Origin: Clostridia bacterium
GTDB taxonomy: Bacteria; Bacillota; TC1; UBA5767
DNA length: 64,000 nucleotides
Assembly (NCBI GenBank): GCA_016887505.1
Contig: CP069393.1
Location: forward strand, 2,255,001-2,319,000
Direction: 5' to 3'
Part shown: piece by piece, positions 1 to 64,000 of the stretch
How positions within the stretch are numbered: position 1 is the first letter of the stretch
Layout of the letters: each line of letters begins with the position of its first letter
Translations under genes and position numbers: made by a program
The notes under the pieces: model-generated
What the model saw: the letters and a program-made list of their open reading frames with translations, nothing else
The model's database searches: none
Told to the model about the DNA's origin: nothing

Positions 1-1086
1 CCAATGCTTACAGCAGCTGCACTAGCTGCAGAACGCTTGGCTCCGTTACAACTGGGTGAGGAGGCACTACGCTACCAAGTAATTTCGTACGTTACAGGTG
101 GAATCGTGGTAGCCGGATTGGTGTATTTGCTTCTGGCTGCTCTGGTCGCTTTCTTTGGCGTTCAAAAAGTACTTGAATTTTTTCCTCCGGTAGTGACTGG
201 TCCTATCATCATCGTGATCGGATTAAGACTTGCACCGACGGCATTAAGCATGGCTGGTGTCATGCCGGATTCGACGGATTTACGTTGGTGGCTGGCTCTG
301 ATTAGCTTTACCCTGGTTGCCGCAGTATCGGTTTATGCCAAGGGCTTTTTGCGCATGATCCCTGTAATGATTGGCCTAAGTCTAACCTACCTAGTAGCCT
401 TGGTAAGCGGCAATATAGACCTTTCTGCTTTCCATGCGGCTGAACTGATTGGTATGCCACATTTTACCTTGGCAAAGTTTGATTTAAGTATTGTTTTAAT
501 GGTAGCGCCAGTCGCCCTAGCGACCATGGTGGAACATATTGGAGATATTATGGCCATCGGTGAAACGGCGGGACAAGATTTTGCCAAGGACCCAGGCTTA
601 CATCGCACACTATTGGGCGATGGTTTGGCAACTGCCATTTCTGCCATGCTAGGTGGACCTGCGAATACCACCTATTCGGAGAACACGGGTGTGCTTGCCT
701 TAACCAAAGTGTACGACCCACGTGTTATGAGAATTGCAGCCGTAGTGGCGATTCTATTGGGATTTATTCCCAAACTAAATGCACTCATCTCTAGTATTCC
801 CTTACCCGTCATCGGGGGGATATCGATCATCTTATTCGGTATGATTGCTTCGGTCGGTGCAAGGAGTCTGGTGGAGCATAGAGTCGACTTTACGCAATCC
901 CGCAACTTGATTATCGCGGCAGTTATCATGGTGCTGGGAATCGGTTTGGAAGTGATGCCAGTAACGATTGGGGAAACCCAATACCAGATTGGTGGCATGG
1001 CTTTGGCCGCTGTTGCAGGTATTCTATTGAACCTGGTTTTACCCCAAGAAGACTCGCAAGATGAAGAAGAGTCTATGGCTAGCTAA
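1..1086 (+). CDS. uraA: Uracil permease (NCS2 family), 5' end outside window
   Basis: This is a multi-pass inner-membrane nucleobase transporter, most likely uracil:H+ symport for pyrimidine salvage. The frame is already open at base 1 and the 361 visible residues fall short of the roughly 430 usual for NCS2 proteins, so the N-terminus lies upstream and the ATG at 4 is probably internal. The UraA-type segment NTTYSENTGVLALTKVY near residues 222-238, the preceding EHIGDIMAIG and the later IPLPVIGG closely follow the E. coli UraA pattern. The C-terminus is charged and rich in Glu and Asp. A strong hairpin follows directly. Uracil specificity is inferred from these motifs rather than proven. Confidence 0.88.
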   Translation, partial: PMLTAAALAAERLAPLQLGEEALRYQVISYVTGGIVVAGLVYLLLAALVAFFGVQKVLEFFPPVVTGPIIIVIGLRLAPTALSMAGVMPDSTDLRWWLALISFTLVAAVSVYAKGFLRMIPVMIGLSLTYLVALVSGNIDLSAFHAAELIGMPHFTLAKFDLSIVLMVAPVALATMVEHIGDIMAIGETAGQDFAKDPGLHRTLLGDGLATAISAMLGGPANTTYSENTGVLALTKVYDPRVMRIAAVVAILLGFIPKLNALISSIPLPVIGGISIILFGMIASVGARSLVEHRVDFTQSRNLIIAAVIMVLGIGLEVMPVTIGETQYQIGGMALAAVAGILLNLVLPQEDSQDEEESMAS

Positions 1087-1102
1087 AAGATTTGAATCTA
1101 AT

Positions 1103-1140
1103 AAACATCGAGGGCGTGGATATCCACGCCCTCGATGTTT
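1103..1140 (+). terminator. Strong hairpin after uracil permease
   Basis: A perfect inverted repeat with 18-bp arms (1103-1120 and 1123-1140) and a 2-nt loop starts 17 nt after the permease stop. The arms end in TTT but no long T run follows. It lies between the permease and the convergent patatin gene and may terminate both. Confidence 0.75.
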
Positions 1141-1218
1141 ATCTAAATATGTTCAGTTTCTATAGTAATACACCTAGGACTTCATTCTTAATACAAGGCC
1201 TAGGTTGGCCGAGTATGG

Positions 1219-2625
1219 TTAGAGAGCCTTCCTCTTTTTCATAAGTAACAAGAAGAGGGCTGTGATGGTATAGCGTGGAAGAGGCATAGATAAGAGGGGA
1301 AAGAGTTTTTTCTTATCCTCTTTCGAATACTTTTCCACGATATCTGGCAGATAATTGTTGGCCAGCAATTTTGGCACATTCTTTTTCTTAAGGGTTTGCC
1401 ATAGCCAATCCTTGTTTTGCGATTCCTGCTCTCGATTGGTCTTTTCGAGTTGTTCGTAGGCGGACAAGGTTTTATCCAGCAACTGGTCTAGGGTATACTC
1501 CTGTAAACGTTTTACACTTAACTGTTCAGCTGTAATCTCCAGTGCAGCAGAAATAAAGTTTACGTTTTCCAGTTTTGTATTAAGCCCTAAGTCCTGCTTA
1601 TATTTTTTGACCTGTTTTAGTAGCATATTTCGAACTAGGTCGTTTTTAATCATTTTAGATTGAGGTAAAACTAGTAGGTCATCCAACCATGCCCGTTCAT
1701 TTTCAGTAAGTGGCCCCAGCAGGGGATTCTTGGACGCTTCATTTTTCAAATAATAGACATGTCCCGATAGACCACCGAAGGCCTTCTTGGCATCTAGATA
1801 GCCAAGGCGGATGTTTTTTTTCACTTGAGCCTGGTCAAACTGGAAGGTTGCCCCCAAATCAGCACTGTTTTTGATGTGGATTAGCTTGACACCCTTGGTC
1901 TTAAGACTGCGGTTGATGCCAATACCACTTAAATCCACAGCGATGACATGCTTGTAGCCCAACTCATGGAGTGGACCCACTGGAATATTATCATGAAAAC
2001 CGCCATCTAAATATTTGATGCCATCTATTTCTGGTAGTTTGAAAACAGGCACAGAGCAACTGGCTAGGATATAGTCAATCAGTTGCCCGCTTGGCATGTC
2101 GCGGATATTAAAATACTTGGGCTCAAAGTTGGTTACATCAGTAGCAGATAAGGTATAATTTATATCTGAATTTCTAAGGGCTTCTTCATCAATTAGTCTA
2201 GCCAAAAAATCCTTTAGGGGTTCCATGTCTATGCCCCCATTTTCCAAATACTGCCTAGTCATGGTGGACATATCCCGGTCTAGTATTTTAAGGAAGTCTG
2301 GTCTCCATCCCTTCGGTTTATGGGACGCTTCTTCACTATCTTTTTGTTCTTTTTGCTCTTTTTGTTCTACGCTCCTTAGCAGTACATCAATGTCTAAGGA
2401 CATCCAAGCATCTTTAGCCTTGTCTAGTCGCCCCATAGCAAACATGGCCCCATTGACGGAACCAATGGAGGTTCCCGCAACAGCACCGATGGGGATTTTC
2501 TTTTCAACCAAATAATCTAGAACGCCAATTTCATAACTGCCTTTTGTTCCACCGCCTCCTAATGCAAGGCCATAGACGATGGGCTGGGAATCTTGTTGAC
2601 TTTTCGGTGTAAAATAATTTTTCAT
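1219..2625 (-). CDS. Patatin-like phospholipase
   Basis: This is a predicted serine acyl hydrolase of 468 residues acting on phospholipids or other acyl esters. It has the oxyanion-hole glycine run GGGGTKG (residues 23-29), the nucleophile elbow GTSIG with Ser53, and the catalytic DGG (YLDGGFHDNIP) near residue 206, so the Ser-Asp dyad is intact. The ATG at 2625 is chosen because GGAGAG sits 7 nt upstream; the 15 extra codons before it lack such a site. No signal peptide is visible, so it is probably cytosolic. The C-terminal 200 residues are Lys- and Glu-rich and I do not recognise a domain there. A KEQ tandem repeat interrupts the catalytic domain near residues 85-96. Confidence 0.85.
   Translation of the reverse strand: MKNYFTPKSQQDSQPIVYGLALGGGGTKGSYEIGVLDYLVEKKIPIGAVAGTSIGSVNGAMFAMGRLDKAKDAWMSLDIDVLLRSVEQKEQKEQKDSEEASHKPKGWRPDFLKILDRDMSTMTRQYLENGGIDMEPLKDFLARLIDEEALRNSDINYTLSATDVTNFEPKYFNIRDMPSGQLIDYILASCSVPVFKLPEIDGIKYLDGGFHDNIPVGPLHELGYKHVIAVDLSGIGINRSLKTKGVKLIHIKNSADLGATFQFDQAQVKKNIRLGYLDAKKAFGGLSGHVYYLKNEASKNPLLGPLTENERAWLDDLLVLPQSKMIKNDLVRNMLLKQVKKYKQDLGLNTKLENVNFISAALEITAEQLSVKRLQEYTLDQLLDKTLSAYEQLEKTNREQESQNKDWLWQTLKKKNVPKLLANNYLPDIVEKYSKEDKKKLFPLLSMPLPRYTITALFLLLMKKRKAL
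2338..2370 (-). repeat. 9-bp tandem repeat encoding KEQ units inside the patatin gene
   Basis: Three near-identical 9-bp units encode KEQ-KEQ-KEQ between the nucleophile elbow and the DGG motif. Copy number could change in frame by slippage. It is probably a surface loop. Confidence 0.6.
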
Positions 2626-2823
2626 AACAGCTCTCCAAATATATAATTTGCTATATATGTAGTATATCACATTGAACAGCTAGCACTTACTAAAAAAGGA
2701 CCCGAAAAAGGATTCTAGTGTGGAGAGGAGGGGGAAGGACTAGTCTATTTTGCAGGACAATGGGTTGCAACTATAGAAGTAAAGAATAAAACACATATAA
2801 TAAGGTAGGAAGAAAATTTGGTG

Positions 2824-3807
2824 ATGGAGAATACTATGAGTCAAAATGGGATTATATATGGCTACTATATTGAAAAGGGGCAGTATGAAGTGATTACTAG
2901 CCTTGCAGAACTGCCAGACTATACAGATAGGAGTGGCTTTATTTGGTTGCATATCGACCAGGATAGTCCTTCTGCGATGGAGTATTTCGAGCGTGAAAGC
3001 AGTATTCCAGATTTCATCGTAGCGGAGTTGCTGTCAGAAGATACTAGGCCGCGTGTTATTCAGTATATGGATGGGCTTATCCTCATTCTTCGAAGTCTAA
3101 ATATGGACAAGGGTGAAGGATTTGAAGATATGATTTCGTTGCACATTCTGATTGAAAACAACCGGATTATTACGTTAAGGAGTGATAGGCTTCAGGTGAT
3201 TCAAGATATTGGTGAATCAATACGGAATAAGAAGGGACCCTATACCCAAGGCGACTTGTTAAATGAAATCGTGGCAGGGATTACGAGTGGGATACGCGAG
3301 TATATTTTTGAGCTAGAAGAATCGGTAGAGCGTTTTGAAGATGAGATCTTGAATGATGAAAATGACAACATTCGAAATGAACTACGGGAAACCAGAAAGA
3401 ACATTATTCAGATTAGTAAATACCTGAATCCTCAAAAGGGCGCTTTGAATGATTTTGATACACAAAAGTGTACTTGGCTTGACTACACGCAACGGTCCCA
3501 TTTTAATGAGAACATTGAAAAGACCTTTAGGGCCATCGATGAGCTAGTTATTATTAAGGAAAGAGCGGCACTATTACAAGAAGAACTGAATAACTCCAGT
3601 AGAGAAATGATGAATCAAACGATGTATGTTCTTTCTATAGTGGGGGCAATCTTTTTACCCCTTAGCTTTCTTGTGGGTTTATTCGGCATCAACGTCGGTG
3701 GGATACCAGGCAGCAAAAGCCAGATGGCATTCGGTGTATTCTGTGTGATTATGCTTATCATCGGTGTTATCGAATTCTTATTGTTCAAGAAGAATAAATG
3801 GATTTAG
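2824..3807 (+). CDS. CorA-family divalent cation transporter, ZntB-like
   Basis: This is a two-helix membrane protein of 327 residues with a large acidic cytoplasmic domain, as in CorA/ZntB pentameric channels. The C-terminus has two hydrophobic helices. The first ends in GINVGGIPG, the form typical of ZntB zinc transporters rather than the YGMNF of magnesium CorA, so zinc is the more likely substrate. A long helical region precedes the membrane part. The start is uncertain among TTG 2818, GTG 2821, ATG 2824 and ATG 2836. ATG 2824 is used because AGGTAGGAAG lies about 11 nt upstream, but 2836 also has GGAGA just upstream. Confidence 0.85.
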   Translation: MENTMSQNGIIYGYYIEKGQYEVITSLAELPDYTDRSGFIWLHIDQDSPSAMEYFERESSIPDFIVAELLSEDTRPRVIQYMDGLILILRSLNMDKGEGFEDMISLHILIENNRIITLRSDRLQVIQDIGESIRNKKGPYTQGDLLNEIVAGITSGIREYIFELEESVERFEDEILNDENDNIRNELRETRKNIIQISKYLNPQKGALNDFDTQKCTWLDYTQRSHFNENIEKTFRAIDELVIIKERAALLQEELNNSSREMMNQTMYVLSIVGAIFLPLSFLVGLFGINVGGIPGSKSQMAFGVFCVIMLIIGVIEFLLFKKNKWI

Positions 3808-3898
3808 GAATCCTTTTTAGTGTATTTCTGTGGAAAGGCTGGATTGGCTAGGAAATGGCGAATTTGTCTTAATATGTACCACCAATTCTGTAAGGAAT

Positions 3899-3930
3899 AA
3901 GCAAACCCCTTCGCGCTAAGGGGCTTGTTT
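3899..3930 (+). terminator. Intrinsic terminator after the ZntB-like gene
   Basis: AACCCCTT and AAGGGGCTT arms around a CGCGCT loop are followed by TTGTTT, 90 nt after the transporter stop. The flanking A and T runs would let it work on both strands. Confidence 0.6.
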
Positions 3931-4036
3931 ACTGTATATAACAATTCTGTGAACAATTGGGTTAAAGCATGGAGTTAGGTCTTTGCAAGTGTTAAAATTA
4001 TAATCAGTGAAGAATACTATAATAAAGGATGGGACT

Positions 4037-5188
4037 ATGAAAAAAATTGGATTAAAGATGCTGGTTGGTCTGCTACTCGTTAGCCTGCTTATGCCGATGA
4101 GTGTGATGGCAGATGATGAAGTGTATGGAGCAATTCTCTCCGAGGAGGTCCCCACTTTTACTGAAACATCGGTTAAGGGTCGGGTGTTGGAGATACTAGA
4201 CAGCACGGTTGAAAACGTTAGTAACTACGAAATGGTCCGTGAGACCCTGCGGATTGAAATCTTAAGTGGTGATTTGAAGGGGGAAACCTTTATTACAGAC
4301 AATGTGAAGGATCCAAGTCTGCCGTATAACATTGAAGTAAAAGAAGGCGACAAGGTGGTTCTTTACCTGGTGCAAGACGAGAATAATCAATTGGTGGAAG
4401 GCTACGTAACTGAGCGGGCCAGAGAAGATGTCCTTTTGGTCCTCTTGCTATTCTTTGTAGGTCTTCTAGTTTTGATTGGTGGCTTGAAGGGGTTTAGAGC
4501 TCTCATTGCCCTAGCACTCACCATGTTTGCTATTCTAAAGATTTTATTGCCCGCCATTTTGAAAGGCTACAGCCCCATCCTAATGTCAATCCTGATTTCC
4601 ATTGGGGTTATTTTAATTTCTATCCCCTTAATTGCCGGGTGGAATAAGAAGGCCGTGAGTGCCATAATCGGTACCTTTTCGGGTGTATTGATTGCAGGTA
4701 TCCTAGCCTACCTGGTTTCTGTAATTACGGGGCTTACTGGTCTAAGTATGGAAGAAGCCAGTATGCTTAGCTATATACCCCAGAATATTACCTTTAACTT
4801 TGTCGGACTTTTGTTTGCCACCAATATTTTGGGCGCATTGGGTGCAGTTATGGACGTAGCTGTTTCCATCTCATCGGCAATCTGGGAGCTGAAACAAGTG
4901 AATCCAGCTTTGAAGGCTCGGGATTTGATTCGTTCTGGAATGAACATTGGTCGGGACATCATTGGAACCATGGCCAATACCTTGATTTTAGCCTACTCTG
5001 GAAGCGGACTCTATATGCTGCTTCTCTTTATGGCCTATGATATGCCCTTTTTTGAAATTGTGAATATTGATGCCATGTCTACCGAAATTGTGCGTTCGCT
5101 GGCGGGTTCTATTGGTTTGGTTCTTACCATACCCATTACCGCTGTAATGGCAGGCGTCTTGTTTGGAAAAGAAAAGATAGGAGGCTAA
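4037..5188 (+). CDS. YibE/F-like multi-pass membrane protein
   Basis: This is a 383-residue protein of the YibE/F family (PF07907), whose biochemical role is not established. It has a signal-like first helix ending near SVMADDE, then an extracellular beta-rich stretch (residues about 25-130), then about seven or eight hydrophobic helices. ATG 4037 is chosen because AGGATGGGA lies just upstream and it starts the Lys-plus-hydrophobic leader; the in-frame ATG at 4007 would add a polar stretch ahead of it. The stop is one base from the addB start, so the two are probably cotranscribed, although no functional link between YibE/F and AddAB is known to me. Confidence 0.82.
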   Translation: MKKIGLKMLVGLLLVSLLMPMSVMADDEVYGAILSEEVPTFTETSVKGRVLEILDSTVENVSNYEMVRETLRIEILSGDLKGETFITDNVKDPSLPYNIEVKEGDKVVLYLVQDENNQLVEGYVTERAREDVLLVLLLFFVGLLVLIGGLKGFRALIALALTMFAILKILLPAILKGYSPILMSILISIGVILISIPLIAGWNKKAVSAIIGTFSGVLIAGILAYLVSVITGLTGLSMEEASMLSYIPQNITFNFVGLLFATNILGALGAVMDVAVSISSAIWELKQVNPALKARDLIRSGMNIGRDIIGTMANTLILAYSGSGLYMLLLFMAYDMPFFEIVNIDAMSTEIVRSLAGSIGLVLTIPITAVMAGVLFGKEKIGG

Positions 5189-5189
5189 G

Positions 5190-8100
5190 GTGTTAAGCAT
5201 TGTAACAGGAAGATCTGGTAGTGGGAAAAGTCGCCTATTGGTGGAGAAAGTACGTTTGGCGATGACTGACCCTTCGTACCAAGGTAAAATCTATTTCCTG
5301 GCTCCAGAACAGTATACCCTGCAATGTGAGCGGGATTTAATTGAGGGTCTTGACCTGGATGGAACCCTATCGATTGAGGTTCTTTCCATCAGCAGACTGA
5401 CTACTCGCGTGCTCGAAGAGTGTGGTGGCCTAGTGCGGCAATCTCTTGACCAGCAAGGAAAAAGGATGCTCATCCGAAAAGTCATGATGGATTTGGAGGA
5501 AGAGTTAGAGCAACTAAGGGGTCATTCAAGTGGCATGCTTGAAGAGATTTCTGCATTAATCGAGACCATAAAGAGAAACGATCTGAGTGTGGAAGAGTTG
5601 CTTTCGGCGGCAAAACAGATGAAGGACGAAAGACTAGTCAAAAAACTTAGAGACGTCGAGCAGGTTTATCTGGCCTACCAGGTGGCTTTGGCAGAAGGCT
5701 ACCTATATCCAGAAGAGTCCTACCGCTTGCTAAAGGAGAAATTGGAGTATTCCAAGGTGTTTTGCGGAAGAAAAATTTTTATCGATGGCTTTACACAGTT
5801 CTCTGCTCAAGGGATAGCCCTGCTAGAGCAGTTGCTTCTTTTAAAGAACGATTTAATCTTGGCCCTACCCTATGATGACCGTGCCGAAGAAGGTAGTCTT
5901 TTTGCTGCCCAGGCTGGAATTATAGATAGGTTGAGAAAGTTTTGTAAGCAGGAAAAAATCGAACTCGTGAGAGAACATCTAGATACTGTCTTTCGTGAAG
6001 AAGAACTGGCTTTTTTACAAAGGAATCTTTTTTCCTATCCTCATGATACCTGGGATAAAGTGCCGAAACACCTGCAGGTGTTTGAAGCAAAGGACCGGGA
6101 ACAAGAATCTCGCTATGTGGCGCATCAAATTGCATGTCAAATCAAGATGGGAGACTTGAATCCAAGGGACATCACTGTGATGTGTGATTGCTTGGACGAT
6201 TATTATGAGCCACTGGCTCGTTGGTTTGCAGCCTATGAAATTCCTGTACATTTTGACCATGGAATAAGCCTTTACCAAGAAAGTTTTATTGCGCACGTAC
6301 TTCGTTCCATTAAGCTGATCGGGTCTAATTACGGCCAAGCACAATGGCGTGAGTACTTGGCCAGTAATTATGTGACTGAGGACTTGGAACTACGAGAGAA
6401 GTTGGAAAATACGGTCATGCGACTCGGCCTCACGAGGGGTGCTCTGAGGGAGTATCTTGGTGCAACGGATTGCATGAAGCCGATTTTAAGACTGGAGGAA
6501 GCCTTCTGTAGCGCGAAGAATGTAAAGGACATGGTACTAGCCCTTTATACCTACCTAGAGGAGCAGTCGGTGCTTGAGCGTCTTACAAAGGAACGGGAGG
6601 TTCACCTGGAACGACGGGAATTTTTGTTGGCAGCCCGAACTGCCCAAGTATATGGCTTGCTGATTTCCGTGATGGAACAGATGGTTCTCTTGATGGGCAA
6701 TGAGATTCTGGAATTAAATGAATTTTTGGAATTGCTTACGACTGGTCTAGGCGGGAAACAATTGGGTGAGATTCCCAGCGGTATCGACCAGGTCCTGGTG
6801 GGTGCTTTGGCTCGTTCCAAGAGTCATGATATACGGTATCTCTATATGATGGGATTGAATGATGGGATTGTACCGACAAATATCCGGGAATCTGCCCTAC
6901 TTTCACACCGGGAGGCAGACCGTTTGAAAGAGCTAGGATTAGATCTGGGGTTAGATAGTGCTAGCCTGTACCGTAAAGAAAAGATGGATCTTTATTTGGC
7001 CATGGCCAAGGCCAACGAGGGCATGTCCATTAGTTATGCCAGAACCAGCATGCTGGGGGAAGCGCTTCTTCCTTCTTCCTTGCTGATGCGTCTAAAGAAG
7101 ATGTATCCAGAACTGAACATAGTCGTGCAAGAAGATGATGAATTGTTGCCACTTGTGCGCCGGGGAAATTGTGTTTGGCCGGCGGATGCCTTGGAGTGGG
7201 GAATTGAGGATATCGGCCGGTACCTGCGGGGTGAAAGCCTATCTGACGAATCTAAAAACAATCTTTTTGCTCTCTACCAGGGTGGATTTAAGGAAACCTT
7301 GGATAATCTTCTTTCCGCTGAATTTTCAAGAGAACCAGAACGAAAGCTCGGCTCGCAGGTCGCATCTGAACTATATGGTCCTAAGCCGAAGATGAGCATA
7401 TCCCGCCTAGAAAAAATGGCTTCTTGTCCCTTTGCCTACTTTGTGGCTCATGGATTGAAACCGCAAGAGCGGAAAGAGGGAATTGTGGACAATAGCGATC
7501 TGGGTACTTTTTTCCACGATAGCTTTTATCATTATGCCAAGGAACTGGCAAAGGATAAGAAAAGTTGGGATATTGCAGAGACGGAACGGATCGAAAGAAT
7601 GGATAAGGCGATGGACTTAGCAGCATCTGGAGAAGATATGCTGGCTGTAAGAAAGGACCCATCCTACGCTCGCTATCGCAAGATGGCCACAAGTTCTGTC
7701 CAGCAGATGACAAAACAACTGAGTCAAGGCTCTTTTGAGCCAGCCTTTTTTGAGGTGCATTTTGGGCAGGATGAAGTGTTGCCCCCAATTTATCTGCAAG
7801 TAGACGATAAGACCACCTTGGAGCTTAGAGGTGTTATAGATAGGGCAGATGTGTATCAGGAAGATGAAAAGGCTTTAGTACGCCTGATTGACTACAAATC
7901 AGGCAATAAGGACTTCGACTATGGCTTATTCTACCATGGGCTTAGTCTGCAACTGGCAATCTATGCAGAGGCAATGCAGGGGGCGGCAAAAGCCCTAGGC
8001 GTGGAGTCGGTACAGGTGGGTGCTGCCCTATATTTTCACATAGACAACCAACCGGTGATTCTAGAGCGTGGAGATGAAGAAGAACTAAAGCAGGAACTGC

Positions 8101-8504
8101 AAAGGAGATTTGCGATGAAGGGACTCGTTTTGAAGGACCTAGATGTGGTTTCGAAGCTAGATGGTACCGAGACTGCGAGCCCTACCATGCAAGGCGTGAA
8201 GTTGAACAAGGATGGGAGCTTTGCCAAAAACAAGCATGTGGTGGATGCAGAGGAATTTGCTAGGATTTGTCGACACGGGCGCGTCAAGGCGACTGAATTT
8301 GCGGCAAAAATTATGCAAGGGGAGGTAGGCGTATCCCCTTACCGGTATGGTGCCGAAAAGAGTGCCTGCACCTGGTGCGATTACCGATCCATATGCTTTT
8401 ATGAAGAAAAACGCATGAACTACCGCAAACTCGAAGAGTTTAAGGGAAGCAATGCGGGTCAAAGGGTGCTGGAAAGACTGGAGGAAACCGATGAACTGGA
8501 CTAG
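5190..8504 (+). CDS. addB: AddB, subunit of helicase-nuclease AddAB
   Basis: With AddA this forms the Gram-positive counterpart of RecBCD, resecting double-strand breaks to load RecA. The 1104-residue protein begins with a Walker A-like GRSGSGKS (residues 8-15). The C-terminal nuclease has IDYKSG near residue 900. Four cysteines frame an iron-sulfur cluster: one near 746 (ASCPFAYF) and the CTWCDYRSIC group near 1060-1069. The start is GTG at 5190 with TAGGAGG about 6 nt upstream. It overlaps addA by 14 nt, indicating translational coupling. All hallmark residues are present. Confidence 0.95.
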   Translation: MLSIVTGRSGSGKSRLLVEKVRLAMTDPSYQGKIYFLAPEQYTLQCERDLIEGLDLDGTLSIEVLSISRLTTRVLEECGGLVRQSLDQQGKRMLIRKVMMDLEEELEQLRGHSSGMLEEISALIETIKRNDLSVEELLSAAKQMKDERLVKKLRDVEQVYLAYQVALAEGYLYPEESYRLLKEKLEYSKVFCGRKIFIDGFTQFSAQGIALLEQLLLLKNDLILALPYDDRAEEGSLFAAQAGIIDRLRKFCKQEKIELVREHLDTVFREEELAFLQRNLFSYPHDTWDKVPKHLQVFEAKDREQESRYVAHQIACQIKMGDLNPRDITVMCDCLDDYYEPLARWFAAYEIPVHFDHGISLYQESFIAHVLRSIKLIGSNYGQAQWREYLASNYVTEDLELREKLENTVMRLGLTRGALREYLGATDCMKPILRLEEAFCSAKNVKDMVLALYTYLEEQSVLERLTKEREVHLERREFLLAARTAQVYGLLISVMEQMVLLMGNEILELNEFLELLTTGLGGKQLGEIPSGIDQVLVGALARSKSHDIRYLYMMGLNDGIVPTNIRESALLSHREADRLKELGLDLGLDSASLYRKEKMDLYLAMAKANEGMSISYARTSMLGEALLPSSLLMRLKKMYPELNIVVQEDDELLPLVRRGNCVWPADALEWGIEDIGRYLRGESLSDESKNNLFALYQGGFKETLDNLLSAEFSREPERKLGSQVASELYGPKPKMSISRLEKMASCPFAYFVAHGLKPQERKEGIVDNSDLGTFFHDSFYHYAKELAKDKKSWDIAETERIERMDKAMDLAASGEDMLAVRKDPSYARYRKMATSSVQQMTKQLSQGSFEPAFFEVHFGQDEVLPPIYLQVDDKTTLELRGVIDRADVYQEDEKALVRLIDYKSGNKDFDYGLFYHGLSLQLAIYAEAMQGAAKALGVESVQVGAALYFHIDNQPVILERGDEEELKQELQRRFAMKGLVLKDLDVVSKLDGTETASPTMQGVKLNKDGSFAKNKHVVDAEEFARICRHGRVKATEFAAKIMQGEVGVSPYRYGAEKSACTWCDYRSICFYEEKRMNYRKLEEFKGSNAGQRVLERLEETDELD

Positions 8505-11500
8505 GGAACAAGGCGAGGCCATAGAATCTAGAGGTGAAAATTTACTTTTAGCAGCGGCAGCTGGATCGGGCAAGACGGCTGTTCTCGTTGAACGGGTGGT
8601 TTCTTTAATTCTTAAAGATAAGGTGGATGTGGAGTCCCTGTTGGTCATGACCTTTACCAAGGCTGCAGCCTCTGAAATGAAGGAGCGCATTGCCAAACGC
8701 CTAGAGGTGGCCTTGGAAACGGAAGCAGACAAGGATACCATTCGCTTACAGTTGGATAAAATTGCAGGTGCGCAGATTTCGACGATTCATTCTTTCTGTT
8801 CTAGGTTGGTGCGCGCCAGCAGTCAGGTGCTGGGAATCGACCCGGCTAGTCGTACGATGGATGCTGAAGAAGAGCAGATGATGCTTGAAGAAGAACTAGA
8901 CCTACTCTTCACCAGACTTTATGCACAAGAAGCCGATTGGTTTGTACCACTTGCAGAATCCTTTTCCAATACTAGGAATGATGAAGGATTTCGAAACCTG
9001 ATGATCCGCCTGTATGACTTTATGCAAGGCTCTCCCGACCCTAGGGCCTGGATGGAAGAAGCTTGTGAGCATTTCCATATCCAAGGAGAGCTGCTGGATT
9101 CTGAATATATCCAGGTTCTGAAAACCAGCATCCAAGAAACGCTGATGGAGGCTGTATCGCTGCTAGCAGATATGAGGAAATTGGTGGAAGAAGAACTCCC
9201 CTACCTGGCAGCCACCCAGGAAGCGGATGAGGCACTTATTGAGGAATTGAGTCAGAGTCTTGCAGAGGATTTTCCTTCTTTTATGCGTCAGGCAAGCTCG
9301 ATTAGTTGGAGTCGTCAAAAAGCCAAACCCAAAAATATGGACGTAGATGAAAGGGCCAAGGCTGCCCATGACACCATGCGCAAGGCCCTAAAGAAACAGG
9401 TGGGCGATGAACTGGGACGGATGGTGCCCTCCGATTTAGAACAATTGAAAGAACAAGTGGATACGGTCTATCTGAGATTGAGGGATTTGGCAGAAGTAGC
9501 CTACGATTTTATGGAGCAAATTGAGGAACGCAAGAAGGCTGGAAAGTTGTTAAGCTTTTCAGACCTTGAACATTATGCTCTTCGGGCTTTGGAGAACCAA
9601 GATATTTTAGACAATATCCGTGAGCAATACGAGCATGTCTTTGTAGATGAATACCAAGATACCTCGCTGGTGCAGGAAAAAATTGTGCGGCGGATAAGCC
9701 GCAAGGATAATCTCTTTATGGTAGGGGATGTGAAACAGAGTATCTACCGTTTTCGGGGGGCTGCTCCTGAGGTATTCCAACAAAAGAAAGTGGAATACCG
9801 GAAGAAGGGTGGACCCGGTCGACTCATTGCCTTGAATCAGAATTTTCGCTCTTCGCTTCCTGTGGTGAACTGTGTAAACCATATATTTGAAAACCTGATG
9901 ACCTTATCTTTGGGAGAAATTGATTACACCGAGGGAGAAGCCTTGGTCTATGGAGCCAATTTGGATACTGAACAAAGACCGGTTTCTTTTCATTTTATAG
10001 ATAAGAATGCTTTAGGCCTAGAGGACGAGACGTTCTACGACTTGGCCTACATGGAACGAGAGGCAAAGGTAGCGGCTGAACTTCTGAAAAAAGAAAAAGG
10101 AAAGTTATTTTTCGACCATAAAAAAGGAAAGATGCGTCCCATGGAATGGCGGGATATGGTGGTAATCCTCCGGGCCAAAAAGAATTGGGGAGACAAATAT
10201 GTTCAAGCCTTGAAACAGGCCCAGGTTCCAGTCTATATGGATCGCCCCATGGGTTATTTTGAGTCGGTAGAAATACGAGTCATGACCGAAATACTGAATT
10301 TGGTGGATAACAAGGACCAAGATTATGCCTGGCTTAGTTTTCTTCGCTCTCCCATCATCGGGATGAGTGACCATGAGCTGGCAATCTTGTTTGCCGGGCG
10401 TAAAAAAGAAAGTATCCTAGACTTGGTGTACGAACATAGGGATGATGCAAAAATTAAGCGAGCCACAAGTCTGGTGGATGCCTGGCAGCAGGACCGAGAA
10501 CGGATTGACGTGGGAGCCCTGGTGCAGAAAATCTTGCAAGACAGTCAATGGCTGGTTCTAGTCGGTGCGATGGACGCAGCCGCGCAAAGACGAGCTAATC
10601 TGAGGCTGTTTTTGGCGAGAGCACAGGACTATGCTCGGAAATCTTACGGGGGCCTGCGGGGATTTTTGCATTTGTTTGAGCGCATGAAGAACAAGGAATT
10701 AGATCCAGGTGTTGCCATGACAGCTGGCGAAAAGAGTGATGTGGTTCGGATTGTGACGGTACATGGGTCTAAGGGCCTAGAGTATCCCTTGGTGCTAGTG
10801 GGTGGTACCGGCAAGGGCTTTAATGCCAGAGAAAGCCAAGAACTACTCTTGATGCACCGTAGTCTGGGCTTGGGACCTGAGGTGACCAACCTAGAGAAGA
10901 ACTATCGCATGAAGACGAGCGATAAGTATCGTATTGCAAAAAAAATGCGGCAGGAAAGCCGTTCGGAGGAGCTGCGGGTCCTGTATGTGGCAGCTACGCG
11001 TGCCAAAAACCGTCTGCTATTTCTGGGGGGGCTGACTCGGTCTCAAATGGAGGCGTTGGATAATCCCTATCTAGCACCCCTGCGTAAGGGAAACAGCTAT
11101 GCTGAATGGTTCTATCCCTTGGTGATACAAAAGGATAGCCCCTACTACCGTGCTTCCTTGGTAGATGAGTTGGCTCTACATAAGGTTAAACAGGTGCGTG
11201 ACAAAAACCACCAAGAGCGCCGGGAGGAAATAAGGCAGGCGCTGGCGCAGGCACAGGCACAAGCGGTGCCTGTGAATTGGAACCGCTTCGGTAGAAAAGA
11301 AGAGGTGCGAGCTCTACTTCCCAGTAAATTAGGGGTTACCGATGTATTTCGTCTCCACAATAAGGGATTGGACTTCTACCGAGTGGGTAAAAAGTTGGAA
11401 ACGAGGGTACCGACCTTTCTAGAAGAAGAAAAGAAGGACCGGGGTACAGCTAGGGGATTGATTTTGCACCGGGTGATGCAGTCTATTGATTTTGCCCACG

Positions 11501-11973
11501 TAGATTCTCTACAAGATGTCCAGGCGCAATTAGATCAAATGGTGGAGCATGAGATCTTGTTGCCAGAAGAACGAAAGATCGTGGAGGCAAGCAAGATTTT
11601 GAAGTTCTTCAAAAGTGATTTGGGTCAAAGAGTTCTAAAAGCCAAGCGCGTGCAACGGGAGCTGGCCTTCAATATTCGCTACCCGGCCAGTGAGGTTTTT
11701 CCGGAAGCGAAAGAAGAGGGGCTGGAAGAAGATATTTTGCTCCAAGGTGTCATGGATTTGGTGGCAGAAGAGGAGGACGGTTTCTTGCTTTTAGACTACA
11801 AGACGGACCGTTCGGTGGAGGACTTTAACAATCCCCATTCTCTTAGCTACCAAAAATATGCCAAGCAACTGTCCCTATACAAGATGGCGCTAGAAAAGCT
11901 GGGGGGCAAAAAGGTAAAACAGATTGCCCTATACCTATTTGCGAGTGATGAGGTGAAGGAGATGGAGGTCTGA
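8491..11973 (+). CDS. addA: AddA, helicase-nuclease subunit
   Basis: This is an ATP-dependent 3'-5' DNA helicase of the UvrD/RecB superfamily with a C-terminal RecB-type nuclease, 1160 residues. Walker A GSGKT lies near residue 24, the motif II sequence DEYQDTS near 386, a GDVKQSIYRFRGA motif shortly after, and the nuclease motif DYKTDR near 1101. ATG 8491 is preceded by GGAGGA with good spacing, so an upstream extension to 8452 inside addB is rejected. It lies between addB (overlapping) and rmuC (1-nt gap), giving a compact recombination operon. Confidence 0.96.
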   Translation: MNWTREQGEAIESRGENLLLAAAAGSGKTAVLVERVVSLILKDKVDVESLLVMTFTKAAASEMKERIAKRLEVALETEADKDTIRLQLDKIAGAQISTIHSFCSRLVRASSQVLGIDPASRTMDAEEEQMMLEEELDLLFTRLYAQEADWFVPLAESFSNTRNDEGFRNLMIRLYDFMQGSPDPRAWMEEACEHFHIQGELLDSEYIQVLKTSIQETLMEAVSLLADMRKLVEEELPYLAATQEADEALIEELSQSLAEDFPSFMRQASSISWSRQKAKPKNMDVDERAKAAHDTMRKALKKQVGDELGRMVPSDLEQLKEQVDTVYLRLRDLAEVAYDFMEQIEERKKAGKLLSFSDLEHYALRALENQDILDNIREQYEHVFVDEYQDTSLVQEKIVRRISRKDNLFMVGDVKQSIYRFRGAAPEVFQQKKVEYRKKGGPGRLIALNQNFRSSLPVVNCVNHIFENLMTLSLGEIDYTEGEALVYGANLDTEQRPVSFHFIDKNALGLEDETFYDLAYMEREAKVAAELLKKEKGKLFFDHKKGKMRPMEWRDMVVILRAKKNWGDKYVQALKQAQVPVYMDRPMGYFESVEIRVMTEILNLVDNKDQDYAWLSFLRSPIIGMSDHELAILFAGRKKESILDLVYEHRDDAKIKRATSLVDAWQQDRERIDVGALVQKILQDSQWLVLVGAMDAAAQRRANLRLFLARAQDYARKSYGGLRGFLHLFERMKNKELDPGVAMTAGEKSDVVRIVTVHGSKGLEYPLVLVGGTGKGFNARESQELLLMHRSLGLGPEVTNLEKNYRMKTSDKYRIAKKMRQESRSEELRVLYVAATRAKNRLLFLGGLTRSQMEALDNPYLAPLRKGNSYAEWFYPLVIQKDSPYYRASLVDELALHKVKQVRDKNHQERREEIRQALAQAQAQAVPVNWNRFGRKEEVRALLPSKLGVTDVFRLHNKGLDFYRVGKKLETRVPTFLEEEKKDRGTARGLILHRVMQSIDFAHVDSLQDVQAQLDQMVEHEILLPEERKIVEASKILKFFKSDLGQRVLKAKRVQRELAFNIRYPASEVFPEAKEEGLEEDILLQGVMDLVAEEEDGFLLLDYKTDRSVEDFNNPHSLSYQKYAKQLSLYKMALEKLGGKKVKQIALYLFASDEVKEMEV

Positions 11974-11974
11974 T

Positions 11975-13303
11975 ATGGATCGTTGGATGTTGGCTGGCCT
12001 TAGCTTAATCGCCGGTTTTATATTGGGAAGCCTGGTAATGCGCTTCCTGTTGAAGGATACCAGCAAACGCTATTTGCAAAATGAGTTGCTTAAGAAGGAA
12101 AGAAAAGAAGAGGAACAGGAAAATAGGATTTATGGTTTGGGTGCGGAGCTCGCCAGGGTAAAAGTAGAATTGCTGGAAAGCACAAGACAGCTAGAGGAGA
12201 AGGAACGTTTCTTCAAGGAATCCTTGTACCTTATGGAGGACCGCTTTAAGTCTCTTAGTGCGGATGTTTTGGAAAAAACCAATGAACGTTTTTTACAGAT
12301 TGCCAAGGAAGAACTATCTTCCCAGCGTAAAGATGGAGACCGCTCCTTGGAAAAGAAAACCTTGGAGATTGATGCCATGCTCACGCCTATGAAGGAGAGC
12401 TTGAAGCAGGTAAGCCAGCTGATGCAGGATTTAGAAAAGGACCGCATTGAGAGCCAGGCCCAGGTTATGAGCCGGATGTTTGAAGTAAATACAGCCCAGA
12501 ATGAGCTTAAAAAGGAAACGGCGCAACTGGTACGAGCCTTGCGGACGCCTCAGGTCAGGGGAAGATGGGGAGAAGTACAATTGAAACGGGTGGTTGAACT
12601 GGCGGGGATGTTGGACCATTGTGATTTTGAAGAACAGGTTTCCGTGACAACCGAAAATGGTCGTCTGCGCCCTGATCTAAAGATATTTTTACCAGGGGGA
12701 AAAACTGTTGTTGTGGATGCGAAGACGCCTCTTTTGGCTTATCTAGATGCTGTGGAAGCAGACGATCCAGATGTCCGGGAGAAAAAACTAAAAGAGCATG
12801 CAGCCCAGGTGAAAAAGCATATTTCCCAACTTTCACAGAAATCGTATTGGCAACAATTCGAGGATACGCCTGAATTTGTGGTGATGTTTCTTCCGGGAGA
12901 ACCGTTCTTTTCGGCTGCCCTGGAGAAGGATCCAAACCTGATAGAGTATGGCATGGACCAACAAGTGATTCTAGCCACTCCGACTACCTTGATAGCGCTA
13001 CTGAAATCGGTGGCATATGGTTGGCAGCAGGAAGTCATTAGCCAAAATGCGCGCGAAATTTCTGTGCTGGGCCGTGAACTGTATGACCGGATTCGAGTAT
13101 TTGCGGGCCACTTTGGGGAATTGGAAAAGGGTCTCAACCGGAGTGTGACCGCCTATAACAAGGCAGTGCAGTCCTTTGACAAACGAATCCTACCTTCTGC
13201 ACGACGCTTTGAAAATTATGGCATCAAGCCTAAGAAGGAGTTGGAGCCGCAGAACATCATTGAGAAAATAGCTACCCCACACGAGGCAAAATACTTGGAC
13301 TAG
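11975..13303 (+). CDS. rmuC: RmuC-family DNA recombination protein
   Basis: RmuC proteins limit DNA inversion and rearrangement and are predicted nucleases; the exact reaction is not settled. This one has 442 residues: an N-terminal membrane helix (about 4-26), a long Lys/Glu coiled coil (about 28-180), then the RmuC domain starting around RGRWGEVQLKRV. It starts one base after the addA stop with GGAGGT upstream, so it is cotranscribed with addAB. The association is sensible because all three act on DNA ends. Confidence 0.92.
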   Translation: MDRWMLAGLSLIAGFILGSLVMRFLLKDTSKRYLQNELLKKERKEEEQENRIYGLGAELARVKVELLESTRQLEEKERFFKESLYLMEDRFKSLSADVLEKTNERFLQIAKEELSSQRKDGDRSLEKKTLEIDAMLTPMKESLKQVSQLMQDLEKDRIESQAQVMSRMFEVNTAQNELKKETAQLVRALRTPQVRGRWGEVQLKRVVELAGMLDHCDFEEQVSVTTENGRLRPDLKIFLPGGKTVVVDAKTPLLAYLDAVEADDPDVREKKLKEHAAQVKKHISQLSQKSYWQQFEDTPEFVVMFLPGEPFFSAALEKDPNLIEYGMDQQVILATPTTLIALLKSVAYGWQQEVISQNAREISVLGRELYDRIRVFAGHFGELEKGLNRSVTAYNKAVQSFDKRILPSARRFENYGIKPKKELEPQNIIEKIATPHEAKYLD

Positions 13304-13350
13304 CTTAATAATATGGTATGATAAACCTATATGCTGAAGGAGGTTTACAT

Positions 13351-14199
13351 ATGGTACGTATTATCGTGGATTCTGCCACAGATATGCCAGAGAAGCTTAG
13401 AAAGAAACATGATATCTTGATGGTATCGTTGCAGGTCACTGTCGGGGATAAAAGCTTCAGGGACTGGACAGAATTAGGGCCCGAGGAATTGTATGATTGG
13501 CTGGCGAGAGAACCAATCGCACCGGTTACCTCGCAACCAGTAACCTCCGATTGGTATGAGGTCTTGGATGGTTGTGAAAAGCGAGGAGAGGACGTCTTGA
13601 TTATTACCATGTCTTCGGCCTTGTCTGGTACCTATTCGGGCGCGATGCTGGCGATTAAGAATTATCCGGAAATGAACATTGAGGTGTGTGATTGCCGCAC
13701 GGCTTCTTTGGGAAATGCCTTGATTGCCTTGGAATTAGTAAAGAAAAGAGATGCCGGGGCTAGCCTAGGGGAACTGGTGGAAGAGTTTAAACAACTAAAT
13801 GAGCGCATACATACCTATGTGGTAGTAGGTAGCATGGAAATGCTGAAACGAGGAGGCCGCATTAGTGCAACTTCGGCGATGCTAGGCAATATATTAAATA
13901 TTAAACCGATCCTATTGATTAACGAGGAAGGAAAACTAGAACCCCTGGAAAAAGTACGAGGTTGGAAGAAAGCCCATGACTTTTTGGTGCAGCGGTATAA
14001 GGAATTTGCTGAACCGGGTGCGCCAGTTGCCTTGGCGTCAGCCAATAACCCGGACGAAGTTGACCGAATGGCGGCGGGGATCCTAGGGTATGACCCTAAG
14101 GTGGATATCCATAAGATGGAAATTGGTGCCGTGATAGGCAGCCATGTTGGACCGGGTACAGTGGGTTTGGCCCTATTCGAACGACTGGACTATGAATAA
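13351..14199 (+). CDS. DegV family fatty-acid-binding protein
   Basis: DegV proteins bind long-chain fatty acids and, in Gram-positive bacteria, some act as FakB carriers presenting fatty acids to the FakA kinase. This 282-residue copy has the N-terminal IVDSATDMP, the VTSQPV ligand-loop motif and SALSGTY. ATG 13351 has AAGGAGG 7 nt upstream, while an ATG-like start at 13318 lacks one. It follows rmuC by 47 nt and a terminator closes the unit. No fakA is visible in the window. Confidence 0.93.
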   Translation: MVRIIVDSATDMPEKLRKKHDILMVSLQVTVGDKSFRDWTELGPEELYDWLAREPIAPVTSQPVTSDWYEVLDGCEKRGEDVLIITMSSALSGTYSGAMLAIKNYPEMNIEVCDCRTASLGNALIALELVKKRDAGASLGELVEEFKQLNERIHTYVVVGSMEMLKRGGRISATSAMLGNILNIKPILLINEEGKLEPLEKVRGWKKAHDFLVQRYKEFAEPGAPVALASANNPDEVDRMAAGILGYDPKVDIHKMEIGAVIGSHVGPGTVGLALFERLDYE

Positions 14200-14218
14200 A
14201 GAATAGAGTATGAACAAG

Positions 14219-14261
14219 GAGCAACAACCAAGACATATGACTGGGTTGCTGCTCTTTTTTT
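14219..14261 (+). terminator. Intrinsic terminator after degV
   Basis: GAGCAACAACC pairs with GGGTTGCTGCTC (one mismatch) around a 13-nt loop and is followed by a run of seven T. It ends the addB-degV transcription unit before a convergent minus-strand gene. Confidence 0.85.
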
Positions 14262-14314
14262 GTACAGAATCAAGGGGTTAAAGACTGGACACGCATAAGA
14301 TGATATATGGTCGG

Positions 14315-15034
14315 CTATAGGGGCAGAAGGCTGATCAGGTAGCCGCCCGCGACGAGGCTTAGGGTATTGGCAAGCAGAACATAGAGGACTCTTCTTAGCG
14401 TACTCTTTTCTTTAACAACGTGTACGAAACTGATCAATTCAGCAAGGTAGACAAAGATTTCTCCAAAAACAAGGGCAAAGACAATGTAGCTACCCAGCAA
14501 TTGGTGACTTCCCAACCAGATGTTTAAGATGCCTTGGGTTATCAGGTTTATAAAGAGAAAGAAGGTCCAAGACTTATATTCTCTAAAACCAAAGAGAAAA
14601 AAGACGAGGGCTTCTAGTAGGAGCGTAAAGCTGACTCGAAGGCCAACTAGTTTTGCAGATCGAAAAGGCGCTTTCCCGGGTGTCAAGGTACCCTTCTCCC
14701 AGTCCAAGGTGTAGATATTGTTATAGTGGTTGGGAGGGTCCTCAATCTTGATGCTGCTTTTTTCTCCATCCAGGCTCATGGTGATAAGATAGGCCCCCTC
14801 GTTTTTTAGGGAAGAAGCATAGAAACTAAAGTATTGTTCTAAAATCTTATCGTCAGTTCTTGCTTCGATGACTTGGTCTCCGACGGTTAGGGTCAGCTCT
14901 AAATCATCAGGCGGATTTTTTGTAATGATGGTAATGGAGGGTGGTTCTGCTGAATTTGCTAGGCAAGGTATCGTGGGGCAAATAAGCAGGAAAACCAGGG
15001 AAACCATCAGTAGAATTTTTGTATATTTTTTCAT
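14315..15034 (-). CDS. Exported/membrane protein of unknown function
   Basis: I do not recognise this 239-residue protein. It has a clear signal peptide (residues 1-26, ending near CLANSAE), an extracellular domain of about 100 residues rich in beta-like segments with ITIITKNPPDDLELTL, and then four hydrophobic helices from about residue 130 to the end. GGAAAAT lies just upstream of the ATG. It starts 1 nt after the stop of the DUF6054-like gene and apt lies further upstream, so the three are probably one transcription unit. The extracytoplasmic sensor-like domain on a four-helix anchor suggests a sensing or accessory role, but there is no direct evidence. Confidence 0.6.
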   Translation of the reverse strand: MKKYTKILLMVSLVFLLICPTIPCLANSAEPPSITIITKNPPDDLELTLTVGDQVIEARTDDKILEQYFSFYASSLKNEGAYLITMSLDGEKSSIKIEDPPNHYNNIYTLDWEKGTLTPGKAPFRSAKLVGLRVSFTLLLEALVFFLFGFREYKSWTFFLFINLITQGILNIWLGSHQLLGSYIVFALVFGEIFVYLAELISFVHVVKEKSTLRRVLYVLLANTLSLVAGGYLISLLPL

Positions 15035-15035
15035 G

Positions 15036-15395
15036 CTATTTTCCTACCTGGTCGTCTCTAAACCCTAAGTCGCTCAGAATCGTTACGGCAGTAGATACAA
15101 AACTATCTTCTGCTCCCCAAGAAAATTTAAAAAGAGGACCTTGTCCGCCGCCAGAGCCAATCATATCTGCTGTGACGTAGTCTCCAATTTGGTTAAGCAT
15201 AAGGCTTAGGCTGGCTCTGTTGCTAGCCCGCATGAAATATTTTTCGAACACAAGCAGCATACTGCTGCAATTGCCTTCATCTCTTTTTACAGAATCCACC
15301 AACTGACAAGAGATGGCGCTTTTTTGCATTTCCCGGGTGATAGTTTCAGCAACCTGGTTTAGGTCACCGTGTGCTGACATGGTGCGTGTTGACAT
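15036..15395 (-). CDS. Small DUF6054-like protein
   Basis: This is a 119-residue soluble protein of unknown function. The central pattern VFEKYFMRASNRASLSL, then GSGGGQGPLFKFSWGAEDSF resembles the family I know as DUF6054 in Clostridia (assigned from memory, not searched). The ATG at 15395 has TAAGGAGGA 7 nt upstream, a strong site, which supports a real gene. It lies 11 nt after apt and 1 nt before a membrane protein gene on the same strand. Confidence 0.65.
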   Translation of the reverse strand: MSTRTMSAHGDLNQVAETITREMQKSAISCQLVDSVKRDEGNCSSMLLVFEKYFMRASNRASLSLMLNQIGDYVTADMIGSGGGQGPLFKFSWGAEDSFVSTAVTILSDLGFRDDQVGK

Positions 15396-15406
15396 GGTAA
15401 TCCTCC

Positions 15407-15931
15407 TTAACAGTGTATTAGGCTGTCTACGGTTGAAGAGACCTTATTTCGACCAGAGAGTACATCAATTTCTAAAAGAAAGATTGACTTTACGAGTTCT
15501 GCTTTTGCACTCTTAACTAGTCTTTCGCAGGCAGCTAAAGTTCCACCGGTAGCCAGTACATCATCTACGAAAGCCACCCTAGAACCTGCGGGCAGTGCAT
15601 CGATATGCATTTGCAGTTCGTCGTTTCCATATTCTAGTCCATAGGCTTCTCGAAATGTTTGACGAGGCAGTTTTCCGGGTTTTCTAAGTGGGATAAATCC
15701 AGCGCCGGCGCTGTAGGCGACGGCGGTACCGAAGATGAATCCTCTGGCTTCTGGGGATACGATATAATCTACATCTTTTAGCTCTCCAGCCATCCAATCT
15801 ACGGTGGCTTTAAAGCCATCCTTGTCTCGTAACAGTGGTGTGATGTCCTTGAATACGATTCCTTTTTGGGGAAAATCTGGCACATCGGTAATCAAATCTT
15901 TCACGAGTGTGTGTAATTGTTGTTTGGTCAT
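15407..15931 (-). CDS. apt: Adenine phosphoribosyltransferase
   Basis: This enzyme converts adenine plus PRPP to AMP plus pyrophosphate in purine salvage. The 174-residue protein has the PRPP loop VAFVDDVLATGGT, the early FPQKGIVFKDITPL typical of Apt, and SPEARGFIFG. ATG 15931 is chosen because GGGAGGG lies 3-9 nt upstream; the start four codons earlier would fall before that site. In many Firmicutes apt sits next to relA or recJ, but here it leads a small operon with a DUF6054-like and a membrane protein. Confidence 0.96.
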   Translation of the reverse strand: MTKQQLHTLVKDLITDVPDFPQKGIVFKDITPLLRDKDGFKATVDWMAGELKDVDYIVSPEARGFIFGTAVAYSAGAGFIPLRKPGKLPRQTFREAYGLEYGNDELQMHIDALPAGSRVAFVDDVLATGGTLAACERLVKSAKAELVKSIFLLEIDVLSGRNKVSSTVDSLIHC

Positions 15932-16094
15932 AGTCCCTCCCATTACTCATAATACGATACCTAATTATACCTGAATGACAGCAAGGTATCTCGTTTTCTA
16001 CTAAAAGTATAAGAGATAATAAGACAACAGACCATATATTTTCCACAAATATTGATTTCTTTGATATAATCTAGTCGATTGATAAGGAGATATA

Positions 16095-17453
16095 ATGAGA
16101 AAACCGAAGGCTGACTTAGCGAATGAGCGAATCCCGAAATTAATATTACAACTAGGTCTACCGGCCACGGTAGCCATGCTGGTGAACGCCCTATATAACC
16201 TGGTGGATACCATCTTTTTGGGACGTTGGGTGGGCTCAGAAGCGATTGCGGCTCTGACGGTCGCCATGCCCTTGCAGAACTTGATGACGGGCATTGGTCT
16301 TTTGACGGGTGTCGGTGCGGCATCGATGATTTCTAGAAGCCTTGGTGAAAACCGGGTGGACCGTGCGGATCTGATTGCCGGCAATGCTTTTTTGTCGGTG
16401 GGAATTCTGGGCACGGCGCTTGCTGTGATTGGACTACTATTTATGGATCCCATTCTCCGGCTGTTCGGTGCATCGACTTCCATTTTGCCGTACGCTAGGG
16501 AATATATGCGGTATATTTTTATTGGGTGGATTTATGTTCCCATGGTCATGAGTGCAAACAACATTGTGCGCTCCGAGGGGGATGCCAAGACCTCTATGAA
16601 GGCGATGCTGATTGGAACCGGCTTAAACCTAGTCCTAGATCCCATTATGATTTATCTACTGGACATGGGTATTCGTGGGGCAGCCATTGCCACAATATTT
16701 TCCCAGTTCTGTGCCTTTTTGTATCTTTTGAACTATTTTTTACGAGGCAAAAGCATGGTCAAAATCAGCCTAGAGTATATGAAGCTGAAATGGTATATTA
16801 TGTGGGAGATGTATGCGATCGGGATGTCATCCTTTGCCAGACAGCTGGCTGCTTCTGGCGTAGGTATCATTATGAACCAGGCCCTGGTTGTCTATGGCGG
16901 GGACATTGCTTTGGCAGCATTTGGCATCATGTTCCGGGTGCATATGTTCATATTCATGCCCTTGTTTGGCGTAGTCCAGGCCATGCAGCCAATTTTAGGA
17001 TTTAACTATGGGGCTAGGAATTTTAAAAGAGTCAAGGAATCCATTTTGTACTCCACCATTATTGTGAGTGCGGCGGCTACTTTGGGGACGATGTTGATTC
17101 TCTTTTTCCCGCAAATTCTGGCTGGAATCTTTACCAAAGAAGCAACTTTGATTCAAGAAGGCTCCAGAGCCCTGCGGGTAGCAAGTATCTTTATTCCTAT
17201 CGTGGGTATACAGATTATATCTTCGGTGGTATTCCAGGCCCTAGGTAAGGCCGGCCCGGCTCTATTTTTGGCCCTGTTTCGCCAGATTATCCTAACGATA
17301 CCGATGGTACTGATTCTTCCTAGATTTTTTGGCTTAACGGGCGTATGGATGGTCTATCCTTGTTCGGATATTATTGCAGTTGCGGTTTCTGCCTACATGT
17401 TGCTTAGAGAAATCAAAGTGTTGGAAAAAGAATTATCGCCAGTTGTAGTATAG
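16095..17453 (+). CDS. MATE family efflux transporter
   Basis: This is a 452-residue, 12-helix sodium- or proton-driven multidrug/organic-cation exporter of the NorM/DinF superfamily. It begins with the polar NERIPKLILQLGLPATVAMLVN pattern typical of MATE proteins, and the two halves each start with a similar helix pattern, the second around MYAIGMSSFARQLAASG. AAGGAGATATA lies directly before the ATG. A TATAAT at 16065-16070 with a weak -35 suggests its own promoter, divergent from apt. The substrate is unknown. Confidence 0.93.
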   Translation: MRKPKADLANERIPKLILQLGLPATVAMLVNALYNLVDTIFLGRWVGSEAIAALTVAMPLQNLMTGIGLLTGVGAASMISRSLGENRVDRADLIAGNAFLSVGILGTALAVIGLLFMDPILRLFGASTSILPYAREYMRYIFIGWIYVPMVMSANNIVRSEGDAKTSMKAMLIGTGLNLVLDPIMIYLLDMGIRGAAIATIFSQFCAFLYLLNYFLRGKSMVKISLEYMKLKWYIMWEMYAIGMSSFARQLAASGVGIIMNQALVVYGGDIALAAFGIMFRVHMFIFMPLFGVVQAMQPILGFNYGARNFKRVKESILYSTIIVSAAATLGTMLILFFPQILAGIFTKEATLIQEGSRALRVASIFIPIVGIQIISSVVFQALGKAGPALFLALFRQIILTIPMVLILPRFFGLTGVWMVYPCSDIIAVAVSAYMLLREIKVLEKELSPVVV

Positions 17454-17566
17454 AGGCTGCAGGGGCTTTGTAATGCGCTATATGGATTGTTGTACAGATA
17501 AGATGGCTTTGCCAGAATTGATTTGCATCCGTCCTATTTATGAATGTACGTGAGAAATGAGGAAAT

Positions 17567-18748
17567 ATGCAAACGAAAAATAAGGAAAGAAAGCTTGCCA
17601 TAGCCATCTTGGCTTTGAGTGTATCTACCTTTGTAACAGGCTCCGCCATTTCGCCAGGCCTAGGAGAGATTCAGGCAGCGTTTCCGGGAGCGAAGCATCT
17701 GTATATCCAGATGCTGGTCAGCCTACCGGCCATGTCACTCGTCCCGGCCAGTATACTCGCGGGACTCTTTGCAGGACGAATCGGTAAGAGAAGATTGGCA
17801 ATATGGGGTTCCGCCATCTATTTAGTCAGTGGCGTGGGTGCGGGACTGGTGAACAGTATTGAAATGATGCTTCTGTTTAGGCTCTTTATTGGCTTGGGTG
17901 CAGGTGTACTCCTTCCCTTGTCGCTAAGCCTGATTTCAGATTTTTACCGGGGCAAACAAAAAGCCATGTTGACTGGCTATATGACAGGTGTCGCTTCGCT
18001 GGGTGGTATGCTCATGACCATTGCGGCGGGCTTGTTGGCAGCACTTCATTGGCGTCTAGTTTTTTTGGTCTACTTGATCATGCTGCCGGTACTAATAATG
18101 AATATCTTTTGGCTTGAGGCTCCACCGAGGAACCAGGAAAAGGTGAGAATCCCCAGGAAAAAGGTTGTGCCAATCATTTCCTTCTATTGCTTTGCCTTGA
18201 CGGTATTACTTTTTTCTCTGCCCGTATATATGGCGGTACACATTCGGGATATGGGACTGGGCGGGTCTTTTGCTTCGTCACTGGTGTTGATTATGCCCAA
18301 TTTGGGAGGCGTCATCATGGGTAGCCTTTTTGTACCCACCCGGAGTGTATGCAAAAAACAGACGGGACCTTTGGGGCTCTTGTCGCTTGCGGCAGGCTTT
18401 TACCTGATGTCCATCGCGCTAAACCTTCCTTTCATCATCTTGGGTGCCCTCTTGTTTGGTTTGGGGGTAGGTATCCTCAACCCCATCAATTACTCTAGGC
18501 TTGTCAACGCTGTGACTTCTGACGAGGCGCCCATCAGTGTCGCTTTGACCAATTCATTTATGAGCCTTGGTCAGTTTGTGGCACCGCTATTTTATGGAGG
18601 CTTGGGGGCCCTAGGTGTTGTGAGCACGGTTCCTACGATATATGGATTCAATGCACGCTTGGCCCTGGTATTGGCGATATTGTTTGCCGTGAAAAGGAAG
18701 TTTTTTACAGATGATAACTATGGAAAAGACCTTTGTGAACAAAAGTAA
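17567..18748 (+). CDS. MFS transporter
   Basis: This is a 393-residue major facilitator protein with about 12 hydrophobic helices. The loop between helices 2 and 3 has GLFAGRIGKRRLAIWG, the MFS motif A form of many drug/proton antiporters, and LFIGLGAGVLLPLSLSLI fits helix 4. GAGGA precedes the ATG. It follows the MATE gene by 113 nt without a clear terminator, so the two may be transcribed together. A drug or metabolite exporter is likely, with unknown substrate. Confidence 0.9.
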   Translation: MQTKNKERKLAIAILALSVSTFVTGSAISPGLGEIQAAFPGAKHLYIQMLVSLPAMSLVPASILAGLFAGRIGKRRLAIWGSAIYLVSGVGAGLVNSIEMMLLFRLFIGLGAGVLLPLSLSLISDFYRGKQKAMLTGYMTGVASLGGMLMTIAAGLLAALHWRLVFLVYLIMLPVLIMNIFWLEAPPRNQEKVRIPRKKVVPIISFYCFALTVLLFSLPVYMAVHIRDMGLGGSFASSLVLIMPNLGGVIMGSLFVPTRSVCKKQTGPLGLLSLAAGFYLMSIALNLPFIILGALLFGLGVGILNPINYSRLVNAVTSDEAPISVALTNSFMSLGQFVAPLFYGGLGALGVVSTVPTIYGFNARLALVLAILFAVKRKFFTDDNYGKDLCEQK

Positions 18749-18806
18749 AAGATTGTAAACAATACATAAGAGGAAGCTTGTAGGGAGATATTGTAGAAGG
18801 GTGTAA

Positions 18807-18854
18807 AAAGAAGCTAGGGTGTGCCGCTGTTATGCGGCACACCCTAGCTTCTTT
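18807..18854. terminator. Bidirectional terminator between convergent MFS and EAL genes
   Basis: A perfect 21-bp-arm inverted repeat (18807-18827, 18834-18854) with a 6-nt loop is flanked by A on the left and T on the right, so it can stop both converging transcripts. Confidence 0.92.
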
Positions 18855-18879
18855 ACTAGTTATTGGCAGATTGTTTTGT

Positions 18880-20685
18880 TTAGCGGAGTGGTTCTGGTTT
18901 TGCAAAATAGTATCCTTGTATGGTATAGCAACCAATACTGCTTAATAGATCATTTTGCTCTTTGGTTTCAACACCTTCTGCCACCAACTCTAAACCGAAC
19001 TGTTCAGATAGGTAGACAATGTTTTCCAAAAGCAGTTGGATGTTATCGTTTATGCCAATCTGATCAATAAATGATTTGTCTATCTTTAGTTCATCCAGTT
19101 CCAATTGAGTCAAATAATATAGGGAGGAATAGCCGGTTCCAAAGTCATCTAAGGACATCTTTATGCCAAGGTTTTTCAGGTCACTTAAAATTGGAATTAT
19201 GCTATTCATACATTGAATCAGGATGTCTTCCGTAATTTCAATGGTCAATCTGTGTTGGGGTACCTGATATTGTTGTAGGGCCTTTCGTATGTTTTGCACG
19301 ATACTCGGGTTCATAATGTGGGTTGGCGATATATTGATAGAAAAATGAATGTCCTCATTGTATTTCTTTTGTAAAGCACGAAAGTCTTTGCAGGCCTGTT
19401 CAATCACAAAATTGCCAAATTGAATGGATAGATTTAGAGATTCAATAATTGGAATGAATTCATAGGGGGAGATGAATCCAAGCTTTTCATCATAGAGCCT
19501 GGCCAGTGCTTCTACGCCCACGACCTGGTGGGTTCTTGAATCATATTTTGCCTGATAATATAACATGAATTCTTCATTTTCTAAGGCATGGACTATGGTA
19601 TTCTTGATGGTTTCCTTACGGTGCAATTCTATTTTAAGCTTGCTGTCGTAGGATATGAGGGATTGTATGTTCTGGGTCTTGGCATAAATCAAGGTTAATT
19701 CAGTGCGTTGATAGCATTCTTTGAATGTTTCTTCACCATAATGGTATTCGGCATATACGGCATAGAATTCCATTTTCTTTTTCAAAGTCATGCTTTGGTT
19801 GCCGAAATCGTTCATCAGGGATCCAAAGTAGGAGGGCAGATCTGCTTCTGAAATATTGTCTAGCCAGATGGCGAACTCGCTTCCGCCAGTTCTGGAAACG
19901 ACGGCATGCTCTCCTGCTAGGATATGTAAAACAGTGGCTATTTCGTGCAGTGTCTGGTCACCTACGGTTTGGCCCAAGGTTGAATTGATTAAGTTTAAGT
20001 TTTTGAGACTAAAAAGCAGAATAAAACCATTTCGCTTATGATCATCAATCATGGCCATGGCGTCTAGTTTGAATTTATATCGATTGGGTAATTTGGTCAG
20101 TTGGTCGTAATAAGCCAACCAATTGGTGATTTCATTGGATCTTTTCAGTCCGTCCATATTTTCAATAAGATAATTTTGTATTGCTTGGACAGAAATCTGC
20201 AATACGATTAACACGAGTATAAAACCGGAAAGCTGCAGTCCCCAGGTTAAAAAGGGGGTAGTCATATCTTGACTTGGATTTATGAAGATGGAATAAAAGG
20301 CTAGGATGAACATCAAACAGAGTGTAGCGATGGAAATGATAAGACTTTGCTTGCGTTGGAGAAATAAGACTGCGATTATATTAGTCAGAATGAACAAGAT
20401 GCTAAAGGCGCTGCTAAAGGAACCACCAATATAGGAAGCAAATCCAACAAGCGTGGTAACGGCGAGCATTATAAATATTTTGTAGGAGGTCTTGAATTTC
20501 TTGGCAAACAAAAAGAACAGCAAAAGAACGAAACTTGCCATGAGGTTGACTAAGGCATACCAAACAGGAAGGTCTGCAATATATAGGATAATGGACGAGA
20601 CAAAGGAGATGACGGAGGTCACGCCTAGAATCCGGTTAATGCTACTATCTATTCTTTGTTGAATTAAACCTATATGGTCTTTCAT
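18880..20685 (-). CDS. Membrane c-di-GMP protein: degenerate GGDEF plus EAL phosphodiesterase
   Basis: This 601-residue protein has about six hydrophobic helices (residues 20-180), a GGDEF domain and a C-terminal EAL domain. The GGDEF signature reads GGSEF near residue 268, so cyclase activity is doubtful. The EAL domain keeps its expected residues: VEALAR near 391, SINISP, IEITED, DDFGTGYSS near 512, KIDKSFI and EGVET. It most likely hydrolyses c-di-GMP to pGpG, with the GGDEF part acting as a regulatory GTP-binding unit. AGGAGAGG precedes the ATG. It stands alone between convergent MFS and divergent pur genes. Confidence 0.9.
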   Translation of the reverse strand: MKDHIGLIQQRIDSSINRILGVTSVISFVSSIILYIADLPVWYALVNLMASFVLLLFFLFAKKFKTSYKIFIMLAVTTLVGFASYIGGSFSSAFSILFILTNIIAVLFLQRKQSLIISIATLCLMFILAFYSIFINPSQDMTTPFLTWGLQLSGFILVLIVLQISVQAIQNYLIENMDGLKRSNEITNWLAYYDQLTKLPNRYKFKLDAMAMIDDHKRNGFILLFSLKNLNLINSTLGQTVGDQTLHEIATVLHILAGEHAVVSRTGGSEFAIWLDNISEADLPSYFGSLMNDFGNQSMTLKKKMEFYAVYAEYHYGEETFKECYQRTELTLIYAKTQNIQSLISYDSKLKIELHRKETIKNTIVHALENEEFMLYYQAKYDSRTHQVVGVEALARLYDEKLGFISPYEFIPIIESLNLSIQFGNFVIEQACKDFRALQKKYNEDIHFSINISPTHIMNPSIVQNIRKALQQYQVPQHRLTIEITEDILIQCMNSIIPILSDLKNLGIKMSLDDFGTGYSSLYYLTQLELDELKIDKSFIDQIGINDNIQLLLENIVYLSEQFGLELVAEGVETKEQNDLLSSIGCYTIQGYYFAKPEPLR

Positions 20686-20992
20686 ATATTTACCTCTCCT
20701 TACCTAGGTCCATTATAACTGAATTTAGGTGTAAAGAATAATGGGGAAGCCATGGAATCCATATTCTTCTTTAAGGCATAGCCAAATTGAACAAAAGACG
20801 CACCAAGGTTGACAGAGAAACGAATTCTGAACAAATGGATATCACTATTCCTATTGAATATACTATCCTATTTGGGTTGCCATTGGCTAGCCCTTATATG
20901 GTTGTTTATGTATTCTTTTTGCTCTAGGAGTAGTGGAGCTGGACAAGGTACTAGGAAAAAGTGTGAAAAAAGAGATTCGGTGCAAAACTTAT
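20686..20992. other. Intergenic region, EAL gene to purE promoter
   Basis: About 300 bp between divergent genes. It holds an open frame starting TTG at 20809 (63 codons, hydrophobic start, no Shine-Dalgarno) that I do not accept as a gene. I looked for a purine riboswitch near purE and saw none. Confidence 0.6.
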
Positions 20993-21005
20993 GTTGTTAA
21001 ACAAC
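20993..21005. promoter_or_regulatory. Small palindrome upstream of the pur promoter, possible operator
   Basis: GTTGTT-A-AACAAC is a perfect dyad ending 11 bp before the -35 box. It could be a regulator site for the purine operon; no regulator is identified in the window. Confidence 0.3.
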
Positions 21006-21016
21006 TTGGGATTTGG

Positions 21017-21045
21017 TTGACCCCCCGTACCTTTTCTGTTAGTAT
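21017..21045 (+). promoter_or_regulatory. Sigma-A promoter of the purine operon
   Basis: TTGACC (21017-21022), a 17-bp spacer, then TAGTAT (21040-21045). Transcription should begin near 21052, leaving a leader of only about 20 nt, too short for a riboswitch. Confidence 0.8.
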
Positions 21046-21070
21046 TTCTGTGTATTAGGGAGGTTTAGAA

Positions 21071-21583
21071 ATGGCACGAGTAGGTATAGTAATGGGCAGC
21101 GATTCCGATTTGAGAATCGTGAAGAAAGCTGCTGATATATTGGAAACGTTCGGTATCGAATACGAGGCAATTATTGCTTCAGCGCACCGAGTACCGGCAA
21201 AGGTAGAGGAATATGCTCAGAAAGCGGAGTCCCGTGGTATAGAAGTGATCATTGCGGCCGCTGGCATGGCGGCTCACCTGCCGGGCGTTATTGCGGCGCA
21301 GACGGTCATACCTGTAATCGGGTTACCCATTGAGGGAGGAGCCCTTTCTGGTGTGGATGCGCTCTACAGTATTGTCCAAATGCCCAAAGGTATTCCGGTG
21401 GCTACAGTAGGCATTGGAAACGGACAGAACGCAGCCTTACTGGCACTGCAGTTCTTAGCGGCAAAAGATATGGAAGTGAGAAACCAACTGAAAGAATACA
21501 AGGAACAGATGAAGTTGGAAGTCAATAAGAAAGACGAACGTTTGCAAAAGTTTGGTATTGAGGGTTATCTTAAAACCAAATAG
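21071..21583 (+). CDS. purE: PurE, N5-CAIR mutase / AIR carboxylase
   Basis: This catalyses the carboxylation step of purine synthesis that forms CAIR. The 170-residue protein has GSDSDL, SAHRVP and [21 protein letters not shown] is the class I form, which normally needs PurK to make N5-CAIR, but no purK is in the window. GGGAGG precedes the ATG. It is first in an eight-gene pur operon and is separated from purB by a terminator-like hairpin. Confidence 0.96.
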
Positions 21584-21603
21584 AGGATTTTTGCGGCCAA
21601 AAA

Positions 21604-21633
21604 CCCAGGTCTTAGACCTGGGATGTTTTTTTT
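21604..21633 (+). terminator. Intra-operon terminator/attenuator between purE and purB
   Basis: CCCAGGTC-TTA-GACCTGGG (21604-21622) is followed by AT, G and a run of eight T. It has the form of a rho-independent terminator but sits inside the pur operon, with AAAGGAGG for purB starting almost at once. It probably gives partial termination, lowering purB and later genes relative to purE. Confidence 0.8.
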
Positions 21634-21650
21634 CAAAGGAGGATATTAGG

Positions 21651-22946
21651 ATGATAGAACGGTATACGCTAAAAGGGATGGGCGACATTTGGACAGATGA
21701 AGCTCGTTTTCGGAATTGGTTGAAAATAGAAGTACTGGCGTGTGAGGCTCAGTGCAAGCTGGGTTTGGTGCCAGAAGAGGACCTGAAAAATATTCAGGAG
21801 AAGGCGGATTTTGACGTAGACCGCATCGGTGAGATTGAAGACGTGGTTAAGCATGACGTGATTGCCTTTCTGACTGCTGTAGGTGAAAAAGTAGGACCTT
21901 CTTCCAAGTATATTCATTTGGGTATGACTTCATCGGATATTTTGGACACAGGCTTATCCATGCAATTGGTCAAAGCCAGCGATATTCTCATGCAGAAGCT
22001 AGAAAAATTACGCAAAGTTTTGGCCCAAAAAGCCATTCAATACAAGTACACCATTGAGGCCGGAAGATCGCACGGTGTGCATGCCGAACCGATTACGTTT
22101 GGTTTAAAGATGGCCCTTTGGACCATGGAAGTAGACCGGGCGATTGAAAGATTGGAGCAGGCTAGAAAGACCATTGCTGTGGGACAGATTTCTGGTGCGG
22201 TGGGAACCATGGCCAATGTTGACCCCAGTGTGGAAGAATACGTATGCAAGAATTTGGGCCTAGAACCAGCCCTTATTTCTACACAAGTAATCCAGCGTGA
22301 CCGTCATGCTCAGTATATGACGACCTTGGCTGTGATTGCCTCATCATTAGATAAGTTTGCAACGGAACTTCGTGCCTTACAAAAAACGGAGACCTTGGAA
22401 GTTGAAGAAATGTTTAGCAAAGGTCAAAAAGGTTCTTCGGCTATGCCTCACAAAAAGAACCCTATCACGGGAGAGCGGATTGCTGGACTCGCTAGGGTTA
22501 TTCGTGGCAATGCGCTAGCAGCGATGGAAAATGTGGCCCTATGGCATGAAAGAGACATTACACATTCTTCTGTTGAACGGATTATCTTACCTGACTCCAC
22601 CATTTTGTTGGACTACATGTTGGAAAAGACGATTGGGCTGATCGATAACTTGGTAGTTCACGAAGACAATATGAAGAAGAACCTAGATATTACTTTGGGC
22701 CTGATGTTTTCACAAAAATTGATGTTGGCGTTGGTGGCACAAGGCATGATGCGGGAAGACGCCTATGCTTGGATCCAAAAAAATGCCATGGAGACCTGGG
22801 ATACCAAGACACAGTTAAAAGAATTAATCCTGCAGGATATGGACATCATGGAAAAACTATCTGTTGAAAAGATTGATGAAATCTTTGACTTTGATGCCTA
22901 TTTGGTAAATATTGATTATCTGTTTAAACGGGCTGGATTGGAATAG
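21651..22946 (+). CDS. purB: Adenylosuccinate lyase
   Basis: This enzyme cleaves SAICAR to AICAR and adenylosuccinate to AMP, releasing fumarate. The 431-residue protein has the superfamily signature [11 protein letters not shown], the TSSDILDTG segment and [12 protein letters not shown] 21651 is supported by AAAGGAGG 8 nt upstream; a longer open frame back to 21552 runs through the hairpin and is rejected. Its position directly after purE is not the most common clostridial order. Confidence 0.97.
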
Positions 22947-22987
22947 TAGCAAGGAGCTATAGACTAAGGAAACAGGGGGATTTAATC

Positions 22988-23692
22988 ATGCAAAAAATGG
23001 AGCAACTGTACGAAGGAAAAGCGAAAAAGGTATTTCGTACAGACGATGAAAAGGTATATTGGATTGTTTACAAGGATGATGCTACTGCTTTCGATGGTAA
23101 AAAAAGAGGCACCATCAAGGGCAAGAGTTTTTACAATAACCAGATTTCTGCCATTATGTTTAAGTATCTTGAGCAACACGGCCTCGAGACCCATATGGTT
23201 GAACTGCTAGATGATGTGGAGATGCTGGTAAAGGCTGTAGATATTATTCCCGTGGAAGTCATTGCGAGAAATATCGCGGCTGGTTCTTTGGCCAAACGGT
23301 TGGGCCTGCCGGAAGGCACCGTGCTTGCCAAACCTATACTGGAGTTTTGCTATAAGTCGGATGAACTGGGCGACCCTATGATCAATGAGTATCATATTGA
23401 TGCCATGGGCTATGCAACCAAAGAAGAGATGGCTGCCATTAAGGAACAAGCTTGGAAGATTAATGAACTGATGGTGGACTACTTTAAAAAGTTGGATATT
23501 ACGTTGGTGGATTTCAAGTTGGAGTTTGGTCGTTATGAAGGCCGGGTAATCTTAGCGGACGAAATTTCTCCTGATACTTGCCGTTTCTGGGATAGCAAGA
23601 CGGAAGAAAAGCTGGACAAGGACCGTTTTCGCCGTGATTTAGGAAAAGTGGAAGAAGCCTACCACGAAGTATACACACGGGTGAAAGGATAG
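22988..23692 (+). CDS. purC: SAICAR synthase
   Basis: This ATP-dependent enzyme joins CAIR and aspartate to form SAICAR. The 234-residue protein has the N-terminal [25 protein letters not shown] and the [12 protein letters not shown] motif. AGGGGGAT precedes the ATG. It is third in the pur operon, 41 nt after purB and 3 nt before purF. Confidence 0.97.
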
Positions 23693-23695
23693 AAT

Positions 23696-25114
23696 ATGAC
23701 CCTGTACCTAGAGGATAAACCCAATGATGAATGCGGAGTATTCGGTATTTATGGCAAGGGCGTAGATGTAGCAAAATACACCTACTACGGACTATATGGT
23801 CTGCAGCATAGAGGACAAGAGAGTGCCGGCATCGCCGTTTCGAATGGGGAAAAGATAGAACTGTACAAAAACTTAGGATTGGTAAGTGAAGTCTTTGATG
23901 AGCGCATTCTTAGCAGTCTCAAGGGACATATTTCGGTAGGACACGTGCGTTATTCTACGACTGGGTCCAATTCAGTAATCAATGCCCAGCCCTTGATGTT
24001 TAAATATTTGCAGGGAAGCGTGGCCATTGCGCACAATGGAAATTTGACCAATGCCCAGAAGATGAGAAATTCACTGGCCCATAATGGCTCTGTATTCCAG
24101 AGCTCAAGCGATACGGAAATCTTTATCAATCTGATTGCCCAATACGGCCAGGATACCATTGAAGATGCTCTGATGAAGTGCATGATCGATATTAAGGGAG
24201 CGTATTCGCTGGTAATTATGACGGAGAGCAAACTGATTGGTGTGCGGGATCCTCATGGAGTGAGACCACTTTGTATCGGTAAGAGGGGCGATGCCTATAT
24301 CTTATCGTCTGAAAGCTGTGCCCTGGATTGTATCGGTGCAGATTTTATCCGGGATGTGGAACCGGGCGAAATTGTGATTATCGACGATGATGGCATTCGT
24401 TCTTCTAAACCCATGACGGAGCGCAAAAGAGCACTCTGCGTGTTTGAATTAGTCTATGTGGCGAGACCAGATAGCATTATTGATGGGATTTCGGTCAATA
24501 AGGCTAGAAGAGAAATGGGCAAACAGCTCTTTAGGGAGTTTCCCATTGAGGCAGATTGTGTGGTCCCTGTGCCAGATTCAGGCATTGCCGCAGCCATTGG
24601 CTACTCCGAAGAATCCGGTATACCCTATAAGTTTGGTCTTATGAAGAACCGCTATATTGGACGGACCTTTATTCAACCCACCCAGGAACTTAGGGATATT
24701 GCGGTTTCTTTGAAACTAAATCCCATCCGGGAGGATTTGGAAGGACAAAAGGTAGTGTTGGTCGATGATTCCATCGTGCGTGGCACTACTTCTAGAAAGA
24801 TTGTTAAGATGCTTAGAAAAGCAGGTGTGAAGGAAATACATCTGATGGTTTCTTCGCCGGAAATTGTTTTCCCTTGTTACTATGGTATCGACACTTCGGA
24901 CAAAAGTGAACTGATTGCAGCCAATATGAAGTTGGAAGAAATCAGAAAATCCATTGGCGTAGAATCGCTGCATTTTATTTCACTGGATGGCATGCTGTCA
25001 GCCTGTGAACGAGATCCAGGAGATTTCTGTGCGGCTTGTTTCAATGGAAAGTATCCCGTAGAAGTGACCGACCAAAATATCTGCAAAGATGAACTAGAGG
25101 GAGGCAAGGTATGA
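23696..25114 (+). CDS. purF: Amidophosphoribosyltransferase
   Basis: This catalyses the first committed purine step, making phosphoribosylamine from PRPP and glutamine. The 472-residue protein belongs to the Bacillus-type group: a short 12-residue leader before the catalytic Cys13 (ECGVFGIYG), the PRPP motif [14 protein letters not shown], and C-terminal cysteines ([23 protein letters not shown]) expected to hold a 4Fe-4S cluster. The leader must be removed for activity. Its stop overlaps the purM start by ATGA. Confidence 0.97.
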
Positions 25115-26154
25115 AAAAACTGACGTATGCTGAGGCGGGCGTAGATATTGACGCTGGTGCCGAGACGGTAGAAAAGATTAAGGGACACGTTAAATCCACC
25201 TTGCGCCCAGAATGTATGGGCGACTTGGGTGGCTTTGGTGGTGCCTTTGCACTAGATAAAGATAAGTATGAAGAACCGGTGCTCATCTCTGGAACCGATG
25301 GAGTTGGAACCAAGTTGAAACTGGCCTTTTTGATGGATAAGCATGATACGATTGGTATTGATGCAGTAGCCATGTGTGTAAATGACATCCTGGTACAGGG
25401 AGCAGAACCTCTGTTTTTCTTGGACTACTTAGCTGTGGGCAAATTGAATCCGGACCAAGCGGAACGTGTGGTTGCTGGTATCGCAGAAGGTTGTCGCCAA
25501 GCCGGTTGTGCCTTGATTGGCGGAGAAACGGCAGAGATGCCTGGTTTCTATCCAGCGGGGGAATATGATGTGGCTGGCTTTAGTGTTGGCGTGGTAGATA
25601 GGAAAAACCTGATTACGGGTGACGATATCGAAGCGGGAGATGTGATCTTGGGTCTTCCGTCAACAGGACTCCACTCGAATGGATTTTCTCTAGCGAGAAA
25701 GGCCCTGCTAGGAGACGAGGAAGAGCACCAAAAAGAAGCGCTCTCTCTTTATGAGGAGTCTCTTGGTTCTACTTTGGGAGAAGCAATGTTGCGTCCCACT
25801 CGCATTTATGTGAAACCGATTCTAAAGTTGATGCAGAAGGTAAGGGTGAAAGGTCTAGCCCATATTACGGGTGGTGGCCTAACCGACAACGTTCCCCGCA
25901 TTCTTCCCAACAGTTTGGATGCCTTGATTGCGCGCGACGTATATCCAGTCCCTGAGATATTCAATCTAATAGCCGAGCGTGGCAACGTGGACAGAGATGA
26001 GATGTACCGGGCCTTCAATATGGGTATCGGGATGGTTTTGGTGGTATCTTCTGAAGATGCTGACCAAACGGTCGCCTTGCTTGAAAAGGCGGGAGAAAAA
26101 GTATATACCTTGGGTAGCATCGCTGCTGGAGAAGGACGTGTGGTCTACCGATGA
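25111..26154 (+). CDS. purM: AIR synthase
   Basis: This enzyme closes FGAM to AIR using ATP. The 347-residue protein has [37 protein letters not shown] and the [13 protein letters not shown] motif. It is joined to purF and purN by ATGA overlaps at both ends, so the three should be translated in fixed ratio. The substrate-forming enzyme PurL is not encoded nearby. Confidence 0.97.
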
Positions 26155-26768
26155 AAATAGCTGTACTCGCTTCTGGACGAGGTTCAAATTTGGAATCTCT
26201 TCTTCAAGCAGAAACGGAAAACCGGCTAGGTGGAGCAGAAATAGGCTTGGTCTTTTCCGACCAGCCCTTGGCTCTAGCCCTAGAAAGAGGTAGGGCCCAC
26301 GGTAAGAAGACAGCTTGCTTGTCTCCAAAGGACTTTGACAGCAAACAGGCCTATGAAAAGGCCCTGGTCTTGTTGCTAAACAAAGAGAAGATTGACTTAG
26401 TCGTACTCGCAGGGTATATGCGGATAACAGGAGAGGGATTGTTGAGTGCCTATGGCGGGCGCATGATTAACATTCATCCGTCATTGCTGCCTAGTTTCCC
26501 GGGGCTCGACGCGCAAGCCCAGGCCGTTTCCCATGGTGTCAAAATTTCTGGCTGCACGGTCCACCTGGTGGATGCAGGTATGGATACGGGACCCATCATT
26601 GCGCAAAGAGCCGTACCAGTCTATGCCGAGGATACGGAAGCGGAACTTAGTGCTCGGATTCTATTGGAGGAGCATAAGCTTTTGCCTCAGGTTGTATCTT
26701 GGATTGCAAGGGGCAAGGTCTTGTTAGCGAAAGAGGCGGTTCGCTTTGTGGACGAAAAGTCCCTGTAA
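26151..26768 (+). CDS. purN: GAR transformylase, folate-dependent
   Basis: This transfers a formyl group from 10-formyl-THF to GAR. The 205-residue protein has the N-terminal [14 protein letters not shown], the active-site [17 protein letters not shown] and [13 protein letters not shown], which contain the catalytic Asn, His and Asp. It overlaps purM by 4 nt. Confidence 0.96.
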
Positions 26769-26795
26769 GGTTTGAAAGTAAGGAAGGATTTAAAT

Positions 26796-28313
26796 ATGAA
26801 AAGAAGAGCGCTGCTTAGTGTGTCGGACAAAGAAGGTATCGTAACACTTGCAAAAGAATTGGTTGCACTCGGATATGAAGTGCTTTCGACAGGTGGTACC
26901 TACCGTGAAATAGAGAAGAATGGGATTGCTGTGACGAAGGTGAGTGATGTAACGCAGTTCCCTGAAATCATGGACGGACGTGTAAAGACCTTGCACCCTG
27001 CCATCCATGGGGGCATCCTAGCTAGGCGGGAAAAAGGACATATGGCGGAGGCTGAAAAGCATGGCATAGGACTGATCGATATCGTGGCGGTAAACCTCTA
27101 TCCGTTTGAAAGCACCATTGCCCGCGCGGATTGCACCTATGACCTGGCAATTGAAAACATTGATATTGGCGGGCCGACCATGGTGCGTTCTGCAGCCAAA
27201 AACCATCAATATGTGAATATCTTAGTTAATCCGGCCCAGTATGGACCCCTAATTGATGCACTGAAAAAAGATGGTGAGACTAGCTTGGAATTCAGAAAGC
27301 AACTAGCCCTAGAAGCTTTTTCCCATACGGCCCAGTATGATGCACTCATTTCTGGCTACCTTAGTCGTATGGCTGGTTTGGATATGCCAGAGCATTATTT
27401 TCTGGTTGGCCAAAAGATTGCTGACCTTCGCTATGGTGAAAATCCACATCAAAAGGCTGCCTTCTATGCTGAAAAGAAAGCCGGCCTAGCTAATGCCAAG
27501 CAGTATGGTGGTAAGGAGCTATCCTTCAATAACTTGATGGATTTAGAGGCCGCTGTAAATATGGTGCAGGAATTTACAAAACCAGCCTGCATGATTATTA
27601 AACACATGAATCCTTGTGGTGCCGCCTTGGGGGAGAATTTGCTGGAGGCCTATAACAAGGCTTATGCCTGTGATCCAGTATCTGCTTTCGGCAGTATCGT
27701 TAGTTTCAATGGAAAGCTTGAAAAGGATACGGCGGAGCAAGTGGTCAAGACCTTTGTGGAAGCAGTCGTGGCTCCGGCCTACAGTGAAGAAGCAATTGAT
27801 ATATTAAAAACCAAGAAGAATTTGCGGATCATGGAAATGGATATGAGCATTCTAGACAAGGAAGTGGACGTGAAGAAGGTTGCCGGTGGATTTTTGGTAC
27901 AAGAAAAAGACCGGGAATTATTGAAAGACGATATAGAATGGGTGACTGAAAAACAAGCAGATGAAGTTGTGGAAGATGATCTCTTGTTTGCTTGGAAAAT
28001 GGTCAAGCACATTAAGAGCAATGCCATCGTATTGGTTAAGAACCTAGCGACCATAGGAATTGGACCAGGACAGACCAACCGAGTTGGTGCTGCTAAGATT
28101 GCGCTTGAACAAGCTTGTGAAGCAGCGGAAGGCAGTGTACTAGCCTCCGATGCCTTTTTCCCCTTCCGGGATACCGTGGATACCGCAGCCGATTATGGTG
28201 TGGTAGCGGTGATTCAACCGGGTGGTTCCATTCGCGATGAGGAGTCTATCGTTGCCTGTAATGAGCGTGGCCTGGCCATGGCCTTCACGGGTATGAGACA
28301 CTTCAAACATTAG
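26796..28313 (+). CDS. purH: Bifunctional AICAR transformylase / IMP cyclohydrolase
   Basis: This enzyme performs the last two steps to IMP. The 505-residue protein begins RALLSVSDKEG, has the cyclohydrolase pattern DGRVKTLHPAIHGGIL, and in the transformylase domain the active-site KHMNPCGAA and the C-terminal QPGGSIRDEE. ATG 26796 with AGGAAGG 8 nt upstream is chosen over a TTG at 26772. Confidence 0.97.
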   Translation: MKRRALLSVSDKEGIVTLAKELVALGYEVLSTGGTYREIEKNGIAVTKVSDVTQFPEIMDGRVKTLHPAIHGGILARREKGHMAEAEKHGIGLIDIVAVNLYPFESTIARADCTYDLAIENIDIGGPTMVRSAAKNHQYVNILVNPAQYGPLIDALKKDGETSLEFRKQLALEAFSHTAQYDALISGYLSRMAGLDMPEHYFLVGQKIADLRYGENPHQKAAFYAEKKAGLANAKQYGGKELSFNNLMDLEAAVNMVQEFTKPACMIIKHMNPCGAALGENLLEAYNKAYACDPVSAFGSIVSFNGKLEKDTAEQVVKTFVEAVVAPAYSEEAIDILKTKKNLRIMEMDMSILDKEVDVKKVAGGFLVQEKDRELLKDDIEWVTEKQADEVVEDDLLFAWKMVKHIKSNAIVLVKNLATIGIGPGQTNRVGAAKIALEQACEAAEGSVLASDAFFPFRDTVDTAADYGVVAVIQPGGSIRDEESIVACNERGLAMAFTGMRHFKH

Positions 28314-28322
28314 GAGTTGGTT

Positions 28323-29600
28323 ATGAAGATACTGGTAATAGGAAGTGGCGCTAGGGAACATGCCCTAGTGTGGAAACTGAATAGTTCTAAGCAGGTGGAA
28401 GAAGTATTTTGTGCACCGGGCAATGCCGGCATCGCCCGCGAAGCGAGTTGCGTAGATATTGGGGTAGAAGATATTGATGGACTGCTTTCCTTTGCGAAGG
28501 AGCAGGAAATTGACCTTACGGTGGTTGGACCGGAAGCACCTTTGATGTTGGGGATTACGGAGAAGTTTCAAGGAGAAGGTCTGAAAATATTTGCACCTTC
28601 AAGTGCTGCTGCTGCCATTGAAGGCAGTAAGGATCTAGCAAAGGGCTTGATGCTGCGTGCCAATGTCCCGACTGCTGACTATGAGACGTTTGAAGAACTA
28701 GACCGTGCGCTTGCCTACGTTAAGAAAAAAAATCGACCCTTTGTGGTTAAGGCGGACGGGCTGGCTGCAGGAAAAGGTGTAGTAGTAGCACAAAGCGTTG
28801 AAGAAACCTTAGATGCCATTACAGATATGCTCGAGGGCGGACGTTTCGGTGGTGCTGGTGCCAAAGTAGTCGTTGAAGAAGTCCTGCAGGGGCCTGAAGT
28901 CAGTGTTCTTTGTTTTACGGATGGTAAGAGTGTCCGTCCCATGGTTTGGGCACAAGACCATAAACGGGCCCTAAACGGGGATAAAGGTCCCAACACAGGC
29001 GGCATGGGTGCTTTTTCACCTCCTAAGGAATTTACGGAAGAATTCCAACAGCAAATTTTGGAAACCGTGTTGGAGCCCATCGTGAAGCAGATGGCTGCAG
29101 AAGGACGTACCTATGTGGGCGTTTTGTATGCCGGTCTAATGTTGACACCTATGGGCCCCAAGGTACTAGAGTTTAATGCACGCTTCGGAGATCCTGAGAC
29201 GCAGGTCGTATTGATGCGTCTTGAATCGGACCTAGTGGAGATTATGCTTTCTTGTATTGAAGGTACCTTGCACACGAAAGAAATTCTTTGGAGCAAAAAG
29301 AAAACCTGTGGCGTGGTATTGGCATCCGGTGGTTATCCAGGAGCCTATAAGAAGGGCCTTCCGATTGCAGGCTTAGAAGACAATCCGGCTACCCTAGATG
29401 AAAAGGATGTGCTGGTCTTCCATGCAGGAACCAAACAGGAGGGTGATCAGGTGGTAACGGCTGGCGGTCGCGTACTTACGGTCTGTGCCCAGGGTGATGC
29501 GCTTTCTGTGGCGGTAGACAAGGCATATGCTGCCCTGGAGGAGATTTCCTTTGAGGGTATGGCCTACCGGACGGATATTGCACAAAAGAGTTTAGCATAA
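28323..29600 (+). CDS. purD: GAR synthetase
   Basis: This ATP-grasp ligase joins phosphoribosylamine and glycine. The 425-residue protein has the N-terminal ILVIGSGAREHAL, the ATP-binding PFVVKADGLAAGKGVVVA, and GGMGAFSPP. TAGGAG precedes ATG 28323. It closes the pur operon and is followed by a terminator. Confidence 0.97.
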   Translation: MKILVIGSGAREHALVWKLNSSKQVEEVFCAPGNAGIAREASCVDIGVEDIDGLLSFAKEQEIDLTVVGPEAPLMLGITEKFQGEGLKIFAPSSAAAAIEGSKDLAKGLMLRANVPTADYETFEELDRALAYVKKKNRPFVVKADGLAAGKGVVVAQSVEETLDAITDMLEGGRFGGAGAKVVVEEVLQGPEVSVLCFTDGKSVRPMVWAQDHKRALNGDKGPNTGGMGAFSPPKEFTEEFQQQILETVLEPIVKQMAAEGRTYVGVLYAGLMLTPMGPKVLEFNARFGDPETQVVLMRLESDLVEIMLSCIEGTLHTKEILWSKKKTCGVVLASGGYPGAYKKGLPIAGLEDNPATLDEKDVLVFHAGTKQEGDQVVTAGGRVLTVCAQGDALSVAVDKAYAALEEISFEGMAYRTDIAQKSLA

Positions 29601-29627
29601 CCTAAAATTGGAAATATATAGATACCA

Positions 29628-29660
29628 ACACTCCTACGATTTGTGGGAGTGTTTTTTTTT
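29628..29660 (+). terminator. Terminator of the purine operon
   Basis: AACACTCC pairs with GGAGTGTT around a 10-nt loop, followed by nine to ten T. This is a canonical rho-independent terminator starting 27 nt after purD. Confidence 0.93.
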
Positions 29661-29712
29661 GAAAAAAATAGATTTAAAGAAGGAAAAAGAGGAAGTGTGT
29701 AGAATCAAGTAA

Positions 29713-29741
29713 GTGATAAAGTCATTGGATGACTTTATCAC
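29713..29741. promoter_or_regulatory. Perfect palindrome before gntR, probable operator
   Basis: The 12-bp arms GTGATAAAGTCA and TGACTTTATCAC are separated by 5 bp and end 21 bp before the regulator ATG. No T run follows, so it is not a terminator. The position fits an autoregulatory GntR operator. I saw no clear promoter around it. Confidence 0.65.
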
Positions 29742-29762
29742 AAAAGAGGAAGGATAAAATAG

Positions 29763-30497
29763 ATGAGAATTACAGGTAAAAGCAGATACATTGAGACCAA
29801 GGAAGTCTTGCTGGATCTGATTGGAAGAAGTGATTATCCAGGAAATAAGCTTCCTTCTGAGGATGTGCTCTCTAAGATGCTAGGGATTAGTGTGGCAACG
29901 GTACGAGAAGCTCTCAGACAATTGAACCGGGAAGGATATATTACCAAAAAACACGGAAGTGGAAACTATGTGCATCAAAGTGCAATCGATTTATCCATGC
30001 GGATTGATGTAAATACGAGTTTTTTTGAGCTTTTGAAGGAAAAATATCCAGATGTATATTCGCAGCAAACTCCCTTTCGGGTGGCGATGTGTAGCCCGCA
30101 GGAGGCCAAGATGCTTGCGCTGGATCAAGTGGAAGAGTGCTTGTTCTATGACCGTTTTTACTATGTTAATGGTAAGAAATTGGCCATATTTGCTACCAAT
30201 GCCATACCAGCAAGCTCTTTTACTGGCGATGTAGCGGACTTGCAGGAGTCGGATAACACCTTGTCCATTATGGATTTTATTTGGGATCACTGTTTGGACG
30301 AAATGGTTCAGACCGTGGTATATATGGAACCTGTAAATGCAACAGAAAAGATTGCCAAGCTGATGGACATCGAAGCAGGCCGGGCTACGGTGCAATGGAA
30401 AGAAGTATTCTACAACGTATACGATAGACCGGTTGGTTTGTCTCATGCCAGGTTTAATCCAGATTTAGTAGATATGACTTTGCTGATTAAGTGGTAA
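29763..30497 (+). CDS. GntR-family regulator (HutC/UTRA type)
   Basis: This is a 244-residue repressor-type protein: an N-terminal winged helix (residues about 8-72, with LPSEDVLSKMLGISVATVREALRQL and the wing KKHGSGNYV), then a UTRA-like ligand domain (about 90-240). GAGGAAGG precedes ATG 29763. A palindrome lies immediately upstream, and three catabolic-type genes follow, the first after 14 nt. It therefore most likely senses the transported compound or its product and controls this cassette. The ligand is unknown. Confidence 0.88.
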   Translation: MRITGKSRYIETKEVLLDLIGRSDYPGNKLPSEDVLSKMLGISVATVREALRQLNREGYITKKHGSGNYVHQSAIDLSMRIDVNTSFFELLKEKYPDVYSQQTPFRVAMCSPQEAKMLALDQVEECLFYDRFYYVNGKKLAIFATNAIPASSFTGDVADLQESDNTLSIMDFIWDHCLDEMVQTVVYMEPVNATEKIAKLMDIEAGRATVQWKEVFYNVYDRPVGLSHARFNPDLVDMTLLIKW

Positions 30498-30511
30498 TGG
30501 GAGGCTCCAAA

Positions 30512-31597
30512 ATGAGTAAGAAGAGGAACAAAAAAATATTGGTATTGGGCGCGGGCATCGTAGGTGCATCGGTCGCCTACAATCTGAGTAAGGCTGGATA
30601 CGCGGTGAACATCGTGGAGAAAGAGAGTCCCTGTGCTGGTGCTAGTGGGGCTTGCAACGGAGGCGTCAGTTATTTGGGCAAGACGGATACAGCCTTGGAT
30701 ATAGCCTTGCAGAGTTTGAAGTTGTATCAAGGCCTTTCAGAAGAATTGCAAAGAAAGGTAGAAATTGACCAAACCCGGGATGTAATTTTATTAGGAAGAG
30801 ATGAAGAAGATGAAAGACTGCTAGAAATCTTGGTAGAGGCTGCCCTGGACAAGGGGCTTGCAGCGAGCATCAAAAAGAAAAGTGAGTTGAAAGCCTACCT
30901 GCCAATGGTTAAAGATACTGTGCGTCTGGCTGCGGTTGCGCCTGGCGGTCTCCAAGGTATTGTGAGTCCATTTTCTGTCACCTATGCTTATCTCGATGCG
31001 GCGAAGGCTCTGGGAGCAACCTACACCAAGGCAGAAGTCTTGGAACTTCATGTAATGGCTGGAGATTTAAAAGGGGTGGTAACCACCGAGGGTATTTTAG
31101 AAGCAGATGCCGTGGTGAACTGTTTGGGTTATGCGGCAGACCAGATTTGGAAAAAACAAAATATTAATCTAGGACTGGTACCGGTTAAGGGGGTTGTGCT
31201 GGTCACAGAACCATACCCCAAGCTTTTTCCAGGCAATCTTTTAAATGCAGATTTTATGAAAAAGAATCCACCGGAGATTTCACTCGCCGTGGAACAGACC
31301 TTGGATGGCAATCTCTTGATTGGTGCTTGTAAGCTGCGAGAAGATAGCACGACGGAGGTTTCGGCAGATCTACCGGGAAGAATTGTACAAAATGCCATGA
31401 GCTACGTGAACGGCCTAGAAGAGCTTTCCATCATACGGTCTTTTTCTGGCATCCGGCCACAACGAGATGAGGGAGCGTATATAGATGGTACTAGTATGCA
31501 AGGTGTGTATGCAGCAGTAGGATTCGGAGGAGCAGGGATTACACTGGCACCCTATGCTGGTGTTCGAATAACAGAAATCATCAAGGAGGAACTATGA
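30512..31597 (+). CDS. FAD-dependent oxidoreductase (DAO family)
   Basis: This is a 361-residue flavoprotein of the D-amino acid oxidase/glycine oxidase/sarcosine oxidase superfamily, which oxidises C-N bonds of amines or amino acids. The dinucleotide fold ILVLGAGIVGASVAYNLSKAG lies near the N-terminus with the acidic strand end IVEKE, and the C-terminal FGGAGITLAPYAG is the second FAD contact. ATG 30512 follows GGGAGG. It overlaps the amidohydrolase by ATGA, so the two enzymes are tightly coupled and probably act in one pathway. The substrate cannot be read from sequence. Confidence 0.85.
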   Translation: MSKKRNKKILVLGAGIVGASVAYNLSKAGYAVNIVEKESPCAGASGACNGGVSYLGKTDTALDIALQSLKLYQGLSEELQRKVEIDQTRDVILLGRDEEDERLLEILVEAALDKGLAASIKKKSELKAYLPMVKDTVRLAAVAPGGLQGIVSPFSVTYAYLDAAKALGATYTKAEVLELHVMAGDLKGVVTTEGILEADAVVNCLGYAADQIWKKQNINLGLVPVKGVVLVTEPYPKLFPGNLLNADFMKKNPPEISLAVEQTLDGNLLIGACKLREDSTTEVSADLPGRIVQNAMSYVNGLEELSIIRSFSGIRPQRDEGAYIDGTSMQGVYAAVGFGGAGITLAPYAGVRITEIIKEEL

Positions 31598-33003
31598 ACA
31601 ACGGAGCGATTATGAACCTGACGCTGGTGACCATGAACCCTTCACGGGACGTGGTAACAGATGGCGGCATCGTATGGGAGGATGGCAAGATCATCTATGT
31701 GGGTCCTTCCTTTAAAGTTAAGCAACTGGCTAAAGCTAAGAACTTTGAGATTGAGGATGGACAAAAAAAGATTTTGTTTCCAGGCATGGTCAACAGCCAT
31801 ATGCATCTTTTCCAAAACCTGTTAAAGGGTTTGGGTGCAGATTTAGATTTGGAGACCTGGTGGCCGAGTACCATCAAACCGGCCGCGACGGCCATTCGTG
31901 CAGAACATGTGGCTGCGGCTGCGACGGCTGGCACGATGGAGTCCATTCGGGGCGGTGCGACGACGCTGGTGGACTATATGTATGCTCATCCCGTAAAGGG
32001 GCTAAGCCAGGTGACCATTGATGCGGTCAACAAGGTTGGTGCCCGCTTGGTCTATGCGCGCGGTTTTCGCAATACTGGCGCAGCACACGGCTTCCCCGTG
32101 GAGTTGATTGAAAAAACAGCAGATGTGTTTGATGAGGTAGTGAGCCTTACAAAGCATTACCAAAAACAAGAAGATATGGTGCGGTTTATGGTGGCGCCGG
32201 CGGCAGCCTGGGCAGTCGATGCTGAGGGACTGCAGGATACTAGAGATTTTGCCAATGCGACCGGAATCCCCATTACCATGCATATGTTTGAGACAGATAC
32301 AGACAATGTAGTCTGTCGCGAACGCTACGGCATGAAGGACGCCATAACCTTCTTTGAAAAGACCAACTTATTGGGTGACGATCTCCTGGCAGTCCATGTC
32401 GTTGCAATTGGAGATCGGGAATTGAAGGCTTTTAGAGAGCACAACGTAAAAGTGAGTCATAACCCGATGGCCAACATGTACCTGGCTTCTGGTATTGCCC
32501 CCGTGACAGAGATGCTAGAGAGAAATATCTGTGTTTCCCTGGGAACAGATGGCGCAGCCAGCAATAATTCTACAGATATGTTGGAAACCTTGAAGATGAC
32601 GGCACTCTTACATAAGGTGGCAGCGAAGGATCCTACGGCCATCACGGCCAATAAAGTGTTGGAGATGGCAACCATAGATGGTGCACGTGCGATTGGTATG
32701 GAAAACCTAATTGGTTCCATAGAGGAAGGAAAACGGGCTGATTTCTTTTTATTTGACCCGGATGCCTGTGGCAAGTCTAGCCCCTGTCATGCTCCGGTAG
32801 CAACTTTAGTTTATTCATCAGGACAAGCATCTATTGTTAAGGTAGTTGTCGATGGAAAAACGATTATCAATGACGGCGATTTTGTCGAGTTTGAGGAAGG
32901 CGAGGCATACCAGCACCAAAGCGAGATGGCGAGAGATCTGGCGAGTCGCGCAGGTTATCCTAGAGAATTTCTTGAGCGAGACTGGAAATCATTTGTATGG
33001 TAA
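31594..33003 (+). CDS. Amidohydrolase (TrzA/cytosine-deaminase-like subgroup)
   Basis: This is a 469-residue metal-dependent hydrolase of the TrzA/SsnA/8-oxoguanine-deaminase group, which removes amino or other groups from N-heterocycles. All metal-site motifs are present: PGMVNSHMHLFQN (HxH), ITMHMFETD, the histidine in LAVHVVAIGDREL, VSHNPMANMYLASGIAPV, and SLGTDGAASNN. GGAGGA precedes the ATG; an alternative start lies at 31612. Between a DAO-family oxidoreductase and a nucleobase-type permease, a purine or related heterocycle is the best substrate guess. Confidence 0.88.
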   Translation: MNNGAIMNLTLVTMNPSRDVVTDGGIVWEDGKIIYVGPSFKVKQLAKAKNFEIEDGQKKILFPGMVNSHMHLFQNLLKGLGADLDLETWWPSTIKPAATAIRAEHVAAAATAGTMESIRGGATTLVDYMYAHPVKGLSQVTIDAVNKVGARLVYARGFRNTGAAHGFPVELIEKTADVFDEVVSLTKHYQKQEDMVRFMVAPAAAWAVDAEGLQDTRDFANATGIPITMHMFETDTDNVVCRERYGMKDAITFFEKTNLLGDDLLAVHVVAIGDRELKAFREHNVKVSHNPMANMYLASGIAPVTEMLERNICVSLGTDGAASNNSTDMLETLKMTALLHKVAAKDPTAITANKVLEMATIDGARAIGMENLIGSIEEGKRADFFLFDPDACGKSSPCHAPVATLVYSSGQASIVKVVVDGKTIINDGDFVEFEEGEAYQHQSEMARDLASRAGYPREFLERDWKSFVW

Positions 33004-33027
33004 GAAACTTATTCTAAGGAGGAAATT

Positions 33028-34542
33028 ATGAACGAAACAAAGTATCCTTTGTTTGTGAAAGCGGACGTGGATGCCTTCTTTGGACTCCTATCGGACTCCA
33101 TCGCTAAGGTGCTCATTATCATCGGTGTTATGATTTATTCTTTCAATGCGCCTGCTTCACTAGTCTACGGCAGAGTGCTGCCGGGTATTGGTATTGGAAC
33201 CGCAGTTGGTGCCTTCTTTTATGCCCATCAGGCTAAAAGACTCTCGCAAAAACTGGGCCGCATAGATATTACGGCACAGCCATATGGCCTATCTTCCACC
33301 CACGTGTTCGTTTGGTTGTATTCCATTATGGGCCCTGTCTACTGGACCACAGAAGATCCAGTGCTGGCCTGGCAGATTGGTCTGGCAGCCTGCGTTATTG
33401 GTGGTGTGATTGAAATGTTGGGTTCCCTCTATGGTGAATGGTTGAGAAAGATTACCCCTAGAGCTGCTCTACTGGGTTCCCTAGCAGGGGTAGCCATTAC
33501 CTATGTAGGACTTTCAGCTATGCTGGATATCGGGAGCATTCCGAGTGTAACCTTGATTCCGGTCATGCTGGTGTTTATTGGCTTCTTTGCCAAAGACAAA
33601 CTGCCGTTCAGCCTTCCCGCTGGTATCGGCGCTGTACTGGTTGGAACCATCCTAGCCTGGCTGTTTGGCTATAAGGATATTACTGGTCTGGCTAGTTCTT
33701 TCGAGTACACCAGTGTATATTTCCCGATACCTGTAGTGGGAGATATTGTGAATGGATTCAGAAATATTGGACCGTTTTTGGCGATTGTTATCCCCATCGA
33801 ATTGCATAATACGCTGACCACCTTGCAGTCTGTAGAATCAGCCAATGCAGCAGGAGATCCTTACAATGCCAAAGAGACCATGATTATGGACGGTCTTGGA
33901 ACTTGTGTGGGCGCTTTATTTGGTAGTCCTTTCCCCACGACAGTCTACATTGGTCACCCAACTTGGAAAGAAATTGGAGCAGGACGCGGCTACATGATTC
34001 TAGAAGGTTCATTTTATCTACTTATGGGTCTGACTGGTTTAATGGGCGTGGTAAATGCCATTGTTCCTTACCAAGTTGCCATGGTATTTTTACTTTTCAT
34101 TGGATTGACCCAAGGGGCCCAGGCCTTCAACAAGTCACCCAAACGTCATGCACCGGCAGTCTGGTTTGCAGTCTTCCCGGCAATTATTGCTTGGAGTGGC
34201 AAGTGGTTGGCTAAGCTAGGTGAGGCAGATGCCATTGATGCTATTTCCCCAACCTTCCGTTCAGTAGGAAATGGCTACATCGTAATTTCCCTGATCTGGG
34301 GAGCCTTGTTGGCCTTCATCATTGATCGCCGCTACAAGGAAGCAGCTGTGGTAGCAGCCGTAGCGACAGTCCTGTCTGCGATTGGATTTATCCACGCTAC
34401 AGAGCTAGGATTCTTCTTTACTGGTCTTTGGACCATTGGTTATCTTTTTGTTACAGTTCTGTTGGCCGGCTACCATGTATGGCAACAGAAATCGGAAAAT
34501 GCTCAACCTCGCATTGAAGCAGGAAATGAGGAAGTAGCATAA
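33028..34542 (+). CDS. Xanthine/uracil-type permease
   Basis: This is a 504-residue multi-pass transporter that resembles NCS2/AzgA-like nucleobase permeases, with QPYGLSSTHVF and ALFGSPFPTTVYIGHPTWKEIG in the positions where these transporters hold substrate. It is diverged from the UraA protein at the window start, so the substrate probably differs. AAGGAGGA precedes the ATG. It is the last gene of the GntR cassette, followed by a terminator. Confidence 0.8.
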   Translation: MNETKYPLFVKADVDAFFGLLSDSIAKVLIIIGVMIYSFNAPASLVYGRVLPGIGIGTAVGAFFYAHQAKRLSQKLGRIDITAQPYGLSSTHVFVWLYSIMGPVYWTTEDPVLAWQIGLAACVIGGVIEMLGSLYGEWLRKITPRAALLGSLAGVAITYVGLSAMLDIGSIPSVTLIPVMLVFIGFFAKDKLPFSLPAGIGAVLVGTILAWLFGYKDITGLASSFEYTSVYFPIPVVGDIVNGFRNIGPFLAIVIPIELHNTLTTLQSVESANAAGDPYNAKETMIMDGLGTCVGALFGSPFPTTVYIGHPTWKEIGAGRGYMILEGSFYLLMGLTGLMGVVNAIVPYQVAMVFLLFIGLTQGAQAFNKSPKRHAPAVWFAVFPAIIAWSGKWLAKLGEADAIDAISPTFRSVGNGYIVISLIWGALLAFIIDRRYKEAAVVAAVATVLSAIGFIHATELGFFFTGLWTIGYLFVTVLLAGYHVWQQKSENAQPRIEAGNEEVA

Positions 34543-34557
34543 TAGGAGCTTGAGCCT

Positions 34558-34588
34558 GGAGGACAGACGAGAGTCTGTCCTCCCTTTT
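34558..34588 (+). terminator. Terminator of the GntR cassette
   Basis: GGAGGACAGAC pairs perfectly with GTCTGTCCTCC around a 4-nt loop and is followed by CTTTTAT. Confidence 0.8.
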
Positions 34589-34613
34589 ATATGCTAGTTA
34601 TTTGGGATAAGCC

Positions 34614-34643
34614 TTGTTCAGTAGATAACAGAAGGCATATAAT
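34614..34643 (+). promoter_or_regulatory. Promoter of the metallo-beta-lactamase-fold gene
   Basis: TTGTTC (34614-34619), 18 bp, TATAAT (34638-34643). Lying after the terminator, it shows that the next gene has its own promoter. Confidence 0.65.
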
Positions 34644-34669
34644 GAAAAAAACGGAAGAAAAGGAAGAAT

Positions 34670-35512
34670 ATGAAGATTACATTTTTGGTGGACAGCAATA
34701 CCATGATTGATCAGTACTACCAAGCAGAGCCGGCCCTTTCCGTATTGGTGGAGTCAGAACAGAACCGTATACTTTTGGATACGGGTTATTCAGGTGCCTT
34801 TCTAGCCAATGCCCGTGCACTGGGAATAGATTTATGTGACTTGGATTGGTTGGTATTGTCCCATGGGCATTTTGACCATACTTGGGGATTGCCTCACTTG
34901 ATTCGCTATTATACAGAGGAAAGAATAAGGGGTAGAAAGGTTGAGGCTCCGACTATTTTAGCGCATCCAATTGCGCTTGAAGATAAGATTTCGCCTGAAC
35001 TTGGATCAATCGGCTCATTTTTTAACAAGGAAACCTTGCAGAGATTCTTTCCTGTCAAACTGAGTAGGGAGCCTATGTGGCTTACGGATAAAATTTTGTA
35101 TATGGGTGAAATTCCAAAACAGCTTTCGTTTGAACAAGGAAGAATAAAAAACCAACGCCCCGACGAAGATGGTACTTTGATACCAGACGATATCATTGAC
35201 GATACTTCCCTTGCATTGCTGACCAAAGACGGACTAGTGCTCTTAACGGGCTGTGCCCATCGTGGGGTATGTTCGACGCTAGCTAGGGCGATGGAACTGA
35301 CGGGGGAGAAGCGGGTTGTAGATATCTTGGGAGGTTTCCATCTCCTAAATGCTTCCGAGACGCGACTTAGGGAAACGGTGCGCTTTCTTACGCAAGCAGG
35401 CCTTACTCGCATGAGCCCATGCCACTGTGTAGACCAAAAGGCAAAGTGTGTGCTGGCAAATGCATTCGATTTGCGTCAGATTGGTAGTGGCCTAAGTGTA
35501 GAATGGGAATAG
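34670..35512 (+). CDS. Metallo-beta-lactamase-fold hydrolase (COG1237-like)
   Basis: This is a 280-residue metal hydrolase resembling the group annotated as dihydropterin-ribofuranosyl-aminobenzene-phosphate synthase in archaea. It has LSHGHFDHTWG (HxHxDH), the TGCAHRGVCST motif, DILGGFHLL and SPCHCVD, which provide the usual metal ligands. AGGAAGAA precedes the ATG. The true bacterial substrate of this group is not well established. It has its own promoter after the GntR-cassette terminator, so a link to that cassette is only positional. Confidence 0.8.
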   Translation: MKITFLVDSNTMIDQYYQAEPALSVLVESEQNRILLDTGYSGAFLANARALGIDLCDLDWLVLSHGHFDHTWGLPHLIRYYTEERIRGRKVEAPTILAHPIALEDKISPELGSIGSFFNKETLQRFFPVKLSREPMWLTDKILYMGEIPKQLSFEQGRIKNQRPDEDGTLIPDDIIDDTSLALLTKDGLVLLTGCAHRGVCSTLARAMELTGEKRVVDILGGFHLLNASETRLRETVRFLTQAGLTRMSPCHCVDQKAKCVLANAFDLRQIGSGLSVEWE

Positions 35513-35682
35513 AAGTAGGATGCTTAGCCTGAACCATCTTGGTCTTAGATTGGATCTATTTGCTGGAAAAAGGAAGAGTGAATCGAACAAAAAAAGTGTC
35601 AGCGTATTGAAGGAGAGTATCTTCTTATGCATAATGTTATAGATTTAGAAAAAATCTGACACAATCTTGTAACATTCTTGCA

Positions 35683-35711
35683 TTGACTTTAAATTTTGTG
35701 ACAGCTAATAT
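35683..35711 (+). promoter_or_regulatory. Promoter of the cobalamin-riboswitch transcript
   Basis: TTGACT (35683-35688), 17 bp, TAATAT (35706-35711). Initiation near 35718 places the whole riboswitch in the leader RNA. Confidence 0.82.
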
Positions 35712-35727
35712 TAGTATATAACATATC

Positions 35728-35890
35728 TTTGTAGGATTATGAAAGAGGGAAGCCAGTGAAATTCTGGCACGGACCCACCACTGTGAGCGCTTCGGCGTAA
35801 GTCAGATACCCGCCTGCAAGGTATGCAAGTTGTTTGGGGAACGAAGCAATTGTATGCATATTGAAGGCGCATTGTCGTCATATCAAAGGA
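35728..35890 (+). promoter_or_regulatory. Cobalamin riboswitch aptamer
   Basis: The leader contains the conserved core of the cobalamin aptamer in order: AGGGAAGCCAGTGAAAT, then CCCACCACTGTGA, a small GCGC-TTCG-GCGT hairpin, and the B12 box AAGTCAGATACCCGCC (35799-35814). A further region with ATGCA/TGCAT pairing follows, and an intrinsic terminator sits just before the next gene's ribosome site. Binding cobalamin is expected to favour termination, so the downstream secreted-protein gene should be on when cobalamin is low. The outer boundaries are approximate. Confidence 0.9.
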
Positions 35891-35893
35891 TAC

Positions 35894-35916
35894 AGACCCG
35901 CTTCGGGTCTTTTTTT
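35894..35916 (+). terminator. Expression-platform terminator of the riboswitch
   Basis: AGACCCG-CTT-CGGGTCT followed by a run of seven T (35910-35916), 36 nt before the ATG of the secreted protein. This is the regulated stop signal. Confidence 0.88.
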
Positions 35917-35951
35917 ATAGCCAGAGAACATCATTTGGAAGGAGTACGTTT

Positions 35952-38900
35952 ATGATAAGAGGAAGAAAATGGTTGGCAGTTCTGCTTTGTATCTTACTGG
36001 GAATGACTTCAGTACCTGGGGCTGCGCTAGCAGGCACCCGGGATACGAGCTATGATGCAAGTGCCCAGCAGTTCGCCGAGGAATTATTCAATTCGCATAG
36101 CGAAACCGGTGTAGTATCCTTCGCAGATATTGGGGGATTCGACCTAGGCTCGGTGCTCGGATTGTATTTTGCAGATGTTGAGGTAGGAAAGTGGTCGCAT
36201 GAGGATCTTAGTGTGGCTGAGGCTGCCTATGATATGACGGCGGAGAATTCCAAGGAACTGGCAAACCAGTATATGGCCCAGTTTCTAATCGATAATCCGG
36301 CCTACCAGGATCTGGATGCCCTAGCAGCGCAGTTGAAAGAAAACTTTGATGTTGGCTATGATGAAGATGGATCCCAGGCAGGATTTTTCTATCCTGGTGC
36401 TTACGGTCAATGGGGAAACATGGATTGCCTTGATCGTTTGGCCATGACCGATTGGCATGAGAGGGTATCACTCAGTCAAGGCGAAATGGCGTCTATTGTG
36501 GAATATGTTCTTTCTCTTGCGATTGCGGATGGAGAACAAGGCTTTGGCGCTGGATACGGTACAGACTATAAGATGACAGCCCAGGCTCTGCGCATTCTGT
36601 ATGTTTATGGCTCCTTATTGGATTATGACCAATATACTTCATTGGTAGATCGTGCTGATGATGCTTTGGATAGAGCCCTTCTTTGGATGGAACAAGGTTA
36701 TTACCAGGTTACCAAAGAGGATGAAACGGTCAATGTACCCTACTTGCAAACGGATGGCAGTTTAAAAGGTGGAGATTGGGACATCCCGGTCATAGACACA
36801 GGAGAATATCTGGCTACCTTGGATGTGCTTGGCTTTTCAAGTAGTGAAATTATAGATCGGGTTGAAGGGGAATTGACTCTGGAAAATGGGGCAAATCCTT
36901 TACACTTTTTGAATACCCAATCTCCGGCGGATTTGGGAAATATGCAACAGGTTGAGACCGCCTTGCGAGGTCTACTTGCTGTTGGAGCATATGTTGATGA
37001 TACTGTCGAGATGAATATTCAACTAGATACGGTTGGCAGTGTAAGCTTGGAAGAACTCGCTGTAGGCGAGTCGGTTTATCTAAGGGCTTCAGGTGATACC
37101 CTATCTGGTGAAGTTATTGATCTTACGGTAGATTCAGACTATCTGGTGGAATCTCCTGCCTTGGGGCATGTTGATAAGGACCTGACTACGGCTTGGTTTA
37201 CTAGGGATAGTTTACTAAGTGGCCGGCTTCAGGTGGAGAGTCCGGAAGGATACAGCGATGAAATCGAGCTGTCTCCTGTTTCGGTATGGGTGCGGGTAGA
37301 GGCTCCAGACTATACGCTGCAGCCATTCGTAGAAGTAGATATCCAGGATGCTGCCAGTTACCAAGAGGTTATTTCTCTTTGGGCAGACCAGTATGGTCAT
37401 GAAGTTTCTTTTGATGAATTTGGAAATATCATTCTTGTCGACGGCATTTCACCAGTCGGTGTGAGTGCAGATGCGGGCTTAGCATTGTGGGTTCCAGTAG
37501 ATGAACGCGAGAGTTACCATGACGGCGATCGATTGGTTCTTTCCGGTAACTCCAGTGTTCGAAGTGCTGAAATTGAATTAGATGCATCACAAGCTCTACC
37601 TGGAAAGCTAGTCACGGCTACCGTACAAGATGCACTTTCAGAACCGGTTGCTGTAGCAGAGCTTGTTTACTATGACGAAGCACACAGCGAGACGCCATGG
37701 ACCGTAGGGTTAACCGACGAGAGTGGGGAACTTGATTTTTCAATACCGAGCAAAGGAAGGTATTGGGTGGCGGCCTCTAAGCCTGCTGCAGAATCAACAC
37801 CTGGTATTGCCCGTACTATGCCTGTGGAACTACTAGTAGGTGACGCAGTTGAAGTTAGAATTGAGAGTCCGAACTATACCATTGAGCCAGGGGAAACCGT
37901 GATTATTGAGGCTGGCGTTGACTATGTTGGGGTATTAGAGGCTTGGGCAAGTGCTGCACCAGATAGAAATATTGTGGTGGAAGGACTATCGATTAAGAGC
38001 ATTGAAGGGGAAAGCGAATCAGGCTTGTACTGGATGGTGGAACCATGGCAGGCAGACGGATACAGTGATGGAGACAGCTTGATTTTTTCTGGCAATACGA
38101 GTACCCGACAAGGTGAAATATCAGTATCCGATGATAGCATCTATGAAGGAAAAACCGTGGAGGTCTTGGTTACAGCAAGTGACCTACCGGTAGAAGGTGC
38201 GGAAGTAATCTACTACACCAGCAGCGATAGAGAAACACCTAGTATTGCTGGTCTGACCGATGAAGATGGCAAGCTAAGTCTAAGTTTGACTGACCGGGGT
38301 ACTTACTTTGTGGCGGCAGACAAGGACAATACGGCGAATTGGCCAGATCCTGACAATGGCCTTATCCGGACAATACCGGCCCAAGTTGAGGTTAGTAAAA
38401 AAGATACGGATGATGACAATGATGGTATCCGCGTTTCTGTTAAAGTGAACGGACAGGATGGTCGCCTGTATAGTGGCACAGTGAGCCTAGCATCATCAGA
38501 TAAGTATGGAGAAACGCCTCTTGGTGCTTTAGCCAAGACGGGATTATCCTATTCGGCATCGGGTGGCTTTGTTAAGCGCATCGAAGATGAATCGAACCTA
38601 GGGCAGAATGGCTGGATGTTCAAGGTGAACGGGACCATCCCCATGGAAGCAGCAGATAGCTTTGATTTGGATAATAGTGATGTCTTGGAATGGTTCTATT
38701 CAGATGATTTGAGTGCGCTCGATGAAATAGATTCAGATGACGATGAGGACGTTGAATATGAGGAAGCGGAGGTTCTTCTTGAAGGCGCAGAAGCGAGGAT
38801 AGAAGACTGCGAAGGCGGAAGAATTCTAAGACGCGAACAAGTAGGAGATGCGACCAAGATAGTTTTATCGGGAGATGACTTTGAGTTGATCTTGCCGGTG

Positions 38901-39620
38901 GAACTGTTTGGAGACAAAGAAGTAGTTCGGTTCTGGGTTCGTGCGGCGGCAGATGACACACAAGAGACCTTGGGAAAACAGTTGAAAGCCCAAAAGGGAA
39001 TCTTTTCTGCCAACTATCCCTTGCTTTCATTTACGTTTGAAATAGGAGACGGTGAGGATTTTGAACCACTAGGCTATTTGAGTAAACCGGCAAGCTTGAA
39101 GGTGCTTGGAACGGCAGGCCTTGGAGACTTGGTAGGCTTGATGGTAGAAGATGGTCAAATGGGTACGGTGCAGATTTCTTTTGTTCCCTACCTAGATGAG
39201 CAAAAAACCATAATGCTAAATCATTTTAGTGATTACTCAGTAGCAAGCTACTACAAGACCAATGAGTTGACCATTGCGATTGGTGAAAAGGAATTCACCC
39301 ATAATGGTGAACAAAAGAGTATGGACGTAGCACCTTTTATCCAGGATGGTAGAACTATGGTGCCGCTTAGATTTTTGGCGAATGCCTTTGGAGCCTGGGT
39401 CGGTTGGGACGCAGAATTGCAACAAGCTAGTGTAATGCTAGCAGATGAGCGTGTCAGCGTAGTGATAGATGAACCCATTGAAGGTTTCGATACCGAAGCA
39501 GTAATGCTCGATGGTAGAACCTTTGTGCCCCTGTCCTACATCAATGCATTTTTCGATGTGGAGTCGATTTGGCTTCCAACAGAGAAAAAGGTCATGATGG
39601 AGCGACCGGTTCTGGAATAG
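35952..39620 (+). CDS. Secreted protein with transcobalamin-C-like (DUF4430) domain and CuAO-N-like domain
   Basis: This is a 1222-residue exported protein. Signal peptide 1-27 ends ALA-G. Residues about 150-345 are helical, with DTGEYLATLDVLG and QVETALRGLLAVGAY, reminiscent of alpha/alpha-barrel repeats. Two related modules of about 190 residues follow (about 444-630 and 633-822, beginning VRVEAPDYTLQP and VRIESPNYTIEP). Residues 825-920 match the DUF4430 pattern, with GWMFKVNG near 887 and a DVLEWFYSDD end. The C-terminus (about 1105-1222) has DGRTMVPLRFLANAFG and DGRTFVPLSYI, as in copper-amine-oxidase-N domains of clostridial surface proteins. DUF4430 is the bacterial relative of the transcobalamin beta domain, and the cobalamin riboswitch upstream supports a cobalamin-binding role. 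Binding itself is inferred. GGAAGGAG lies 6-13 nt before the ATG. Confidence 0.85.
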   Translation: MIRGRKWLAVLLCILLGMTSVPGAALAGTRDTSYDASAQQFAEELFNSHSETGVVSFADIGGFDLGSVLGLYFADVEVGKWSHEDLSVAEAAYDMTAENSKELANQYMAQFLIDNPAYQDLDALAAQLKENFDVGYDEDGSQAGFFYPGAYGQWGNMDCLDRLAMTDWHERVSLSQGEMASIVEYVLSLAIADGEQGFGAGYGTDYKMTAQALRILYVYGSLLDYDQYTSLVDRADDALDRALLWMEQGYYQVTKEDETVNVPYLQTDGSLKGGDWDIPVIDTGEYLATLDVLGFSSSEIIDRVEGELTLENGANPLHFLNTQSPADLGNMQQVETALRGLLAVGAYVDDTVEMNIQLDTVGSVSLEELAVGESVYLRASGDTLSGEVIDLTVDSDYLVESPALGHVDKDLTTAWFTRDSLLSGRLQVESPEGYSDEIELSPVSVWVRVEAPDYTLQPFVEVDIQDAASYQEVISLWADQYGHEVSFDEFGNIILVDGISPVGVSADAGLALWVPVDERESYHDGDRLVLSGNSSVRSAEIELDASQALPGKLVTATVQDALSEPVAVAELVYYDEAHSETPWTVGLTDESGELDFSIPSKGRYWVAASKPAAESTPGIARTMPVELLVGDAVEVRIESPNYTIEPGETVIIEAGVDYVGVLEAWASAAPDRNIVVEGLSIKSIEGESESGLYWMVEPWQADGYSDGDSLIFSGNTSTRQGEISVSDDSIYEGKTVEVLVTASDLPVEGAEVIYYTSSDRETPSIAGLTDEDGKLSLSLTDRGTYFVAADKDNTANWPDPDNGLIRTIPAQVEVSKKDTDDDNDGIRVSVKVNGQDGRLYSGTVSLASSDKYGETPLGALAKTGLSYSASGGFVKRIEDESNLGQNGWMFKVNGTIPMEAADSFDLDNSDVLEWFYSDDLSALDEIDSDDDEDVEYEEAEVLLEGAEARIEDCEGGRILRREQVGDATKIVLSGDDFELILPVELFGDKEVVRFWVRAAADDTQETLGKQLKAQKGIFSANYPLLSFTFEIGDGEDFEPLGYLSKPASLKVLGTAGLGDLVGLMVEDGQMGTVQISFVPYLDEQKTIMLNHFSDYSVASYYKTNELTIAIGEKEFTHNGEQKSMDVAPFIQDGRTMVPLRFLANAFGAWVGWDAELQQASVMLADERVSVVIDEPIEGFDTEAVMLDGRTFVPLSYINAFFDVESIWLPTEKKVMMERPVLE

Positions 39621-39657
39621 GGTTGTAGGTCTGTTTTCACAAAAAAGGAGAATCCGT

Positions 39658-40962
39658 ATGAAAGATCGAAGAAAAAAAAGTATTTGGCGCTTACCTTGTG
39701 CGCTGGTACTGATTCTTAGTGCCAGCCTGGTGTTGGCACTTCCGGTCATGGCATCCGATTATGCCGTAGATTATTCTTACAGATTGGATAAGGCAACAGA
39801 TTATTTATTGCTTGCGCAGAATGCAGATGGCGGTTTACCGGCAGCCTTGAACCAAGATTCGGCTGTGAGTCCGAGTTCCTTTGCCCTGATGGCGCTACGT
39901 TCCTATGATGAAGCAGACCACCATGAAGAGAACTTGCTTTTAAGTCGTTATTTGGATAAGTCTCTGTCTAGTGATTTGAAACAAGAAGCTACCTTAGATT
40001 TAGCACGTTACCTAGTGGCGGTAGGTTCTTTGGGCACGAAACGAGCACAGGTTATTTCTGAACTGGAGTCTCGCTACCAAAAGGGACATTACGGTGTTAC
40101 GGGTGAAGAAAAGATGCTTAACGCGCAGGCCTGGAGTATGATGGCGTTAAAATCGCAAGGACGCCTGGTACCCGATGCCGCGGTGGATTGGCTATTAGAC
40201 CGTCAGAATGCAGACGGTGGTTTTGGATGGATTAGCGGCGGTTCAAGTGACCCGGATTCTACGGGTGTGGCCCTGAGTGCTTTGGGCTTTTGTGGACTTA
40301 GGGAATCGTCAGATAAGGAAGTGCAAAATGCCAAAAATTATCTCAAAAAGCAGATCGGCGACAATAGCGGTATGGATCTTAAGAATGTTGGCGAGAATAC
40401 GGCGAGTGATGCCTGGGCTGCCATGGGTCTTTTAGCGGTTGGTGTGGATGTGCGAACAAGTGCAGACTTCAGCGTGAAAGACCGGGATATGCTAGACCAT
40501 ATGACTACGTTGCAAGACAGCAGAGGTTGGTTCAACTGGCGTGAAGACGATGATGCCAGTACGGTGATGATGACTTCCTATGGTTTACTAGCTATGTCTG
40601 GCAAGCCATTCGGTATGAATTTAGGGGATAGAGCTACTAATGAAACGGCACTGTATGTAAATGGAGAAAGCGTAGCAGCAGACGTGGCTCCTCAGTTGAT
40701 CGACGGCAGGATGATGGTGCCGGTTTCATTTGTGGCTTCAAGTTTGGGAGCCAAGGTTACGTGGGATTCAAAGAGCAAGACCGTATATATGAGCTCTGCA
40801 GGGAAAGACCTGAAGCTGGTGGTTGGCCAAGAAATTCCAGGTTTGGGCACGCCCGTCATACGCCAGGCACGGACGCTGGTGCCGGTGCGCTATATAGCGG
40901 AGAGCTTTGGCAAACAGGTGAACTACACTAAGGGATATGAGACTAGGGTGACGGTTGAATAG
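39658..40962 (+). CDS. Secreted alpha/alpha-barrel (prenyltransferase-repeat) protein with CuAO-N-like domain
   Basis: This is a 434-residue exported protein. The signal peptide runs to about residue 32 (VMA-S). At least three helical repeats of the prenyltransferase/squalene-oxidase type follow: LLLAQNADGGLP (about 50), DRQNADGGFGWI (about 180) with DSTGVALSALGF, and LQDSRGWFNW (about 285). The C-terminal domain (about 330-434), with DGRMMVPVSFVASSLGA and ARTLVPVRYIAESFG, is copper-amine-oxidase-N-like and matches the end of the upstream protein. This barrel fold is that of the alpha domain of intrinsic factor and transcobalamin. It lies 37 nt after the DUF4430 gene with AAAGGAG, so it shares the riboswitch-controlled transcript. 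No enzymatic residues for a prenyltransferase are evident. Confidence 0.85.
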   Translation: MKDRRKKSIWRLPCALVLILSASLVLALPVMASDYAVDYSYRLDKATDYLLLAQNADGGLPAALNQDSAVSPSSFALMALRSYDEADHHEENLLLSRYLDKSLSSDLKQEATLDLARYLVAVGSLGTKRAQVISELESRYQKGHYGVTGEEKMLNAQAWSMMALKSQGRLVPDAAVDWLLDRQNADGGFGWISGGSSDPDSTGVALSALGFCGLRESSDKEVQNAKNYLKKQIGDNSGMDLKNVGENTASDAWAAMGLLAVGVDVRTSADFSVKDRDMLDHMTTLQDSRGWFNWREDDDASTVMMTSYGLLAMSGKPFGMNLGDRATNETALYVNGESVAADVAPQLIDGRMMVPVSFVASSLGAKVTWDSKSKTVYMSSAGKDLKLVVGQEIPGLGTPVIRQARTLVPVRYIAESFGKQVNYTKGYETRVTVE

Positions 40963-41011
40963 GGACCGGATAACCGTCTAGTAAAGAGAAGAATAGACAG
41001 AAGAGTAAACA

Positions 41012-41054
41012 AAAGAAAACCAGGGGAAGGCAAAGCCCTCCCCTGGTTTTCTTT
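41012..41054 (+). terminator. Terminator of the cobalamin-responsive pair
   Basis: AAAGAAAACCAGGGGA (41012-41027) pairs with TCCCCTGGTTTTCTTT (41039-41054) around an 11-nt loop; the arm itself ends in TTTTCTTTT. Confidence 0.9.
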
Positions 41055-41247
41055 TGGGTAGAGTACGTTGAATGTTAGGCTAGAAAGGGACGAAAAGACG
41101 TTTTTAGGTGCCTTATCTTGCCTAGAGCTTAATTATTATCTTGAATCGTAAAAAGCTTCTGGAAGAGGTTTGACAATCAGCAGATTATGCAATATATTTA
41201 AGTGTGATATTATACTTTGATTTAACGGTAGCATTGAGGAGGACTCG

Positions 41248-43944
41248 ATGACGATACAGGATAGAGTATACAGCAATTCCGGTCCCAATCTTTTTGAAAT
41301 AACCTTCCAAATGATGTGCAAAATTTCCCCAGATGGGGTTATTTGCTCTGCAAATGAGTCCCTACTAGAACAGTTAGGATATCTTCCTATTGAATGCAAT
41401 AATCGTTCGATTGGGGATTTTGTGATGCCCCAACAGCTGGATTTGATATTGAAATCTGCGAAGCATTTGGCGGAAGGCGAAACGAGCGAAGCACTTCTGG
41501 TAGACCTACAAACGTCGGCCGGAGAGGTGATTTCCTGTATGCTGCGTATGCAGTGCTTTGAAGGCGAAATAGTTGCCTTGTTTGTACCGACTAAAAAAGA
41601 AGCAGAACATATTGAGCGCTCGATTGACAGTTTCCAACTAATATCTAGAATACTGGAGAAAGATGCCAAGGACTCCAATCAGTTTTATCACTATATCTTA
41701 CGTGAACTGATGGCAATATATGGATATAAGAGTGGATGCCTGCGGGTGTTTGAACAGGAATCCGACTGCTATACCCAGTTCCAATACTATGGCCAGGAAA
41801 AGTGGAATGGCGAAGATTGGTGCGCACTTCGATTTGAAGATAGCATTGATTTATGGAGCTATGTCAAGGAGACAATGTTGCCCCTGACGATACCTTGTTT
41901 GGAGGATTTCTTGAAACAAAGAGGACTCGTCGGTGCTAGCGAGTTGCAAGTAAACAATCTACTCCTCCTACCCATCTTGCAAGAAGAAGAGGTGAAAGCC
42001 TGTTTGCTGCTTGCGGATTGTGAGTCCCCTATTTCTGAGGAACGCATAGACATTCTTTCTTCCCTACTGGCAACAGTGTGGGATATTGTTGAACAAAAAC
42101 AGATATCCAGGCGTCTTGCCCGAAAAAACGATGGTATGAAAAAGCTCTATTCTCATTTGGAAGAAGGCGTGGCGACCTACGATTTGATTCTAGATGAGTC
42201 GAAAAAAGTGATGGACTACCGTTTCTTGGATGTGAACCGGGCATTTTTTGAGCAAATAGGTTGTGGTAGACAACTATTGTATGGTCGTAAGGGATCCGAA
42301 TTTTATGGACAGACCCCAGCACCATATTTGCAAGAATTTACTCAAGTGATGCGTACTCGCAGATCACTTCAGTTTGAGCAATTTGATAAAAAGTTAAATA
42401 AGAATTTTCATATATCCGTTTTTCCTGTTGGAGATACCCAAGTGGCGACCATCTTCTATGACCGTACTTCACAGAAGAAGTTGCAGGTAGCGATGCAACT
42501 GGAAAAAGAACGTTTGGCTGTTGCTCTTAGTTCTATTGGAGATGGAGTAATTTCTGCCGATATCGCGGGTAGAATCGTAGAGATGAATCGGGTAGCGGAA
42601 TCTCTTACCGGATGGAACCGGGAGCAAGCGATTGGCCGCTTGGTGCCGGAAGTGTACCGCTTGGTAGATGAAAGCAGTAAGGAGCGGGTAGAAGGTCCTG
42701 TAAGTAGGGTGCGGCAATCGCTAGAAGTAGAAAAGAGTAGTGAACGTGTAAGGTTGCTAAACAAACGAGGTGTCGAAATGTTTGTTTCTGACAGTGCCTC
42801 ACCAGTTCGAGATGTTTCCGGTAAGCTTGCGGGCATCGTGTTGGTATTTCGAGATATATCCATGCAGAAGCGCCGCATTAAGGAAATTGAGCATTTGAGT
42901 TTCCATGATTCTCTTACCGGCCTATATAACCGTAATTTCTTTGAAAAAGAAATAGATCGATTGAATGCACCCAGACAGTTGCCCTTATCCATTATTATGG
43001 GGGACGTGAATGGCCTTAAGTTGACCAATGATATATATGGACACCAAAAAGGGGATGAACTCCTGAAAAGCATTGCGGAGCTGTTGCGCAAGGAATGCCG
43101 TCAAGAAGATATCTTAGCTAGATGGGGCGGGGATGAATTCATTCTTTTGCTTCCCCGGACTTCGAAAGAAGCAGCCGAAGAAATCTCAGAGCGCCTAATC
43201 CAGAGTGCCCAGAAGCAACGATTTATGAATTTGGGACTGTCAATTTCCATTGGGACTGCCACCAAGGATGAAGAATTCCAGAACATATATGACGTATTGG
43301 CTGAAGCAGAGCAGCGCATGTACCATAAGAAGCTACTCGAGAAAAATAGTATGCGCAGTTCCATTATTACTTCTTTGTTGGAAAGCTTGAGTCAAAAATC
43401 CCATGAAACCAAGAAGCACTGTGCTCGGCTTGAGTCATTGGCCCATGATATTGGGGTTGAGCTTTGTCTGACCTCCAATGAGGTGAATGATCTGTCCTTG
43501 GCTGCTCGCTTGCACGATGTGGGTATGGTAATCGTGGCAGACGATATCTTGCAAAAACCCTCTCGCCTGACAGACCGTGAATGGGAAACCTTGAAGCAGC
43601 ATTCTGAGGCGGGTTACCGGATTTGCCAATCTGTGCCGGAAGTATCTCATGTGGCTCGTTTCGTATTGGCCCATCATGAGCGAATGGATGGATCTGGCTA
43701 CCCCTATGGACTACATGGGGAGGAGATACCGCTGTTTTCCAGAATCATTGCGGTAGCAGATACCTATGACGTATTGACCCATGGGCGGAGCTACAGTTCC
43801 CCCAAGTCTTCTGAGCTAGCTTTGGAAGAACTGCAAACTCTGCGGGGGTCTATATATGACGCGCAGGTAGTGGATGCCCTTTGCAAGTTGAAGGGAAAGG
43901 CAGAAAGAGTTGTGCAGCCAACAGATATATTTAGTGGATATTAA
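41248..43944 (+). CDS. PAS-GAF-PAS-PAS-GGDEF-HD-GYP signalling protein
   Basis: This 898-residue soluble protein combines both c-di-GMP functions. Reading order: PAS (about 12-120), GAF-like (about 135-290), two PAS (about 300-400 and 410-525, the second with GDGVISADIAGRIVEMN), GGDEF (about 540-690, intact RWGGDEF near 627), and HD-GYP (about 700-890, with LHDVG near 756 and HHERMDGSGYPYG near 809). Both catalytic signatures are complete, so it may make and break c-di-GMP depending on PAS/GAF input. No transmembrane segment is visible. GAGGAGGA precedes the ATG. It is a single-gene unit between terminators. Confidence 0.93.
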   Translation: MTIQDRVYSNSGPNLFEITFQMMCKISPDGVICSANESLLEQLGYLPIECNNRSIGDFVMPQQLDLILKSAKHLAEGETSEALLVDLQTSAGEVISCMLRMQCFEGEIVALFVPTKKEAEHIERSIDSFQLISRILEKDAKDSNQFYHYILRELMAIYGYKSGCLRVFEQESDCYTQFQYYGQEKWNGEDWCALRFEDSIDLWSYVKETMLPLTIPCLEDFLKQRGLVGASELQVNNLLLLPILQEEEVKACLLLADCESPISEERIDILSSLLATVWDIVEQKQISRRLARKNDGMKKLYSHLEEGVATYDLILDESKKVMDYRFLDVNRAFFEQIGCGRQLLYGRKGSEFYGQTPAPYLQEFTQVMRTRRSLQFEQFDKKLNKNFHISVFPVGDTQVATIFYDRTSQKKLQVAMQLEKERLAVALSSIGDGVISADIAGRIVEMNRVAESLTGWNREQAIGRLVPEVYRLVDESSKERVEGPVSRVRQSLEVEKSSERVRLLNKRGVEMFVSDSASPVRDVSGKLAGIVLVFRDISMQKRRIKEIEHLSFHDSLTGLYNRNFFEKEIDRLNAPRQLPLSIIMGDVNGLKLTNDIYGHQKGDELLKSIAELLRKECRQEDILARWGGDEFILLLPRTSKEAAEEISERLIQSAQKQRFMNLGLSISIGTATKDEEFQNIYDVLAEAEQRMYHKKLLEKNSMRSSIITSLLESLSQKSHETKKHCARLESLAHDIGVELCLTSNEVNDLSLAARLHDVGMVIVADDILQKPSRLTDREWETLKQHSEAGYRICQSVPEVSHVARFVLAHHERMDGSGYPYGLHGEEIPLFSRIIAVADTYDVLTHGRSYSSPKSSELALEELQTLRGSIYDAQVVDALCKLKGKAERVVQPTDIFSGY

Positions 43945-43955
43945 GCGATACAATA

Positions 43956-43998
43956 AACCGTCTTGTAGTGGCCTGACTGCCCTTGCAAGACGGTTCTT
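43956..43998 (+). terminator. Terminator after the GGDEF/HD-GYP gene
   Basis: AACCGTCTTG (43956-43965) pairs with CAAGACGGTT (43986-43995), then CTTCT. It sits between convergent genes. Confidence 0.75.
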
Positions 43999-44028
43999 CT
44001 GTGCTGAAAGATGACTATCTTTGTTGGC

Positions 44029-47000
44029 TTAAGCCGCGCGTTTTTTTCTGCGCTTAATTTGAATCGTTACAAACAAGAGCAGGCAAACAGCGAAAAACCC
44101 AATGAGCTCTTTCCATTTAAAGTGAATACTAGAGGAAACGATGCAGAAGGTCCCTTCTTGTCCCGACATGGTAAGCAGCAGATACTGGCCATTGGCTGTC
44201 GTTTCTCGTATCTGCCATGTTCCTTCTGAATATTCCCATACCTCGGCATCTTTATTTGGATCATACAAAAGCCGGATGGGTACCGTGTCTTCACTGGTAA
44301 TGTCGCTGCCGGTGATACTCAGATGCAAGGTAGTGACGGAGTCACTACTTATGGTGATGCTCGAAGTATCCTCACTACTAGTAGAAACATGGAGATTTGC
44401 TTGGTCTGTGAATTTTCCCTCTGCAAGTGCGAGAGACTTTTGGCTTTTGGCTTCAGTTTCTTCACTTGCAAGTACGGTGACATAGGGTAGGTACTCGGCT
44501 ATTGCCGTAATATTTCCCGTGACCGTATCTGATTCTAGGTTGGTCCACCGACTATAGTAGCCAGGCTTTTCGGGAATTTCAGGAAGTTTTAGTGAATCTA
44601 TTTTTGTACCGAAGTCGACACTTATAACCGAGATGGTTTTGGTATCTGCGATAAAGTGGATGCCAAAGGCCAAAAATTCTCTAGGAATATTGTCCAATTT
44701 CTGCATCTCTTCAAAGGAAAGCGGCTCGGCCAGCCCGCTATAGCTGATGCTGTCGATGCCAGCAATCCCCTGACTTACATAGTAGTTATTGCGAACAAGG
44801 CTGTTGTCTTGTTCGATGTCCCCAGCAATGGCGCCGAGACATTCCTCTCCGGAAAGGATGTTTGTAATACCGTAGCAATCACGTATCTTGGTTCCCCTAC
44901 CGACGATACCGCCTATATAGCTTTCTCCTTCTAGGCTACACTTGGCGAAACTCTCGCGGATGTGGCCCGTGGAGTAGCCGGCGACTCCCCCGACATAGTC
45001 TCCATTTGTGCTGGAAGTGGATGCATAGTTTTCACATCCAATGACAGTACCCAAATCCATGCGCCCTACGATGCCCCCTATGCAGTCCTTCTTGCCGGTT
45101 ATTTCCCCATGGTTGATGCAATCCGCAAGGACGGACTTGGTTTCATAGGTTGCATTGATTGAGCCAAGGTCTATGACGTCATCTTCTGGATCCAAATCGA
45201 TTTCAATGGACATGCTGCCAATGATACCGCCTACATTGCGGTCTGCCTCGATGTTGCCGCTATTTTTACTGTTGGCCACCTTGCCGAGTCTGGTACCATT
45301 TATGTCTTCGTTCGAGGTGTCTTCAATGTAGTCTGAAATTTCTGCTTGGTCCGTATTATCTGTTAAATCAGTCAGGGCATCGATAACCAGGGTCATGATG
45401 ACGTTGAATTGGTCATTCACAGCCCGCAGGTCGTTACTCAGTGTTTTGCTTGACGATGATATGGAATCATTTAAATCGGCCATTTCTTTGGAGATTCCCG
45501 AAAGAGAAGTATATAGCGCATTGCTGGTATCTCGGTAATCTTCACTTAGGGGACTAAATTCAATGGTCTTTTCAGCGGATAGATCCTCTGTTAAGTCTTT
45601 CAGTCCGCCGATGGTGGACCTTGCTTCCTTGGAGGCCCTCGTAATGGTGTCTAGGAGGTCTTGAAACTCGTCTGATATATCCACATAGTTAAGAGCTTTT
45701 TGTAAGTTCTCTAGGGCGCTTACATAGTCATCATTGGCCTGCTCTAGATCTAGAAAGGCTTGGTGAAGTAGGTCGTGATCTATGTCTATGAGTGTTTGGT
45801 TGGCCAAAATATCGGAAGCCAGGTTGCTGATGGTACTACTCATATCTCCCAAGGCAGTACTCGCCTGCAGGATGGCTTGGGAGATCTCGAGGGCACTTTC
45901 TCCTAGGTCTAGCTCTGTCCAACCTTCTGTTTGCTTGAGACTGTCGTTAAGCTCTTCTAGCGTCGTGCTGGCTTTTTGCTGCGCCTCGGCTATTTGTTGC
46001 AGAGCACCCATTGTTTCTTCATCTCCAGCAAGCGCAATGACCGCTTCTTGGATGGCCTGGTCTAGTTCTTGGGCATTGCTAGCGTTGAAAGCATCCGATA
46101 CGCTTTGGGTGGCCTTGCCCAGTGTTGCTAGTGCAGATTTAATTTCTTCATTTGCTGAGGCTAGGTCGTCTGCCGCAAGTTCAATATGGTGCATGGAGGC
46201 AGAATCATCGATGTCGTTTGCATAGTCTTCTATCTGTTCCAGGGCCTTGGTTATGGCAGAGGAGGTATCTTCTGCATCTTCAAGAATCTCATCCATCTGG
46301 TCTAAGGTGTCAGAAAGGATTGCACTGGCTCGGTTTACCTCACTGATATTGTCATCGACGAAGTCTTGGGTTTTGTTCAGCAAGTCCTGCGACTGGTCTT
46401 TGGCTGAATCGGTGTAGGCTGCAACCAAGTCCAACTGTCTCGTAACGGTGTCTGTGCTTGCGTCAGCATCATCCAAGGTGTCGTTCAGTAGCGTATGGAA
46501 GACGTTTAACTCGGTTTCCAACTGGTCTAGGGTGTTGTCCGACAGACTCATGATGACGTAAGGCTCCGATTGTCCTACGATACCGCCTACGTCTTTACGA
46601 CCATAGAGGGTGCCCGTGTTGGTGCAGCCGGAGAGGTAGCCAGCTTGTCTTCCGGCTATTCCGCCTACATTGTAACCCATGTGGGCATATCCCACTGTAC
46701 CCGTGTTGAGACAGCCTGTGATGATGCCATTTGAATAACCTGCGATGCCGCCTGAGTCGGTATGCATCAGTAAGGAGGTATCGGCATCTTCTTGTGCAGA
46801 CAGTGTCGTCAGCTTTTCCATCATGGCGCTGGGATCTAGGTCCATATCATCTAGGCTGTGGGTGGCTTCTACGGTGGTGGTGTTGACCTGGCTGTGGCTG
46901 GTACACTTGGTCACCGTGCCTAGATTTTTACCGACGATACCGCCGGTAGCCTTTTCGGCGATGACGTTGCTGCTGGTACTACAGCCGCTGATTAGTCCAG

Positions 47001-47508
47001 TTTCTAGGTTTTTACCGACGATACCACCTACGGACGCCTTGCCACGTACGATGCCATCAAAGGAACAGTTAAGGATGGTGCCCGCATTGCTCCCAATAAT
47101 GCCCCCTACGATGGACTTGCTGCCATCTGGGGTGACGCTTCCCCGGACATTCAGGTCTTTGATGGTGGCATTCGTCTGGAGGTAGCGGAAGAATCCTTGC
47201 TTTGAACCGGCCGTGTCAAGATGGTAACCAGATATGGTATGTCCGTTTCCTTCAAAGCTTCCCCCAAAGGTGGGGATGGATTGAAAATCGCTATTTTCCA
47301 GGTTTAGGTCCTGCATGAGGACGATGGTTTTTCCGTTAGACCAAGTGTCTAGCGAACAGTTTTCTGCCAATTTTAGCAAATCCTCTACACTAGAAATCTG
47401 GATGTAGTCTGGGTCTGCAGCACTAGCAGGAGCCAAGGGTAGGAAGGTCAAAACCATGGCTAGGAGCAATAGAATACTGGTAAATTTATTGTTTATCTTG
47501 TTTGACAT
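44029..47508 (-). CDS. Cell-surface GLUG-repeat protein with a 400-residue coiled coil and C-terminal membrane anchor
   Basis: This is a 1159-residue exported protein. The signal peptide ends ASAAD near residue 30. Two blocks of GLUG-type repeats (VGGIIGSNAG, VGGIVGKNL and similar) at about 60-310 and 725-900 should form a beta-helix. Between them a helical, Asp/Leu/Gln-rich coiled coil of about 400 residues (about 318-716) recalls the YhgE/Pip type. A beta-rich region then leads to a single membrane helix (about 1130-1150) and a KRRKKRAA tail. ATG 47508 has AGGAGGT 8 nt upstream and lies 23 nt inside the end of the MMPL gene. The role is unknown; context suggests a partner of the MMPL exporter. 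Confidence 0.82.
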   Translation of the reverse strand: MSNKINNKFTSILLLLAMVLTFLPLAPASAADPDYIQISSVEDLLKLAENCSLDTWSNGKTIVLMQDLNLENSDFQSIPTFGGSFEGNGHTISGYHLDTAGSKQGFFRYLQTNATIKDLNVRGSVTPDGSKSIVGGIIGSNAGTILNCSFDGIVRGKASVGGIVGKNLETGLISGCSTSSNVIAEKATGGIVGKNLGTVTKCTSHSQVNTTTVEATHSLDDMDLDPSAMMEKLTTLSAQEDADTSLLMHTDSGGIAGYSNGIITGCLNTGTVGYAHMGYNVGGIAGRQAGYLSGCTNTGTLYGRKDVGGIVGQSEPYVIMSLSDNTLDQLETELNVFHTLLNDTLDDADASTDTVTRQLDLVAAYTDSAKDQSQDLLNKTQDFVDDNISEVNRASAILSDTLDQMDEILEDAEDTSSAITKALEQIEDYANDIDDSASMHHIELAADDLASANEEIKSALATLGKATQSVSDAFNASNAQELDQAIQEAVIALAGDEETMGALQQIAEAQQKASTTLEELNDSLKQTEGWTELDLGESALEISQAILQASTALGDMSSTISNLASDILANQTLIDIDHDLLHQAFLDLEQANDDYVSALENLQKALNYVDISDEFQDLLDTITRASKEARSTIGGLKDLTEDLSAEKTIEFSPLSEDYRDTSNALYTSLSGISKEMADLNDSISSSSKTLSNDLRAVNDQFNVIMTLVIDALTDLTDNTDQAEISDYIEDTSNEDINGTRLGKVANSKNSGNIEADRNVGGIIGSMSIEIDLDPEDDVIDLGSINATYETKSVLADCINHGEITGKKDCIGGIVGRMDLGTVIGCENYASTSSTNGDYVGGVAGYSTGHIRESFAKCSLEGESYIGGIVGRGTKIRDCYGITNILSGEECLGAIAGDIEQDNSLVRNNYYVSQGIAGIDSISYSGLAEPLSFEEMQKLDNIPREFLAFGIHFIADTKTISVISVDFGTKIDSLKLPEIPEKPGYYSRWTNLESDTVTGNITAIAEYLPYVTVLASEETEAKSQKSLALAEGKFTDQANLHVSTSSEDTSSITISSDSVTTLHLSITGSDITSEDTVPIRLLYDPNKDAEVWEYSEGTWQIRETTANGQYLLLTMSGQEGTFCIVSSSIHFKWKELIGFFAVCLLLFVTIQIKRRKKRAA

Positions 47509-49993
47509 CGGGTTGTACCTCCTCTCCAAGGGGTAGTTGATGATCGACTGGGATAGTTGTATCTAGATTTTCCAGGGACCCGGCTTCTACTAAAGCATTG
47601 AGGGAACCGTAAACCGTACCGGAAAAGTCTGCATCCACCATACCGGAAACATAGCCTCGTACATGTCCTGTGACCCGCATGCTTCCATAGCGAGTCTGCC
47701 TGAGGGGGGCTTTTTTCAAGGTGAAGGCTGTTTTTTCAATCAGCAAGTCTCCGACCAGCAGTATTTGAGGAAGTATCCCCATGACCTGCAAGATGGAGAT
47801 GATGGTTCCTCGACCTAGGCAGGTTCCAATAGACGCGATGGCAGGATCGGAAGACAAACGTCCGATCAAGAGTCCTGCTGACGCCAGCATGGTACCCGAT
47901 GTGATGATGGTCGGGAAGCCTTGGTTGAGAGCCTCCACAATGGCCTCCTTGATGGGCATCTCTTTTTTCAACTGCGTATAGCGGTTGGTGATTACGATGG
48001 CGTAGTCAATGTTGGCCCCCATCTGGATGGCGCTGACCACCAAATAACTCATGAAAAACAGGTTCTCCTGTTGCAGATATGGTATGGAGAAGTTAAGCCA
48101 AATACTGCTTTGAATCACCACAATCAGAAGAACCGGAAGACCGGCCGACTGGAAGGTGAATAGGAGTACCAACATCACGAATACTGCCGATAAGATGCTG
48201 ATAAGGATGTTATCGTTTTTAAAGGAAGAGGCTAGGTCGGCATCACTAGTGGATTCACCCACTACATAGACGCTATCGTAGTCGTAGTATTCTCCTCCTA
48301 TTTCGTGGAGCGTGTCTAGAAAAGCGAAGGTTTCCTCACTTTCTTCTGGTAGATTTAGTTTAAGTACAAACCGACTATAGTTTTCTCCTTCTAGTTGTAA
48401 TCTAGCATCGGTTAGTTTTTCATGGATGTCTTCTAGGTCTTGGTTTAAATCGGCATCTAAGGTTACATAGCCTAATTGAACCTGGTCATAGACAAACATG
48501 AAGATATCGATTAGCGGTACGCCATAGGAATCAATCCCACTGACTAGCTTGCCATAGGTTTCATCGTCCACGGCATAGGCAGAATACAAGAGTCGTGCTG
48601 CCTCAATATCCAGGTCAGTCAGTTCTGAGAACTGGCGGGGCGTAAGCTTGTCGGTCAGGATGTAGTCGTCCATGGCTTCAATGGAGGAAAGTCCTTGGAC
48701 CGAATCAATTTGGTCTAGCGCTTCAATTTTTTGCAACAATTGCTTTTCCGTATCGTAGTCTCCGGAAGGTACCATCATGGCGAGGGTATTGGTGGTTCCG
48801 AAGGTATCGCTAATCTTTTTCTCAGCAATCTGGGCATCATTTTGTTTTACGGTACTTAAGGTGCTATATCCATAGACATAGGGACATTTATTCGCAAAAA
48901 TGAAGGATGCGATTACCAGTACGATGAAAACAGGCAACATGACGAAACGAGTCTTTACGGCCATATGTCCCCAGACATTGATGGTCGGCACGAAGTTTTT
49001 ATGGTGCGTTTTGTCAATGAGCTTGCTAAAAGAAAGTAAGAGTCCGGGCATCAGGGTGAAGACACACAGCAAGCTAAGGACGATGGCCTTCATCAGTACG
49101 ATTCCCATATCGTAGCCGATTCGAAATTGCATAAAGGTCATGGCTACCAGTCCCATCAGGGTGGTCAAGCTGCTGCCGCATATTTCCGGGATGGCCTTAC
49201 TAAGTGCAATGATGACTGCTTGTCTAGGTTCTGCTTTTTTTCGCTCTTCCGTGTAGCGGTGGCAAAGAATGATGGCGTAGTCGATGGCAAGGGCCAGCTG
49301 CAAGACTACTGCTACCGAATCCGATACAAAGGAAATGGTGCCAAACAGAAAGTTGGTTCCCATATTGAGCAGGGCGGCTATGGCGAAGGTAATAAGGAGT
49401 ACTGGAATCTCAGCATAGGTATGGGAGGTAAACAAAAGGACTGCCAAAATAATGAAAATGGCGATGCCCATAACGACTTTCATTTCAGCCGCGATGGATT
49501 CAGCTCTTGATTCTCCAACAGCGCTATCGATATATAGGTCATAGCCAGATAAGTCTTCCTTGATGCTATTCATAGCGTCAAGACTTACCTGGTCGGTTTC
49601 TTCACCGTCGAACACCACACGAAAGAGGGCGGAAGCATCGAGATACTGGTCGTCTTCCTCTTCAAACTCTACCGAGCTTACGCCGGGTGTTTCTTCAATT
49701 TGACGGGCGATATCCTCTGCCTGTTCATAGGAGATGTTGTCGACCATGATGTCGGCTGTGCCAAAGGTGGTGAATTCATCTTCCATGATGCTGAGCCCGA
49801 TTCTGGTTTCTGCATCTTCTGGCAGATAGTCAGTTAAGTCATTGTCTACTGCAACCCAGTTCATGGAAAAAGCACAAAAAATGGCCAAGATACCATATAG
49901 GAGGTAAAAGGCTTTGCGTTTGTCTACAATAATGGCAGATACTTTTTCTAGGGCGCTGGTTTTGTTTTCGTAGTTTTTGTTTTTCTTGCTCAC
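47486..49993 (-). CDS. MMPL/RND-superfamily exporter
   Basis: This 835-residue membrane protein has one N-terminal helix (about 28-48), a soluble domain, a helix cluster (about 170-340), a second soluble domain and a second helix cluster (about 560-760), the two-fold RND layout with about 12 helices. ALAIDYAIILCHRY and the second-half counterpart GANIDYAIVITNRY are the paired motifs of helices 4 and 10 in MMPL proteins and carry the proton-relay Asp. MMPL proteins commonly export lipids or hydrophobic compounds. The start is GTG 49993, overlapping the preceding small gene by GTGA with GAGGTG upstream. A TetR gene is divergent from the operon. Confidence 0.93.
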   Translation of the reverse strand: MSKKNKNYENKTSALEKVSAIIVDKRKAFYLLYGILAIFCAFSMNWVAVDNDLTDYLPEDAETRIGLSIMEDEFTTFGTADIMVDNISYEQAEDIARQIEETPGVSSVEFEEEDDQYLDASALFRVVFDGEETDQVSLDAMNSIKEDLSGYDLYIDSAVGESRAESIAAEMKVVMGIAIFIILAVLLFTSHTYAEIPVLLITFAIAALLNMGTNFLFGTISFVSDSVAVVLQLALAIDYAIILCHRYTEERKKAEPRQAVIIALSKAIPEICGSSLTTLMGLVAMTFMQFRIGYDMGIVLMKAIVLSLLCVFTLMPGLLLSFSKLIDKTHHKNFVPTINVWGHMAVKTRFVMLPVFIVLVIASFIFANKCPYVYGYSTLSTVKQNDAQIAEKKISDTFGTTNTLAMMVPSGDYDTEKQLLQKIEALDQIDSVQGLSSIEAMDDYILTDKLTPRQFSELTDLDIEAARLLYSAYAVDDETYGKLVSGIDSYGVPLIDIFMFVYDQVQLGYVTLDADLNQDLEDIHEKLTDARLQLEGENYSRFVLKLNLPEESEETFAFLDTLHEIGGEYYDYDSVYVVGESTSDADLASSFKNDNILISILSAVFVMLVLLFTFQSAGLPVLLIVVIQSSIWLNFSIPYLQQENLFFMSYLVVSAIQMGANIDYAIVITNRYTQLKKEMPIKEAIVEALNQGFPTIITSGTMLASAGLLIGRLSSDPAIASIGTCLGRGTIISILQVMGILPQILLVGDLLIEKTAFTLKKAPLRQTRYGSMRVTGHVRGYVSGMVDADFSGTVYGSLNALVEAGSLENLDTTIPVDHQLPLGEEVQPDVKQDKQ

Positions 49994-50298
49994 GAATCAC
50001 ACCTCTTTCCTGTGATGGCTAGACATCCCTTGGCTGTTTCTGCCATACCGTGAAGTGTGCCTTCTTCTTCTAAAAGGTGGATGTTGCCTGCGATGATTCC
50101 CGTAGCGGTTTTTAGGGTGCAAGGAAAGATATAGTTGTTGTGGCTGGCTTTACCACCCGAGAAGGTGGTGGTGAAACCAAGAATACTCAGTTTTCCAGAT
50201 AAATCATGTTCTTGAATATCTAGGCAAAGAATTCCCTTTTTAGGTCCTAGGGCGCTATGGATGGATATTGCATATGTTGTTTTACGATTTGTTTCCAT
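49990..50298 (-). CDS. Small protein of unknown function heading the MMPL operon
   Basis: This is a 102-residue protein that I do not recognise. No signal peptide or membrane helix is visible. Alternating hydrophobic residues and several Gly-bounded strands (KGILCLDIQ, GKLSILGF, GIIAGNIHLL) suggest a small beta-barrel, possibly a ligand-binding domain. GGAGG lies 7 nt upstream of the ATG, and the 4-nt overlap with the MMPL start supports a real, coupled gene. Confidence 0.7.
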   Translation of the reverse strand: METNRKTTYAISIHSALGPKKGILCLDIQEHDLSGKLSILGFTTTFSGGKASHNNYIFPCTLKTATGIIAGNIHLLEEEGTLHGMAETAKGCLAITGKRCDS

Positions 50299-50320
50299 TG
50301 TTATACCTCCGATGGTTTGG

Positions 50321-50326
50321 ATTATA
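50321..50326 (-). promoter_or_regulatory. Probable -10 box of the MMPL operon
   Basis: TATAAT on the minus strand (50326 to 50321) lies 22 bp before the small-protein ATG. The -35 at 17 bp (TGGAGC) is weak. The large palindrome 50353-50401 lies immediately upstream, in a position to block or activate it. Confidence 0.5.
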
Positions 50327-50352
50327 AAACTGTCGCCAGAAAAGCTCCATAG

Positions 50353-50401
50353 ACAATCTACCCCAATTTGTCTAGAAACTAGACAAGTTGGGGTAGATTG
50401 T
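50353..50401. promoter_or_regulatory. Long palindrome between MMPL operon and tetR, probable TetR operator
   Basis: The arms are 23 nt (50353-50375 and 50379-50401) around AAA with a single T-G wobble, and the centre reads TTGTCTAG-AAA-CTAGACAA. It overlaps a likely -35 TTGTAC (50398-50403) of the TetR gene, whose -10 would be TATGTT (50421-50426). The length could hold two TetR dimers. No U-tract follows, so it is not a terminator. Confidence 0.75.
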
Positions 50402-50462
50402 ACAGCAGTATCATTTTTTGTATGTTTGTGCTATATTTTTTTAGAAGGGTGAGTAGATAACT

Positions 50463-51038
50463 TTGGATAAAAAGACACAACAAACTAAGAAATTGCTTGC
50501 GGATTCGCTAAAAAGCATCATGGCGATAAAAGCTTTAAATAAAATATCCATACGGGAAATCTGTGAAGAGAGTGGATTCAATCGGCAGACCTTTTATTAC
50601 CATTTTGAGGATATCTTCGATTTGGTGAAATGGATGTTTCGTAAGGACACGGAGCTCCTCTTGCAGCAAACGGAAAATTTGCTCTTTTGGCAGGAATCCT
50701 TGCTGCAGTTGTTTCAATATATTGAAAGCAATCGAGCAGTCTGTCTGTGCGCTCTTGAATCGATGGGGCGGGTCTATTTGAAACAGTTCTTTTCGGATGT
50801 TATTTCAAAAGCGGTCTTTGTGATGGGCCATGAATTGCCTGTGGAATCCAAGAAGTATATGGAATTTCTAGCGCAGTATTATACGGTGGCCATGGTTGGA
50901 TTGTTGGAAAGCTGGGTTCTAGGAGAACTAGAAGAAACCCCAGAACAAGTGGTGGAGTATTTCAGCACCATTGTGAATGACCAGTTCCAGGGCGCTGTTC
51001 TTAGAAACCAGGCTGATAGTCTTTCTGGCTGTTTCTAG
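50463..51038 (+). CDS. TetR/AcrR family regulator
   Basis: This is a 191-residue regulator with an N-terminal helix-turn-helix (about 27-47, IREICEESGFNRQTFYYHF) and an all-helical ligand domain. The TTG at 50463 is the only plausible start that keeps the first DNA-binding helix; GAAGGGTGAG lies about 11 nt upstream. Being divergent from the small protein/MMPL/GLUG operon, with the palindrome between, makes it the likely repressor of both units. The inducer is probably the exported compound, identity unknown. Confidence 0.9.
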   Translation: MDKKTQQTKKLLADSLKSIMAIKALNKISIREICEESGFNRQTFYYHFEDIFDLVKWMFRKDTELLLQQTENLLFWQESLLQLFQYIESNRAVCLCALESMGRVYLKQFFSDVISKAVFVMGHELPVESKKYMEFLAQYYTVAMVGLLESWVLGELEETPEQVVEYFSTIVNDQFQGAVLRNQADSLSGCF

Positions 51039-51162
51039 GGAGTTTCAGATACGTGCCTTGAGTATCTTGTCCTAAGGTTAGAAATTAGAGGTGTGGGGCC
51101 GTACGGATCTTGTTTGCTATTGTGAAAGCAAACAGAAAGCCTTGCGTTGCCAGCCTTGTTAT

Positions 51163-51211
51163 TAAAAAAAGGAACAGCCCCGGAATGACGAGTCATTCTA
51201 GGGCTGTTCTT
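51163..51211 (-). terminator. Terminator of trpB (shared with tetR)
   Basis: GAACAGCCC pairs with GGGCTGTTC and GAATGAC with TCATTC around a short loop. On the minus strand it is followed by a run of seven T. It separates convergent tetR and trpB. Confidence 0.88.
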
Positions 51212-51261
51212 TACGTTACTTCATTGTATCGATATTACTTTTCTTTTCATTATCGACTGGA

Positions 51262-52491
51262 CTACTTCAGGCCTAAGCGTTCTCCGTAATGTTCAATTAC
51301 ATACTCTAGGTCTTTGTCTCCGCGGCCGGAAAGGTTGATCAGGATGGAACCTGTTTCCATTTCTTTGGCGAGTTTCATGGCATAGGCGACAGCGTGTGCA
51401 CTTTCTAGTGCAGGGATGATGCCTTCCATTTTAGATAGGGTGGAAAAAGCATCGATGGCTTCGTCGTCTGTAGCGGACTTGTATTCCACGCGGCCGATAT
51501 CTCTTAGGTAGGCGTGTTCTGGGCCAACAGAAGGATAGTCTAGACCACTGGCGATGGAATGCACGGGAGCCGGCTCACCTTTGTCGTCTTTTAGCATGAT
51601 GGAATTGAATCCATGCATTACGCCTTCGGAACCGAAGGTCAAACTAGCAGCGTGTTCGCCGAGTTTTGTTCCTCTGCCCATGGGCTCAACACCGTAAAGT
51701 TTAACGGGGTCGTTAAAGAATCCAGACATGATTCCAGCTGCATTGGAACCACCACCTACGCAGGCTACAACAGCATCCGGTAGTTCTCCAGTCATATCTA
51801 GGAATTGTTCTCTGGCTTCGATGCCTACGACTGCTTGGAAATCTCTTACCATTACTGGGAAGGGATGAGGGCCTACCACGCTACCGATACAGTAGATGGT
51901 ATCGGTGAAGTCGCCCATATAGGCTTCAAAGGCTGCGTCTACCGCTTCTTTTAGGGTTTTAAGACCGTGGGAAACGGGAACAACTTTTGCACCGAGCAGT
52001 TTCATACGTGCTACGTTTGGTGCTTGTTTGGCGATATCTACTTCACCCATGTAGATGTCGCATTCTAAACCGAAATAGGCAGCGGCTGTGGCAAGAGCAA
52101 CACCGTGTTGTCCAGCGCCGGTTTCAGCGATAATCTTTTTCTTGCCTAGGTATTTGGCCAAGAGTGCTTCACCCATGCAGTGGTTTAGTTTGTGTGCACC
52201 TGTATGGTTCAAATCTTCTCTTTTAAGATAGATCTGGCAATTTCCGATGGAATTTGAAAGTCTTTCACAATGGCTTACTGGTGTTGGACGGCCTTGGAAT
52301 TCTTTTCGGATTCTTCTTAGTTCGCTAATGAAGCGAGAACTTTTGCAAATCGTCTGGTAGGCAGTTGCGATATTTTCAAATTCTTCTACCAGCTGAGGTG
52401 GGATAAAGGCACCACCGTAGGTGCCGAAAAACCCGTCTTTGGTCGGGGTTGTTTTGGTGTAAACAGCAAAATCCACATTTTTTTCTAACAT
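51262..52491 (-). CDS. trpB: Tryptophan synthase beta subunit, stand-alone
   Basis: This PLP enzyme joins indole and serine to give tryptophan. The 409-residue protein has HTGAHKLNH with the PLP lysine at 101, the catalytic Glu123 in [19 protein letters not shown] for phosphate binding, and NLSGRGDKD at the end. It is the usual length of TrpB1. No trpA or other trp gene is in the window, so it may work with indole from elsewhere or with a distant TrpA. AAGGAG precedes the ATG. The 197-bp upstream region has repeated ATACCAA words but no T-box signature (no GGTGGTACCGCG-like element). Confidence 0.95.
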
Positions 52492-52688
52492 TGCTTGTCT
52501 CCTTTATTGGTATTTGGTATTTCATTGTGTTTGGTATCTTGTTTTCATTGAGTCCAGTTATGGTATGAATAATTAAATGATAGTATTACTATAACAGATG
52601 ATACCACAAAAGCGCGTTTTATGGAGGCACTGCGTGGAAATTTGTTGGCCAATTGGCGTAGGAATTTTTAGGGGGTAGAGAAATCTGA

Positions 52689-53510
52689 CTACTGAAACTC
52701 GATCTCAACAGGAGATTGGTTTTCATTAAAATAGCAGCAGTCTCCTTCTGGGTAATGCCAGAAGGACTGTAGTAGGGTTGGCCTAAGGATACCATCTTTT
52801 TCTTGGTAGTTTCTCATGGTGGCACTCCAAGGTACCGTTCTACTATTTCCTTTCATGTCGGTGGCAACCCGGTCCTTGCTTGTAAAGGACACGAGGGCGC
52901 CGCTTGGGTCAAAGGTGAAAATTCCTTCCGCAGAGATGCCGTAGTAGGAGATGCTTGCTTTTGCATGGGTATCGTCGATTTCTTCCCAAGATATGTAGTC
53001 TTGTAAAGCGACATGGGGGACAAGAAGACATTCTGCCAGTATGGTGACTAGGCATGCTCTGTCCATATCTTTTCCGCCTTGGTCAAACAGGGTGATTTGT
53101 TTTGCAAGGATGCCTTTCATGCTTCCAATACCGTTTTCAAAGGCGTCATACCCTTCGAAGGGTATGCCATATAGGCTAGAGGAGATGTAGGCAAAGCGTT
53201 CAGGCTTTGCAACAAGATTGTATTGGGTATAGTCAATCTGGATGGTCTTTTTTTCCGATATTACAAAATCCACACCGTGAAAGTTGGCTGTCATGGAAGA
53301 CATCTTGGGTGTTCCGAGAAAGCCACAGTATCTGAAATATCTTTGTAGGGCAATAGGCAGTTCTTGGATATCCCTTTCGGTGAAGCGTGCTGGCTCTAGT
53401 GTTGCCGCTTCTTTTTTTTGTTCAACCTTCTTGTGAAAGGCAGAGGCGGTTTTGGAATAGGGGAGTTTGAAAAAGACTATGATTATGACGATACATACTA
53501 GTGGAATCAA
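52689..53510 (-). CDS. DUF6544-like protein with N-terminal membrane helix
   Basis: This is a 273-residue protein with one hydrophobic N-terminal helix (about 2-16) and a large extracytoplasmic domain. LPIALQRYFRYCGFLGTPK and the LVPHVALQDYISWEEI segment fit the family I know as DUF6544 (recalled, not searched); its function is unknown. The start is TTG 53510 with AAGGAAGG 9 nt upstream. It lies 197 nt upstream of trpB on the same strand, which is too far to argue for cotranscription. Confidence 0.65.
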   Translation of the reverse strand: MIPLVCIVIIIVFFKLPYSKTASAFHKKVEQKKEAATLEPARFTERDIQELPIALQRYFRYCGFLGTPKMSSMTANFHGVDFVISEKKTIQIDYTQYNLVAKPERFAYISSSLYGIPFEGYDAFENGIGSMKGILAKQITLFDQGGKDMDRACLVTILAECLLVPHVALQDYISWEEIDDTHAKASISYYGISAEGIFTFDPSGALVSFTSKDRVATDMKGNSRTVPWSATMRNYQEKDGILRPTLLQSFWHYPEGDCCYFNENQSPVEIEFQ

Positions 53511-53665
53511 GATGGGTAACCTTCCTTTCTTTGAATCTACTTGTCCCTTAAAATCGGTTTTTTATCAACTAGGATCGTTTGTAGCTTGAGCTAGGATGTT
53601 AGAAGTGTCCTTGGCCACTGTGCGCCGGGGAGTGCGGGCGTGCTTGTCTTTGGTGTAATTATAAT

Positions 53666-53700
53666 AAAAACGCCTGTCCAAGTATAGGATAGGCGTTTTT
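53666..53700 (-). terminator. Terminator after tRNA-Ser
   Basis: AAAAACGCCTGTCC pairs with GGATAGGCGTTTTT (one mismatch), with a T run on the minus strand. It lies 1 nt after the tRNA 3' end. Confidence 0.88.
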
Positions 53701-53701
53701 A

Positions 53702-53794
53702 TGGCGGAGTGGGTGGGATTCGAACCCACGGGCCGGCTCACACCGACCAAACGATTTCGAGTCGCTCTCGTTATGACCACTTCGATACCACTCC
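53702..53794 (-). tRNA. tRNA-Ser (anticodon CGA)
   Basis: The minus strand reads GGAGTGG at the 5' end and CCACTCC-G-CCA at the 3' end, a 7-bp acceptor stem with encoded CCA. The anticodon arm is AGCGA-CTCGAAA-TCGTT, giving anticodon CGA for UCG codons. The T arm is CGTGGG-TTCGAAT-CCCACC-like, and the long variable arm is typical of serine tRNAs. Length 93 nt. Confidence 0.95.
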
Positions 53795-53979
53795 GGGTAT
53801 GCTACTTTTAAGCTTGGTCTAGGCTATTTATACCAGTATGCAGGGGCTGTGTCAAGATGACGAGTCTTTTTATATGTCGCTTCAAGGTGAAAAATCTGTA
53901 TTTCGGTCGATAGATTGGGTACAATAGCCATAGAGACTATGCAAGGCGGTTATCTACGCTGGAAAGAAGGGGTGTTTTC

Positions 53980-54276
53980 ATGAGTTATGAGAGTCGTTTT
54001 AAAGATCCTATGATCGATGAATTATTTCAGGCTATTCTTGCCTTGGAAAGTGAGGAAGACTGCTATCGATTTTTTGAGGATCTTTGTACAGTGAGTGAAT
54101 TGCATTCCATGGCCCAGCGCTTGGTGGTAGCCAGGCTTTTGGATGAGGATGTTACCTATTCGCAGATTGAGGAGAAAACGGGTGCCAGTTCGGCCACGAT
54201 TTCTCGCGTCAAGAAGTGTTTGCAGTATGGGGCGGATGGGTATCATTTGGTATTGGATAAGGGCTTTAAAAAGTAG
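53980..54276 (+). CDS. YerC/TrpR-like regulator, probable HisR
   Basis: This is a 98-residue protein of the YerC/YecD group in the TrpR superfamily. The sequence LHSMAQRLVVARLLDEDVTYSQIEEKTGASSATISRVKK is the TrpR-type helix-turn-helix region. Proteins of this group next to his operons are predicted histidine regulators in Firmicutes. It lies immediately upstream of hisZ, and two dyads flank the his -10 box. GAAGGGG precedes the ATG. Histidine as co-repressor is inference. Confidence 0.85.
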   Translation: MSYESRFKDPMIDELFQAILALESEEDCYRFFEDLCTVSELHSMAQRLVVARLLDEDVTYSQIEEKTGASSATISRVKKCLQYGADGYHLVLDKGFKK

Positions 54277-54279
54277 TGG

Positions 54280-54308
54280 TTGACAGGGTATTTTCCCTGT
54301 GGTAATAT
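54280..54308 (+). promoter_or_regulatory. his operon promoter with a dyad in the spacer
   Basis: TTGACA (54280-54285), 17-bp spacer, TAATAT (54303-54308). The spacer holds a perfect dyad ACAGGG-TATTTT-CCCTGT (54283-54300) overlapping the -35 box, a classic place for a repressor, though it may also serve as a weak hairpin after the regulator gene. Confidence 0.8.
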
Positions 54309-54326
54309 CTCTTTAATGATTTAGTG

Positions 54327-54342
54327 CTTTAGCGAGCTAAAG
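54327..54342. promoter_or_regulatory. Palindrome in the his leader, probable operator
   Basis: CTTTAGC-GA-GCTAAAG is a perfect 7-bp-arm dyad centred about 20 bp after the expected transcription start and before the hisZ ribosome site. It fits a binding site for the adjacent TrpR-like regulator. Confidence 0.65.
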
Positions 54343-54360
54343 TAGAGAAAGAGGTTGGAT

Positions 54361-55530
54361 ATGAAGAATAAATGGAACATACCACCAGGTATGAAGGATG
54401 TGCTTCCGGGAGAAGCCAGAAAACGGAGAAGATTAATCAATGAATTGATGGATAATTTTACTTCCTATGGGTATGAGGAGGTAGGGACCTCGAGTCTGGA
54501 ATACTATGATGTCGTTGAACGAGATGGAATGGATTCTTCAGAGGTTTTTAAGCTGATTGACCGAGAAGGACAGATTCTTGCCCTGAGACCAGATGTGACG
54601 ACACCGATTGCCCGGATGGTGGCTTCTAGACTGCGAGACAGAAGGCTTCCTTTCCGTTTATCCTATACCGGATCTACATTCCGCTATGAGGCGGTTCAAG
54701 TAGGACGCCAGCGCGAGTTTACCCAGGTGGGTGTGGAATTGATTGGTTCCGATGACTTGATGGCAGATCTGGAAATACTTCTTTTGGCCATGGAGTCGGT
54801 TGAGAAGACGGGGATTAAAGAGTTTAAGATTGGGATTGGTGAGATTAATATTACCCAAGGTTTCCTAAGGGAGATGCTTCCCGATGAGGATTTGGTTGTA
54901 GAGGCAAGGGTGTTGGTAATCCAAAAGAACTTTGTGGGTCTTGAGGCCTTGCTGAAAAAGCATGCTGACCCCCAAAAGGCCCGCGTCTTTATGCAACTGG
55001 TCCGAAAAAATGGCGGCGAGGAAATCTTGGATGAAATTAAGGGCTATAGCGATGGGATAGAGTACCAGGCGGCCATTGCTGGGCTCAAGGAATTGGCTAA
55101 GGTTGTGCGTGAGTATGGCTATGGCGATAAGTTCTTTTTTGACTTTAGTATTTTACGAAGCTTTTCCTATTATACAGGAATCGTATTTGAAGGGTATGCG
55201 GAGGGCATCGGTCACCCCATTTGTGGCGGGGGACGCTACGATGGCCTCTTGGGCATGTTTGGCTTTGAAGCCCCGGCAGTAGGATTTGCGATGGGCGTAG
55301 AGCGGGTCATGATTGCTAGGGAAGAAGTGGAAGAAAAAGATAAAAAGGATGTCCTGATTCTGGGCGATGATTATGCCCAGATTGTGAAAAAAGCAAGAGA
55401 GCTAAGAGACGAGGGCATGCGGGTCGAGATTGATTTGACTAGTGCTGACCTCGCGGAGGCTGCTGCCTATATGGAAGAAAAAGGGATTGAGCGTCTCTTT
55501 GTGATGGAGAATGATGACGATGGAGAATAG
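54361..55530 (+). CDS. hisZ: HisZ, ATP phosphoribosyltransferase regulatory subunit
   Basis: This is a catalytically inactive relative of histidyl-tRNA synthetase that activates short HisG and confers histidine feedback. The 389-residue protein has the class II synthetase-like GMKDVLPGEA start, RPDVTTPIARMVASRL and a GRYDGLLGMFG motif. It is too short for HisS and lacks its C-terminal anticodon domain. ATG 54361 follows AAAGAGG. It is the first gene of the his operon and overlaps hisG by 11 nt. Confidence 0.93.
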   Translation: MKNKWNIPPGMKDVLPGEARKRRRLINELMDNFTSYGYEEVGTSSLEYYDVVERDGMDSSEVFKLIDREGQILALRPDVTTPIARMVASRLRDRRLPFRLSYTGSTFRYEAVQVGRQREFTQVGVELIGSDDLMADLEILLLAMESVEKTGIKEFKIGIGEINITQGFLREMLPDEDLVVEARVLVIQKNFVGLEALLKKHADPQKARVFMQLVRKNGGEEILDEIKGYSDGIEYQAAIAGLKELAKVVREYGYGDKFFFDFSILRSFSYYTGIVFEGYAEGIGHPICGGGRYDGLLGMFGFEAPAVGFAMGVERVMIAREEVEEKDKKDVLILGDDYAQIVKKARELRDEGMRVEIDLTSADLAEAAAYMEEKGIERLFVMENDDDGE

Positions 55531-56200
55531 ACTGACCATAGCCCTTCCCAAGGGAAGATTGGGAAATGAAGTATTGGAATTTATGAAGCAATCTGGTCTT
55601 CCAACAGAGGGAGTAGATCCCAATGCCCGTACCTTGATGTTTGATTTTGCCCAAGAAGGTGTGACCTATCTAATTTGTAAACCGACGGATGTGCCTACTT
55701 TTGTAGAGTATGGTGTGGCCGATATCGGGGTGGTCGGGAAGGACACGCTAGAGGAATCTGGGGCAGATGTGTTTGAACTGGCGGACTTGGGATTCGGTTA
55801 TTGTCGTTTTGCGGTGGCAGTGACGGAAGAATTAAGAGACAAGTGTAGTGTTGATGGCAAGTTTCCCCTGACCGATTTTACCCAACACCGGGTGGCGACC
55901 AAGTTTACCCATGTTGCAGACCGCTATTTTAAGTCTTTGGGTATGCAGATGGAGATCATCAAGTTGCACGGCAATGTGGAATTGGCAGCACGGATTGGAT
56001 TGTCGGATATGATTGTGGATATTGTATCTACAGGGACTACGCTTCGTGAGAACGGCTTGGTGGAAGTAGCGCAGATTTTTCCCGCCACGGCGAGACTCGT
56101 TGCCAATCGGGTGAGCTATCGCATGAAAAATGAAAAGATTGTGGCGGTAGTGGACCGCATGAAAAGCTTGTTGGCAGATAATCCAGAAACAGAGAAATAG
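55520..56200 (+). CDS. hisG: ATP phosphoribosyltransferase, short form
   Basis: This catalyses the first histidine step: ATP plus PRPP to phosphoribosyl-ATP. The 226-residue protein is the short HisG form that needs HisZ, found just upstream. It has the N-terminal TIALPKGRLG and the PRPP motif DIVSTGTTLRENGL. Three in-frame ATGs (55511, 55514, 55520) lie near GGAGA; 55520 has the best spacing (9 nt) and is used. Confidence 0.95.
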   Translation: MENRLTIALPKGRLGNEVLEFMKQSGLPTEGVDPNARTLMFDFAQEGVTYLICKPTDVPTFVEYGVADIGVVGKDTLEESGADVFELADLGFGYCRFAVAVTEELRDKCSVDGKFPLTDFTQHRVATKFTHVADRYFKSLGMQMEIIKLHGNVELAARIGLSDMIVDIVSTGTTLRENGLVEVAQIFPATARLVANRVSYRMKNEKIVAVVDRMKSLLADNPETEK

Positions 56201-56221
56201 GAAGTAAGGAGAAAGACAGTC

Positions 56222-57538
56222 ATGTTTGATAAAGGTTCTGTAAAAATCAAGACGGTGGCCAGCAAGAATAAGAAGGATGTGGCTTCGATCCTCGCTCGTT
56301 CCCATGAAGTAAATGAGGAGGCACTCGCTGCTACCCGGGAGATTGTAGAGCAGGTGCGTCTGCGTGGAATGGATGCGCTGTTTGAATATACGAAGAAGTT
56401 TGACGGTGCGGGAATCATTGAGAGCAATTTCCGGGTGACCAGAGAAGAGATGGTGCTCGCCTATGAGCAGGTAGAAGGCGAGGTAGTGGAATCGCTTAGA
56501 AGAGCACATGATAACATTGCCAGTTTCCATGCCAGACAGAAGCGGCCTTCTAGTATGGAGACCGATGTATATGGTAATACCACAGGGCAGGTTATTCGGG
56601 CCTTAAACCGGGTGGGTTGCTACGTTCCTGGTGGTACGGCGGCCTATCCGTCCTCGGTCCTTATGACCGCTGTTCCGGCCAAGGTGGCAGGCGTTAAGGA
56701 AATCGTCATGGTGTCTCCGCCCGACCAGAACGGCCGGATGAATCCCTATGCCTTGGTTGCAGCGGATCTAGCTGGGGTGACGGAGATCTATAAGGTTGGT
56801 GGTGCCCAAGCAGTGGCAGCCCTTGCCTATGGCGCGGGAGAACTGAAGCCGGTCGATAAGATTGTGGGACCGGGAAATATCTATGTTACCATGGCCAAGA
56901 AATTGGTGTATGGAACGGTGGATATTGATATGCTGGCTGGACCGAGTGAGATCTTAGTGGTGGCAGACGATTCTGCAAATCCGGCCTTTATTGCGGCAGA
57001 CCTCTTGTCCCAGGCGGAACATGATAAGCTTGCTTCTGCTATCCTACTTACCAATTCAAATAAATTGGTAAGTAGGGTTAAAAAGGAGTTGGCGCTTCAG
57101 CTGGCGATTCTTCCTAGAAAGGAAATTGCTGCTACTTCTCTTACAAACAATGGTGCGATGATTGTAACCGAGAGTATCGAAGAGGCTGTGGGCCTTGCCA
57201 ATGATTTTGCACCAGAACATATGGAGCTATGTGTGGCGGAACCTTTTTCCTGGGTTGGTCGCATCAAGAATGCGGGGGCCCTCTTTTTAGGCAATTATAC
57301 GCCAGAGCCCTTGGGAGACTATTTTGCGGGACCGAATCATGTTCTACCGACGTCGGGCACAGCTCGTTTTTACTCGCCCCTTAATCTAGATACCTACCAG
57401 AAAAAGATGAGTCTTCTAGCCTATACCAAAGAGGGACTCATGCAGTGTGGTGAGGATGTAGTCAGGATTGCGAGCAAGGAAGGGCTAGATGCCCATGCAC
57501 GTAGTGTATTGGTTCGTATGGATTCAATCGAAAAGTAA
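56222..57538 (+). CDS. hisD: Histidinol dehydrogenase
   Basis: This zinc enzyme oxidises histidinol to histidine in two NAD-dependent steps. The 438-residue protein has NRVGCYVPGGTAAYPSS, IVGPGNIYVTMAKK, DLLSQAEHD (metal Gln and His) and the catalytic region NDFAPEHMEL. AAGGAGA precedes the ATG. It lies 21 nt after hisG. Confidence 0.96.
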   Translation: MFDKGSVKIKTVASKNKKDVASILARSHEVNEEALAATREIVEQVRLRGMDALFEYTKKFDGAGIIESNFRVTREEMVLAYEQVEGEVVESLRRAHDNIASFHARQKRPSSMETDVYGNTTGQVIRALNRVGCYVPGGTAAYPSSVLMTAVPAKVAGVKEIVMVSPPDQNGRMNPYALVAADLAGVTEIYKVGGAQAVAALAYGAGELKPVDKIVGPGNIYVTMAKKLVYGTVDIDMLAGPSEILVVADDSANPAFIAADLLSQAEHDKLASAILLTNSNKLVSRVKKELALQLAILPRKEIAATSLTNNGAMIVTESIEEAVGLANDFAPEHMELCVAEPFSWVGRIKNAGALFLGNYTPEPLGDYFAGPNHVLPTSGTARFYSPLNLDTYQKKMSLLAYTKEGLMQCGEDVVRIASKEGLDAHARSVLVRMDSIEK

Positions 57539-57567
57539 GATGGCGCTATCGCCGGAGGGAGTGGAGC

Positions 57568-58161
57568 ATGCAAGATAAACGACTTGCCGAACGGAAACGG
57601 ACTACCAAGGAAACAGATATTGATATGAGACTTGACCTAGATGGAAGTGGACTCTTTGAAGGTACGTCGGGTGTGCCGTTTTTTGATCATATGTTGACCC
57701 TGCTCGCGAAACATGGACAGTTTGATCTTTCGCTAGACTGCAAGGGAGATATTGAAGTAGATGCCCATCATACGGTGGAGGATATCGGCATCGTCTTGGG
57801 AGAGTTATTTACCATGGCCCTGGGAGAGAAGAGGGGCATTGCCCGGTATGGGGATATTATGCTCCCCATGGATGAAGCGCTGATTATTTGTGCGGTGGAT
57901 CTGTCTGGCAGACCCTATCTAAATTATGATGTGCATCTTGCAGCGGAGCAGATTGGGATGTTTGATACGGAACTAGCAGAGGAGTTTATGCGTGCCTTTG
58001 CCATGAGTGCTAAGATTAATTTGCACCTGGTGCAGATGGCGGGCAGCAATACCCATCACATTATTGAAGGCTGTTTTAAGGCGCTGGCTAGGGCCCTTAA
58101 AAAAGCGGTAGCACTTCAAGCGGGCAGTACGGAGATTCCTTCATCGAAGGGTCTTTTGTAA
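57568..58161 (+). CDS. hisB: Imidazoleglycerol-phosphate dehydratase
   Basis: This manganese enzyme dehydrates IGP to imidazole acetol phosphate. The 197-residue monofunctional protein has GVPFFDHMLTLLAKHG, the metal motif DAHHTVEDIG and a second HHIIEGCFKALARAL near the end. There is no fused phosphatase domain. CGGAGGGAG precedes the ATG. The next pathway enzyme, HisC, is not encoded here. Confidence 0.96.
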   Translation: MQDKRLAERKRTTKETDIDMRLDLDGSGLFEGTSGVPFFDHMLTLLAKHGQFDLSLDCKGDIEVDAHHTVEDIGIVLGELFTMALGEKRGIARYGDIMLPMDEALIICAVDLSGRPYLNYDVHLAAEQIGMFDTELAEEFMRAFAMSAKINLHLVQMAGSNTHHIIEGCFKALARALKKAVALQAGSTEIPSSKGLL

Positions 58162-58211
58162 ACCAAAGAAAAGAGTCTTACTAGATTTGGATATAGAAAG
58201 AGAGTAAAGTC

Positions 58212-58823
58212 ATGTTGGCGATAGTAGATTATGAGGTAGGCAACGTTAGGAGCGTACAAAAGAGTTTTGAAAAGGTGGGCATCCAAACGGTGTTGACGGA
58301 CGATCCGGAGCGTATTCTTTCTGCAGATGGTGTGGTGCTTCCTGGTGTTGGTGCATTTAAAGATGCCATGGAGATGCTTAGAAAAAAGCAACTGGCAGAA
58401 GTGATTTGCGAGGTGGCAAAAAGAAAGATACCTCTTTTAGGCATCTGTTTGGGTTTGCAGATGCTATTTGAATACAGCCTAGAGAAGGGTCGTACGGAAG
58501 GTTTGGGTATTTTCGAGGGGGCTTGTGAGCCCATCGTGACCGACCTGAAGGTGCCTCATATGGGTTGGAATGAGTTGATTATTAAAAAGGATCATCCGGT
58601 GCTTGCAGGAGTTCAGTCGGGGGATTTTACTTATTTTGTGCATAGCTACCATGTGGTGCCGAAGAATAAGGATATTATTTTGGCTACGACAGAGTATGAT
58701 GGTGAGAAGGTGGCTGTGGTGGGCAATGATTCTGTGGTGGGCATTCAGTTTCACCCGGAGAAGAGCTCCCAGATTGGGCTTAAGATTTTGGAGAATTTTG
58801 GAAGGATGGTAGATGCAAGATGA
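58212..58823 (+). CDS. hisH: HisH, glutaminase subunit of IGP synthase
   Basis: This class I glutamine amidotransferase supplies ammonia to HisF. The 203-residue protein has DYEVGNVRSV at the start, the nucleophile motif LGICLGLQML and the His/Glu pair in GIQFHPEKSS. AGAGAG precedes the ATG. It overlaps the hisA start by 4 nt. Confidence 0.96.
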   Translation: MLAIVDYEVGNVRSVQKSFEKVGIQTVLTDDPERILSADGVVLPGVGAFKDAMEMLRKKQLAEVICEVAKRKIPLLGICLGLQMLFEYSLEKGRTEGLGIFEGACEPIVTDLKVPHMGWNELIIKKDHPVLAGVQSGDFTYFVHSYHVVPKNKDIILATTEYDGEKVAVVGNDSVVGIQFHPEKSSQIGLKILENFGRMVDAR

Positions 58824-59548
58824 TGGTGATACCGGCAATCGATTTAAAGGACGGAAAATGCGTCAGGCTCTACAAGGGGCGTATGGATGAGGCAACGGTA
58901 TATTCGGATGATCCTCTCGAGACAGCGAAAAACTGGGAGCGCCTGGGTGCGGAGCTCTTGCATGTGGTAGACCTAAATGGTGCTTTTGCGGGAAGTCCCC
59001 AGAATGAAAAGGCCATTCAAGGTATTGTGAATGCGCTTAGTATTCCGGTACAAGTAGGCGGTGGCATTCGGGATATGGAGACCATCAAGCGCCTAGTTGA
59101 TATGGGTGTGGACCGAATAATCTTGGGAACGGCTGCGGTTAAGAATCCGGCACTGGTTGCTTGTGCCTGTGCGGTATATGGAGAACGCATCGTACTAGGC
59201 CTGGATGCGAAGGATGGCATGGTGGCTGTGGAAGGCTGGGATGAGGATTCTGGTGTGGAAGCCCTGCAACTTGCCTTGGAAATGAAAGAGCTGGGCGTGG
59301 AAAGAATTATATTTACAGATACTTCCTTGGATGGAACCTTAGAGGGTTGTAATGTGGATTCTACCAGGGAACTAGCCGAGAATACGGGTCTTAAGGTGAT
59401 TGCTTCGGGTGGTGTTGCTTCCATGGAGGATATTAAGAAGCTCATGGAGATAGAACCATACGGGGTGGAAGGCGTGATTACGGGTAAAGCGATTTACTCG
59501 GGTAAGTTGGATTTTGCCGAAGCTGTATTGCTTGCCAGAAAGGGGTAG
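58820..59548 (+). CDS. hisA: ProFAR isomerase
   Basis: This (beta/alpha)8-barrel enzyme isomerises ProFAR to PRFAR. The 242-residue protein has [16 protein letters not shown] with the catalytic Asp, the phosphate loop VGGGIRDM, and the second Asp in [11 protein letters not shown]. Its start overlaps the hisH stop (ATGA); a second ATG is adjacent at 58823. Confidence 0.96.
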
Positions 59549-59549
59549 T

Positions 59550-60308
59550 ATGTTAGCCAAAAGAATAATACCCTGCCTGGATGTAGACAAGGGCAGAGTG
59601 GTGAAGGGAACCAATTTTGTGGACATCCGGGATGCCGGTGATGCGGTGGAACTGGCTAAGTTTTATGATGCGGCTGGGGCGGATGAGCTGATTTTTCTAG
59701 ATATTACGGCCTCTCATGAAAAGAGAAATATTGTCTTAGATATGGTTCGGAAGACGGCAGACCAGGTTTTTATTCCTTTTACGGTAGGTGGGGGACTAAA
59801 GACGGTTGAGGATATGCATGCGATGCTCCAGGCTGGGGCGGACAAGGTGAGTATTTGTTCACCGGCGATTCTAAATCCCGACCTGATTACGCAGGGGGCA
59901 AAGCGTTTTGGCAATCAGTGTATCGTGGTGGCGGTAGATGCGAAACGAGTGTCTCCTGGTAAATGGGAACCATATATTAACGGAGGTAGGACACCTACTG
60001 GCCTAGATGTGATAGAATGGGTCAAGAAAGTGGAGAGCCTGGGTGCAGGAGAGATTATGCTTACGTCCATGGACGCAGATGGTACCAAGGCGGGCTACGA
60101 TTTGGAATTGACTCGGGCCGTTTCAGAAGCGGTGAAGATTCCGGTTATTGCATCCGGAGGTGTTGGCAACTTAGAGCATCTCTATGAAGGACTGGTGGAA
60201 GGAGAAGCGAGTGCTGTGCTTGCGGCAAGCATCTTCCATTATGGGGAGTATACGATACAAGAGGCGAAGGACTATTTACTAGAAAGAGGGGTACACGTAA
60301 GACCATGA
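59550..60308 (+). CDS. hisF: HisF, cyclase subunit of IGP synthase
   Basis: With HisH this forms IGP and AICAR, feeding AICAR back to purine synthesis (purH is in this window). The 252-residue barrel has [15 protein letters not shown], the second catalytic Asp in [13 protein letters not shown], and SGGVGN. ATG 59550 follows AAAGGGG and the hisA stop; the longer frame to 59514 lies inside hisA and is rejected. It overlaps hisIE by 4 nt. Confidence 0.97.
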
Positions 60309-60967
60309 AAATTCAGAACTTAAGCCAGATTAAATATGATGAACAGGGATTGATTCCAGCGATTATTCAGGATGCGGAGAATCTAGATGTCTTGATGATG
60401 GCCTACATGAATGTAGAATCGTTGAATAAGACTTTGAATACCGAAGAGACTTGGTTCTACTCAAGATCTCGTCAGCAGCTTTGGAATAAGGGGGCTACGT
60501 CTGGCAATATCCAAAAGGTAGAGGAAATTTTCTACGACTGTGATGCCGATACCCTCTTGATTAAGGTCAACCAACAGGGAAACAAAAAAGCCTGTCATGA
60601 AGACATGCGGACTTGTTTTCATAACCGTTTGAATCCAGATGGTACGGGCGAAGAGCTTCCAGACTATACGCCCAATGGCGGAGTGAAATTGGGACAGATG
60701 CTGGGACAGGTTAATGAAGTAGTCTATGATCGTAAAGAGAAGATGCCGGAAGGTGCCTATACGACCTATCTTTTTGAAAAGGGAATCGATAAGATCCTTA
60801 AAAAGGTAGGCGAGGAGTGTACGGAATCAGTGATTGCTGCCAAAAACAGGGATCCAGCTGAAGTGGCTTACGAAGTTTCAGACCTCTTGTACCACCTATT
60901 GGTGATGTTGGCAGAACAGGAAGTTCCTTTGGAGAAACTGGCAGAGGAACTGAAAAGACGTAGATAA
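60305..60967 (+). CDS. hisIE: Bifunctional phosphoribosyl-AMP cyclohydrolase / -ATP pyrophosphatase
   Basis: This carries out steps two and three of the pathway. The 220-residue protein has an N-terminal HisI domain (about 1-110: [21 protein letters not shown], and [10 protein letters not shown], where the usual ACHTG-RSCF pattern is altered but the cysteines and His remain) and a C-terminal HisE domain (about 120-220, with [15 protein letters not shown]). It is the last gene of the operon. The next 350 nt are purine-rich repeats before a terminator. Confidence 0.95.
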
Positions 60968-61030
60968 TGCCTAATTGCAGCCACTAGCGGTAGAGTGCCA
61001 CTAGAGCCAATGATACAGAACAATGGCCTA

Positions 61031-61316
61031 GAAGTGAAAGATAAAAAACAGAAGATAAAAAACAGAAGATAAAAAATAGAAGACAAAAGATAAAAAACAA
61101 AAAACAAAAAACAAAAAACAAAAGAAAAATGAGTGTGAGTTAGAACAAGAATAAGAATAAGAGTAAGAGTAAGAGTAAGAGTAAGAAAATAGGTTAGAGC
61201 AAGAATTAGACTAAGAGTAAGAACAAGAGCAGGAACAAGAATAAGAATAGAAATAGGAACAGGAACAAGAATAAGAATAAGAATAAGAATAAGAGCAAAA
61301 CAGATGAATGAGAATA
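61031..61316 (+). repeat. Purine-rich microsatellite tract after the his operon
   Basis: About 290 bp of A- and G-dominated DNA made of changing short units: 14-bp GAAGATAAAAAACA-like copies (about 61037-61090), 7-bp AAAAAAC copies (about 61091-61116), then 6-bp AAGAAT/AAGAGT copies (about 61146-61186 and 61196-61300). No credible gene is present: the frames give NK/SK or RI repeats with no start codon. It lies between hisIE and the terminator, so it is probably transcribed as the his 3' UTR. I see nothing else in 60968-61030. Confidence 0.85.
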
Positions 61317-61319
61317 AAG

Positions 61320-61350
61320 GAAGGGCTTATCCTGTTGGGATAAGCCCTTC
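61320..61350. terminator. Terminator shared by his operon and alcohol dehydrogenase gene
   Basis: GAAGGGCTTATCC pairs perfectly with GGATAAGCCCTTC around TGTTG. It is followed by TTT on the plus strand and by CTTTATTCTC on the minus strand, suiting convergent genes. Confidence 0.85.
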
Positions 61351-61410
61351 TTTGTGGTTATGTTTATTTGTTGATGGCCATATGTTAGCGATGGCCTTCG
61401 GGTTAGAAAT

Positions 61411-62571
61411 CTAGAGAGATTTCTCTAAGATTTCCCGGCTTTGGTCTAGACCTAGGTCACCGGTTTCGGATAATGTTGTTTGGTTATGCTTTTCTAGGTT
61501 GGCGATAACTAAGTCGATATCCTTTTTGCCGATGCCGTAATCGGAAAGGTGGGTTGCTATGCCTAGACTTTCAAAGAAAGTTCTGGTTTCTGCGATAGCG
61601 TGGTCGATGGCTTGTTTTTCGTCTTTAATTTCTATTCCCCAAACGCGCTCGGCGTATTGAAGTAGTTTTTCGTGTTTTTGTTTTCTTCTTACGTCCCAGA
61701 TTGCTGGTTGGAGGATGGCCAAGGTTTTTCCGTGGTCGATTCCAAACAGGGCCGTTAATTCATGACCGATGCCATGGGTAGACCAGTCTTGGGGAACACC
61801 GGCACCGATTAGTCCGTTTAGTCCCATGGTGGCACACCACATGAGATTGGCGCGGGCATCATAGTCTTCTGGGTTGTCGATGGTTTTTTTACCAATTTCA
61901 ATGAGGGTTTGCAGGATGCCTTCTGCCGTTCTATCCTGGAATCTTCCTTCACTGGGATAGGTAACGTATTGTTCGACGGTATGGATGAAGGTGTCTACGA
62001 TGCCGTTGGCCACTTGCGTGGCAGGCAGGGTGTAGGTTACCGTCGGGTCTAGTATTGAGAATTTCGGAAAGTTGAGTTCACAGAATACGGGGAACTTTCC
62101 TTTGTCGTAGCTTATGACAGCAGTGCGGTTCATTTCTGAGCCTGTTGCTGGTAGGGTCAGGACTACTCCGATGGGTGTTGAGGTTTTTATGGAGTTTATT
62201 GACTCTGGGTTTAAGAGTAAATCAACGGGGTCATCTCCTTCATAGTTGGCAGCCAGGTTGATAAATTTGGTGCCGTCGATGACGGAGCCACCGCCTACTG
62301 CGAGTAGGAAGTCGACTTTTTCTTTTTTGATGATATCGAGTGATTTGATTAGATGATAGTAACTGGGATTTGCTTCTATACCTGAAAATTCAAGATATTT
62401 GCGGTCTCCGAGTGCTTTGGTTACTTGGTCTAGTATTCCGTTCTTCTTGATGCTGCCGCCTCCGTAGAGTATGAGTACAGTTGCATCTTTGGGGATTTGC
62501 GCGTCCAAATTCTTGATTTGGCCTTGTCCAAACAGGATACGGGTAGGGTTGTAAAATTCAAAATTTTGCAT
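61411..62571 (-). CDS. Iron-containing alcohol dehydrogenase, YqhD/butanol-dehydrogenase-like
   Basis: This is a 386-residue group III alcohol dehydrogenase reducing aldehydes to alcohols with NAD(P)H. The cofactor motif GGGSVIDGTKF resembles the YqhD form, which favours NADPH. Metal ligands are present in IVDTFIHTVEQY and STHGIGHELTALFGIDHGKTLA. AAGGAGAAA precedes the ATG. It is a single gene with its own terminator. Butanol or broad aldehyde reduction is likely, with unspecified physiological substrate. Confidence 0.93.
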   Translation of the reverse strand: MQNFEFYNPTRILFGQGQIKNLDAQIPKDATVLILYGGGSIKKNGILDQVTKALGDRKYLEFSGIEANPSYYHLIKSLDIIKKEKVDFLLAVGGGSVIDGTKFINLAANYEGDDPVDLLLNPESINSIKTSTPIGVVLTLPATGSEMNRTAVISYDKGKFPVFCELNFPKFSILDPTVTYTLPATQVANGIVDTFIHTVEQYVTYPSEGRFQDRTAEGILQTLIEIGKKTIDNPEDYDARANLMWCATMGLNGLIGAGVPQDWSTHGIGHELTALFGIDHGKTLAILQPAIWDVRRKQKHEKLLQYAERVWGIEIKDEKQAIDHAIAETRTFFESLGIATHLSDYGIGKKDIDLVIANLEKHNQTTLSETGDLGLDQSREILEKSL

Positions 62572-63300
62572 AGTTTTCTCCTTAATAAAAAAGTTACAAT
62601 GGCAAAAGAACTGAGTAGGGTAAATGAAACGACAGAAATGCGTTTAGATACAATCTCTTGTAGTGCATGTTAGATTTTTTAACTAGTATATTTTGCACAA
62701 CCGGTGTCTGCCTTCGGTGTGGATGTTTCTGTTTTACGACTCAGACTTACTGCCTTCTGTTTATGCTAATAGTTGCGACTACTATAGTTTAAAGCATGTT
62801 TGCCTTTAGGTCAAAGAATTGGAAAAGAGCTTTTTCTTTTCGGTGGAAATAGTTTGGTATTTTTTGTTTTCGTCTTGTGTGGAGGTGTGTTGGCCAAATT
62901 GGTAGTGGTAATCTTGTGGCAATTTTGTGGCAATCTTGTGGTGGCTTGACGGGCAGTCTTGTATGAATGTTCGAAAGGATGGCGTTTTAGGGGCTAAATT
63001 TTTGAATTCTATCTATAGAAGAAGAGAGGTGCTCGGTCCATAATAGAGTATAGGGAAAAGTTTGTCGGATATATTGGTGATAAACGATTGGTGTGAATCT
63101 AGTTTGGATTGGGCCTAGGCGACTCGGGCCAGATGAGGGGCCGGGACGTTCGTTAGACGATTGAGGGTGCACCTCTAGGCAGGGCTAGCTTCATCTAGTG
63201 ATAGCGGGGTAAGGCAAGAAGGCTTGTACCGGTGATGCCGATGGGAAGTTTGTTTTGGTGTCGTGTTTTCGAAGAAATGATACAGATGGGGGACAGGATT
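62572..63300. other. 729-bp gap without a recognised gene
   Basis: No open frame here looks like a gene. The last 200 bp (about 63100-63240) are more GC-rich than their surroundings and can form several short stems (AGATGA/TCATCT, GGTGCACC, GGTA...CAAG/CTTG...TACC), so a structured leader RNA for the next gene or a decayed gene is possible. I recognise no known riboswitch in it. Confidence 0.5.
62910..62942. repeat. Three 11-bp direct repeats
   Basis: AATCTTGTGGC, AATTTTGTGGC and AATCTTGTGGT lie head to tail with one-helical-turn spacing, about 360 bp before the GTPase gene. They could be a regulator array or simple slippage repeats. Confidence 0.6.
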
Positions 63301-64000
63301 ATGAAGGAAACGGTATATTTGTATTTTATTACGGGATTTCTAGGTAGTGGTAAGACGACTTTTTTGAAGGAAATTCTGAACATGCTTCCCAAGGAAAAGG
63401 TTGGCTTGATCGTGAATGAGTTTGGTCAAATCAATGTGGATGGGCAGATCATTACGACGGATTCGGGATATGAGGTTGTGGAGATTAATAATGGTCAGGT
63501 CTTTTGTGGCTGTGTGAGTGGTAATTTTGTGGATTCTATTTGTGAGTATTTGACGTTGCCGATTCGCCACTTGATTGTGGAAACGTCGGGTATGGCAAAT
63601 CCGCATAATATTCAAGATATTTTAGCCAATGTGGAAAATAGGGCGAGTGAGGACTATGAGTATAAGGGTATGATTTGTATTGTGGATCCGACCAAGGCCA
63701 TGATGTTGGTGGAGTCTTTGAATGCGGTACGTTCTCAGATTAGTAAGAGTGAGTTTTTGGTTATTAATAAGGCGGACTTGGTGACCAAGGAGGAACTAGA
63801 AGAGGTTCAGGGTATGGTTGCTGAGTTGAATCCGACGGCGCCGGTTCTTGTGACGTCTTTTGGAAAGATTGATGAAGAGATGTTTTTGTCTTTCCTTAAG
63901 GGTGAGGTGAGTCGCTTGAATGCCCAGGTTCAAAATATTGAGCAGAGTATTTTGCGTCCTCTTAACTATTTACTTGCGGGTAAGGAGCCGGTTCCTTACG
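63301..64000 (+). CDS. COG0523/CobW-type GTPase, 3' end outside window
   Basis: This is the N-terminal 233 residues of a metal-chaperone-type GTPase. Walker A GFLGSGKTT covers residues 12-20, CGC at 69-71 replaces the usual CxCC metal motif, VETSGMANP follows, and NKADL is the guanine-specificity motif. ATG 63301 with GGGGGA about 8 nt upstream is chosen over in-frame ATGs at 63277 and 63286. Family members deliver zinc, cobalt, iron or nickel to target proteins; the metal here cannot be read. The frame is open to the last base. Confidence 0.88.
   Translation, partial: MKETVYLYFITGFLGSGKTTFLKEILNMLPKEKVGLIVNEFGQINVDGQIITTDSGYEVVEINNGQVFCGCVSGNFVDSICEYLTLPIRHLIVETSGMANPHNIQDILANVENRASEDYEYKGMICIVDPTKAMMLVESLNAVRSQISKSEFLVINKADLVTKEELEEVQGMVAELNPTAPVLVTSFGKIDEEMFLSFLKGEVSRLNAQVQNIEQSILRPLNYLLAGKEPVPY

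Follow-up and report, generated by a model that had tools for sequence, protein, structure and literature searches.

A riboswitch-controlled operon encoding transcobalamin-like proteins for putative B12 capture in a Clostridia bacterium

Background

Surface proteins of low-GC Gram-positive bacteria that combine a toroid with an SLBB domain were predicted by Burroughs et al. in 2007 to scavenge vitamin B12, and descent of the animal B12 carriers from Gram-positive surface proteins was proposed in the same year (PMC1796856). In the transcobalamin-like clade of these proteins, an operon with a paralogous SLBB protein and CbiO/CbiQ is common but not universal, and the main text of that paper makes no mention of a riboswitch (PMC1796856). 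In Bacteroides, B12 is bound at the surface by BtuG and BtuH, which are lipoproteins coupled to BtuB outer-membrane transporters (PMC6143338, PMC10404256). ECF-CbrT, represented by the structure 6fnp, is a demonstrated vitamin B12 transporter (PMC5997447). In the literature library searched, no paper was found in which B12 binding by bacterial relatives of the animal carriers was tested. The combination of a toroid with DUF4430 is, to our knowledge, not known for BtuG or BtuH of Bacteroides.

The locus described here lies in a 64,000-nucleotide stretch of a Clostridia bacterium genome (the window) and consists of two genes, ORF1 and ORF2, behind a cobalamin riboswitch (Table 1). Because this riboswitch is combined with the two folds of intrinsic factor and transcobalamin, extracellular B12 capture is the most likely role of the pair. 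The preferred reading, with a probability of roughly 0.72 as judged from sequences and folded models, is an operon for B12 (corrinoid) capture that is controlled by a riboswitch and belongs to the bacterial transcobalamin-like type.

Table 1. Features of the ORF1-ORF2 locus, in window coordinates
Feature	Coordinates	Strand	Evidence or remarks
Candidate sigma-70-type promoter, TTGACT-17-TAATAT	35683..35711	+	9/12 consensus; position fits aptamer start; weak evidence
Cobalamin riboswitch aptamer, compact, without long peripheral arm	35716..35831	+	RF00174
Expression platform ending in intrinsic terminator	35832..35917	+	Stem 35894-35910 plus T run; terminator spans 35894-35917
ORF1, exported multidomain protein, 1222 aa	35952..39620	+	Signal peptide judged by eye, Pfam
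ORF1 degenerate alpha/alpha toroid (alpha domain), aa about 29-348	36036..36995	+	
ORF1 probable decayed DUF4430-like repeat 1, aa 447-540	37290..37571	+	
ORF1 Ig-like domain 1 (CarboxypepD_reg/Big_1-like), aa 554-616	37611..37799	+	
ORF1 probable decayed DUF4430-like repeat 2, aa 635-730	37854..38141	+	
ORF1 Ig-like domain 2 (DUF4198/Big_1-like), aa 730-789	38139..38318	+	
ORF1 canonical DUF4430 / transcobalamin-type beta-grasp domain, aa 820-925	38409..38726	+	
ORF1 C-terminal PF07833, probable wall/stalk domain	39234..39425	+	E 1.6e-21
ORF2, exported toroid protein, 434 aa	39658..40962	+	
ORF2 alpha/alpha toroid	39739..40632	+	PF00432, model pLDDT 84
ORF2 C-terminal PF07833	40654..40938	+	E 7e-24
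Terminator-like inverted repeat, 20-bp stem, closes unit	41010..41056	.	

Leader RNA

The whole window was searched with RF00174, and the aptamer scored 48.8 bits (E 3.6e-9), above the curated gathering threshold of 31.5 bits that defines membership. The leader with its cobalamin aptamer and terminator is real, and its full length is kept in a same-genus relative (L056), where the expression platform and terminator are near-identical despite diverged upstream DNA. The original prediction of cobalamin-riboswitch control is supported; of the complete leader that it described, aptamer and terminator stand, while the promoter amounts to a 9/12 consensus match, of which the region holds 13 where shuffled sequences predict 8.4 (sd 2.8). 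Folding the leader to its minimum free energy gave no useful signal (z -1.68). A tracrRNA match overlapping the leader fell below its gathering score and was taken as chance. Two RF00174-type riboswitches in total were found in the 2.56-Mb genome, the other one lying beside cobT and corrinoid-protein genes (named by eye).

Domains of ORF1 and ORF2

Both proteins carry Sec-type signal peptides, as judged by eye, and both end in PF07833, in agreement with the original description of two exported proteins sharing a C-terminal CuAO-N-like domain; in many relatives of ORF1, SLH repeats occupy the place of PF07833. ORF1 is 60% identical to its orthologue in L056 and L070, and the ORF2 toroid is 72% identical to that of L056.

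The N-terminal toroid of ORF1 was detected at aa about 29-345 with a profile of relatives' toroids at an E-value of about 4e-6, compared with 0.05-0.6 for the best of 300 shuffles, and the same-genus orthologue matched this profile at about 1e-15 to 1e-13. In the folded model the region is all-helical, with about 13 helices, and Foldseek matched it to RabGGTase beta and related toroids; much of the first 120 residues is modelled at low confidence (pLDDT about 47). The canonical DUF4430 domain, anticipated for the first protein by the original prediction, was recognized by PF14478 at aa 861-917 (E 1.8e-9). It is modelled as strand-strand-helix-hairpin-strand-strand (pLDDT about 85), the hairpin after the helix (828-834) being formed by strands 839-842 and 845-849, and Foldseek matched it to the human transcobalamin beta domain (5no0) with a TM score of 0.63 and a probability of 1.00. 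ORF1 probably also carries two decayed DUF4430-like repeats, which are mutually 30% identical (E 4e-13) and reach DUF4430 in profile-profile comparison with 79% probability (E 1.6e-5); one such repeat is also present in L082.

In ORF2, PF00432 scored barely above its cut-off (26.6 vs 26.5 bits), and together with the folded model it upholds the toroid repeats expected in the second protein. Foldseek matched this toroid to terpene cyclases and, at E-values of about 1e-6, to human transcobalamin (4zrp, 2bb5); the toroid being a common fold, the fit of ORF2 to terpene cyclases is no worse than that to transcobalamin. Going by profiles and models, ORF1 alone holds both animal-type domains and ORF2 is a second toroid. 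The toroid in ORF1 had been missed earlier, when toroid and DUF4430 were thought to be split over two chains.

Comparison with animal carriers and with the SLBB clade

Kinship with transcobalamin and intrinsic factor, which the original prediction proposed to check by structure, is supported by Foldseek: the folded models of ORF1 and ORF2 match human transcobalamin, haptocorrin and intrinsic factor, the ORF1 matches being 2pmv, 2v3n, 4kki and 5no0. The ORF1 model aligned with intrinsic factor (2pmv) at a probability of 1.00 over 455 columns, but loosely (E 9.6e-3, rmsd 19 A), so that the relative placement of the two domains is not matched. When profiles built from DUF4430 and from toroid sequences were compared with PDB sequences, the animal carriers were not reached; the link therefore rests on fold comparison, together with Pfam and the work of Burroughs et al. 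As in intrinsic factor, transcobalamin and haptocorrin, a toroid is followed by a beta-grasp domain on a single chain in ORF1. ORF1 differs from them in that it is bacterial and probably wall-associated, its B12 binding is putative, and its two domains are separated by about 470 residues of Ig-like domains and DUF4430-like repeats.

With the transcobalamin-like SLBB clade (PMC1796856), ORF1 shares an exported DUF4430/SLBB domain with the hairpin after the helix, fusion to a toroid (here degenerate), Ig-like domains and predicted surface attachment. The locus differs from this clade in its PF07833 anchor, in the lack of linked CbiO/CbiQ, and in a second toroid chain, ORF2, that stands in for the paralogous SLBB protein. 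A further feature of the clade is a host without key B12 biosynthesis enzymes. CbiC, the sole corrin-synthesis enzyme looked for, was not found in this genome (99% complete), which favours the scavenging role proposed earlier; a same-genus relative possesses corrin-synthesis genes.

Survey of related loci and B12 importers

The genome scan was performed with alignment A2, the first alignment (A1) being too diverse, and the survey comprised 80 named genome loci fetched by DUF4430 alone. A cobalamin riboswitch was located within 10 kb in 63 of these loci, and in 59 it immediately precedes a gene for a DUF4430 or toroid protein; for comparison, the entire 2.56-Mb genome studied here has two such riboswitches. 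EcfT and EcfS were each present in 61 of the 80, and a profile of the EcfS proteins matched ECF-CbrT (6fnp chain A) in the PDB at E 1.1e-24. In most relatives, genes for CbrT-type EcfS, EcfT and EcfA share an operon with the carrier genes. These riboswitch and CbrT associations link the bacterial carriers to B12 far more directly than a likeness of domains can. Genomes such as that of Lactococcus lactis also contain DUF4430, and its ligand may differ there.

The ORF1-ORF2 locus differs from those of most relatives in that CbiO/CbiQ and the paralogous SLBB protein are absent from it, as are the CbrT-type EcfS, EcfT and EcfA genes. The CbrT-type components of the relatives' operons correspond to ECF-CbrT (PMC5997447), of which no CbrT orthologue was detected in this genome (best EcfS match, E 4.7e-5). 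This match, at C1:1987112, was judged by eye to be another ECF-S, beside an MGS-like gene. At C1:528.6-529.5 kb of the genome, an ECF-S-like ORF adjoins a 126-aa DUF4430 lipoprotein; tried as the missing CbrT, it had no match in Pfam, NCBIfam or the PDB, and it resembled the short ECF-S found in other genomes only marginally (E 0.001). One BtuCDF-like cluster (FecCD permease, binding protein and ATPase) was found at C1:379.9-382.8 kb. It is the only FecCD importer of the genome, is not preceded by a riboswitch, and has a permease that is matched best by BtuC models at scores below their cut-offs, the substrate not being fixed by sequence. The same-genus relative has a riboswitch-BtuF-BtuC-BtuD-cobQ operon.

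The original prediction had the cobalamin passed to a BtuFCD importer encoded elsewhere. For most relatives the adjoining ECF genes with a CbrT-matching S subunit speak against this, but in this genus, with CbrT missing and a BtuFCD-type importer encoded elsewhere, the proposal survives for this genome. Given the BtuCDF-like importer here and the riboswitch-controlled operon of the relative, hand-off to BtuFCD in this genus is plausible but unproven; the genes are unlinked to the ORF1-ORF2 operon and B12 is a putative substrate.

Proposed function and alternatives

When cobalamin is plentiful, it would bind the leader and transcription would end at the terminator; when it is scarce, both secreted, wall-associated proteins would be made. 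The decayed repeats and Ig-like domains of ORF1 may form a stalk held at the cell surface by PF07833, and ORF2, on a like anchor, may act as its partner or provide another binding site. The captured corrinoid would then pass to a membrane importer, ECF-CbrT in most relatives and probably a BtuFCD-type system in this genus. Predicted surface capture ahead of an importer resembles that by BtuG and BtuH (PMC6143338, PMC10404256). If B12 binding is true, these proteins would carry out a capture step that is widespread in Bacillota and has a role like that of BtuG/BtuH in Bacteroides, and intrinsic factor would have a counterpart among bacteria. We suggest only tentatively that in this genus the carrier has lost its tie to ECF-CbrT and operates with BtuFCD instead, as a single-chain carrier with extra DUF4430-like repeats and a second toroid able to pair; if so, one surface module would serve two unrelated importers across Bacillota.

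In the originally proposed clamp, each protein contributed one domain; this is unsupported because ORF1 alone carries both, like the animal carriers. That the ORF2 toroid and the ORF1 DUF4430 domain hold cobalamin between them is possible but doubtful: the toroid is better preserved in ORF2 than in ORF1, the adjacent genes are kept as a pair within the genus, the PF07833 ends are common to both, and many relatives have a separate toroid gene beside their DUF4430 genes, but ORF1 has its own toroid, and both domains lie on one chain in 50 of the 80 loci, often besides a separate toroid protein.

We know of no B12 use in some of the DUF4430-bearing genomes, and this counts towards a different ligand, such as another cobamide precursor or a non-corrinoid, with the riboswitch merely signalling B12 status. 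Archaeal members have B12 synthesis (PMC1796856), and the same-genus relative that has the ORF1-ORF2 pair also has corrin-synthesis genes, both of which point the same way; against them, the strong coupling to CbrT-type importers and B12 riboswitches makes this alternative unlikely. It is very improbable that ORF2, instead of being a binding protein, is an exported enzyme of the terpene-cyclase type, for instance a modifying one. Squalene-hopene and drimenyl cyclases top its profile and fold matches and a DxDD-like motif (SDPDDTG) persists in some relatives, but the class II DxDD acid motif is not present in ORF2, which reads DPDS (SDPDSTG), human transcobalamin matches at a similar E-value, and ORF2 is exported, riboswitch-controlled and adjacent to a DUF4430 protein. 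Ordinary wall or stalk proteins placed behind a riboswitch by chance, a reading in keeping with the frequency of PF07833 among proteins encoded here and in related genomes, are the least probable explanation and already disfavoured by the survey, in which the riboswitch association recurs at 63 of 80 loci.

Riboswitch leader and transcription unit

The leader preceding ORF1 contains a cobalamin aptamer that scored 48.8 bits against the Rfam model (cut-off 31.5 bits), and a terminator followed by a T run lies between this aptamer and the ORF1 start codon, which bears out the cobalamin-riboswitch leader of the original prediction. The aptamer is of the compact form, with a few bases where the Rfam model has a long peripheral insert, and the promoter before it is a weak match to the consensus. 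From aptamer to terminator the leader is almost unchanged at the capture locus of a relative of the same genus (L056), where the proteins are just 60-72% identical and the DNA 5' of the leader has diverged. The direction in which the riboswitch regulates this unit is one that we infer. Further along the window, an MMPL/RND-type transporter gene is followed closely downstream by a 1166-aa ORF, for which no match was obtained in Pfam at 1e-10 or in NCBIfam at 0.001.

Features of the proposed capture locus and of the neighboring region (window positions)
Feature	Position	Strand	Remark
Cobalamin aptamer	35716-35831		
Terminator	35894-35910		
ORF1	35952-39620		Signal peptide judged by eye
ORF2	39658-40962		Signal peptide judged by eye
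Second inverted repeat	41010-41056		Closes the transcription unit
1166-aa ORF	44032-47529	-	
MMPL/RND-type transporter gene	47489-49993	-	

Domain composition of ORF1 and ORF2

Pfam searches identified PF07833 in both proteins, accompanied in ORF1 by DUF4430 and in ORF2 by a prenyltransferase-type toroid of borderline score; both proteins are predicted to be located at the cell surface. The division into one carrier domain per chain, with DUF4430 on ORF1 and the toroid on ORF2, had to be revised, as aa 29-345 of ORF1 form a further toroid that had been overlooked. This region matched a profile of the N-terminal domains of relatives at about 4e-6, and the same profile matched the same-genus orthologue of ORF1 at 1e-15 to 1e-13; shuffled versions, used as a control, reached 0.05-0.6 at best against the toroid profile. 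In the AlphaFold2 model the region is all-helical, and is confident from about model residue 120 onward. The DUF4430 domain of ORF1 was also modeled with confidence and has a hairpin after the helix, the mark of the transcobalamin clade according to Burroughs et al. (2007, PMC1796856). Two further segments of ORF1, aa 447-540 and aa 635-730, repeat each other, are each followed by an Ig-like domain, and were related to DUF4430 with 79% probability by profile-to-profile comparison; on this evidence they are probable decayed DUF4430 repeats. One relative (L082) has one repeat of this type, compared with two in ORF1.

Structural comparison with animal carriers

Foldseek searches of the PDB with the ORF1 model listed among the matches the human transcobalamin beta domain (5no0), haptocorrin (4kki), and intrinsic factor (2pmv), with probabilities of 0.99-1.00 and E-values of just 5e-3 to 1e-2; whole-chain fits to the animal carriers were loose. 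The ORF2 model matched both terpene cyclases and human transcobalamin at about 1e-6. With these ORF1 and ORF2 matches, the anticipated structural resemblance to intrinsic-factor domains was thus found, but matches of toroids are by themselves not discriminating. Both proteins may bind corrinoids.

Survey of related loci

Genome contigs of 84,980 species were scanned with DUF4430 only, and the best 80 loci were kept, including those of Moorella, Thermosediminibacter, Desulfotomaculum, Pelotomaculum, Anaerostipes, and Paenibacillus. To find riboswitches in these loci, 15 cobalamin riboswitches were used to build a covariance model. One was present within 10 kb in 63 of the 80 best loci, and immediately before a DUF4430 or toroid gene in 59; EcfT and EcfS were each found in 61, and a single chain with toroid and DUF4430 in 50, several of the negatives being stretches that end at a contig end. 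Because the entire 2.56 Mb genome holding the window has two such riboswitches, chance falls far short of explaining the association.

The usual operon in relatives consists of the riboswitch, a toroid-DUF4430-SLH protein, a small DUF4430 protein, EcfT, a fused EcfA, and EcfS, with a separate toroid protein present in some and absent in others. The profile of the relatives' EcfS matched chain A of 6fnp at 1.1e-24, and 6FNP is ECF-CbrT, which carries cobalamin and cobinamide (PMC5997447); these CbrT-type neighbors give the surface proteins a better link to B12 than resemblance does by itself.

Shorter arrangements were also observed. Lone toroid-DUF4430 genes under riboswitch control, a one-gene form of the arrangement, occur at L094:8681-11305, L097:8678-11305, and L109:3826-7269, with no importer genes recognised within the fetched stretch. 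A short cassette, in which a toroid and/or DUF4430 protein adjoins an EcfS of 171-187 aa, occurs in L125, L128, L134, L139, and L144; EcfT and EcfA were not found in the fetched stretches, and these cassettes apparently share an ECF module encoded elsewhere.

Comparison with the predicted system

Exported toroid-SLBB proteins with paralogous SLBB neighbors, in operons with CbiO/CbiQ and serving B12 scavenging, were predicted by Burroughs et al. (2007, PMC1796856), as were Gram-positives as the source from which the animal carriers were acquired. No experimental test of DUF4430 or of a bacterial transcobalamin was found in the literature searched, which was mostly outside subscription journals. 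The locus and its relatives add the riboswitch link and, across the relatives, the link to CbrT. Whereas the predicted type has CbiO/CbiQ operons, the locus described here lacks ECF genes, has PF07833 as its probable anchor and includes a toroid on a second chain; it is therefore regarded as a variant of the predicted system.

Importer and cobalamin genes

The hand-off of corrinoid from the pair to an importer would, according to the original prediction, involve BtuFCD. This partner is likelier in this genus, since no CbrT was found by profile search in the genome of the window, a BtuCDF-like importer is present there, and a same-genus relative with the capture pair also has riboswitch-BtuF-BtuC-BtuD-cobQ; elsewhere ECF-CbrT is the likelier partner. 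Genes for a BtuF-like lipoprotein and a BtuD-like ATPase accompany that of the single FecCD permease of this genome, with no riboswitch there, and the second riboswitch is flanked by cobT and corrinoid-protein genes (named by eye). No CbiC was found in this genome, which is 99% complete, and corrin ring synthesis is thus probably absent.

A second cluster in the same-genus relative (genome G002, contig C53), at L174:354-13322, encodes two FecCD-type importers and several BtuF-like binding proteins; it also includes genes of corrin synthesis (named by eye). Given the latter, this relative can probably make B12, yet it keeps the capture pair.

Two other loci of the window's genome were noted. 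The sole BtuCDF-like importer genes of the genome are immediately preceded by the gene for an exported Big_5 Ig-like protein (L006:10284-10853; C1:379.3-379.9 kb). At L007:8648-9509 (C1:528.6-529.5 kb), an ECF-S-like membrane ORF is followed at once by a 126-aa DUF4430 lipoprotein; this pair, which has neither riboswitch nor ECF module, resembles the module-less toroid-DUF4430-EcfS cassettes of L125, L128, L134, and L139.
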